DNA from: a virus
Virus record (IMG/VR): IMGVR_UViG_3300031788_000067
Span: 1-33,841 of that record
DNA length: 33,841 bases
Strand: one strand, 5' to 3'
Shown here: in pieces, positions 1 to 33,841 of the stretch
Numbering within the stretch: position 1 is the stretch's first letter
Layout of the letters: each line of letters begins with the position of its first letter
Notes under the pieces: model-generated
Database searches by the model: none
Told to the model about the DNA's origin: nothing
What the model saw: the letters and a program-made list of their open reading frames with translations, nothing else
Position numbers and translations under genes: made by a program

Positions 1-156
1 GAGAGAAGTCATGGGATTACTGATCAGATTTGAATTATTTCCGCCTACGGCAAGAAAGAGTTGCCTAAACCATCCGACCCAAATCGTGTTGAGTTTCCCA
101 TTCGCATCCAGAAGAGGCGTATTGTACGGGACCGGAGGTATGCTCGTAGATGCCAT
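1..156 (-). CDS. Partial tail protein, N-terminus only (runs off the left edge)
   Basis: An open frame begins at an ATG whose first base is 156 and stays open for 52 codons to the window edge. It starts MASTSIPPVPYNTPLLDANG and continues with a TIWVGWFRQLF segment. This 'PLLDxNGKLNxxWxxWF' style of start is common in short structural proteins downstream of gp10-like genes in podoviruses. It lies 3 bases after the gp10-like stop, where P22 carries its tail needle gene 26. The position suggests a needle or tail component, but too little is visible to name it. The coding frame and operon position are clear; the function is inferred only. Confidence 0.6.
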   Translation of the reverse strand, partial: MASTSIPPVPYNTPLLDANGKLNTIWVGWFRQLFLAVGGNNSNLISNPMTSL

Positions 157-159
157 GGA

Positions 160-1602
160 TCACGAGCTCCCTAATTCCATTTCTATCTCTGCCCCAAGGA
201 GGGTCACCTTGATCGGATCAGTAATTCTCACACGGTAAACTCGATCCCTGGCCACGCCTAGACGTCTCCAAATGGAGCGCATTCGACGGGCTCCGATTTG
301 CCCAGCAGCTACCCAATGCTCATTCGAATAGGAATAGGCAAAATCATTTGACCACTGGAGCATGATCTGAGGATTAGTCCCCTGTCCTAATCCATCAGAC
401 GCAAGTCCTGCCTCAAAATCTAGCCAAAACATAGAATGGAAAATTCTCATCAAGTTATTGGACAGATGTGGAGCCGTTCTTTCTCTGCAAATGGCATTGC
501 CATTATCAGTGAATACCGTCAAATCAAGAGCGTAGACATTCCCACTGGAGTAATCTCCAACCACATTCGTACTGAAGGCATAGGCATGACAGTCGGCAAG
601 ATGTCTCTGATAAAGTCCAGTAGACGGAGAAAGGAAACACCTCTCATGCCACAGTCCAATGGTGGAGTCATATACCCAAGTCTGATTTGCTCCTGGTAAA
701 TTAAGGCAGTAGAAAAAATGTCCTGCTTGCTGATAAGTCCAGGCCTTTGCAGTCGATAGATCCCCTAACTGCTGAAGCTCCTGCTCAATGGCATAAGTAC
801 TGATACGGGTGGGCTGGAGTCCCTGAATCCGGTAGATCACCCCAGTCCCATTCTTATCTCGACCTAGCCAGTAAACTGAGGTCTGAATATAGGCAATGGA
901 TGCTGCCGAAGCGCATCCTATTTCAATCACTGCTCCCTGAATTCTCTGAAAAGGAAAAGAATTAGCACCACTGTCATACCAGACTTCTAGGTGACTCTTA
1001 CTCAAGAGATAAAGGTTTTCCTGAAGAGCAATGAGTCCCACCAATGGTTCTGGATCCGCCTCTGCGGAGGCAATGTCTAGTCCATTGAATGGAACTACTT
1101 GATTCAAACCACTCAAATAAAATTCATTTGAATTAGGTTTGTTGAAAATTAAATAACCATCCATGAATGTGACGCTGTTTGCACCATAGAAGCTTGGGTC
1201 TATTATCTGAGCAAATGACAGAGGAGCTACTAGATTCCAATAGTACCCATAAGTCCCATCCACAACCACAGCTTGGATTCCGTTATCTGAAAAGGCAACT
1301 GGACCTGAAAATGTCAGAAGAGTTCCTATACTGGTAGCAACCCAAGAGCTTGAAATCTGATAGAGAACATTCCCTCCGACAGCCCAAAGCTGCCCCATGG
1401 AATCCGTAAAGACCCCTCTGACTGGAGAAGTGGGCAATGTGACTAGAAGTCTCAATCCAGGAGTAGAAACGAGAGATGCAACCTCTCCTTCATTTCCAGT
1501 CCCAAGCTCATCAATTTCCGGATAGAGGTTGATACAACGTTGGCAATCTACCCTCAGGCTTTGAAGGACGTAAGAAGGTCCTATGAAGCCTTTAAACCTC
1601 AT
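160..1602 (-). CDS. P22 gp10-like packaged-DNA stabilisation / tail hub protein
   Basis: The protein has 480 residues, close to the 472 of P22 gp10, which plugs the head after packaging and forms the tail hub. The start (MRFKGFIGPSY, then VDCQRCINLYPE and STPGLRLL) matches the N-terminal pattern of this family in many podoviruses: a 'minimal' beta-propeller-like protein that opens with a list of residues bound for 'NLYPE'. Repeated Val/Tyr/Gly-rich beta-strand segments follow (GQLWAVGGNVLYQISS, GYLIFNKPNS). The start codon overlaps the stop of the gp4-like gene (ATGA), so the two are translationally coupled. In P22 the gene order is also 4, 10, 26. Assignment to the family is fairly sure; a direct role in this phage is inferred. 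Confidence 0.85.
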   Translation of the reverse strand: MRFKGFIGPSYVLQSLRVDCQRCINLYPEIDELGTGNEGEVASLVSTPGLRLLVTLPTSPVRGVFTDSMGQLWAVGGNVLYQISSSWVATSIGTLLTFSGPVAFSDNGIQAVVVDGTYGYYWNLVAPLSFAQIIDPSFYGANSVTFMDGYLIFNKPNSNEFYLSGLNQVVPFNGLDIASAEADPEPLVGLIALQENLYLLSKSHLEVWYDSGANSFPFQRIQGAVIEIGCASAASIAYIQTSVYWLGRDKNGTGVIYRIQGLQPTRISTYAIEQELQQLGDLSTAKAWTYQQAGHFFYCLNLPGANQTWVYDSTIGLWHERCFLSPSTGLYQRHLADCHAYAFSTNVVGDYSSGNVYALDLTVFTDNGNAICRERTAPHLSNNLMRIFHSMFWLDFEAGLASDGLGQGTNPQIMLQWSNDFAYSYSNEHWVAAGQIGARRMRSIWRRLGVARDRVYRVRITDPIKVTLLGAEIEMELGSS

Positions 1603-2321
1603 ATCGGCTCACCCGTGAGCCAATTCCAAACTGCCGGTTTAGCCCTGATTTCCTTATCCACCATAAGATAATTGGGCCTGTAGTTCATTCGCTTGATAGC
1701 GGCCTTGGATTCAATCGCAAGAGCTGCCACATTGTCACTAAGGGCCTTCCCAAATTCGGGAGCCAATTCCACTGCTAGAGCAAACTTTAGGGCCCTCTCA
1801 TAACCGGGAGGCAGAGAAAGAACGGTCGTGATCAAAGCTAGCTCAGCTAGCGGTTTCCAGCTGTAAAGCACCACATTATTCACTCCGGTATTTGGAACTG
1901 GCCAAAAATTCAGGTTATCCAACGGATATGCTTGCTCCGCATACATGTAGAGAGGAAAGGTGGAAGCTAGGGGCTTAATGATGATCGAAGCGTATTCATC
2001 CTTATTCAGGATCTTCATTGGAATTTCAAGAACAGGAGTATTCCCAGCAAGCTGAATCAGGCAATTCTCAATCCGCTGAGCGCGGGTCGTATTGAAATTT
2101 CCACCCGTTCCCATCGTATAAGTCTGCTGGTTGGTCACGAGAGGAAACACCTCTCTCAGCTTGTTTGGAATCAGAAGCTGCTCTGTGCTCCAGCTATCGA
2201 TCAAATCATTCAGAGCCGTCAAAGCATCTGTCTGCTCATTTGCAGAAGGATTCTCGCCAGAAGCAAGAACTCCAATGGTCCTTAGGGAAGCAGCAATGAG
2301 AGCGGCCGCGGTCAACGCCAT
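1599..2321 (-). CDS. P22 gp4-like tail accessory factor (portal-binding adaptor)
   Basis: The protein has 240 residues, longer than P22 gp4 (166). It opens with an alpha-helical stretch (MALTAAALIAASLRTIGVLASGE split by EQTDALTALNDLIDSW), the usual start of gp4-type head-closure proteins that bind under the portal. Later segments such as LPPGYERALKFALAVELAPEFG and IKRMNYRP also fit this family. It overlaps the downstream gp10-like gene by four bases and follows a 72-residue gene with only 3 bases between. It would recruit the gp10-like hub to the filled head. Confidence is high for the family and moderate for the exact equivalent. Confidence 0.82.
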   Translation of the reverse strand: MALTAAALIAASLRTIGVLASGENPSANEQTDALTALNDLIDSWSTEQLLIPNKLREVFPLVTNQQTYTMGTGGNFNTTRAQRIENCLIQLAGNTPVLEIPMKILNKDEYASIIIKPLASTFPLYMYAEQAYPLDNLNFWPVPNTGVNNVVLYSWKPLAELALITTVLSLPPGYERALKFALAVELAPEFGKALSDNVAALAIESKAAIKRMNYRPNYLMVDKEIRAKPAVWNWLTGEPI

Positions 2322-2324
2322 GGC

Positions 2325-2543
2325 CTATTTCCCCTTGGCCTGTGCCTCAAACTTCTCGCGGGCTTTCTTGATGACAGGATCAGGTCGTCTACCGGGAGCA
2401 GTCTCCACTCCGAATTCAGCCGGACTATTGTACCAACCTGGGCCCAAATCTTTCTCATCCTCAAAAGTCTCTGCCAAAGCTGGCTCAAAAGTAGGATGGT
2501 ACTTCCACTTGGGAAATCCGAAATTCTTCTCTTCATCAAGCAT
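2325..2543 (-). CDS. Small conserved phage protein of unknown function (72 aa)
   Basis: This is a charged 72-residue protein (KWKYHPTFEPALAETFEDE, GPGWYNSPAEFG, ending in a Lys-rich helix). The ATG is preceded by a good ribosome binding site (GGAGG about 7 bases upstream), which favours this frame over the alternative frame at 2312-2539. It sits between the terminator after the capsid block and the gp4-like gene, so it belongs to the neck/tail set. Short proteins with a 'GPGWYNSP' segment are common beside podovirus coat genes, but no role is known to me. Confidence 0.65.
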   Translation of the reverse strand: MLDEEKNFGFPKWKYHPTFEPALAETFEDEKDLGPGWYNSPAEFGVETAPGRRPDPVIKKAREKFEAQAKGK

Positions 2544-2557
2544 GCAAAACCTCCATC

Positions 2558-2621
2558 AAAAAATTGGGTGTGGAATCAAATATGGGGAGCGATCGCCATA
2601 TTCTTTCCCACACCCAAAAAA
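2558..2621 (-). terminator. Intrinsic terminator after the capsid genes
   Basis: Read on the minus strand, a 10-bp perfect stem TTGGGTGTGG/CCACACCCAA (arms at 2608-2617 and 2564-2573) encloses a second 7-bp stem AATATGG/CCATATT, and is followed at once by six T. It lies just after the stop of the decoration-like gene and would separate high-level capsid transcripts from the neck and tail genes. Confidence 0.85.
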
Positions 2622-2627
2622 GGACTA

Positions 2628-4016
2628 CTATAAACCAGCCATCAAGCCAAGGTTCACAAAGGCAGTGCGCTCGGCATTGCTCAGATTGCCCAGCTGATTG
2701 ATGACAGGACTTACATGCTGAAACACGCTATTGCCAGCTCCAGGTGCCTTCACCTGGAAGTTTCCAACCACGTAAACTTCTGTCGGGGGCACAATTGCCG
2801 AGGACGTCAGATTCACGAAGTTGATAGCGAGCGTATTTGCAGCACTCACGCGGACACCCCCAATACCCAAACCAGGGGTATAAGAAGGCTTATTCACCCA
2901 GACAGCGGATCCGGCTACAAGACCGGTGACCGTAAAGGTCTGCTCAGCCGAAGTATTTGCTGCCACAGAGGCGGGAGCAATCGACGGAGTATAGACAACC
3001 ATCGGAGCCACAGGAGCCAGTCGTTTGGTTGCGATCCCATAGACTTCCGAAGCCGTAGGAGTCGCCCCAGTTCCAATACCCGCAAAATAGAGGGTAACGT
3101 TGTTAGCTGTGGGAATTCCTTTCACAGGATAGGCGGCATTCGACGCATTGGCTTGAGCCGTAGGATCGAATAAACCTACGATCATATCGGTTGCAAGGAT
3201 CCCGGTAATGCTGGTGTTTCCGCCACTGACCACTACCCCTGCTCCGATTGCACCCACGGTTCCAACGTTGAAACCATACATGAGCTCGTTGCCGATCGCA
3301 TCCAAACCTGCTAGGCCAAAGATCGTGTAGGCTTCACTTGCCGTGGGGGTGATTGCAGAACCAGTGAAGTTCGCAAACGTGATCCCAAGCAAGTTACTAC
3401 CCACAATTCGACAGCCCAAAATGTCGAGGCCTGCCTGAGCAGTAGGCTTCATCACCTGGACTAGGAAGTTTGCAGGCAAACCCACGACAGAGAACTGCTG
3501 CTCTACTGTAGTATTTGCCGCCACCGCTGCGGGAGAAAGCGTCGCCGACAAAGTCGGAAGACCTCTCAAAGCCACAACGATGTAATTTTCACTGGCCGTA
3601 GGAGTGAGGGAAGATCCCGTAGCATTACCAAAGGTAATTCCCAGGGTATTCCCCGAGGATACTCTGACGTTCCCCACAGACAAACCAGCTTGAGCAGTTG
3701 GTTTATTTACATAGAGAAGGTCTCCAGAAGCCAAAAGCATTTGGCCTCCAGTTCCCGTTTGAATCGTCAAAGTCTGTTCTGCAGTCGTATTGATTGTGAC
3801 TGCAGAAGGAGACTGTGCACTATGATAGGTCGTCACTACGCCGCCAGCTGCGCCACGAGTGATCGCCAATTGATCATTTCCCGACGGCTGAGCTACTGGA
3901 GTAGCTCCAAAGAATCCTAACTTGGATCCTGCTTGGGCTACTACATAGCCATCGCCGCTGCTTGACGGCGAATCCATTTGATTTGATAGGCTTACTGCCT
4001 GTGCCTGAGGTGCCAT
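2628..4016 (-). CDS. Repeat-rich virion decoration / head-fibre-like protein
   Basis: This 462-residue protein is rich in Ala, Thr, Val and Gly and contains about four tandem units of roughly 80-90 residues (about 70-155, 160-240, 245-335 and 345-422). Recurring motifs are 'xAANTxxEQxFxVxGL', 'KPTAQAGLxI', 'NxLGITFxNxTGS' and 'TPTASExY'. The pattern of short beta strands suggests stacked Ig-like or beta-sandwich domains. The N-terminus (1-65) and the C-terminal tail (LSNAERTAFVNLGLMAGL) are unique. It lies directly downstream of the coat gene in the same operon and upstream of a strong terminator, the usual place of a capsid decoration or head-fibre gene. I do not recognise a named family; the decoration role is inferred from position and repeats. 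Confidence 0.65.
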   Translation of the reverse strand: MAPQAQAVSLSNQMDSPSSSGDGYVVAQAGSKLGFFGATPVAQPSGNDQLAITRGAAGGVVTTYHSAQSPSAVTINTTAEQTLTIQTGTGGQMLLASGDLLYVNKPTAQAGLSVGNVRVSSGNTLGITFGNATGSSLTPTASENYIVVALRGLPTLSATLSPAAVAANTTVEQQFSVVGLPANFLVQVMKPTAQAGLDILGCRIVGSNLLGITFANFTGSAITPTASEAYTIFGLAGLDAIGNELMYGFNVGTVGAIGAGVVVSGGNTSITGILATDMIVGLFDPTAQANASNAAYPVKGIPTANNVTLYFAGIGTGATPTASEVYGIATKRLAPVAPMVVYTPSIAPASVAANTSAEQTFTVTGLVAGSAVWVNKPSYTPGLGIGGVRVSAANTLAINFVNLTSSAIVPPTEVYVVGNFQVKAPGAGNSVFQHVSPVINQLGNLSNAERTAFVNLGLMAGL

Positions 4017-4046
4017 TGTATATTTTCTCCTTTCCCTTAGTTTAGA

Positions 4047-5258
4047 TTAGCCTTGAAGCCTACATGCCCACTCTGGTCGCATTGCGGCCCATCCGTAAAG
4101 GATGTCCAAACGACAAGGGAAGGTATCACTATTGATATCGTATGCTCGCACAATGCGAATCGACAATCCAGACTCCTCATCAGAGGCAACCGAGGCAAAG
4201 TCCACTCCACCCGGCATTTCTAGATCAGCAGTTCCCAGGGTAAAGGCATTTTTATGAGCCAACATGTTCTGAGGAGAAGACACCCCAGCGGCACCGCTCA
4301 CTGTTATTGAAGCTCCCCCCGCAGGCGACACATCTACCGTCTGAGTAGGACCTGAAGTCACGATGCTTGGATAGATTGGAATGCTAGCCTGACCACTGCT
4401 GTTAGAGTTCACAGAAGCCGTCACAAGGAAGCACTGAAGCTGCCCGGTGGACTGCTTTGTGATCGGGTTCACAGAATGCACTCCAGCAATCGTAAAGCAA
4501 TCGCCGACGTTGAGGAGCGCCGTGATTGAGGCACTCCATCCATTGGTAGCTAGGCTGGATCCTGACTGGCTTCCTCCATTGACAAGAGGAGTTCCACCCA
4601 AAGCACCTACAGTTCGGCTATAGATATTCTGAGCCATATACCATTCAGCACCCAAACCCTGCCCCATCATGCCTTTTTCATACTGTTCAGCGATCCTGGT
4701 CGAAGACTGGAATAAGCCAGACAGTGCGTTCACGATCGAAGGCTGAGTTACGGGAGCGATGAAGAATGACCTCATGTCGTCACTGGGACATGCCATTTCA
4801 TTCAACTTCTGCTGAGCCTGAAGGAAAAGCAGCATCGTATTGGGAGTAGTACCAGGAGTGCTCACGAAGTTAGCTGTATTCTGAGCAGCCATCGTAAGAC
4901 CATCCAAGTCCACTTGGTTGGCAAGAGCAATCACAGCATTGTCCAAATAACGCTCCTTGAAGCGATCGATGGTCAAGGTCAGATCGACGCTGGAAAAGAG
5001 AAAGTCCACATGCTTCTGGCTCGAGAGCACCAAAGCCTGGCTTTCTTCGATCACGTTCTGAACGTTCAGAGCTGGACCACTAGAGACCGTGAACCGTGGA
5101 GGTTTACGGACAGTAACTGTGTTACCGATCTTGGCTCCTTTGATCGCAAACTCAGAGGAATATTGCTTATCTACTTTTTCTGTAAACCCAAGCTTATTCT
5201 TAAAAGCCATCAGGGCTTCTTTAGCAATGATGCTTGGGGTTAATATCTGGTTGGCCAT
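4047..5258 (-). CDS. Major capsid protein, P22 coat-like
   Basis: The protein has 403 residues (P22 coat has 430). The N-terminus MANQILTPSIIAKEALMAF followed by NKLGFTEKVDKQYSSEF and then a KIGNTVTVRKPPRF segment is the signature start of the P22 coat (gp5) family. A helix with 'SVDLTLTIDRFKERYLDNAVIALANQVD' character follows. The fold in this family is HK97-like with an inserted I-domain. It lies between the scaffold and the decoration-like genes, as expected, and forms the icosahedral shell. Confidence 0.92.
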   Translation of the reverse strand: MANQILTPSIIAKEALMAFKNKLGFTEKVDKQYSSEFAIKGAKIGNTVTVRKPPRFTVSSGPALNVQNVIEESQALVLSSQKHVDFLFSSVDLTLTIDRFKERYLDNAVIALANQVDLDGLTMAAQNTANFVSTPGTTPNTMLLFLQAQQKLNEMACPSDDMRSFFIAPVTQPSIVNALSGLFQSSTRIAEQYEKGMMGQGLGAEWYMAQNIYSRTVGALGGTPLVNGGSQSGSSLATNGWSASITALLNVGDCFTIAGVHSVNPITKQSTGQLQCFLVTASVNSNSSGQASIPIYPSIVTSGPTQTVDVSPAGGASITVSGAAGVSSPQNMLAHKNAFTLGTADLEMPGGVDFASVASDEESGLSIRIVRAYDINSDTFPCRLDILYGWAAMRPEWACRLQG

Positions 5259-5278
5259 ATCTCATTCAAACGAGTTTT

Positions 5279-6223
5279 TTAGGCTCGTCCTTTCCTTTTA
5301 TTGATCTGCTCCTTACGAATGGCCTCATATTCCCTCTGAGATAAACTGGCATCAAAAATCGATTTTGGACTCGATCCTTTCCCACCAGTTCCCACCGGGT
5401 CAATTGGCCTAGGAGCATTGGTTATTCTTCTTTCTTCAGTAGAAGCAGTGCTTTTAGCAGAAGATATTTTCGCCTCGAACTTGCCAACTTCTCGAGCACA
5501 ATCCAAAGGAGGAAGTCTCGAGATGCGTTCAAATTCTTGCGGATTTTTGGCCAAAAGATAGCTCAATTCAGGACCATTCTCTGAATTCAGAAGAATGGCT
5601 CTAAGGGATGGGGAAAGAGGAATGTGATCCACTTCAGAAATCACGTCCTGAAAATCGGGATTCTTTTCAGAAAAAGATTTGAGCTTCTCCTGATAAGTCT
5701 GAACAGTTTTAGTCTGTTCTCGCTCCAATTCCCGCTTCTGCTGGGTTTGATCCCTATCCCTTAATTTCTGCTCCATCTTCCAATCTGCAAGTGCCTCGAC
5801 AAACTCAGCATGAGTCCCAAAATCATCTGCCTTGGGCTTTCCAGTTTGCTGAGGCGGCTCTTGCTTAGGAGGCTCTCCTTTGGTTGCGCTAGCGTTTTTA
5901 ATCGCCTGCTGCTTCCAATATTCGAGCTCCTGCTGGGTCTGAGCATTTTTTGCATTGAGCTTATCTATCCGGCGCTGAAATCCCCCTTTTTTACGGGGCT
6001 CTTCTGTCTCGCCTTTCGTTTCTACTGTTTCCTCAGTTTCCGATTCTGGGGATTCATTTTGCGAGGCTTCCGGCTCTTTCGATTCGGTTACCTGCTCGGA
6101 GGAAGTGCCAGACCCTTGAGAATCTTGGGTACCTGCTTCGACCTTTTCCCCACGATTTTCAGCCGCGGGAAGAGGTGGAGGAGGGGTACTTGGCTTTTCG
6201 TTGGATCTGACTTGAATGTTCAT
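5279..6223 (-). CDS. Capsid scaffolding protein
   Basis: The protein has 314 residues (P22 scaffold gp8 has 303). It has a long acidic, low-complexity N-terminus rich in Glu, Ser and Pro (to about 75), a coiled-coil-like middle (FQRRIDKLNAKNAQTQQELEYWKQQA at about 83-108, and a second charged helix at 150-185), and a basic end (EQINKRKGRA). Basic C-terminal helices of scaffolds bind the coat N-arm. The position between portal and coat is that of P22 gene 8. Sequence in this class is poorly conserved, so the call rests on composition, length and position. Confidence 0.8.
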   Translation of the reverse strand: MNIQVRSNEKPSTPPPPLPAAENRGEKVEAGTQDSQGSGTSSEQVTESKEPEASQNESPESETEETVETKGETEEPRKKGGFQRRIDKLNAKNAQTQQELEYWKQQAIKNASATKGEPPKQEPPQQTGKPKADDFGTHAEFVEALADWKMEQKLRDRDQTQQKRELEREQTKTVQTYQEKLKSFSEKNPDFQDVISEVDHIPLSPSLRAILLNSENGPELSYLLAKNPQEFERISRLPPLDCAREVGKFEAKISSAKSTASTEERRITNAPRPIDPVGTGGKGSSPKSIFDASLSQREYEAIRKEQINKRKGRA

Positions 6224-6231
6224 GGCTCTTA

Positions 6232-8433
6232 TTACTCCATGGGTATGCCCGGTGGTAACCCGCCGGTAGGTCCTGATCCCACGTGGCCAGCGCCAGCGTA
6301 ATTTCCGCCATCTGCTGCCTCGGGGACAAAATTGCTCTGAGCATCAATTGGCACATTCGCATTGAGAAGCTTCATGCGATTATTGATCGCAGCCACCTCG
6401 TGCTCGAGCATCACGATACTTGCCTGCGATCCGAGCTTTGCCAAATTGATTTCAATATCTGCCTGGATCTTAGCAAGCTCAATGCGCTCTTTGCTTTCTA
6501 GATCCAATTTCTTGGTTTCGATGATCTTTGTGCATTCGTTCAATCGATCAGTGAGGTTCTTCACCATGCCCTGCATTTGCTGCATTTGGACCTGAACCAT
6601 TGGCGGAATCTTCATATTCTTAGGATCGGTCTGAAGAGTAGGAGGAAGGGTCATCTTGATGCGCTCAGACATCTCTTGGGCGCCCGGCCAGTCCATGTTC
6701 TTAATCATCAGGTCACCCATGATCGACATCAACTGAGGATAGGCTTGAGTCATCTGAGCCATCGCCGTTGCTGCCTCCTGACGCTTGCTGGCAAAGCTTG
6801 GCCCAGTATCAATGGTGACGTCGTATTTTCCGACATCAAGAGAATAGAGCACTTCTTTCCCGTTCTCATCAGTCCAAGGCTGATTGAGTCTGACCATCTT
6901 CTGCGTGCCATCGTCTCCTATAATTCGGGCAGTTCGGGCCGCATCATAAATTTTTGGGATGATTTCTACCAGAATGCGCCCTGCATGCTTCATGGAGAGA
7001 TGCAGGTTGTCAACGAAATGGAAATTGGAAATCTGAGTCTGAGTCTGCCTGCGCTGGATCGCAATTCCGCTTGCATCGGGTGTTACTTGCCCTAGTGATG
7101 CGTCATAGACGCCGGTAGTTGCCTTGAGGTCGTCTGCTGCAAGCATCGCGGCTTGCGTAATCGCTTGCGTCGCTGGTTCAAAGCTCTGTCTTTGGGGAGG
7201 GGGGGCCAATTCCCCCGAAAAGCTAACCGGCTTGTAGTAGAGAAAAGAGTGATTCCTTCGATTAGCTTCCGACCAAGCTTGCTCATATCCTTCGATTTGA
7301 CCCTCAGCGACAATGAAAGGAGCCCTGGGAGCGAGAGCAATCGTCTCAGTCTCAGCAGACTTCCAGTAATTGTACATGCGCTGGGGATCCTTCGCATGAC
7401 GGATCACACTCTCAATAATCCTCTGACCATTCACCCAGAGCTGAGCTCCATAGACGGGAATGATGGGAATGTAGCTACCAGGGAAAATCGTTCTCTCGAG
7501 AATCTCAATGCCATTGATCTTGAGCCAATGAATGACAGGGACCTTTGCAATCCTTGAGGAGACCACCCGCGCATCGATCCCTGCCTGAGAAGCCCTTAAC
7601 ACGGTAGGCTCAACTTCGTCCGCGCGGACTACTTGTCCGGTCTTAAGGAGGAAAATCTGCTTTTCTACTAATTCTTTATAAAAATACTCAGCTATTCGAA
7701 AGGTATCACCTTTCATCCAGTCGGGCGGGTTATTTCCCACCGATGAGTAGTCACCCAGGCTCGAGGTCAACTGAGCATTGGGGTACTGCCTTGCGAATTC
7801 ATCCTTTGTGAGCCAGTCCTCGATGAATCCCCAGTTAGCATCTGATCCATCCATCTCCTGGGAGTAAGGATCCATATAAACTGAGAAAGCATCACGGATC
7901 CTACGAATGAAGAGCTCCTGATTGAAACTCTGAGGATCTGAAAAACCGGGGACGATTCGGAAGTATCCAAAGCTAGAGGTTGCGGCTGCATCGAACGCCG
8001 TGTCATAGGCGTTCTCGGCATTAGAATTGTACTCGATATGGCGAATGAGGCCCTGAATGATCCGGGCAGTTTCCTGATCCGCACCATCTCCCACGGGATG
8101 AACCTTGATCGAAGGGCGGTTCTGTCTTTGATCATTTGTGACCTGCTGCACGAATTGAGGAAGGCGGTTGATTACCAGGCAAGGGCGACCGTCTCTTTCA
8201 CGATCTTGCTGAATGTTGTCGGGCCATTGGATCCCTGCTCTGAACTGTAAGTCATCTAGAGCACGCCTTCTAATTTCTGATTCAGCAATCTGAGCCTGCT
8301 CCAAACGATCGAGAGCAGTCCTTAAAGTCTTCTCATCCTCTTGTCTTTTAAGTTCTATTGCGTCATCAGACGGTACAATATCGACTTCCACTGAAAGTGG
8401 AACTTTGATTTCTGCCTCGAGGGAAGGGGTCAC
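6232..8433 (-). CDS. Portal protein, P22 gp1-like
   Basis: The protein has 733 residues (P22 portal has 725). Features of the P22-type portal family are visible: FRAGIQWPDNIQQDRERDGRPCLVINRLP near residues 64-92, a QVTNDQRQNRP segment, RRIRDAFSVYMDPYSQEMDGSDANWGF in the wing, RHAKDPQRMYNYWKSAET, and a long Gln/Met-rich helical C-terminal barrel from about 620. The start codon is GTG with AGGA upstream. This dodecameric ring is the DNA entry channel and terminase dock. It is the first gene of the minus-strand capsid operon. Unusually, it is separated from the terminase genes by a plus-strand glycosyltransferase cassette. Confidence 0.93.
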   Translation of the reverse strand: MTPSLEAEIKVPLSVEVDIVPSDDAIELKRQEDEKTLRTALDRLEQAQIAESEIRRRALDDLQFRAGIQWPDNIQQDRERDGRPCLVINRLPQFVQQVTNDQRQNRPSIKVHPVGDGADQETARIIQGLIRHIEYNSNAENAYDTAFDAAATSSFGYFRIVPGFSDPQSFNQELFIRRIRDAFSVYMDPYSQEMDGSDANWGFIEDWLTKDEFARQYPNAQLTSSLGDYSSVGNNPPDWMKGDTFRIAEYFYKELVEKQIFLLKTGQVVRADEVEPTVLRASQAGIDARVVSSRIAKVPVIHWLKINGIEILERTIFPGSYIPIIPVYGAQLWVNGQRIIESVIRHAKDPQRMYNYWKSAETETIALAPRAPFIVAEGQIEGYEQAWSEANRRNHSFLYYKPVSFSGELAPPPQRQSFEPATQAITQAAMLAADDLKATTGVYDASLGQVTPDASGIAIQRRQTQTQISNFHFVDNLHLSMKHAGRILVEIIPKIYDAARTARIIGDDGTQKMVRLNQPWTDENGKEVLYSLDVGKYDVTIDTGPSFASKRQEAATAMAQMTQAYPQLMSIMGDLMIKNMDWPGAQEMSERIKMTLPPTLQTDPKNMKIPPMVQVQMQQMQGMVKNLTDRLNECTKIIETKKLDLESKERIELAKIQADIEINLAKLGSQASIVMLEHEVAAINNRMKLLNANVPIDAQSNFVPEAADGGNYAGAGHVGSGPTGGLPPGIPME

Positions 8434-8525
8434 GATGTATATCCTGGCACAAAAATAAGGTTTTAAAAACTTTCAAGTGATAATAGGAAAAAACTTGTCT
8501 GTCAAAATAGGAATAGGAGCCCTCA
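8434..8525. promoter_or_regulatory. Divergent intergenic region between portal and glycosyltransferase cassette
   Basis: This is a 92-base AT-rich gap between two divergent transcription units. It must hold the plus-strand promoter of the cassette, and possibly a minus-strand one for the capsid operon. I see AT-rich blocks (around 8459-8485) but no box pair close enough to consensus to place exactly. The plus-strand gene has a clear AGGAG ribosome binding site just before its ATG. Confidence 0.4.
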
Positions 8526-8789
8526 ATGTCAACTACTACTACTGATGAAATGAAAACAACCGAAACTCAAACGCCACCTCTCACTGAAACTGCCAAACTG
8601 ATTCTTTGTCGACTTTCTAATGGTCAAGTCCAGTACACTATCGCCGGCACCGATCCCGACCTCGCTGGGCTCCTTGCTTTCGGAAGCGCAGTTGTTCACG
8701 AAAGAATGCGGTCCACTGTAGCCGCCGTTGGCAATCAGAAGCCTGCAATCGTGAAACTTCCTCCAGAAATGGAACCTAAACTTCAATGA
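8526..8789 (+). CDS. Small protein of unknown function, first gene of glycosyltransferase cassette
   Basis: This 87-residue protein has a Thr-rich N-terminus (about 1-20) and a small globular part with 'KLILCRLSNGQVQYTIAGTDPDLAGLLAFGSAV'. It has an AGGAG ribosome binding site, and its stop overlaps the start of the GT9 gene (ATGA), so the two are coupled. No signal peptide or membrane segment is seen. I do not recognise it; the coupling suggests it acts with the glycosyltransferases. Confidence 0.7.
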   Translation: MSTTTTDEMKTTETQTPPLTETAKLILCRLSNGQVQYTIAGTDPDLAGLLAFGSAVVHERMRSTVAAVGNQKPAIVKLPPEMEPKLQ

Positions 8790-9814
8790 GTACTCAAAAG
8801 GAATTCCTACGAAACTTCGAAGTCCACGGCGATGGGCATCCAGTGGATCCCAATTCCTTCATGCTCCTGCCGGCAATGAACATTCCTGGTATGCGAGTAC
8901 GATGGGCCGCTGAGAACAAAGTCTCACAGAGTGTTCTCTTGAAAGTGCATGGTGGTCTGGGAGACCAAATCTGTGCTGAGCCAACCGTTCGCTTCGCAGT
9001 AGAAACTCTCAAGGATGTAGAAATCTCGCTTCTGGCCATGACTCCCGAACTCTACTCCCACATTCCCTTCAAGAAAGTCTACGAGAAAGGAGATTACCCA
9101 AACCTTGGAGAGCATCTGATCTTTGACCTATTTGCCCAGCAGGACTACTTCATCTTGAACTACATCAAGCATGAGCACTGTCATTGTGTCGACTTCTCCT
9201 GTCTGGTGGCCTTTCAAGGGATGGTACCCCAAGAGTTCAGGCAGATTAATCTCAAACCCTCCGAGGAATCATTTGCCAAGATCGAGCCTCATGCTGGACC
9301 TGACAAAGTCGTTGTCCATTGCGGGAAATCCTGGCAATCAAAGACCTTTCCGAATTGGTGGTGGAATCGTGTTTTAGCTAGGCTCAAAGAGAAATCAGCC
9401 GTTCCAATTTTAATTGGAAAAAGCGAAAATCCTAATTCGGTCACTGGGATGATCGAAGGAATTGATATCGAAGGCTGCATCGACTTACGTGACAAACTCC
9501 AAATCATGGAAACCGTGGCTTTACTTCAGAAGTCAAAGGTTCTTCTCACTAATGACTCTAGCCCTATGCACATGGCTGCTTCCGGAGATGCATGGATTGG
9601 ATTTGTCACAATGGCTCGTAGACCCGAGTTCCTCACTCACACTCGGCACGGACAATTCGGATGGAGAATGGAAAACATGTCCCGAGATGGAATCTGGTCC
9701 AAGAAAGACGTCTACCTCAAAGCAGGTCACATTGAAGAAATCGGAGACGAGCTTCGTGATTCATGGTTGCCCACTCCAGAAGCATTCGCAGACTGGGGAA
9801 TTGATAGACTATGA
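8786..9814 (+). CDS. GT9-family (heptosyltransferase-like) glycosyltransferase, copy 1
   Basis: This 342-residue protein has the marks of the ADP-heptose:LPS heptosyltransferase family (GT-B fold): an N-terminal 'LLKVHGGLGDQI' glycine loop at 52-62, a central 'VVHCGKSWQSKTFPNWWWNRV' acceptor/donor segment at 176-195, and the donor-binding motif LTNDSSPMHMAA at 254-265. The family moves a sugar from a nucleotide donor to a lipid-linked or surface glycan in the cytoplasm. The gene is coupled by ATGA overlaps to genes on both sides. A paralogue lies at 25924-26931; the two share the same architecture, including an N-terminal extension and a 'THCHCIDFPSLTAF'-like segment. The donor and acceptor cannot be read from sequence. 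Confidence 0.85.
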   Translation: MSTQKEFLRNFEVHGDGHPVDPNSFMLLPAMNIPGMRVRWAAENKVSQSVLLKVHGGLGDQICAEPTVRFAVETLKDVEISLLAMTPELYSHIPFKKVYEKGDYPNLGEHLIFDLFAQQDYFILNYIKHEHCHCVDFSCLVAFQGMVPQEFRQINLKPSEESFAKIEPHAGPDKVVVHCGKSWQSKTFPNWWWNRVLARLKEKSAVPILIGKSENPNSVTGMIEGIDIEGCIDLRDKLQIMETVALLQKSKVLLTNDSSPMHMAASGDAWIGFVTMARRPEFLTHTRHGQFGWRMENMSRDGIWSKKDVYLKAGHIEEIGDELRDSWLPTPEAFADWGIDRL

Positions 9815-10473
9815 TCACCGCTCTCTACACAACCAGTTACCTAGAGGGTCAAGACTGGCAAGGAAATGACCGTCTTCAACGTAACCTGAAATACCTGAAA
9901 TACTATCAGGCTCTCAAAGAGAAGCTCGGATATGACAAGATCGTATTTGCTGACAATGCTTCATCCGATAAGAATCGACATACTCTTTTAGAGGCCGGTG
10001 GTCCGGACGTCTCCATGATCGGATTTGAGGATCACCTTCCTCGGACAAGCATTTATGGTTATCCCTACTGCTGGAGAGCTCTTTATGCCTTCGAAATCCT
10101 CATCAATAAAGGCTACGAGAAGATCATCAATATCGATTCAGATTGTTTCGTTCTCACTCAAAGAGCTCTCGATTACATTAAGAATTTGGAAACCGGATGG
10201 ACTACCTTCTGGTGCAAGAAGTATGGATTCCCGGAAACGGCTATTCAGATTATTTGCAAAGATACCTTTCCTGAATTCTTAGACTTCACCAAAGAATGTC
10301 GATGGGAGGACCGAGGAACTAGTAAACCCATGGAGATTCTATTGCCTTTTACTCATGTGAATAAAGAGTTGAACTGCGACAGATGGGGAGAGACTAGAGA
10401 GGCACTTTCTCCGGACAAGGATATCTACTGCCAAGGCAATCTAGATACAAACTTTGTATTTCAATCTGCATAA
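9811..10473 (+). CDS. GT-A-type glycosyltransferase-like protein
   Basis: This 220-residue protein resembles a nucleotide-diphospho-sugar transferase. The N-terminus MITALYTTSYLEGQDW leads into 'YDKIVFADNASSD' at 41-53, a typical GT-A start. 'KIINIDSDCFVLTQRAL' at 104-120 carries a DSD (DxD) metal/nucleotide-binding motif at 109-111. The C-terminal part is Cys- and Trp-containing (TTFWCKKYGFPE) and ends in 'CQGNLDTNFVFQSA'. It overlaps the GT9 gene by ATGA, so the two enzymes probably act on the same glycan. It is the last gene of the plus-strand cassette. Confidence 0.7.
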   Translation: MITALYTTSYLEGQDWQGNDRLQRNLKYLKYYQALKEKLGYDKIVFADNASSDKNRHTLLEAGGPDVSMIGFEDHLPRTSIYGYPYCWRALYAFEILINKGYEKIINIDSDCFVLTQRALDYIKNLETGWTTFWCKKYGFPETAIQIICKDTFPEFLDFTKECRWEDRGTSKPMEILLPFTHVNKELNCDRWGETREALSPDKDIYCQGNLDTNFVFQSA

Positions 10474-10691
10474 TGATACCCAAATAGAATGAAAATACTC
10501 GATTTCATAACTGATTCTTGTCCGTATTCCACAAATCCACTTGATGCGCAAAATGTTCAAACGCCAAGATCTTTCGGGGCTTCAGCATCATGAAGAAACT
10601 CTTGAAGAGAAGGAAAAACGCATCCCAAGGGATGATAAATCATTGGGATAAATTATATCTAGAATCCGCTCGTATCATCCTGAAATCGCAA
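10474..10691. other. Convergent intergenic region with two tiny plus-strand ORFs
   Basis: This 218-base gap lies between the end of the glycosyltransferase cassette and the end of the terminase gene. It holds a 34-codon ORF at 10489-10593 (starting MKILDFITDSCPYSTNP) and an overlapping 35-codon ORF at 10544-10651 (MRKMFKRQDLSGLQHHEET). Neither has a clear ribosome binding site. The first reads like the start of another sugar enzyme that has lost the rest, so the stretch may be a decayed fourth cassette gene. It also contains the minus-strand terminator listed separately. Confidence 0.3.
10614..10649 (-). terminator. Intrinsic terminator after large terminase
   Basis: On the minus strand, stem ATCCCA/TGGGAT (10644-10649 with 10622-10627) with an inner ATGAT/ATCAT stem and an AA loop is followed within a few bases by five T (10618-10614). 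It lies about 43 bases after the terminase stop. The T-run is three bases away from the stem, so strength is moderate. Confidence 0.6.
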
Positions 10692-12125
10692 TTAACCCAT
10701 CCATCCCCGTCCCCCTTGCAAAGGTTGAGATTTACACTGGGGAGTCTTCTCAAGAGGCTTCGTTTTCATCCACGTAAGCCCTGAAGAGATAAGGTACCTC
10801 GTCCCATCCATGAGATGGTCATTCTGCTTCACAATGCGGCCCTTGTCATCGCGACGATAAATTCTAAATTCTGTCAGCCAATTCACCATGGACTTGAATA
10901 CCTTCAGCCGCCCAGTCGAAAGCCTGGTCCACACTTCGTAGATTCCAGCTTCGACCCCATTCTGCGCCATCTCGAGATTCAGCCCAAGATCCTTGTACAT
11001 CTGCAGAAGCTGGAGACCGTCCGCCTGAGACCTCCCACGAGCAGCTGGATCAATGAGACCCGGCATCCATTCACCTCGAGCCCGGATTCCAGCCGCATGG
11101 ATCGCAGGCTCCGCCTGTCCTCGGTAATGCTCACTATAGAGATAGACCGTATCAGTCTCCCGATTCCACGCACCCCAGGGAGCTGCCGTCCGATTCCATC
11201 CCACGTCGAATCCATAGCCCCTGGGCCAATGATCCGGGATCTGAAAATCATCCACGATGATGTTACTCTCAGGGACGGGGTAAATTGCCCCGGATCCCAG
11301 CTGAGGTATTCCCTTCGCACGAGCATCCCTTTCATGGGGAGGGAATGACGCAATGAGCTTAGCCTTGGTTTCCGGACTCAGATGAGGTGCATCATCAAAA
11401 CCGATCGTCAAAACGAACCGATTCTCATTGGGCTCATTCAGAAAACTCAACACGACAGCACTCATGCCCTTCAATGGGGTAAAGGTGCAGATGATGAGCC
11501 CACTTTCTTCACCAGGAGTCGTAGCCGTGAGCCGAGTGAGACATTCCGTGTAAATCCGGTAATCAGGTTCTTCATCCAAGCAAATCCCATGCTTCTTAGT
11601 GCCCTGGAATTTCTCTCGCCCTTGATCATAGGACTTGAACGAGAGCGAGCTCTCTCCTCCTGACTTGTGCTTGACACGCACGGTGTCCACAGCGTCTGCT
11701 ACACCCCTCCTGCGGCTGGGATCCCCGATGATGTACTCTTTCGGGATCATTCCGGTGCCTATGTGATCGATCTTCCCAAGGAATTCCAGCTGAAGGATAT
11801 CTCGAGTAGTCTCACTTGTATCTGAAGCAGCCCACCATTCTACGGGGTGATTGAACCTCCGACCTGGCCACCAATCTGGGTAAAGTCCCGTGAGATGGAG
11901 GGTCGTCTCATAGGCGCTCATTGTGGTTTTTCCCACACGATTCGCGGCGATTGCGGCACGCTCTAGCTTGGTTTTTCCCTCGGCAAAGAAGTTGACATGC
12001 TTTGGGTAGAGCTCGCGCCTCAGAATGCCAGTGTCTTGGAAGTAATTGAAGATCTTTCGGCCGCTGGTTCTACGCTCTTGCTCTTCGAGGAGAGAGATCA
12101 GTTCAAGTTTCTCAGAGCGGTTCAC
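10692..12125 (-). CDS. Terminase large subunit (packaging ATPase and nuclease)
   Basis: The protein has 477 residues. A Walker A-like P-loop AANRVGKTT lies at 60-68, followed by 'LTGLYPDWWPGRRF', a hallmark of one common phage terminase clade. Walker B ICLDEEP is at 181-187 with its catalytic acidic pair, and motif III TFTPLKGM at 214-221. The nuclease domain follows, with acidic metal ligands in RGYGFDVGW (Asp307) and LIDPAARG (Asp359). It docks on the portal, pumps DNA and makes the packaging cuts. It overlaps the 61-residue gene by four bases; the small terminase is two genes upstream. The last ~15 residues are Lys/Gln-rich. Confidence 0.94.
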   Translation of the reverse strand: MNRSEKLELISLLEEQERRTSGRKIFNYFQDTGILRRELYPKHVNFFAEGKTKLERAAIAANRVGKTTMSAYETTLHLTGLYPDWWPGRRFNHPVEWWAASDTSETTRDILQLEFLGKIDHIGTGMIPKEYIIGDPSRRRGVADAVDTVRVKHKSGGESSLSFKSYDQGREKFQGTKKHGICLDEEPDYRIYTECLTRLTATTPGEESGLIICTFTPLKGMSAVVLSFLNEPNENRFVLTIGFDDAPHLSPETKAKLIASFPPHERDARAKGIPQLGSGAIYPVPESNIIVDDFQIPDHWPRGYGFDVGWNRTAAPWGAWNRETDTVYLYSEHYRGQAEPAIHAAGIRARGEWMPGLIDPAARGRSQADGLQLLQMYKDLGLNLEMAQNGVEAGIYEVWTRLSTGRLKVFKSMVNWLTEFRIYRRDDKGRIVKQNDHLMDGTRYLISSGLTWMKTKPLEKTPQCKSQPLQGGRGWMG

Positions 12126-12307
12126 TTATGCATTTTTGACAAAGTAAGTGCAAGCCGCGCCCTCTCGCCCTCTTTACCCTTCGCCTTTGCTGCATGTTCT
12201 AATTCCTTGTGAGGAATCTTCTGGCCTGGCTTAACGCCTAATTCTTTGTGCAACGCTCCTGGTTTACCTACTGCGTTCTGGATCCAATGTTTCACGGCCA
12301 TGATCAT
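12122..12307 (-). CDS. Small basic conserved phage protein (61 aa)
   Basis: This 61-residue basic protein has the segments WIQNAVGKPGALHKELGV and 'KIPHKELEHAAKAKGKEGERARLALTL'. The combination 'KPGALHxxLGVxxGxKIPxKxL' followed by 'RARLAxTL' recurs in short proteins of many phages, where its role is unknown. It overlaps by ATGA with both the small and the large terminase genes, so it is translated with them and may help DNA packaging or bind DNA. Confidence 0.75.
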   Translation of the reverse strand: MIMAVKHWIQNAVGKPGALHKELGVKPGQKIPHKELEHAAKAKGKEGERARLALTLSKMHK

Positions 12308-12717
12308 CTCTCTTTCGGTTTACTCTTTTTCAAAAGCCTTTCAATCTTGGCATCTAGCTGCTCATCTGTCAGCTCAGAATGAATCTGAGTTTCAATGGGC
12401 TTGCCTTCGGGACCAGAGACTTCCACGGCGTGAGATTCTTTCCATCCCGCTCTACATTTCAAATAGAACATGGTCATTGCCGGGACCTTTCCAGTCACCG
12501 CCTGCTGATATGCCGACTTGCCGACTTGGAATATTGCCTTAGATCTTCCTTTTTTTAACGCATCACTAACTTCTTTGTCTCTCCTTATTATTCGCTCCAG
12601 GGTTGCAGGAGCAAGATCTAGAAGAGGCGCTATTTGGTCAATAGTCAATCCCACATGAGCCATAGCTTCAAGGTCTTTTAATTGCTCTTTCGTAAGGGTA
12701 GGTTTAGGTCTAGCCAT
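12304..12717 (-). CDS. Terminase small subunit-like protein
   Basis: This 137-residue protein has an N-terminal helix-turn-helix region at about 8-50 (LTKEQLKDLEAMAHVGLTIDQIAPLLDLAPATLERIIRRD). A conserved 'MTMFYLKCRAGWKE' segment follows at 81-94, as in HTH-type small terminases. The C-terminus (EQLDAKIERLLKKSKPKER) is a basic amphipathic helix that could contact the large subunit. It is coupled by ATGA to the next gene in the packaging operon. It would recognise the packaging start site and regulate the large subunit. Confidence 0.85.
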   Translation of the reverse strand: MARPKPTLTKEQLKDLEAMAHVGLTIDQIAPLLDLAPATLERIIRRDKEVSDALKKGRSKAIFQVGKSAYQQAVTGKVPAMTMFYLKCRAGWKESHAVEVSGPEGKPIETQIHSELTDEQLDAKIERLLKKSKPKER

Positions 12718-12745
12718 TTGCGTTATTACATCCTTATGGTATAAT
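12718..12745 (+). promoter_or_regulatory. Sigma70-type promoter on the plus strand
   Basis: A -35 box TTGCGT (12718-12723) and a perfect -10 box TATAAT (12740-12745) are 16 bases apart. The predicted transcription start (about 12752) falls on or next to the ATG of the downstream ORF at 12751, so the message would be leaderless or nearly so. The -35 box overlaps the start codon of the small terminase gene on the other strand. Confidence 0.6.
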
Positions 12746-12750
12746 TACTC

Positions 12751-12978
12751 ATGGACAGATTAATTAAGTTCAATTCTTTTAGTGGACATGGGTGGCTCAA
12801 AAAGGCCCATAGCCGACTTGGCCAAGCGGACCTTGCTTTGGCCCATTCATTCATCCAAGAAAACCAGTCTCTCGATAAGGGAGCCTTTGAATTGAAAGTT
12901 AACCGTATGTTCCTTGATCGGCCTAAACCTAAAAACTGGACAGTCATTGTTGAACTACTCACTTGTTGCAACTCCTAA
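12751..12978 (+). CDS. Small protein of unknown function behind a strong promoter (75 aa)
   Basis: This 75-residue ORF begins right after a consensus-like promoter. It is moderately basic (FNSFSGHGWLKKAHSRLGQ, then ALAHSFIQENQSLDKGAF), with a hydrophobic C-terminal strand (WTVIVELLTCC). No ribosome binding site precedes the ATG, which fits leaderless translation if the promoter call is right. It lies opposite in direction to the terminase and methyltransferase genes and overlaps the methyltransferase 3' end by 24 bases. An antisense ORF of similar length (12726-12971) is the alternative. I do not recognise the protein. Confidence 0.45.
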   Translation: MDRLIKFNSFSGHGWLKKAHSRLGQADLALAHSFIQENQSLDKGAFELKVNRMFLDRPKPKNWTVIVELLTCCNS

Positions 12979-13866
12979 CTCCTCGTTCATACCCTCAATG
13001 TCCGCTATTTCTACCGTGCCACAAGCCTCGGTAGCTTTTCTGGGATCCCCTTTGCAAAAAACCAGTACATTTTGATGGGTCTTGCCCATCTTCCTGGTCG
13101 CGCTGAATGCTTTGCCCACACGAATCGGGAGAGACCCGAGAGAGGTCACCAAAATAGCCTCATTGTAAAGTCTAGCTCCAGCCATCTCAAACGCCTCAAT
13201 TGTATGACTCACAAAATTCCTATAGAAGCCCTTCTTGTCTCTTAAGTCTCCTACTACAAAGCAGGCAAAACGGTCCTCTTTCAAAAGGTCTACCGAACCT
13301 AAAATAATCTCGTTATAGGCCTTAATGAATTGCTCGTAGGGCATCGTACTTAGATCCTTTGGATCTTCCGAGTAAACCTCTAAATCGGCATAGGGAGGAC
13401 AACTAAAAATGAGATCAGGCACAAAATCTTTCACGTGATTCTTGATCTCCACACTGTCTCCACAAATCCATACAGGTTGTGGGTCCTGGCAAATCTGGGT
13501 AGCTTGTGTTCGATTCGCTTCCACCTGTTCTTGTCGGAGCTCAATCCCAACGTATTGACGATCTAATTTTGAAGCCACGATACCTCTAACGGATCCGCCA
13601 GCAAAAGGGTCAAGAACATTTCCCTTGATTGGGCAAAACCAACGATAGGCGAGCTCACAAAGAACCGGATCGAAAATGGAAGTTCCAGCACTCGGCTGAG
13701 CCGCAAGAATCTTGCGGCTCACTTCATCTAGGGCATCTGGATCCCTATTACCTTTAACCCATGTTAAATTTTCCGATGCTGATTTGGCATGAAGGTCTTC
13801 CGGGAAGACCTTCCCATTTACATATTTACTTGGTGGTTTGCTCCCACCAGGAATTGCATTACTCAT
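12955..13866 (-). CDS. Site-specific DNA methyltransferase (N4-cytosine / N6-adenine type)
   Basis: This 303-residue enzyme has SAM-binding motif I DPFAGGSVRG at 86-95, followed by catalytic motif IV SCPPY at 155-159, so the motif order is I then IV. A Ser before PPY is commonest in N4-cytosine enzymes, but N6-adenine is also possible. The N-terminal 'DEVSRKILAAQPSAGTSIFDPVL' is typical of phage ParB-methyltransferase systems. It would methylate phage and possibly host DNA to evade restriction. The ATG directly abuts a (CAACGGG)4 tandem repeat, whose GGG units also sit at ribosome-binding distance. It overlaps an upstream 46-codon frame by ATGA. The ParB-like gene at 14111-14683 is its likely partner. 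Confidence 0.85.
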   Translation of the reverse strand: MSNAIPGGSKPPSKYVNGKVFPEDLHAKSASENLTWVKGNRDPDALDEVSRKILAAQPSAGTSIFDPVLCELAYRWFCPIKGNVLDPFAGGSVRGIVASKLDRQYVGIELRQEQVEANRTQATQICQDPQPVWICGDSVEIKNHVKDFVPDLIFSCPPYADLEVYSEDPKDLSTMPYEQFIKAYNEIILGSVDLLKEDRFACFVVGDLRDKKGFYRNFVSHTIEAFEMAGARLYNEAILVTSLGSLPIRVGKAFSATRKMGKTHQNVLVFCKGDPRKATEACGTVEIADIEGMNEELGVATSE

Positions 13867-14003
13867 CCCGTTGCCCGTTGCCCGTTGCCCGTTGCTTGGG
13901 TATCCATTCGCCCTTCAATATGTCCTGACCTAGAAATCTCGCCTTTCTTTTCATAAGCTGTTTTCCGTTGCATTGGATCATTGTGCATTGCCATTTTAGG
14001 CAT
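13863..14003 (-). CDS. 46-codon ORF running through the heptanucleotide repeat (linker remnant?)
   Basis: This frame starts MPKMAMHNDPMQRKTAYEKK and ends in a segment encoded by the CAACGGG repeat (QATGNGQRATG). Its start overlaps the 32-codon upstream frame by 8 bases and its stop overlaps the methyltransferase ATG (ATGA). It is in a different frame from both neighbours. It may be a real coupled mini-gene or, more likely, a piece of a once continuous ParB-linker-methyltransferase protein. Adding one heptad (five copies), or losing two, would put this frame in phase with the methyltransferase. Confidence 0.35.
   Translation of the reverse strand: MPKMAMHNDPMQRKTAYEKKGEISRSGHIEGRMDTQATGNGQRATG
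13867..13894. repeat. Tandem heptanucleotide repeat, four copies
   Basis: Four perfect copies of CCCGTTG on the plus strand (CAACGGG on the minus strand) end exactly one base before the methyltransferase start codon. A 7-base unit changes reading frame by one base per copy, the classic form of a slippage-prone contingency repeat. Confidence 0.95.
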
Positions 14004-14094
14004 ATTTTCCAGTCCGTTTCAAAATCGCATTTTGATTAGGCGCAATCGCCCCTAATGTGGTGCCTGAATTTTTCCCAGTTTTTCCATTTGCCAT
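13996..14094 (-). CDS. 32-codon ORF between ParB-like gene and methyltransferase (linker remnant?)
   Basis: The frame reads MANGKTGKNSGTTLGAIAPN and ends KRTGKYA. It is open further upstream to the G10 tract, so that with nine rather than ten G the ParB-like protein would read straight into it. It shares its reading frame with the methyltransferase but is separated from it by several stops. Either a small coupled gene or the displaced C-terminus of the ParB-like protein; I favour the second. Confidence 0.35.
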   Translation of the reverse strand: MANGKTGKNSGTTLGAIAPNQNAILKRTGKYA

Positions 14095-14110
14095 TGATGA
14101 TCCTGATATG

Positions 14111-14683
14111 TCATCCCCCCCCCCGGCCTATTTCAGATTGAATACCGAGAGCAAGCCATTGTCGTTTTCGCTCTTGCCAATAGCCCTGACGCGCATCCAA
14201 AATAGTAAACGGTGGGACTAGAAAGCGTTCAGATAATTTAGGACCCGGCCCATCTCCTGGAGCACCGTCCTCATTCAAATCCAATTTGAAATCCTTAATC
14301 CCCAAAAGATCAATGTCGAAATCCGGACCTAAATCGGCAAGGTCAACATTAATCCCAGCAAGATCGAGCTCACTCCAAGACGCGATGGCATTGTCACTTT
14401 GAATGAAAGCGTACTCAACCTCATCCGATTCAAAGTCCTGATAGACCACTGGAGCCTGGCTCCATCCGTTCTTCAGGATGGCTTCCAATGTCCCATGTCC
14501 CTTCACCATGAATCCGGAGAGATTTGAGAGGACGATCGGAGCCCGGATGCCCTGATAAGCCAAGATCTTTGCCAGTCGCTCGATCTGTTCGGGTGAGTGC
14601 TTATTTCGATTCTTTGGGTGTGGTTTGAGCTCGGAGCAGGGAATCAATTTGTGATAGGCGCAATGTATTGCGGGGGTACCCAT
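14111..14683 (-). CDS. ParB-like nuclease/binding-domain protein
   Basis: From the ATG at 14683 the protein has 190 residues; a TTG start at 14752 would add 23 poorly conserved residues. The N-terminal ParB/sulfiredoxin-type domain includes 'LIPCSELKPHPKNRNKH' and 'SPEQIERLAKILAYQGIRAPIVL', then 'MVKGHGTLEAILKNG' in place of the usual GERR box, and 'YAFIQSDNAIASWSELD'. The C-terminal part 'RFLVPPFTILDARQGYWQERKRQW' is typical of phage proteins in which ParB domains are fused to or paired with DNA methyltransferases. The protein ends abruptly at a G10 tract (…EIGRGGG). Losing one G would extend it into the 32-codon frame. It probably forms one functional unit with the downstream methyltransferase. 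Confidence 0.75.
   Translation of the reverse strand: MGTPAIHCAYHKLIPCSELKPHPKNRNKHSPEQIERLAKILAYQGIRAPIVLSNLSGFMVKGHGTLEAILKNGWSQAPVVYQDFESDEVEYAFIQSDNAIASWSELDLAGINVDLADLGPDFDIDLLGIKDFKLDLNEDGAPGDGPGPKLSERFLVPPFTILDARQGYWQERKRQWLALGIQSEIGRGGG
14115..14124. repeat. Homopolymeric C10/G10 tract at the 3' end of the ParB-like gene
   Basis: Ten consecutive C on the plus strand lie within the last codons of the ParB-like gene. With ten G the frame ends four bases after the tract; with nine G it continues for about 40 more codons. Such tracts are both slippage hot spots in vivo and a common place for assembly errors. Confidence 0.9.
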
Positions 14684-15007
14684 TATATCAACCGTATCAG
14701 TCAAGCTTTCGAATTCATAGTGTCTGAATCGACTTGGGGCAATTTTTCTCAAAATCCCAATTCACTTTCACAGTCGCCTCTCCCTTGGTGACCAGGCCCG
14801 TGGTCAGGACATTGCATGACGCGTTGCATCCAATACCGAGTGTATAACTGACAAAATCTCTCTTGTTTTCCAAGGAGCTTCCGATTGGGTCTTGTATCGG
14901 CCATATTCTCTAGGGTACCTACCTTACTTTTTTAGTAAAGTTAAGAACTGAACATCACATTTCGTATCGGAGTTGTTGATCTTATTTCACTGTGTCAAAG
15001 TAAACCT
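14684..15007. other. Upstream region of the ParB-like gene, no firm gene
   Basis: This 324-base stretch, which includes the upstream sequence in frame with ParB down from the TTG at 14752, holds no well-supported gene. A 26-codon minus-strand ORF (14749-14829, starting MQRVMQCPDHGPGHQ) has no clear ribosome binding site. Possible control elements are the inverted repeat at 14789-14806 and the AT-rich dyad TTACT/AGTAA near 14923-14937. No convincing -35/-10 pair could be placed on either strand. Confidence 0.4.
14789..14806. repeat. Perfect inverted repeat TGACCA-6-TGGTCA, possible operator
   Basis: Arms 14789-14794 and 14801-14806 are separated by GGCCCG. It lies about 105 bases upstream of the ParB-like ATG in a non-coding stretch, where a repressor could act. 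It could equally be a small RNA hairpin. Confidence 0.4.
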
Positions 15008-15193
15008 ATGGACCTAGGCGACTGCCCTATTTGCGAAGAGCCCATCGAACGAGATCTAGTTCTCTTAAGACCCAAGAAATGTTGCGCTCGCTATTCTGTC
15101 ACAGTGAAGATCGGAAAGATCGAAAGGGGAAAGCCGTTGATCGATGATGATCAACAAGAATCATTTCATCCTTTCGACCATGAATTTCCTTAA
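15008..15193 (+). CDS. Small Cys-containing (zinc-ribbon-like) protein, 61 aa
   Basis: This 61-residue ORF has CPICEEPI at about 6-13 and a CC pair at 25-26, which together could bind one zinc ion. A basic middle and an acidic C-terminus follow. The ribosome binding site is weak, and the 3' end overlaps the convergent ribbon-helix-helix gene by 33 bases. The zinc-binding pattern argues for a real gene, but start and function are uncertain. Confidence 0.45.
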   Translation: MDLGDCPICEEPIERDLVLLRPKKCCARYSVTVKIGKIERGKPLIDDDQQESFHPFDHEFP

Positions 15194-15538
15194 TTTTTCC
15201 ATTACCTCTGCAACTTCGCCGAAGTCGTCATCCTTATAATTTCCAAGCCCATCCCATCGGCTCAAAAGTTCTAAAAGAATTGGAATTAACTCCTTGAATA
15301 CCAGAAGAGCAGAATTGGCATTCTCCAATTGAGAAACGAGCGAGAAGCCTTCACCCTCCCCTCCCAAATCATCCAAGAACTTCTGAAGACATCCCGAAAT
15401 AAACTCCCTGGCCGTCACATTCTTCTCCTGCATGACTTTCTTGACACGCTTCCAGAGTGACTCAGGAATCCTAGCCTGTATGAGCACGAGCTTTGGCTGC
15501 TTCGGCAGATAATCTTCCGCGTCTTTCCGGACACTCAC
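15161..15538 (-). CDS. Ribbon-helix-helix-like DNA-binding protein
   Basis: This 125-residue protein has a segment at about 16-57 (KLVLIQARIPESLWKRVKKV, then NVTAREFISGCLQKFLDDL). It has the strand-helix-helix pattern of Arc/MetJ-type (RHH) repressors or toxin-antitoxin partners. The rest is helical and acidic. The start is GTG, overlapping the upstream 64-codon gene by GTGA. It is the third gene of a small minus-strand operon that starts at 15879, and may regulate the divergent promoters at 15880-15976. Confidence 0.6.
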   Translation of the reverse strand: MSVRKDAEDYLPKQPKLVLIQARIPESLWKRVKKVMQEKNVTAREFISGCLQKFLDDLGGEGEGFSLVSQLENANSALLVFKELIPILLELLSRWDGLGNYKDDDFGEVAEVMEKLRKFMVERMK

Positions 15539-15729
15539 GCAGCCTCCTTTCGAAGCTCTTCTTTGAGCTTCTCAATCTGAAGCTTGCGTTTGAAAATGAG
15601 CTTGTCGAGTGCCTCAACCGCATTAGTTGCACCAAATGCTAGGAACTTGATCTTTTCGATCTCAAGCTCCGTGATGCTTCTATCCAAAAGATCTGCAATC
15701 AAGTCTTTATGTGTAAGATGTAGAGTCAT
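15535..15729 (-). CDS. Small helical protein of unknown function (64 aa)
   Basis: This 64-residue protein is almost entirely helical (DLIADLLDRSITELEIEKI, then a Lys/Glu-rich coiled-coil-like C-terminus). It is preceded by an AAAGGTGAT ribosome binding site, lies 3 bases after the 48-codon gene and overlaps the next gene by GTGA. It could be a partner or dimerisation protein for the RHH-like product. I do not recognise it. Confidence 0.65.
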   Translation of the reverse strand: MTLHLTHKDLIADLLDRSITELEIEKIKFLAFGATNAVEALDKLIFKRKLQIEKLKEELRKEAA

Positions 15730-15732
15730 AAA

Positions 15733-15879
15733 TCACCTTTTTCTCATTGCAATAATTTGTTCAGGAGAAACTATTTCTCCAGTTTCAGCCCAAATCACTG
15801 CCGAGAGCTCCTTAGGAGAATAGTTCTCCGGATAGCTTTGAACCAATTCGATTAATTCAAATTCTTCTGTCTTTTTCAT
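15733..15879 (-). CDS. Small protein of unknown function (48 aa)
   Basis: This 48-codon gene has a very good ribosome binding site (GAGGTGG three bases before the ATG). Its product begins MKKTEEFELIELVQSYPENY and continues with 'SPKELSAVIWAETGEIVSPEQIIAMRKR', which could form a small helix-turn-helix. It is the first gene of a three-gene minus-strand operon, followed at 3 bases by the 64-residue gene. Confidence 0.7.
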   Translation of the reverse strand: MKKTEEFELIELVQSYPENYSPKELSAVIWAETGEIVSPEQIIAMRKR

Positions 15880-15896
15880 AACCACCTCACATTTAC

Positions 15897-15925
15897 ATGA
15901 TGACATTGTGTATATAAATAGTCAA
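15897..15925 (-). promoter_or_regulatory. Possible promoter for the 48-64-125-residue gene operon
   Basis: On the minus strand, TTGACT (15925-15920) and CATCAT (15902-15897) are separated by 17 bases. The -35 matches 5/6 and the -10 matches 4/6. The predicted start would leave about a 10-base leader that includes the GAGGTGG ribosome binding site. Confidence 0.4.
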
Positions 15926-15946
15926 TATCAATTCTCATACTTTTCC

Positions 15947-15955
15947 TGATATACT
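15947..15955 (+). promoter_or_regulatory. Extended -10 promoter of the lipoprotein gene
   Basis: TGATATACT is a TGn extended -10 element (TATACT at 15950-15955). No good -35 is visible at the expected distance, as is usual for extended -10 promoters. The predicted start near 15962 leaves about 15 bases of leader with an AGGGAGGA ribosome binding site before the ATG at 15977. Confidence 0.5.
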
Positions 15956-15976
15956 TAACTCATATAGGGAGGATAT

Positions 15977-16294
15977 ATGAAAATACTCACTCTGGTTCTC
16001 GTGGTGATGCTCTCAGGATGCGGCAAAGGACTTTCCGCCCAATGGACTGGATCGAACGGCTCTTCGGCGGACTTCTCAAATCTCTCCGGAGGGAAGGCTA
16101 CCCTGAATCTGTCTTCTAGTACCGCTTGCCAATGCCAAGCTCAGCAGGAGGGAAATGACTCTTCAGGACTCATCATTTTCCTAAATTGCACAGGATCCTC
16201 AAGCTGCCCCTCGTCTGTGATCTTCACCTATGCTCTTCCCAACCAGGGCGGACTGATTCTCTGTAATGGGAGCTCCTGCGGTTCCTACCACTAA
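15977..16294 (+). CDS. Phage-encoded lipoprotein, Cys-rich (105 aa)
   Basis: The start MKILTLVLVVMLSGCGKG is a textbook lipoprotein signal peptide with lipobox LSGC; Cys15 would be lipidated. The mature part is short, Ser/Gly/Asn-rich and contains about six more cysteines (CQCQ, NCTGSSSC, LCNGSSCG), which suggests a disulfide-stabilised small domain outside the cytoplasm. It has its own promoter and a strong ribosome binding site and is transcribed against the flanking operons, as expected of a moron gene expressed in the lysogen. Phage lipoproteins of this size often block superinfection by binding a receptor; that role is inferred. It converges with the 82-residue gene with a 4-base overlap. 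Confidence 0.75.
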   Translation: MKILTLVLVVMLSGCGKGLSAQWTGSNGSSADFSNLSGGKATLNLSSSTACQCQAQQEGNDSSGLIIFLNCTGSSSCPSSVIFTYALPNQGGLILCNGSSCGSYH

Positions 16295-16539
16295 TCCCAG
16301 GGATTTCCCCTAGGACGCCTCGAGTATTCTTCGATCATCTTCATGTGCTCGAGGTACCATTCGGGAATATCCATGGCTCCATTCTTCAATTGCTCATCTG
16401 CCCAGTCAGAACGAGTCCGGAAGTAAGCACCCACTTTCGCCCAGGCGATTTGCCATTCCATTCTGTCCCCATCCGGAAACTTCACATTGAGCTTATCTAT
16501 GCGCTTCTCCAAAGAACGCAAGGCCTCAAGAAAGGTCAT
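16291..16539 (-). CDS. Early-operon protein of unknown function (82 aa)
   Basis: This 82-residue, Trp-rich soluble protein (RMEWQIAWAKVGAYFRTR, DIPEWYLEHMKMIEEY) has an N-terminal helix. It is the last gene of the minus-strand early operon, coupled by ATGA to the gene before it, and no terminator is evident after it. No family is recognised. Confidence 0.7.
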   Translation of the reverse strand: MTFLEALRSLEKRIDKLNVKFPDGDRMEWQIAWAKVGAYFRTRSDWADEQLKNGAMDIPEWYLEHMKMIEEYSRRPRGNPWD

Positions 16540-16775
16540 CTTCTATGCCCTAAAGCCTCCCAGGGATCTTCTCTTCCATCTTGCTCAAAAGTCGGAAAGG
16601 AGATTTGCTTTTTGATTTCACTCTCACGTTTCGCCTTCTCCTCGAAGTAGAGTTTCTTGATCTTTTCTCTCCCCCAATACTTGAGAAAGTTCTGAAACGC
16701 TTCCGTTTGGGTCTTTTTCTCCTGCACCATGTCGTAAACTACTTGCCCCAGAGTCGTCCATTTGCGCTCGCTCAT
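16536..16775 (-). CDS. Early-operon protein of unknown function (79 aa)
   Basis: The start at 16775 is chosen because GGGAGGG lies 6 bases upstream; an in-frame ATG at 16790 has no such site. The product MSERKWTTLGQVVYDMVQEK begins like small proteins that pair a short helix with a 'W..LGQVVYDMV' motif. The rest is a charged helix (REKIKKLYFEEKAKRESEIKK). It is coupled to the next gene by ATGA. Confidence 0.7.
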   Translation of the reverse strand: MSERKWTTLGQVVYDMVQEKKTQTEAFQNFLKYWGREKIKKLYFEEKAKRESEIKKQISFPTFEQDGREDPWEALGHRR

Positions 16776-16807
16776 GATCGGCCCTCCCACAATTAGTCGG
16801 TTTCATT

Positions 16808-17155
16808 TCATTCTCCCTCTTCAAGTAATCTAAGCTTCTTGAGCTGCTGATTCAGCTCTTTTTGAGACTCAGCAATGCATCTCTTCAATGCCAAAATACG
16901 TTTCTTCGTTTCCTCAATTTCATATTCCGGATCAGGAGTATTCGGCGTCGTAGGAGGAATGTAATGAATCTTTGGATCATAATCTTCTCGGTCCATCTCA
17001 TGATCCTCCATACAAAACCCCACCATGCAAACAAAAATATCGCCAGGAAAGTATTGGCTACAAATTCTGTAATTTATTGCCATTTTAAACGCAGCAATCA
17101 CAAGAACAAGAAGTATAGCTAGAATCATCAAACCTTGAACTGGATCTTTCTTCAT
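16808..17155 (-). CDS. Single-pass membrane protein with coiled-coil tail (115 aa)
   Basis: One N-terminal membrane segment lies at about 7-27 (GLMILAILLVLVIAAFKMAI), followed by a Cys-containing short loop, a Pro/Asp-rich linker and a C-terminal coiled coil (about 80-115). The start at 17155 overlaps the stop of the 49-residue gene (ATGA); an ATG two codons upstream is possible. The topology suggests a small inner-membrane factor made early; function unknown. Confidence 0.7.
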   Translation of the reverse strand: MKKDPVQGLMILAILLVLVIAAFKMAINYRICSQYFPGDIFVCMVGFCMEDHEMDREDYDPKIHYIPPTTPNTPDPEYEIEETKKRILALKRCIAESQKELNQQLKKLRLLEEGE

Positions 17156-17301
17156 CCCCATGCTTCACCCATAAACAATCGAATTGCTCTCCAACAAAGC
17201 CAAAGAAAAAGCAGGATTATAATCAAAGGCATCGCGAGAACTAGTAGGATTCCGCCGACAATCGCTCCAGGAGAATCAAATTTCTCATCGTAAGGCTTCA
17301 T
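17152..17301 (-). CDS. Small membrane protein (49 aa)
   Basis: This 49-codon gene gives MKPYDEKFDSPGAIVGG followed by a long hydrophobic segment (GILLVLAMPLIIILLFLWL) and a basic end (CWRAIRLF), so a single membrane helix is expected. It overlaps both neighbours by ATGA, which strongly supports it as a real gene despite its size. Function unknown. Confidence 0.75.
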   Translation of the reverse strand: MKPYDEKFDSPGAIVGGILLVLAMPLIIILLFLWLCWRAIRLFMGEAWG

Positions 17302-17486
17302 TCAGATTCACCAAGAGATTGCTCTTTTTGTTCTTCCAATTTTCTTTCTTCCATCCATGGATCTCGCTCAGATAGTTTTTCTCCATCAAAAGAAAAATAT
17401 TCAAATACATTGCGCAATACATCCTCGGGAATTCCCATTCCTCGAAGACTCTGAACTTCAATGACTTGAATCACCCGCGCCTTCAT
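17298..17486 (-). CDS. Early-operon protein of unknown function (62 aa)
   Basis: The start at 17486 overlaps the stop of the glycosyltransferase fusion (ATGA) and has AGGGGAG just upstream. An upstream in-frame ATG at 17513 would lie inside that gene. The product MKARVIQVIEVQSLRGMGIP is followed by an acidic helical C-terminus (EERKLEEQKEQSLGE). No family is recognised. Confidence 0.7.
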   Translation of the reverse strand: MKARVIQVIEVQSLRGMGIPEDVLRNVFEYFSFDGEKLSERDPWMEERKLEEQKEQSLGESE

Positions 17487-18889
17487 TCTCCCCTCGAAAT
17501 GAACTCTTTCCAATAAGGAAGTCCCTTAGCCACATAATTCTTCAAAGCTTGATACCCTTCGAGAGGAGCTCTCGGATCAAAAAGAATCTGCCTAGCAATA
17601 CTTGCTACCTCAGTGCAATCATCAGATTCAGCAATCCAAGTCTTCGGAACCCAGTCGATCGCATCGCTGACCACCGAAGGAACTCCTTCAGCAACCCCAT
17701 CTGCGGTCACATTGTTGAAGGTCTCTGTATAGCTAGGCTGAAAGAGAATGTTCATCGATCCAATCATGCGCTTGAAATCAGGCCAACTCGCCCAATGAAA
17801 TTCTTTAAGAACAACATTCGGAAGTCCCCGCGTCCAGCTGAGGGCTGTCTGGTAGACGATATTTCCGGCCCCATCGTCCCGCCCAGAATTGATCCAAATC
17901 TCGCTATGACATTTCAGCATGTTAGTGAGCTCGATTGCAGCCGCAACGGCAGTCGAGAAATTCTTGTAGACTCTAAGTGATCCGAAAGCCCCGATCTTGA
18001 GAGTTCCTCCATTCCAAGGCGGCCTGTGAATCGGCTCCTGTCCGTGCAACCAGTATAGATTTGGAAGGAAGGTGATGGGGCGCCCATACATATTCTGAAG
18101 AGCACTGCAAAGTCTCAAGCTATTGGAACTCGCATGGAAGTTCCCAACCCCAGTCTCAAGATCAATTGCCTGTCTTACTAGATCAATCGCAGGAGGTTCA
18201 GCCTGCAGGAATCCAACATTGCTATGGCAGTTGAGAGCGAAGATAATCTCGGGAAACTGTCTGACCATCTGAGCCAAGGACTTTGTCGCAATCCATTGAG
18301 CACAGATCACAACATGGGTCACAGGTCTCGAACCACTTTGCTGAGAAAGAATGAACGTCGTTAGGTCATCTGCTCCGAAAATGGGCTTTGCTTCTGCGAA
18401 GTAACCATTCGATCGGAGGGTCTTCGCAGTATAGGCCGCAGTCACCCCAAGTCCAATATGTGAAACAGAACAGTCTTTTGAGAAATTCTTATAGCAAATC
18501 AGGACGTGCTTTTGCATTCCGCTTCCCCCCAGCATAGATTCAAGTTCATCGACAAATTTATCTAATAAATGTTGATTTCTTATCAGCTCAAAATCGCGCA
18601 GTGAACGCAATTCTTGACAAGCCATTTGAAGCCTTCTCGCAAGCTCAGGGACCATTTGACGAGATGCGATTAAAAAGTCCACATCGTTTTGCTGAACGTC
18701 GTCCGCAATGTTTATACAATCTGGGCCATCAATATCCGCTCTATCCGTAGATTCACTCATATGCCCGATATGCCAAGGCCCCGGCGTCGCACGAGCGGCT
18801 ATTTCCAAGCACCATTCTGAGTAGGTCATCAAAGGTATTCTTTCGAGTTCTTTTATAACATTGTGAAGTTCATCCCATTTCATCAACAT
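17483..18889 (-). CDS. Fusion: Ea22-like N-terminal domain plus GT4-type glycosyltransferase
   Basis: The protein has 468 residues. Residues 21-100 resemble the Ea22-like phage protein group: 'EIAARATPGPWH' then 'DVDFLIASRQMVPELARRLQ', as in the common 'ATPGPW…DAxFIAxAR' arrangement. Residues 125-468 form a GT-B glycosyltransferase: a start MQKHVLICYKNF, 'HIGLGVTAAYTAKTLRSNGYFAE', 'LKIGAFGSLRVYKN' in the donor-binding half, and 'LFQPSYTETFNNVTADGVAEGVPSVVSD', the E-x7-E region of GT4. A G6 tract and a purine-rich GGGGGGAAGCGGA lie just before Met125, so the glycosyltransferase may also start separately at 18517. It overlaps genes on both sides. It may act with the other phage glycosyltransferases. 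Confidence 0.75.
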   Translation of the reverse strand: MLMKWDELHNVIKELERIPLMTYSEWCLEIAARATPGPWHIGHMSESTDRADIDGPDCINIADDVQQNDVDFLIASRQMVPELARRLQMACQELRSLRDFELIRNQHLLDKFVDELESMLGGSGMQKHVLICYKNFSKDCSVSHIGLGVTAAYTAKTLRSNGYFAEAKPIFGADDLTTFILSQQSGSRPVTHVVICAQWIATKSLAQMVRQFPEIIFALNCHSNVGFLQAEPPAIDLVRQAIDLETGVGNFHASSNSLRLCSALQNMYGRPITFLPNLYWLHGQEPIHRPPWNGGTLKIGAFGSLRVYKNFSTAVAAAIELTNMLKCHSEIWINSGRDDGAGNIVYQTALSWTRGLPNVVLKEFHWASWPDFKRMIGSMNILFQPSYTETFNNVTADGVAEGVPSVVSDAIDWVPKTWIAESDDCTEVASIARQILFDPRAPLEGYQALKNYVAKGLPYWKEFISRGE

Positions 18890-19046
18890 TTTTCAGCATC
18901 TGAATTGTTTTATCTAGCCGCTTTGCAAGCTCACAACCCATTTCTGCATAGTACTCAATTTGAGATACAGAAAGATCGGCTGAAGAAACCTCACATCGAA
19001 CCATCAAAGCACGAAATCTCTCCAGGCATTCCTGAGGGTAGGTCAT
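18870..19046 (-). CDS. Early-operon protein of unknown function (58 aa)
   Basis: The start at 19046 overlaps the stop of the 30-codon gene (ATGA), giving MTYPQECLERFRALMVRCEV and a helical, Cys-containing 58-residue protein. It overlaps the start of the glycosyltransferase fusion by 20 bases. The MTYxxxCLE start recurs at residue 21 of that fusion (MTYSEWCLE), so the two may be related. Function unknown. Confidence 0.65.
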   Translation of the reverse strand: MTYPQECLERFRALMVRCEVSSADLSVSQIEYYAEMGCELAKRLDKTIQMLKNVDEMG

Positions 19047-19135
19047 TTTTTTGCCCTGCATGCTTTCACACAATGATTTCGCACAATTTTATCATTTACC
19101 CAAACTGCCCAACAATCATCGTGATGATTCATCAT
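19043..19135 (-). CDS. Tiny His/Cys-rich protein (30 aa)
   Basis: This 30-codon gene (MMNHHDDCWAVWVNDKIVRN, then a CVKAC ending) begins in an ATGATG overlapping the lipoprotein stop and ends in an ATGA overlapping the next gene. The two-sided overlap and the His/Cys content suggest a real mini-protein that could bind metal. It is too short to assign. Confidence 0.5.
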   Translation of the reverse strand: MMNHHDDCWAVWVNDKIVRNHCVKACRAKK

Positions 19136-19242
19136 AAACTTCCATGCCGGAAAGGAATCTTGGCGAGCTTAGCAAACGTAGTCGCACAGGCCGTGAGGAT
19201 CATGCTCGTAATCAGAATTGCGGCGATAAGATAGATTTTCAT
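19132..19242 (-). CDS. Mini-lipoprotein (36 aa)
   Basis: The product MKIYLIAAILITSMILTACATT has a signal peptide with lipobox LTAC; the mature part would be about 18 residues with a basic stretch (KLAKIPFRHG). Its start overlaps the 70-residue gene stop by ATGA. The size recalls Rz1-type outer-membrane spanins, but it is far from the lysis genes and lacks Pro richness, so a spanin role is not supported. Confidence 0.6.
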   Translation of the reverse strand: MKIYLIAAILITSMILTACATTFAKLAKIPFRHGSL

Positions 19243-19451
19243 TTCTTTTCCTCAGGCAAACGCTTTGCAATTTCTCCAAGCATCTCCCAAATCGGCATCA
19301 GATTCATGTTCAGAAGTTCAAGTTCATTGCGAATTTGATCAAGTCGAAATTCAGAACCTATTCCTTTAGTTTTATTTCTTAGGGCAGCCTCATGATTAGG
19401 TATAGCTCTTGCGAAAAGCTTCAATCTGATATCAATTTCTTCATTTCTCAT
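19239..19451 (-). CDS. Early-operon helical protein (70 aa)
   Basis: A soluble, helical protein (MRNEEIDIRLKLFARAIP, and later 'LDQIRNELELLNMNLMPIWEML'). It sits 2 bases after the 54-residue gene's stop and overlaps the mini-lipoprotein start. No family is recognised. Confidence 0.65.
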   Translation of the reverse strand: MRNEEIDIRLKLFARAIPNHEAALRNKTKGIGSEFRLDQIRNELELLNMNLMPIWEMLGEIAKRLPEEKK

Positions 19452-19453
19452 CT

Positions 19454-19618
19454 TTAAATTCTTTCTCTTTTTTCAGTCATCAAAAACAGAATTTCGTCAA
19501 TCTGACATTTTAGTGAATTCAAATCATTCCTGATTTCATTTATTGCCTTGTCTAGACATAAACGACATCCGTTTGAATAAGCATCTCTTTGAATATGATT
19601 GGTATCTCGGCAAATCAT
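19454..19618 (-). CDS. Small Cys-containing protein (54 aa)
   Basis: The 54-codon frame starts one base after the DUF669-like stop, giving MICRDTNHIQRDAYSNGCRL and a helical coiled-coil-like C-terminus. Cysteines at 3, 18, 21 and 38 (CxxC at 18-21) could bind metal. Tight packing with both neighbours supports it. Function unknown. Confidence 0.6.
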   Translation of the reverse strand: MICRDTNHIQRDAYSNGCRLCLDKAINEIRNDLNSLKCQIDEILFLMTEKRERI

Positions 19619-19619
19619 C

Positions 19620-20081
19620 TCACTTCACCCAAGGAGGAGGTTCTTGCATATGGTCCCAAGAATCAGGCTCATGCGCCATCTGTGCGTGACTAGGCTGCTT
19701 CTCTTTCTCCCCGTAATCCTGAACTGAATTCTTGTCAGGATATTGACCTGATTTATCCTTTTGAATTACGAGCTCCAAAACTCCGGTCTTTCCATGAAAC
19801 ATGTTGGCTTGGAGGGCTCCCAGTTCATAGTGATCACCGAGGCCACAGACATAGGCTGCATGTCTGAGTTTGTAAGGAATCGCTTCCATGAGAAAATCCT
19901 GGACATACCCTAAGACATTGAATCCTTGATCCAAGATCTTGAGCTTCACCATAATCATGGGATTCCCATTCTTGCTGACCTTCTCTTGGGCATCTAAGAC
20001 TTCAAAATGATACTTACCGGGAGAAAGGACCGGGAATCTCTCGTCTTGAATTTCTTTCTCTGATTTCGGTTGAAACCTCAT
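19620..20081 (-). CDS. DUF669-like protein, probable single-strand DNA-binding/recombination accessory
   Basis: The protein has 153 residues. The N-terminus 'FPVLSPGKYHFEVLDAQEKVSKNGNPMIMVKLKILD' matches the start of the phage DUF669 group ('LPxGxYxxxVxxAExKxSKxGNxMI'), proteins with an OB-like beta fold that often sit beside recombination ATPases and SSAPs. The C-terminus is acidic and ends EPPPWVK. It overlaps the Sak4-like gene by ATGA. Binding of single-stranded DNA is inferred from the neighbourhood and fold resemblance. Confidence 0.75.
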   Translation of the reverse strand: MRFQPKSEKEIQDERFPVLSPGKYHFEVLDAQEKVSKNGNPMIMVKLKILDQGFNVLGYVQDFLMEAIPYKLRHAAYVCGLGDHYELGALQANMFHGKTGVLELVIQKDKSGQYPDKNSVQDYGEKEKQPSHAQMAHEPDSWDHMQEPPPWVK

Positions 20082-20977
20082 TTCATCTGTCCTTCCTTCA
20101 TGTGAGTCAAATGCTTAATCAACTCCTGAATGCGATGTGCTTGCATTTCTCTATAATCAGAGACCTTCTCTTTGGACAGCCATTTCTCCTGAGTTTCATT
20201 GGAAATCTTGAGGTCCTGGAGAAGTCCGCTTAGCACTCCGATCTGCTCATTGGTTGCAAGTTCGATGATCTTCCCTTGGGTCTCGATGATTTCCTTACCG
20301 TAGCGCTTGGAGAACTCTGCATAGCTCCACTGAAAGTTCTCTCCATCAGGAAACTCCTTAATCCGAGACTTCCGCACATTACCCATCCGCTTATCGCCAG
20401 ACTTCACCACCCGAATGGCTAGATCAAGCTCATACTCGAGCTTCTCCCAAGCGTCGAACGTGAACCCCGTTTGCTCGGCCTTTTCCCACATGACTTTTTC
20501 GTGACAGATCAGAATTACGTTCATGTCAATGCGATCAATCCAGTTGATGAGCTTTCGGGTCAGCATCGTCGCAGGCTTCTTAGAAGCTCCGAACGCATCC
20601 TTGTCACCCAGACGGTCCATTTCTCGGGCGATGGCAACATTGTAGAGCTTGGAAAGCGAATCGATGATCACAGTCTTGAACTCATGCTTCTCAGTAGCAA
20701 GAGTCTTTAGTTCCTCAATGACCTTCTCGAAGTCCTGGGAATCCTGTTCAGGACCCATGTAGACGCCACCAGAATTATGAAGCTTCTCGATGTACTGACC
20801 ACGGCTCGCACCCCCTTCAGTGTCGATGTAGTAGACCGAAGGAAATTCAAGAGCCCACCAGGTCTTTCCAACACCTGGCCGACCGAAGACTAGGATCTTG
20901 GGTTTCGAAGGAGTCGCAGAGGCTGGAGCAATCGCCTTCAAGCGAGACTTTCTTTCGGGAGCTTTGACCTCAGTCAT
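20078..20977 (-). CDS. Sak4-like RecA-fold ATPase (phage recombination)
   Basis: This 299-residue protein has Walker A GRPGVGKTWW at 32-41, 'VYYIDTEGGASRGQY' after it, and Walker B 'TVIIDSLSK' at 102-110. It also has 'MNVILICHEK', the sensor strand, as in the AAA_24/Sak4 family of phage single-strand annealing ATPases. The C-terminal 80 residues are helical. Sak4 proteins work with a phage single-strand DNA-binding protein, here probably the DUF669-like product. It is the second gene of the early minus-strand operon, with RusA nearby on the other strand. Confidence 0.85.
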   Translation of the reverse strand: MTEVKAPERKSRLKAIAPASATPSKPKILVFGRPGVGKTWWALEFPSVYYIDTEGGASRGQYIEKLHNSGGVYMGPEQDSQDFEKVIEELKTLATEKHEFKTVIIDSLSKLYNVAIAREMDRLGDKDAFGASKKPATMLTRKLINWIDRIDMNVILICHEKVMWEKAEQTGFTFDAWEKLEYELDLAIRVVKSGDKRMGNVRKSRIKEFPDGENFQWSYAEFSKRYGKEIIETQGKIIELATNEQIGVLSGLLQDLKISNETQEKWLSKEKVSDYREMQAHRIQELIKHLTHMKEGQMK

Positions 20978-20979
20978 TC

Positions 20980-21171
20980 TTATCTTTCCTTTTTGACAAT
21001 AAGTTCCAATACGGCTTCCACTGCCTCAAGGAGCTTATGAGCAACGTCATCTCGTTGTGCGAGCATGGCTAAAAATTTTTCAGTTTCTTCATCAGCTTTT
21101 GGATTGATGGGTCCGGTTGGCGGAAGCCCGTGATCATCAACGAACATAGGACTGTAACTCCCAAAGAGCAT
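20980..21171 (-). CDS. First gene of the early operon, unknown function (63 aa)
   Basis: I choose the ATG at 21171, preceded by GGAG at 9 bases; an in-frame ATG at 21186 and a TTG at 21189 lie against the stem-loop at 21198-21244 with no ribosome binding site. The product MLFGSYSPMFVDDHGLPPTG is followed by an acidic C-terminal helix (LLEAVEAVLELIVKK). No family is recognised. Its 3' end supplies the AGGAAAG site for the Sak4-like gene. Confidence 0.6.
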   Translation of the reverse strand: MLFGSYSPMFVDDHGLPPTGPINPKADEETEKFLAMLAQRDDVAHKLLEAVEAVLELIVKKER

Positions 21172-21197
21172 AAAACTTCGCTCCATCAAAATTCTGG

Positions 21198-21244
21198 GCC
21201 CCGGCTCATCTTAGTTCCGCCAAGAATTCAGATGAGGCCGGGGC
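21198..21244. other. Stem-loop element 1 of a twin pair
   Basis: A 14-bp stem (21198-21211 with 21230-21244, one bulged G at 21237) closes an 18-base loop containing AGTTCCGCCAAGAATT. The same loop motif (AGTCCCGCCAAGAACT) recurs in element 2. The loop bases 21214-21221 are also complementary to 21274-21281 (GGCGGAAC), allowing an alternative fold. On the minus strand the element sits immediately upstream of the early operon. Confidence 0.6.
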
Positions 21245-21301
21245 TTCTTACTAACACTTGATTACGTGAGTTCGGCGGAACCTCTATTGGAATAGTGCGT
21301 C

Positions 21302-21334
21302 ATCACTGAAAAAGCAATCTTAAAAATCAGTGAT
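21302..21334. repeat. Inverted repeat ATCACTGA-17-TCAGTGAT, possible operator
   Basis: Perfect 8-bp arms at 21302-21309 and 21327-21334 enclose an A-rich spacer. It lies centrally between the divergent early operon and RusA, where a repressor of either would bind; it could also be an RNA hairpin. Confidence 0.45.
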
Positions 21335-21365
21335 AAACTGGAAGAATTCTCCGTTAAGAGCGTGG

Positions 21366-21421
21366 GGCCCGGAGTCTCATCAGTCCCGCCAAGAACTGGG
21401 AGTTTGCTCCGGGCCTTTTTT
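21366..21421 (+). terminator. Strong intrinsic terminator, stem-loop element 2
   Basis: A perfect 9-bp GC-rich stem GGCCCGGAG/CTCCGGGCC (21366-21374 with 21407-21415) is followed immediately by six T on the plus strand. No plus-strand gene precedes it, so it must end a short non-coding or leader RNA that begins between 21190 and 21360, or guard RusA from upstream transcription. Its loop shares the CCGCCAAGAA motif with element 1. Confidence 0.8.
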
Positions 21422-21464
21422 GTTAGATCAAGGGATGGTTTGTTGAAGAAACCGGAGATAACCT

Positions 21465-21892
21465 ATGACGCAACCAGATGCAATCAGAATTGAATACGAA
21501 GGGGAGCCAGTCGCTAAGGGCCGACCCCGTCTCGGAAGAGGGGTATTTATACCCCTTCCAAAACCCTCCAGTTCGAACACAACCTGGCCTGGGTTGCGCG
21601 ATCACAGATCAAGCAGCCTCTCTTCGGTCCAATCCTCCTTGAGGTCTCCTTCCGTCTCCCAAGGCCCAAAGAAACGAAGTTCCTCTATCCTCCAAAGCCT
21701 GACCTAGATAATCTGATTAAGTCCCTTGACGCACTGAATGGAATCGCCTGGAAGGACGACTCGCAGATCGCAACCATTTGGGGAGCAAAGCGCTATTGCC
21801 TGACGTCCGAAAAGCCCGGAATCTCCATTGCTATTTGGCCTCTCGGGGACTTCAAGGCTTCTTTTGCAATCGGGCTCAAGCCTCAGCTCTGA
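21465..21892 (+). pseudogene. RusA-like Holliday junction resolvase, -1 frameshifted
   Basis: Residues 1-28 (MTQPDAIRIEYEGEPVAKGR and on) match the start of RusA, an endonuclease that resolves four-way DNA junctions. From about 21548 the RusA frame continues one base back: it reads YTPSKTLQFEHNLAWV, then PPKPDLDNLIKSLDALNG and IAWKDDSQIA with the catalytic Asp residues, and stops at 21892. Together the two frames make a full-length protein of about 142 residues. The break falls in a T-run inside the inverted repeat GGGGTATTTATACCCC (21540-21555). A deleted T, an assembly error or recoding are the options. GGAG lies 7 bases before the ATG. Confidence 0.75.
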
Positions 21893-21928
21893 GGAATCGG
21901 AGGAACTGTCCAACAATAAAAACAACTC

Positions 21929-21958
21929 GGCCCCTTTGAACTTGCGTTCTCGGGGGCC
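21929..21958 (+). terminator. Hairpin after RusA, weak terminator
   Basis: Stem GGCCCC/GGGGCC (21929-21934, 21953-21958) with an inner GAAC/GTTC stem and a TTGC tetraloop. The 3' side (TGATTGTACTTCTTT) is only moderately T-rich, so termination may be partial. It may instead be the first helix of the structured RNA. Confidence 0.45.
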
Positions 21959-21966
21959 TGATTGTA

Positions 21967-22440
21967 CTTCTTTAAGCGCTAAAACCGAAAGAAGCGAATG
22001 TGACGCTAGTAGTAATAGAATAAGCCTTCAGCGTCAAGTCATTTTTCTCCTCTCGGAAACAAAAGCCCAGGACACTTCAGGCTCAACTGGTAAACCCAGC
22101 CTGACAGAAGGACCGGCGTCGAGAGGCCTCGGCATTACTTTGTGAGTGATCAAGCTAGCTTGGGCAGAAGAGGCCTACGACGGTCTATCCCTGAGCTTAA
22201 GAGTCGGACGTGCTGGACAGGATGACCCATGGCGTTCAAGGGGCGAGAATGGCTCGGCGGCTCACGAAGAGGATGGAAAAAGCACGTAGGGTCCAGCAAG
22301 GCGAAAGTCGCCCTGGGGTTCGTACTGAACGATCGAGGTCTATGAGCTCTGAAAGGCTCTAATAAGCTAAGACTTGGATCTTTCAGTTCCTTCCCCAGGG
22401 ATAGTCGAGTGATGGGACTGCAATAGCGATTTAAACCCCA
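21967..22440 (+). ncRNA. Candidate large structured non-coding RNA
   Basis: Many perfect or near-perfect helices can be drawn on the plus strand: CTTCTTT/AAAGAAG (21967-21973/21988-21994), TGACGCT/AGCGTCA (22001-22007/22030-22036), TCAGGCT/AGCCTGA (22077-22083/22098-22104), GTCGAG/CTCGGC (22118-22133), TGCTGGAC/GTCCAGCA (22211-22218/22291-22298), a GGCG/CGCC hairpin (22300-22312), GTTC/GAAC (22318-22330), AGGTCT/AGACTT (22336-22341/22370-22375) around GAGCT/GGCTC, and the long-range CCCTGGGG/CCCCAGGG (22311-22318/22393-22400). Several helices contain G-U pairs that would be A-C mismatches on the minus strand, so the plus strand is the RNA. I do not recognise a named RNA class. Ends are approximate. 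Confidence 0.6.
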
Positions 22441-22467
22441 CCTGGAAGAAAAAGGGTAGGTAGGGGG

Positions 22468-22479
22468 AAAGTATACTTT
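22468..22479. repeat. 12-bp palindrome AAAGTATACTTT before the sugar C-methyltransferase gene
   Basis: A perfect 12-bp palindrome 20 bases upstream of the ATG. It contains TATACT, so it may be both a -10 box and an operator. No good -35 is visible. Confidence 0.4.
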
Positions 22480-22498
22480 TGCCTTCGATCTATTCCTA

Positions 22499-23704
22499 AT
22501 GCATAGAAAGCTGATGGTCACCGAACTCAAAGCATGCGAAGTCTGCGGGAATCGCGATCTGGAATCCGTCCTGAACCTCGGAAACCATCCTCTTTGCGAC
22601 GACTTGGTTCCCATCGGGGATTCCAGAATCTGCAAAGAATACCCCATCGAGATTCTCTTCTGCCCGACCTGTGTGACAGCTCAACAGCGCTTCAGGCTCC
22701 CAAAAGAAGAACTCTTTCCTCCGAACTATCACTACCGAGCTCGGCATACCCAAGATGTCCTCAAAGGAATGGAGGAGCTTGTACGATGGTGTGAGAGCGA
22801 AATCGGGTCCTTAGAAGGGCTCAACGTTCTCGACATTGGATGCAATGATGGAAGCCTACTCAATTTCTTCAAAGTGAAGGGATCTCTTACTTATGGAGTT
22901 GACCCCACTAAGGCCGCAAATGAGGCAGCTATAGCGAGACATGAAGTCTTTCCGGCTTGCTACTTTCATGAGGAATTTGCTCGAAGAGTTCTTCCTCTCA
23001 TTGGAACTCAGGATATCATTACGATGACCAATGTTTTCGCCCATGTTGACAATCTGCCAAGTGTGATCGAAGGCATTAGACTGCTTTCTCACAATGAAAC
23101 TATGATCGTGATTGAAAATCATTACTTGGGCTCCGTGTTGGATAAATGTCAGTTCGATACTTTCTATTACGAGCATTTAAGAACCTACAGTGCCACATCT
23201 TTCCTGCACATTGGAAAACATCTGGGAATTGCTCCAAAATACATCACCTTTCCATCGAGATATAACGGGAATATTAGGGTGACCTTCAAGAACGACCGGA
23301 GTCCTAACTTCGATGACCTCGTAGAAGGAGAGAAGAACTTCGGCAGAGATTTGAAGACTCTCGCAGATCACATTCCAGAATGGAAAGCGCATGTCCTTCC
23401 AAGGATTGAGTATCAGGTGAAAAAACACGGCCGCATGAGAGCGAAAGCTTTCCCCGGGAGAGCTGCCATACTCATCAAGCTACTCGGACTTACGAATGAT
23501 CAGATCGAAGCTGCTTACGAGAAGCCCGGATCCTCAAAGATCGGGCATTATATCCCTGGCACGCGCATTCCCATCCTTTCGGAAGATCTATTGGAGTACG
23601 ATGATGATCGTCCTATCCTAAATCTTGCTTGGCATATTTCGCACGAAATCAAGGAGTATTTGAAAGAAAAAGGCTTTCGAGGAGAGGTCACCAATATTCT
23701 ATGA
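22499..23704 (+). CDS. Sugar C-methyltransferase (TylCIII/NovU-like)
   Basis: This 401-residue protein has the three-part layout of NDP-sugar C-methyltransferases. The N-terminal zinc-binding domain has CEVC at 13-16 and CPTC at 55-58. A Rossmann SAM-binding domain begins 'LNVLDIGCNDGSLL' at 108-121, and includes 'DIITMTNVFAHVDNLPSVIEGI' and 'VIENHYLGSVLDKCQFDTFYYEHLRTYS'. A C-terminal domain ends 'KGFRGEVTNIL'. Relatives add a methyl group to carbon 3 or 5 of deoxysugars before their transfer to a glycan or antibiotic. The alternative start is Met6; neither has a clear ribosome binding site. It is coupled by ATGA to the oxidoreductase gene. It is unusual in a phage. Confidence 0.85.
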   Translation: MHRKLMVTELKACEVCGNRDLESVLNLGNHPLCDDLVPIGDSRICKEYPIEILFCPTCVTAQQRFRLPKEELFPPNYHYRARHTQDVLKGMEELVRWCESEIGSLEGLNVLDIGCNDGSLLNFFKVKGSLTYGVDPTKAANEAAIARHEVFPACYFHEEFARRVLPLIGTQDIITMTNVFAHVDNLPSVIEGIRLLSHNETMIVIENHYLGSVLDKCQFDTFYYEHLRTYSATSFLHIGKHLGIAPKYITFPSRYNGNIRVTFKNDRSPNFDDLVEGEKNFGRDLKTLADHIPEWKAHVLPRIEYQVKKHGRMRAKAFPGRAAILIKLLGLTNDQIEAAYEKPGSSKIGHYIPGTRIPILSEDLLEYDDDRPILNLAWHISHEIKEYLKEKGFRGEVTNIL

Positions 23705-24549
23705 AAGTGGGCATTCTAGGACGAGGATTCGGACTCTATGGGTGGATGCCTGCGGTGCTCAATACTCTTCTCGATGCAGAGGTCTTCGTTCCGGCTAGAT
23801 ATGTGATCACAATTCGAAGTCGTTACGACCTTGCCGGATATTCTGATAGAATTCGGTCTTGCGCTACTGATGATGCAGTTCTTGATGAATGTGAAATGAT
23901 CATTCTCGCTCTAACTCCATTGAAACAATTCGAATATGCACAAGTCTGTTTCGAGAAATCAAATATCACTCATATGATCCTTGAAAAGCCTTTGGGATCG
24001 ACTCCTGAAATGGGCTCAGTTCTTTTGAGCCAACTAAGACATTCTGGAAAGAAATTCCTGATTGATTATCTGTTCAGATATACCCAATGGGGTGAGGATT
24101 TATTGATAAATCCTGCTGGATTTGAAGGCATCAGCTGGTATTTTCAGAATCCAAATCATGCAGGTTCTTGGAAATTAGATTCGGATCCGGTGAAAGGCGG
24201 AGGACCGCTCAAATTCTATGGAATCCATCTTCTCGCCCTTTGTGCTGAGCTCGGATATCAAAAAGCTCTCTACTCTTTCGAAAGTAGAACGAATTGGACA
24301 TGCAAACTGGTGGGAAGCCTTCCGGATTGCCAATTGAAACTCGCTACTGAAAGCTCTCCCGCAAGGTTCAAGATTCTCCAAAATGGCAAAGAAATTTGGC
24401 TCAAAGAACCCTTTGCAGATTTCGGTTCTTCCGATCGAAGAATTCCAGCTCTTCAAGAAACGCTGAAGGACTTCCTAAGACCCGACTTTGAGACCCCTCA
24501 TTGGTATGAAAAGGTCAATGACCTCTGGGTTCAGGCTACCGGAGCTTGA
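23701..24549 (+). CDS. Gfo/Idh/MocA-type oxidoreductase-like protein
   Basis: From the ATG at 23701 (overlapping the methyltransferase stop) the protein has 282 residues. It has an N-terminal nucleotide-binding loop MKVGILGRGFGLYGWMPAVL and the family signature 'THMILEKPLGSTPE' with the conserved Glu-Lys-Pro. A 'DPVKGGGPLKFYGIHLLAL' segment follows, equivalent to the 'GGGxxxDxGxH' catalytic region. Such enzymes oxidise or reduce sugar carbons with NAD(P). At 282 residues it is shorter than most (about 330-360), mainly in the C-terminal sheet. The pair could make a branched or methylated sugar. Its last 19 bases overlap a convergent gene. Confidence 0.75.
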   Translation: MKVGILGRGFGLYGWMPAVLNTLLDAEVFVPARYVITIRSRYDLAGYSDRIRSCATDDAVLDECEMIILALTPLKQFEYAQVCFEKSNITHMILEKPLGSTPEMGSVLLSQLRHSGKKFLIDYLFRYTQWGEDLLINPAGFEGISWYFQNPNHAGSWKLDSDPVKGGGPLKFYGIHLLALCAELGYQKALYSFESRTNWTCKLVGSLPDCQLKLATESSPARFKILQNGKEIWLKEPFADFGSSDRRIPALQETLKDFLRPDFETPHWYEKVNDLWVQATGA

Positions 24550-24824
24550 GGAGGAACGACCGGAGCTTGAGGAGGAACGACAACGGCCTGGGCGAGAAGT
24601 GAGGATTCTACTTCCTGCACCACCGCAACCAAATCAGATTGAGATAACCCAGGGATGTTGATCAGACCCGAAGAAATCAGGGAAAGGACATCCTCGAGAA
24701 CCGCTTTCAGATCCTGGCCAGGACTCTTCTTGGCGACAAGGTCCCCGATGGACTTCTCAACGTCCTTCACCAAGGAAATGATCGATCCAACATGCAAAAT
24801 GACCTGAAGTAGATTTGGGCTCAT
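24531..24824 (-). CDS. Lysis-module protein of unknown function with Pro-rich tail (97 aa)
   Basis: This 97-residue protein has a mildly hydrophobic N-terminus (LLQVILHVGSIISLV), amphipathic helices, and a C-terminal tail made of tandem VPPQAPV units. The tail is encoded by a 21-bp duplication. It follows the endolysin gene with a 13-base gap. It may be a lysis accessory protein; no family is recognised. Confidence 0.6.
   Translation of the reverse strand: MSPNLLQVILHVGSIISLVKDVEKSIGDLVAKKSPGQDLKAVLEDVLSLISSGLINIPGLSQSDLVAVVQEVESSLLAQAVVVPPQAPVVPPQAPVA
24539..24580. repeat. Tandem duplication of a 21-bp unit
   Basis: Two exact copies of a unit starting CCGGAGCTTGAGG and ending GGAACGA (24539-24559, 24560-24580). 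It encodes VPPQAPV twice on the minus strand, while the stop codon of the plus-strand oxidoreductase falls in the first copy, so the unit shapes both convergent gene ends. Confidence 0.95.
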
Positions 24825-24837
24825 TTGGAATTCTCCT

Positions 24838-25377
24838 CTATGAAATGTTAGAGCCGCATTTCCCTAATGCCAAGCCCTTTTGCCAAAGTCCGTGGAGCCC
24901 TTCTCGCTCATAGGTCATCTGAGTCCAGTGAATGCCCATTCCCCAATTGAGCTCGCAATGAGGTCTATCCTCCTTCTCCCCTGGCCAGTCTCCCCCCCAA
25001 GTAAGATCCTCCTGCTTACAGAGCTCCCCGTAGAGATCCCAGAGGCTTACTGCCTCATTGGGGGGGACCTTAGCTAGATAAGGATCCCCGAATCCCCATG
25101 CACTGTCTAGGGCAAGTCCATAATTGTGATAGGACTCTCCGGGCATCGCGTGGGTAACCACCTTCCTAAGATCCGAAACACTCCAACTTCCATTTTTGTT
25201 CTTCATGCGCCCCTGAGACCAGTCCGCCAGCTGATCACTGAAGGAGCGGAACCCACTCGTTACGATGAGCTGACGTCCCGTCTGATCCCAAACTTCCTCG
25301 CGCACATTCTTCCATTTCTCTGCGAGTTCAGGTGCCACCTGCTGAAGCCTAAATTCGGTCTTCAAGTCCTCGATCAT
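24838..25377 (-). CDS. Endolysin, peptidase M15 (VanY/L-Ala-D-Glu peptidase-like)
   Basis: This 179-residue protein has the zinc-peptidase layout of M15: 'IVTSGFRSFSDQL' at 38-50, 'SYHNYGLALDSAWGF' with zinc ligands His84 and Asp91, and 'WGGDW…RPHCEL' with the third ligand His140 and the general-base region before it. It would cut peptide cross-links in the host cell wall at the end of infection. No signal peptide is seen, so it needs a holin. It is coupled by ATGA to the membrane protein gene upstream. Confidence 0.9.
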   Translation of the reverse strand: MIEDLKTEFRLQQVAPELAEKWKNVREEVWDQTGRQLIVTSGFRSFSDQLADWSQGRMKNKNGSWSVSDLRKVVTHAMPGESYHNYGLALDSAWGFGDPYLAKVPPNEAVSLWDLYGELCKQEDLTWGGDWPGEKEDRPHCELNWGMGIHWTQMTYEREGLHGLWQKGLALGKCGSNIS

Positions 25378-25724
25378 AGCTCTCCAGGCGGTAAGGACAG
25401 AAAACCGAGAGTTTCATGTCCTTGGACAGATGATCGATCTTCTGAATACTGACTATCCTCCAACGTAATGTCCTTAACGCGCCGATCCACACGAGCTAGA
25501 TGTTTACTGATTTCGTCAAGCTTATCCATCACGATTTTCATGTCTTCTTTGCGGAGAGATTCCCTCTCCATTCGGTATTGATTGAATTCTTCTCTCGAAT
25601 GTTGGAGTTCATCTGAAATGTTCTTTGTGGACTGCATACTGGAGAGGATCTGAGAAGCAACGATGATTGCCCCCACAAGGCCCATGTCCGCCTTTTTCAC
25701 AATCTTTTTCACTTCCTCGTCCAT
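25374..25724 (-). CDS. Holin-like membrane protein with coiled coil (116 aa)
   Basis: The start at 25724 is chosen because AGAGGAAG lies just upstream; the frame is open further upstream but that part overlaps the 48-residue gene. A weakly hydrophobic helix (MGLVGAIIVASQILSSM, about 14-30) is followed by a charged coiled coil (about 40-100). It is coupled by ATGA to the endolysin. Position and topology suggest a holin or a lysis accessory; this is inferred. Confidence 0.6.
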   Translation of the reverse strand: MDEEVKKIVKKADMGLVGAIIVASQILSSMQSTKNISDELQHSREEFNQYRMERESLRKEDMKIVMDKLDEISKHLARVDRRVKDITLEDSQYSEDRSSVQGHETLGFLSLPPGEL

Positions 25725-25740
25725 ACTTCCTCTTATCGTC

Positions 25741-25887
25741 TCAGCTTCCCGATGAGTGATCAAATAAATGCGAGAAGCTCCTCGTCTCGCGGTGCTCCTG
25801 TATTCTTTTACGGATATAAAAACCAGCAATTAGTAGACACATGACGCACAATACTAAGAGCACTAAAAGGATGAGTCTCATCTTCAT
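25741..25887 (-). CDS. Small membrane protein of the lysis module (48 aa)
   Basis: This 48-codon gene has a strong ribosome binding site (GAGGAGA four bases from the ATG). The product MKMRLILLVLLVLCVMCLL is followed by a short basic stretch (FYIRKRIQEHRE), so it has one membrane helix with the basic end inside. It is the first gene of the lysis module and could be a holin, antiholin or spanin part. Confidence 0.65.
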   Translation of the reverse strand: MKMRLILLVLLVLCVMCLLIAGFYIRKRIQEHRETRSFSHLFDHSSGS

Positions 25888-25923
25888 GTCTCCTCGTGTT
25901 AGAAATCATCGACATGTCAGATT

Positions 25924-26931
25924 TTACCAATGAATTTTCGAAATAGCCCAATTCGCAAAGTCTTCAGGGATCGGCAGCCAGCGATCTAGTTGAGAGTCAG
26001 TAATCGCAGTCACGTCGCCCGAGTTCAGGCAAACGTCCATATGCTCCCAGACTCCTCCCTTTCCAAAATGCTCCATGCGCCAGCCATGAGCTCCGTGCCG
26101 GGTATGAATGAGGTAATCGGGGTGCTTCGCTAGAGAGATGAATCCCACGAAGGCGTCCCCAGATGCTGCCATATGAAGGGGACTGGAGTCATTGGTGAGC
26201 ACCACGTCCGATCTTTGGAGGACAGCCACACTTTCCATAGGACTGAGCTCTTCTCTGAGGTCAATGCATCCAGAGGTATTCACGTCGACTGTCCCACCGA
26301 TGGCTGTCTTCTTTCCAATCAGCACGGGAGTTAGATCGGCTCTCTTCAAGGTTCGGATGACCTGGTCCCACCACTGCTTGGGAAAGGTCTTACTCGCCCA
26401 TCCGGCTCCCGGATGAAGAGTCACAATGCCTTCTTTGGGAAGCTTCCAAACCACTGAGAATGACTCTTCTCTCGAAGGAACCAACAAAATCTGCCGGTAC
26501 TCTTTCGTGAGCATCGCCCGAAAGGCCGTCAGGGATGGGAAATCGATGCAATGGCAAGTGATCCCGCAAATAAAATCCCATGGAAGATCCCCATTACCCG
26601 CATGCATGTCATAGACATAGTGATCCAAGACTTTGAGCTCGGGATCCCCGATTCGGTAGACCTTTTTGAACGAGTGATGCTGGAAGAATTCAGGAAAGTC
26701 CGTCAGGAGAGAAATCTCTACATTCTTGAATGTCTTGAGAGCAAAATTCACCGAAGGCTCTGAGCAGATGATGTCACCCAGACCCCCGTGAGCCTTGAGA
26801 AGAATATTGCCCTGAACGCCATTCTCATGAGCCCAGCGCCTTCTCTCCACGGGCATCCGCATGGCCTGAATGGCAACAAAACTATGGTCGGGATCTATCT
26901 TGTCTTCCGGACCAGCAGGGGCAAGTCCCAC
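25924..26931 (-). CDS. GT9-family (heptosyltransferase-like) glycosyltransferase, copy 2
   Basis: This 335-residue paralogue of the enzyme at 8786-9814 starts with GTG; no ATG lies nearer in frame until residue 24. It has 'LLKAHGGLGDIICSEPS' at 44-60, 'VTLHPGAGWASKTFPKQWWD' at 170-189 and the donor motif LTNDSSPLHMAAS at 245-257. The conserved pieces align over the whole length, including 'GWRME' near the C-terminus and a 'WLPxPExFAxWxI' ending. It lies on the other strand in the fibre/lysis region, so the copies arose by duplication or separate import. A role in modifying the neighbouring glycine-rich fibre or the host surface glycan is inferred. Confidence 0.85.
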   Translation of the reverse strand: MGLAPAGPEDKIDPDHSFVAIQAMRMPVERRRWAHENGVQGNILLKAHGGLGDIICSEPSVNFALKTFKNVEISLLTDFPEFFQHHSFKKVYRIGDPELKVLDHYVYDMHAGNGDLPWDFICGITCHCIDFPSLTAFRAMLTKEYRQILLVPSREESFSVVWKLPKEGIVTLHPGAGWASKTFPKQWWDQVIRTLKRADLTPVLIGKKTAIGGTVDVNTSGCIDLREELSPMESVAVLQRSDVVLTNDSSPLHMAASGDAFVGFISLAKHPDYLIHTRHGAHGWRMEHFGKGGVWEHMDVCLNSGDVTAITDSQLDRWLPIPEDFANWAISKIHW

Positions 26932-26935
26932 TGCA

Positions 26936-27673
26936 TTATTGGTAATATTCAGTCACCTCAATGTAGCCTAAACCGCCGCCGCCGCCCAATTGGCCGGAAG
27001 TCCCGGATGAACCAGCAGCACCAGCTGCTCCCACCGCATATGCATAGGTTGCGGCTGGGCTCGTGATGATGGCATCGATAAATCCCCCAGCTCCACCCCC
27101 GGCCCCTGCCCGGTAGCCCCCACTATTACCGCCGCCGCCGCCTCCCCCGGATCCGCTATTCCCGGCAGCAGCTATACCAGCCACAGCTACCGTGGCTCCG
27201 CCCCCTGCTCCCCCGAAAGGAGAAGCTCCACCACCATTGCCGACAGCAAAGTCAGTAGTATTCAGAGGTCCGGCACTCCCTGAACCTCCTGAGACTGCTG
27301 TACCAAAAGCACCCGCTCCAATGGTAGCTGATCCGCCGGATCCGCCTCCACCGCCTCCCGAGGCGCCCCCGGTACCGCCATTGGCGGTCAGAAGAGAGCT
27401 CCCAAAGGTCGTATTGCCCCCATTGCCCCCTGTGCCCCCGTTATTGCCAGAGTAAGTCGAAGATCCTCCCCCTCCGCCCCCGCCCCCGACCATCCGGACT
27501 CGAAGGTAGAGGGGACTCCTGGGACTCGTTGGCGTCGTATAGGTTCCCGTGGAACTCGTGAATCTTTGCTGCGTGGGAGCTACGAATGAAGGGGTAGTGA
27601 TCCCATTTGGAAACAGAACTGCCCCGTTGCCTGCACTATTGTTGATCTGATCGCAATTCATTACCCCAGCCAT
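26936..27673 (-). CDS. Glycine-rich tail fibre / adhesin-like protein
   Basis: This 245-residue protein starts with a short head-type segment (MAGVMNCDQINNSAGNGAVL, FPNG). A beta segment follows (PLYLRVRMVGGG), then about 150 residues dominated by Gly with Ala, Ser and Thr. It ends 'SPAATYAYAVGAAGAAG' and 'GYIEVTEYYQ'. Gly-rich blocks closed by a '…IxVxEYY' strand occur in phage receptor-binding tips, where they form a polyglycine sandwich (as in the gp38 adhesin of some T-even phages). The C-terminus closely resembles that of the partial gene at 33538-33841. It lies just downstream of the tailspike head-binding gene. Confidence 0.75.
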   Translation of the reverse strand: MAGVMNCDQINNSAGNGAVLFPNGITTPSFVAPTQQRFTSSTGTYTTPTSPRSPLYLRVRMVGGGGGGGGSSTYSGNNGGTGGNGGNTTFGSSLLTANGGTGGASGGGGGGSGGSATIGAGAFGTAVSGGSGSAGPLNTTDFAVGNGGGASPFGGAGGGATVAVAGIAAAGNSGSGGGGGGGNSGGYRAGAGGGAGGFIDAIITSPAATYAYAVGAAGAAGSSGTSGQLGGGGGLGYIEVTEYYQ

Positions 27674-27688
27674 TTTGATTCTCCTTTT

Positions 27689-28165
27689 CTAAAAGACATA
27701 TGCCGTTCCACCACTATTGACCTGCAGAACTCCTCCACTGGCAATGGTAAACGGATGAATTGCCGTAAAGCAGCCACCACTATTCACCGTTAAGGTCAGA
27801 CCATTTGGAATTGTAAGATTCGGCCAAAGAAGAGTCGTCCCCGTGAGAACGGTAGTGTTCTGAGGAAGAGTATTTACGGTGAGAAGCCCCCCCGGAGATG
27901 TACCGTTCACATTGTCTACAGTCCAAAGAAGATTATTATTGGCATCTTCCAAAACCAACTTATAGGACTTCGATGGATCAATCCAAACGTCTGCGTACCC
28001 ATAAGCATCCAGGATCACTGGATTTGTATTGGTGGTTCCACCTTGATTAGAATAAGTTACCTGTGGTGTAGTGGTCCCGGCGACATAGCTGAATAATTGC
28101 CCCCCAGCAAGCATTACACCATTATTATCGAAAAATCTCTGTCTGATCAGTGGAGAAAGAATCAT
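27689..28165 (-). CDS. Tailspike/tail-fibre head-binding domain protein
   Basis: The protein has 158 residues. 'IRQRFFDNNGVMLAGGQLFSYVAGTTTPQVTYSNQGGTTNTNPVILDAYGYADVW' is the typical N-terminal head-binding domain that docks podovirus tailspikes to the virion (as in the P22 tailspike). Short beta-helix-like strands (residues 100-158) follow and the protein ends there; no receptor-binding or glycanase part is present. So it is either a short adaptor to which other fibres attach, or a truncated spike. It overlaps the upstream gene by ATGA. Confidence 0.8.
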   Translation of the reverse strand: MILSPLIRQRFFDNNGVMLAGGQLFSYVAGTTTPQVTYSNQGGTTNTNPVILDAYGYADVWIDPSKSYKLVLEDANNNLLWTVDNVNGTSPGGLLTVNTLPQNTTVLTGTTLLWPNLTIPNGLTLTVNSGGCFTAIHPFTIASGGVLQVNSGGTAYVF

Positions 28166-30042
28166 TGTCCTAACCCATATCCTTTCTGAAGCTGCTGGAT
28201 AATATTTTTCATAGCTGCAGTTCCAGGCTTCAGATCAGATGCCTGAATGAGAAGTTTCTTTGCCATTGGATTTTGAACCAGTCTATTTGCAAGGCCCGGA
28301 TCATTGATTCCAATTTTCTGCATTCCTTGCTGAGCCCAAAGATCTTCTCCTTTGAGCTTTGGAGGATTCACTATGGATTCAGTCTTTGCTCCCTGGAGAG
28401 CGGCATTGAAGGCTGCCTGCCCTCCAGGAGTCTTCAGAACGTCATAGGCTCTTTGAATCGTGGCATCGCTCAGTTCACCGGTGACCCCTGCAATCTTTTG
28501 AATCGCTCCGACAGGAATCTTTCCTGCCTGAATCCCGAGTTTTAGAGCCATGGGACTAGTGATACCGGCCGCAATCCCAGCAGCTATTGGGCCACCTAGG
28601 GCCTGTCCCACGATACCCGCCTTCAGAGCCCGCTCTACACCTTTACCTGTAGTGTCGGCCGAAGAAAGTCCCGGACTTGCGAACCTCTTCGCCGCCGCAT
28701 ATATCTGGGCTTGTCCCAGTAGATCCTGGCCAGTTGCCTGACCCAATTGTTGGAGTTGAGCCACGCCTCTTGGATTTGTCCCACTCCCAGCCCCTACCAA
28801 GGCTGTATCGGGCGTTCCTGGAGCGATCAGATTCCCATTCATTTTGTCCTGAAGCACATGCAGTTGATAAAGCTGATTATTGGCATCCGCAACCGTGGGA
28901 GACATCGTGTTCACAATGTCTCTCGCCTGAGCTGCACCTTTCTTTGCTGCAAGCTGGGCATCCTTCCCAGGGACAAACATTTGCCCATCTTTCATGTAGG
29001 AAGAGGCACCCCGATCCTGAAGAAACTGCTTGATATCGAACATTTCCTTAGGGGTGACTTTGCCCTGATTATCAGCGAGCCAATGCAACCGATTAATCAA
29101 ATCCTGAACTTGTCTCACTTCCTCGTAGCGGAGCTTGAAGTTCATCCCATTCTTTACATCATTAAGAGCATCCACCACTGGAGCGATTGGAACGTTCTTT
29201 TCATCGGGAAGGGCTGAAAGAGCTTGATTTACCTGTTTCCCTAATTCCGCTACTTTGGCACGAATAGAATTTTGGAATCCTTGCCGGATCTGATCAGCCC
29301 CACCGCTTGCAATTTCATCTCCATGTTCGGCAATGAGCTTCTGAACTGCAGGATATTTTGAAATGTAAGTTTCAACTTCTTGCTCCGGAATTCCAGTGAG
29401 CATGCTGCCCACTTTGCTGGTGACCTTTGTTCCAGCGGAGCTTGCTATTTCTCCAACCGCATTAGCAGCTTTCCCTATATTTCCTGCCTGTCTTGCAGCA
29501 GTCCCAGCAACCGCCTCAGCGGCCTTTCCCATTGGGAGATAGGTCATTGGATCAGCAGCCACGTCAACACCAAGTCCTGCAACCCCAGCAGGACTAGCCC
29601 CAGCCACATTCTCTACCGATCCGGGAGCCACCTTATTTGCAATGAACCCGAAAGGAGTAACCTTCACCGCATTGGCTGCAATGTCCTGGTTTTCAGGAGA
29701 AAGAATCGGTTCCGTTGATAGGCCAGCCTTTGCAGCAATGTCTTTGCCCGTCGGAGCAAGTGCAGGATTTGCTCCAAACTGATTCTTAAAAGCAGAAGCA
29801 GCTCCGGAAAGATCCGTGGGATTGTCTTGAAGACTCGCAATTGCAGCTCGGGTTGGAGCTCCTCCATAGGAATCGATCGTCTGTCCGACCTTACCAATGT
29901 CACCTAAGATGGATTTGCCCGCTTGTGTCAGAAATCCGGAATCAGGCGCAGACGGACTTTCAGCGGGTGCCTGATAATTAGACCATGGCCCACTTTGGGA
30001 GTCAGAACTCGAATTTGAATAATTATCCCATGGGCCAGCCAT
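28162..30042 (-). CDS. Large internal virion / DNA ejection protein (P22 gp16-like position)
   Basis: This 626-residue protein is Ala-, Gly- and Gln-rich. It has two copies of a 'GPWxNY' motif at the N-terminus, long amphipathic helices (about 220-430) and a membrane-active stretch at about 490-525 (GIVGQALGGPIAAGIAAGITSP). P22 gp16 (609 residues) is an ejected protein in the equivalent gene position after gp7 and gp20 and is similar in size and composition. No enzymatic motif is visible. Family identity is by position and composition, not by clear motif. Confidence 0.65.
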   Translation of the reverse strand: MAGPWDNYSNSSSDSQSGPWSNYQAPAESPSAPDSGFLTQAGKSILGDIGKVGQTIDSYGGAPTRAAIASLQDNPTDLSGAASAFKNQFGANPALAPTGKDIAAKAGLSTEPILSPENQDIAANAVKVTPFGFIANKVAPGSVENVAGASPAGVAGLGVDVAADPMTYLPMGKAAEAVAGTAARQAGNIGKAANAVGEIASSAGTKVTSKVGSMLTGIPEQEVETYISKYPAVQKLIAEHGDEIASGGADQIRQGFQNSIRAKVAELGKQVNQALSALPDEKNVPIAPVVDALNDVKNGMNFKLRYEEVRQVQDLINRLHWLADNQGKVTPKEMFDIKQFLQDRGASSYMKDGQMFVPGKDAQLAAKKGAAQARDIVNTMSPTVADANNQLYQLHVLQDKMNGNLIAPGTPDTALVGAGSGTNPRGVAQLQQLGQATGQDLLGQAQIYAAAKRFASPGLSSADTTGKGVERALKAGIVGQALGGPIAAGIAAGITSPMALKLGIQAGKIPVGAIQKIAGVTGELSDATIQRAYDVLKTPGGQAAFNAALQGAKTESIVNPPKLKGEDLWAQQGMQKIGINDPGLANRLVQNPMAKKLLIQASDLKPGTAAMKNIIQQLQKGYGLGQ

Positions 30043-31278
30043 TTACTGCACCTTTTTCCAACTGGATTGTTTTCCCGGATCGCCGCCCATGAATACGTAG
30101 CCTCCCTCAACTGCCCCTAGCTTTGGAGCCCCCTTAGGTGCTCCAGAAGGAGGCGCTGCATTTGCGGATGGGCTTCCACCCAGGATCTTTCCAGCCACCT
30201 TACTTAGTGCTCCTGTTACTCCGCCAGAAGGAGGCACGTAAGGGCCGATCTGATTTTTCAAGTTCATGGCATCATTGTAAGTCTGATTCACCGCAGGCTC
30301 ATAAGTCATCGTAGGATCGTTCACATTCTGCTGAGCTGCTCTTGCCTGATAACGCTGCTGGGTTCCCTGAAGGCTTCGAACGTTTGCCTCATAGGTGGCA
30401 ATACCATCCCTCATTAAGTCAGCTCGGACTTCAGGATCTTTGATACCGGATTGCTTCTCGCTCACCCAGTTTTTCATTTGATTTGTCACGCCTTCAGCAT
30501 GGGAAAGTTCAGCAAGAGAATTCACGTCTGGAGCATTTGGAAATTTTATCTTAAATGCGTTTAATACAAGAGATGCATCCCCTTGAGGGCTGCTATCCTT
30601 ATAATTCTGCAGCATTTGCTGCATGGCCATTTGAGATTGCCTGACAGGCTGGGCTTGCTTGTCATACTGAGTGGTGAGCTCAGCATTCGGAGAACGGGAT
30701 CCATAAAGGGCGGCATTCAATTCGGCAGGCTTCATTGCGACATTGGATGCAAGTATGGCATTTTCGAGGCCTTCTTTGGTTCTGCTCCCAATAGCAATAC
30801 CTTGATCAGCCCATTTCCGATCCCAGTCAGGAGGAGTATTCGTTAGAGGAATTCCCTGATCTTTCAGACCCTGCATCACCTGTGGATAAGCTTGCTGGGC
30901 CTGTTCAAGACTCTTCAGATATTGGAGGGCCGGCAATGTCACACTGAGCACATTGTGTGCCTGAACCATCTGAGCAGTCTTCGCCTCAGCTTGAGCCTTA
31001 TCGGAAGCTGCGAACTGGTGTTCCATCTGCATAGCTGCCTGAGGAGCAGTCTTGTAAAGATCCGAAAGCACCCCAGTTCTGTCCAACTGACCAGTTTGAG
31101 TATCTGTGTTTCTCGCGAGAGCTCCACGAATGGCTCCTTGTTGCTGCATCTGATAGCCCAACTGCTGTTGCTTCATCGCGAGATCACTGAGTTTCAGAGC
31201 ACTTTCAACTGAGCTCACAGGGTTGAAATTATTCTCCGGAGGTTTGATACTTGAATAGATACTTGTGTCTACTGGCAT
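30043..31278 (-). CDS. Internal virion / DNA ejection protein (P22 gp20-like position)
   Basis: This 411-residue protein is helical and very rich in Gln and Ala (KLSDLAMKQQQLGYQMQQQG, about 30-50; a repeated 'QQMLQNY' region). It ends in a Gly/Pro linker and 'GGYVFMGGDPGKQSSWKKVQ', a C-terminal tag seen on phage internal proteins. It lies between a gp7-like and a gp16-like gene, matching P22 gene 20 (471 residues). It would be packed with the DNA and ejected; this is by analogy. Confidence 0.65.
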   Translation of the reverse strand: MPVDTSIYSSIKPPENNFNPVSSVESALKLSDLAMKQQQLGYQMQQQGAIRGALARNTDTQTGQLDRTGVLSDLYKTAPQAAMQMEHQFAASDKAQAEAKTAQMVQAHNVLSVTLPALQYLKSLEQAQQAYPQVMQGLKDQGIPLTNTPPDWDRKWADQGIAIGSRTKEGLENAILASNVAMKPAELNAALYGSRSPNAELTTQYDKQAQPVRQSQMAMQQMLQNYKDSSPQGDASLVLNAFKIKFPNAPDVNSLAELSHAEGVTNQMKNWVSEKQSGIKDPEVRADLMRDGIATYEANVRSLQGTQQRYQARAAQQNVNDPTMTYEPAVNQTYNDAMNLKNQIGPYVPPSGGVTGALSKVAGKILGGSPSANAAPPSGAPKGAPKLGAVEGGYVFMGGDPGKQSSWKKVQ

Positions 31279-31289
31279 TTATTCATTCC

Positions 31290-31739
31290 TCATTTAAGTA
31301 AAGGCAAACCATAATCTTTTGAAGGTCCTTGAGTCATTACTGGCTGTTGCATTGGCTTGGGAGTATTGACCACAGTTGGTTGATGAATCTGCTGCGAAGG
31401 AGGAGTCCAATTTCCTCCGAGTCCCATGATCGCCGGATTCATTGAGCTCGTGATCATCGGGCTGAAATATGGCGAAGACCAGTTGCCGAGAGCACTAGAA
31501 CCACCAAAAAGACTCGATAGAGTGGGAAAGGACATTCCATTAGCACTAGAAATAGAAGGATTCTGGCTACTAGATCCATTAGATGGAGAATAAAGCCCAT
31601 TCATTTGACTTAAACTTCCACTGGGCATTTGAGAAACTGATCCTAGCGAGGAAAGTCCCTGTGCAATTGATGGCTGTCCGAACTGGCCATTCTGGATTGC
31701 ATTTCCTAAATCAAAAAAGTTTGAAAGATTCTCAAACAT
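31290..31739 (-). CDS. Low-complexity virion-operon protein (149 aa)
   Basis: A Ser/Asn/Gln/Pro-rich 149-residue protein, mostly disordered in appearance, with an N-terminal helix (MFENLSNFFDLGNAIQNG) and 'PMITSSMNPAIMGLGGNW' in the middle. It lies between the gp7-like and gp20-like genes in the same operon and is probably virion-associated. No family is recognised. Confidence 0.6.
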   Translation of the reverse strand: MFENLSNFFDLGNAIQNGQFGQPSIAQGLSSLGSVSQMPSGSLSQMNGLYSPSNGSSSQNPSISSANGMSFPTLSSLFGGSSALGNWSSPYFSPMITSSMNPAIMGLGGNWTPPSQQIHQPTVVNTPKPMQQPVMTQGPSKDYGLPLLK

Positions 31740-31742
31740 ATT

Positions 31743-32681
31743 TTACACAGCCTCAATCGCGGCATCGGGAGTGGAAAGTCCTCCCATTGTGGTTCCTCCG
31801 CCCAATCCACCTGTGGCTGCCATTCCACCCCCTCCTCCAATTCTAGAAAGAATACTTCCAGTCAAAGGAAGTTGGCCCAAACTACCTAGACCTCCTGAAA
31901 TAGCTCCACCCCATAAATTGCTCTGTGCGATACTAGAAGCGGCTCCTGCATTCGCAGCCCCAGTCATATATCCACCGATCGCATTGGCAGAACCTGTATA
32001 GAGATTACTCAAAGAATTCGCAGTTCCAGTAGCAATCCCTCCAATATTGCTTGCAGCTGATTGTCCAGCCTGGGCAGCTTGTCCAGTCCCTACTTGACCC
32101 ATGCCAGTGAGAGAAGCTAATCGATTGAAAGCATTATTCTGATTGTAACTGAAAGTATTAAATGCCCTGTTGTAAGAATTCTGGTATTCATTGGAAGCCA
32201 TTCCCTGAGCGTAATTAGTCAAATCTTTGAGAGTTCCTCCACTCATCAATTGCCCTGTAGCAGCCGCTGATCTTTGAATTGCTTGCTGACCTTGTTGAAG
32301 GTCAAACTGATAAGCGGGATCCATGTTATTTTGGAAATCCTGCTGAGTGAAAGAAAACTGCGCCGGATTCGCAGCCATAGATTGAAGTTGCGGGAGAGCT
32401 TGCTGACCAGCCTGGATAAAGGGTTGAATATTCTGCTGCTGCTGCCCATACATAGCCAGCTGAGCATTTGTTGCATACTGTGATGCGTTTGATTCCAATC
32501 CTGCAGCTTGTGTTGTCGCATTCGCTTGAAGCTGAGCCGCTTCTTCAGCTGCTTGAGCTTGAGAAGCTGCTGCCCCCGAAGCAGCATTCGCTCCAATATC
32601 TGCTCCTATAAGATTACCAGCTAGGCCAAGACCCCCTGCGATTGCGAGTCCTCCACCGATTCCAATTCCAGCTAAAGACAT
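31743..32681 (-). CDS. P22 gp7-like DNA transfer (ejection) protein
   Basis: This 312-residue protein starts with a Gly/Ala/Ile-rich helix (LAGIGIGGGLAIAGGLGLAG, membrane-active in appearance), then an Ala/Gln coiled coil. A conserved core 'NNMDPAYQFDLQQGQQAIQRSAAATGQLMSGGTLKDLTNYAQGMASNEYQNSYNR' follows, which is the signature of the gp7-type injection family in many podoviruses. The C-terminus is Gly-rich. P22 gp7 has 229 residues. It is ejected with the genome and helps DNA cross the cell envelope. The start overlaps the SET gene by 10 bases. Confidence 0.85.
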   Translation of the reverse strand: MSLAGIGIGGGLAIAGGLGLAGNLIGADIGANAASGAAASQAQAAEEAAQLQANATTQAAGLESNASQYATNAQLAMYGQQQQNIQPFIQAGQQALPQLQSMAANPAQFSFTQQDFQNNMDPAYQFDLQQGQQAIQRSAAATGQLMSGGTLKDLTNYAQGMASNEYQNSYNRAFNTFSYNQNNAFNRLASLTGMGQVGTGQAAQAGQSAASNIGGIATGTANSLSNLYTGSANAIGGYMTGAANAGAASSIAQSNLWGGAISGGLGSLGQLPLTGSILSRIGGGGGMAATGGLGGGTTMGGLSTPDAAIEAV

Positions 32682-33541
32682 GGCAACTCCGATCGACGAT
32701 TGATCATTGTTAAGTAATAATCGTTTAAAATTTCAGACCCCGACTTGATCGATTCATTTGAAATGAGATAGAGATTCCCATCTGTGCCTAATTCAAACCT
32801 CGCATTTGGAGTCCCGCTATGATTGCAGAATCGGCCTACTGGAGTTCGCTTTCCCATCACTCTAGCAGGAGCAATGAGCATGTCCTTAGCGATATCAGTC
32901 ATTGCAAAGACCCCATAGCCATGAATCTGAGAAGGGGCGATGCGGATGGTTGTTGGATGAATGGAGAAAGCAATCTGATCTTGCGGATCCTCCGAAAGGA
33001 GCTCAATTTCTTTCCTGGAAAATCCTGAGAAATTAGAAAAATCTTCGAAAGAACGAGAGGACTCTAGATATCCTTGATCAAAAGATTCAACGGATAGGTA
33101 TGCTTCCAAATCCTCGTTCTTGGTGTAACCCATTGGGTTATCATGCACCGTAATCCACACCGTGTCCTCATGAGAATATCCCACTCGCTTGATACCCGGA
33201 CTTGATTTGATGACGGTAGAAGCAGTCAAAGTTTTCATCCCTTCCTCAGTCCATACCGTGATTTTACCTTGGGTCAAAAGATTGAGATGAGGAAATCTAT
33301 GAATTTTTCCAATGATGATCGTGTCCTTTGGAATGAATAATTCTCTCAAATAAATGTCTTTTTGGAAATGGTGCGTCGTTTTGAATTCATGACCAGGAAT
33401 ATGGTCAGGATGCTTTTGAATCGCCTCTTCCAACTGAAGAATAAGGGACCGCATTTGGCGAATGCTCTTGGGCTGAGGGCTATTGAGCTCCTTGAAAGTG
33501 TTCTGCAAAGGACAAAGGGCCAAATCAATCGCAGTCATCAT
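32672..33541 (-). CDS. SET-domain protein with N-terminal cupin-like domain
   Basis: This 289-residue protein has a C-terminal SET domain (199-278): 'SQIHGYGVFAMTDIAKDMLI' at 204-223, 'GRFCNHSGTPNA' at 236-247 and 'EILNDYY' at 270-276. These are the three SAM/lysine-channel motifs of SET lysine methyltransferases. Residues 65-135 look like a small cupin barrel (IPKDTIIIGKIHRFPHLNLLTQG, KITVWTEEGMKTL). It is coupled by ATGA to the fibre gene upstream and overlaps the gp7-like gene, so it is made with virion proteins. It could methylate lysines of a virion protein or of a host target; neither is known. SET genes occur in other tailed phages next to structural genes. Confidence 0.75.
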   Translation of the reverse strand: MMTAIDLALCPLQNTFKELNSPQPKSIRQMRSLILQLEEAIQKHPDHIPGHEFKTTHHFQKDIYLRELFIPKDTIIIGKIHRFPHLNLLTQGKITVWTEEGMKTLTASTVIKSSPGIKRVGYSHEDTVWITVHDNPMGYTKNEDLEAYLSVESFDQGYLESSRSFEDFSNFSGFSRKEIELLSEDPQDQIAFSIHPTTIRIAPSQIHGYGVFAMTDIAKDMLIAPARVMGKRTPVGRFCNHSGTPNARFELGTDGNLYLISNESIKSGSEILNDYYLTMINRRSELPCL

Positions 33542-33841
33542 TGGTAATACTCCCTCACAATGATGATCCCGGCAGCCCCATTCCCTCCTCCTGCGCCACT
33601 GGTTCCCGCAGTCCCACCCGATCCCGCAGATCCCACTGAATAGGCATAGGTCGCACTTGGACTTGAAATGAAAGCCTTTAGATAGCCCCCTGCTGCCCCA
33701 CCTCCGCCCCCTCGGGTTGCCGTGCCGGTACCCGCACCGCCACCACCTGATCCTGTATTCGCTGTGGCCGCACCCCCCGCTTGAGCAGGAGAACCCCCTT
33801 GTCCCGCCCCTCCGAAAGGAGAAGGGGCACCAGAAGGTCCC
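33538..33841 (-). CDS. Partial glycine-rich tail fibre protein (5' end cut by the window)
   Basis: The last 100 or so codons of a minus-strand gene enter from the right edge. The product is Gly/Ala/Ser/Thr-rich and ends 'SPSATYAYSVGSAG' and 'GIIIVREYYQ', closely resembling the C-terminus of the glycine-rich protein at 26936-27673. Its stop overlaps the SET gene start by ATGA. It is probably a second tail adhesin or fibre-tip protein. Confidence 0.75.
   Translation of the reverse strand, partial: GPSGAPSPFGGAGQGGSPAQAGGAATANTGSGGGGAGTGTATRGGGGGAAGGYLKAFISSPSATYAYSVGSAGSGGTAGTSGAGGGNGAAGIIIVREYYQ

Follow-up and report, generated by a model that had tools for sequence, protein, structure and literature searches.

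A Probably Untranslated Phage Spacer with One Exceptionally Stable Predicted Hairpin between rusA and a Sugar-Type C-Methyltransferase Gene

Introduction

Processing stems of the RNase III type sit between phage genes, as in the early mRNA of T7. RNAs on a much larger scale are found in phages as well: GOLLD is a large structured RNA of phages and prophages, of unknown function and with many members above 800 nt, and GOLLD and ROOL both often lie near tRNA islands (PMC12286853). The present work concerns a 474 nt stretch (positions 21967-22440) of an IMG/VR-type virus record of 33,841 bases, the whole of which was analyzed and is here called the window. A sequence-only reading had put this stretch forward as a large structured RNA that fits no known class, and the latter part of that proposal was borne out, as no Rfam family matches. 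Thus, cmscan of all Rfam families returned nothing at the gathering score and, with the cutoff relaxed to E 10, no more than sub-threshold noise, with no match at E 10 to the models of GOLLD (RF02032), HEARO (RF02033) or group I introns (RF00028), and none to that of ROOL (RF03087), for which the same search matched in no control genome either. ARAGORN detected no tRNA anywhere in the window. Should all of the stretch be a conserved structured RNA, the short list of large phage RNAs (GOLLD, ROOL), of open function, would gain a class; at present the stretch stands as a single-copy candidate, useful mainly as a query against further sequence.

Results

By its portal (PF16510), coat (PF11651), terminase and SU10-type adaptor proteins, as recognized from sequence, the phage is a P22-like podovirus, and the window also encodes a Sak4-like annealing protein and an SSB-like protein. 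Most genes in the window run leftward. The stretch lies in a rightward block, in which the flanking genes proved to be those that the sequence-only reading had named and which has the following order:

21465-21892, plus strand: rusA, Holliday-junction resolvase gene with a disrupted frame (PF05866, E=1.1e-14 on 21572-21892)
21967-22440, plus strand: purine-rich, probably noncoding stretch within the spacer (judged by codon scores, PHROGs and a purine fraction of 0.57 in 22105-22440)
22499-23704, plus strand: sugar-type C-methyltransferase gene, start possibly at 22514 (PF08421, PF13489 and PF08484; Methyltransf_13/23/14)
23629-24549, plus strand: oxidoreductase-like gene

The rusA gene starts at 21465 in one frame, and its RusA homology runs in another frame to 21892. 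The switch of frame, at 21525-21575, coincides with a hairpin that is almost perfect, GGAAGAGGGGTATTTATACCCCTTCC; its candidate causes are mutation, programmed frameshifting and an error of sequencing or assembly. Among the viral-contig fragments identical to other parts of the phage, none was found that covers the rightward block, and neither rusA nor the spacer nor the methyltransferase has a detectable relative in related phages of 33-35 kb (portal identity 38-70%), which marks the region as variable. Elsewhere in the window, genes 8786-9814 and 25924-26931 both encode family 9 (heptosyltransferase-like) glycosyltransferases, and thus form a pair of paralogous sugar-transfer genes in one phage, the second being 48% identical to the copy of the first carried by relative G001. 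The neighbors 12955-13866 and 14111-14752 match the C-terminal and N-terminal parts, respectively, of a single DNA methyltransferase/ParB-like family, phrog_498, and look like one split gene.

The divergent gap upstream of rusA holds two similar strong hairpins, at 21196-21244 and 21365-21415 (-32.4 and -30.7 kcal/mol), which share the motif GTYCCGCCAAGAA with 74% identity over 31 nt, and the second of which ends in TTTTTT like a terminator. Between them, at 21270-21290, lies GTTCGGCGGAAC, complementary to the loop motif GTTCCGCC and a possible pairing partner for it. With z -2.8 on the plus and -3.3 on the minus strand, the fold of this gap (21190-21464) is better supported than that of the whole 474 nt stretch, and the gap is a possible early leader in which terminator or antitermination elements lie in tandem. 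The motif GTYCCGCCAAGAA was not found among the relatives compared.

The coding potential of the spacer was assessed with a codon model that had the genes of the phage itself as its training set; these score 0.185 +/- 0.10 against -0.115 +/- 0.11 for other frames. No frame of 21900-22480 reaches a clear coding score in this model, the best local values being 0.05-0.09, and over 21893-22498 no frame stands clear of background. The three longest open frames of this interval have no PHROGs family match, and two of the three have no credible relative in phage records. On the strength of the codon scores and the PHROGs search, translation of the stretch is improbable; the frame that ends at 22145 retains a small chance of coding. 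The claim that no protein-like frame is present accordingly stands: no codon signal rises clearly above background, and neither codon scores nor PHROGs point to a conserved protein frame over the region.

Folding energies were compared with those of shuffled sequences. The 474 nt of 21967-22440 fold at -157.6 kcal/mol, with z -1.16 (11 of 100 shuffles equally good; z -1.09 on repeating), while the same test gives -0.81 for the opposite strand, -1.37 for E. coli tmRNA and -2.46 for RNase P RNA. A z of -1.1 or lower is reached by 7 of 22 plus-strand comparison windows of the same genome, one of which overlaps the stretch. Because the tmRNA control reaches only about -1.4 and ordinary windows of the genome equal the stretch, the energy test neither supports nor excludes a structured RNA; as these controls illustrate, single-sequence folding energy cannot decide such cases. 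Energy no better than that of shuffled sequence is what we found for the whole (z about -1.1), and 21967-22310 is indistinguishable from shuffles; the 3' hairpin, with z about -5, is the exception. The plus-strand folding advantage (-157.6 versus -146.7 kcal/mol) was not borne out, being mostly compositional: a difference of 9 kcal/mol in this direction is seen between the shuffled strands too. The plus strand is rich in G over C and A over T and has a purine fraction of 0.57 in 22105-22440, compared with 0.48-0.51 in its plus-strand neighbors, an excess that fits plus-strand transcription. Structured RNAs often have such a composition.

The predicted stems in and around the stretch are as follows:

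21922-21965, plus strand: terminator-like hairpin after rusA, GGCCCCT/GGGGGCC, with a weak T tail (pair probability 0.91-1.0 when folded with flanks; -22.8 kcal/mol for 21919-21970)
22001-22036, plus strand: helix TGACGCT/AGCGTCA, kept whatever the boundaries (probability 0.96-0.97)
22077-22104, plus strand: helix TCAGGCT/AGCCTGA (probability 0.82-0.88)
22124-22176, plus strand: helix AGGCCTC/GAGGCCT with nested hairpin 22134-22150 (probability 0.97 and 0.67)
22208-22298, plus strand: mutually exclusive helices ACGTGCT/AGCACGT (22208-22214/22281-22287) and TGCTGGAC/GTCCAGCA (22211-22218/22291-22298), neither in the predicted folds
22311-22400, plus strand: rod-like hairpin with stems of 8, 6, 4, 6 and 5 bp and small internal loops between them (-44.2 kcal/mol, z -5.55)
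22436-22466, plus strand: small hairpin CCCCACCTG/TAGGTAGGGG with no T run behind it (probability 0.95-0.98, -12.8 kcal/mol)

The hairpin at 21922-21965 was not called by the terminator scan. The two 8-bp helices singled out in the sequence-only reading are both perfect in sequence. One of them, the long-range helix 22311-22318/22393-22400 (CCCTGGGG/CCCCAGGG), closes the rod, whereas the other, 22211-22218/22291-22298, is absent from the predicted folds and competes with the 7-bp pairing listed beside it. A further pairing, 22349-22355/22380-22386, excludes the rod. As to the multiple stems proposed, the stretch does contain nine local Watson-Crick helices of at least 7 bp within 100 nt against 1.9 expected (0 of 1000 shuffles reach nine), a threshold that is one of several and was applied to a region chosen beforehand for its stems; at 5 and 6 bp the counts are not significantly raised over shuffles. 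The excess extends to 21967-22310 (7 versus 1.3 expected). A comparable excess of 7-bp local helices is shown by the coding stretch 29600-30100 and not by RNase P RNA or tmRNA, and with the coding control behaving in the same way we marked the observation down to weak support. Most of 29600-30100 falls within gene 28162-30042.

When 21967-22440 is folded alone, its ends are closed by TTTAAG-CGCTA/TAGCG-A-TTTAAA, an 11-bp bulged helix (21971-21981/22424-22435) of probability 0.89-0.96. Folding of 21880-22500 abolishes this closing helix and rearranges 22184-22298, and leaves the helices 22001-22036, 22077-22104, 22124-22176 and 22134-22150 as well as the rod in place. It follows that the compact multi-arm picture, unlike the local hairpins, hinges on where the ends are set. 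The rod is the only domain of the stretch with exceptional stability. Over 22308-22404, boundaries that were chosen afterwards, it has z -5.55 on the plus and -3.85 on the minus strand; in a fixed 100-nt window its z is -4.76, rank 5 over the whole window, and an equally stable 100-nt window occurs in about 1% of shuffled regions. Its arms are 77% complementary over 31 nt (reverse-complement self-match E=1.8e-5), its fold is more stable on the plus than on the minus strand by 7 kcal/mol (-44.2 versus -36.9), and about 100 nt separate it from the methyltransferase start downstream.

Homologues were sought at the DNA, protein and structure levels. A blastn search of phages and plasmids gave no useful match to the stretch. 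Viral contigs were scanned with translated frames and DNA patterns, and genome contigs with translated frames; these scans, of types that find only close relatives and could have passed over a remote one, returned no homologue. Neither did 70 virus records, chosen as related or as bearing rusA or Sak4, when searched at the DNA level. A structure-aware single-sequence model of the rod matched only the rod itself and its own reverse complement, and the gaps of G005, the nearest full-length relative, bear no similarity to the stretch. L090, considered as a relative on 37% identity over 35 residues, has no DNA-level match and was set aside as chance. Nothing similar was found upstream of methyltransferase relatives in bacterial MAGs (51-54% identity), so that in those genomes the spacer does not travel with the gene. 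For covariation, the decisive test, the collections searched thus supplied no homologue.

Discussion

The reading that we tentatively prefer is that of an untranslated plus-strand spacer or leader between cistrons that contains a single genuine hairpin with a role in cis. A rightward message would come from the divergent region near 21190-21464, pass through rusA and continue into the genes for methyltransferase and oxidoreductase, which may have been acquired. The terminator-like hairpin at 21922-21965 would follow rusA, and RNA reading through it would carry a few local stems and the strong rod, making the spacer the untranslated leader of these two downstream genes. Acting in cis, the rod would most probably serve processing or stability, as a stem of the RNase III-site type, and may thereby separate rusA expression from that of the sugar-modification genes. 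In favor of a spacer acting in cis are the shared plus-strand orientation of rusA, methyltransferase and oxidoreductase, the lack of a clear codon signal or protein family in the spacer, the plus-strand purine excess, the lack of sequence support for a separate transcription unit, and the finding that the rod alone is exceptionally stable; against it are the helix excess over 21967-22310, which a single-hairpin spacer does not explain, and a length of some 600 bases, long for a spacer in a compact phage genome.

A somewhat unlikely alternative is a free-standing phage RNA, large, structured and of a class not described before. It would be closed by 21971-21981/22424-22435, bear several arms and the rod, and act in trans as scaffold, regulator or agent of host takeover. 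The nine helices, the closure of the ends in isolation, the G-over-C and A-over-T bias of the plus strand and an energy z close to that of real tmRNA argue for it. Set against these are a whole-region z that several ordinary windows of the genome equal, the loss of the closing helix once flanks are included, a helix excess shared by coding DNA and not by RNase P RNA or tmRNA, and the lack of any homologue or paralogue in the collections searched. Transcription signals add to this side of the balance: a scan with the sigma-70 consensus, which leaves a promoter of its own of another type possible, found no match in 20900-22800, and the terminator scan found no site behind the rod, so that a separate transcription unit is without sequence support. 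That the stretch represents a new structured RNA class of P22-like phages, unrelated to the known ornate RNAs and built as a closed multi-arm body with a 3' rod, we consider unlikely. In sum, the original observation holds in part, and interpretation as a large ornate RNA is neither supported nor refuted; the stretch stands as a candidate known from one sequence, in which one hairpin is solid.

Decayed or non-selected DNA at the junction of the inserted sugar-modification genes, with stems that are incidental, is unlikely as well. It would account for the failure to find conservation even in related phages, for the variability of a region with no detectable counterpart in the 33-35 kb relatives and for the disrupted frame of the adjoining rusA, but it sits poorly with a strong rod and a helix excess in noncoding DNA, and phages usually lose DNA that they do not use. 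Far less probable is a small protein, for instance from the plus-strand open frame 21804-22145 (TTG start at 21828). This frame is open for 113 codons, and its codon score of 0.03-0.09 around 22000-22200 falls between that of genes (mean 0.185) and that of other frames (95th percentile 0.064), but its first part scores as noncoding, it has no match in phages or PHROGs, and it spans less than half of the stretch. A DNA element, with the imperfect 31-nt inverted repeat as a protein-binding site or the remnant of a palindromic mobile repeat, is extremely improbable, for although the arms are 77% complementary over 31 nt, there is no further copy in the window or among the relatives compared and the better folding of the plus strand suggests RNA.

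Compared with the systems described at the outset, the stretch, if it is RNA, shares with GOLLD that both are large phage RNAs, but it measures 474 nt, has no tRNA nearby and does not match the model. ROOL is similar in size (574 model positions) and in phage context, but at the stretch there is no tRNA island, and its multi-stem structure is without comparative support. Group I introns occur in phages and cover a similar size range, whereas the stretch splits no gene. With stems of the RNase III type, finally, the predicted rod has in common that both are long interrupted hairpins in a spacer between genes read from one strand, the processing of the rod being putative.
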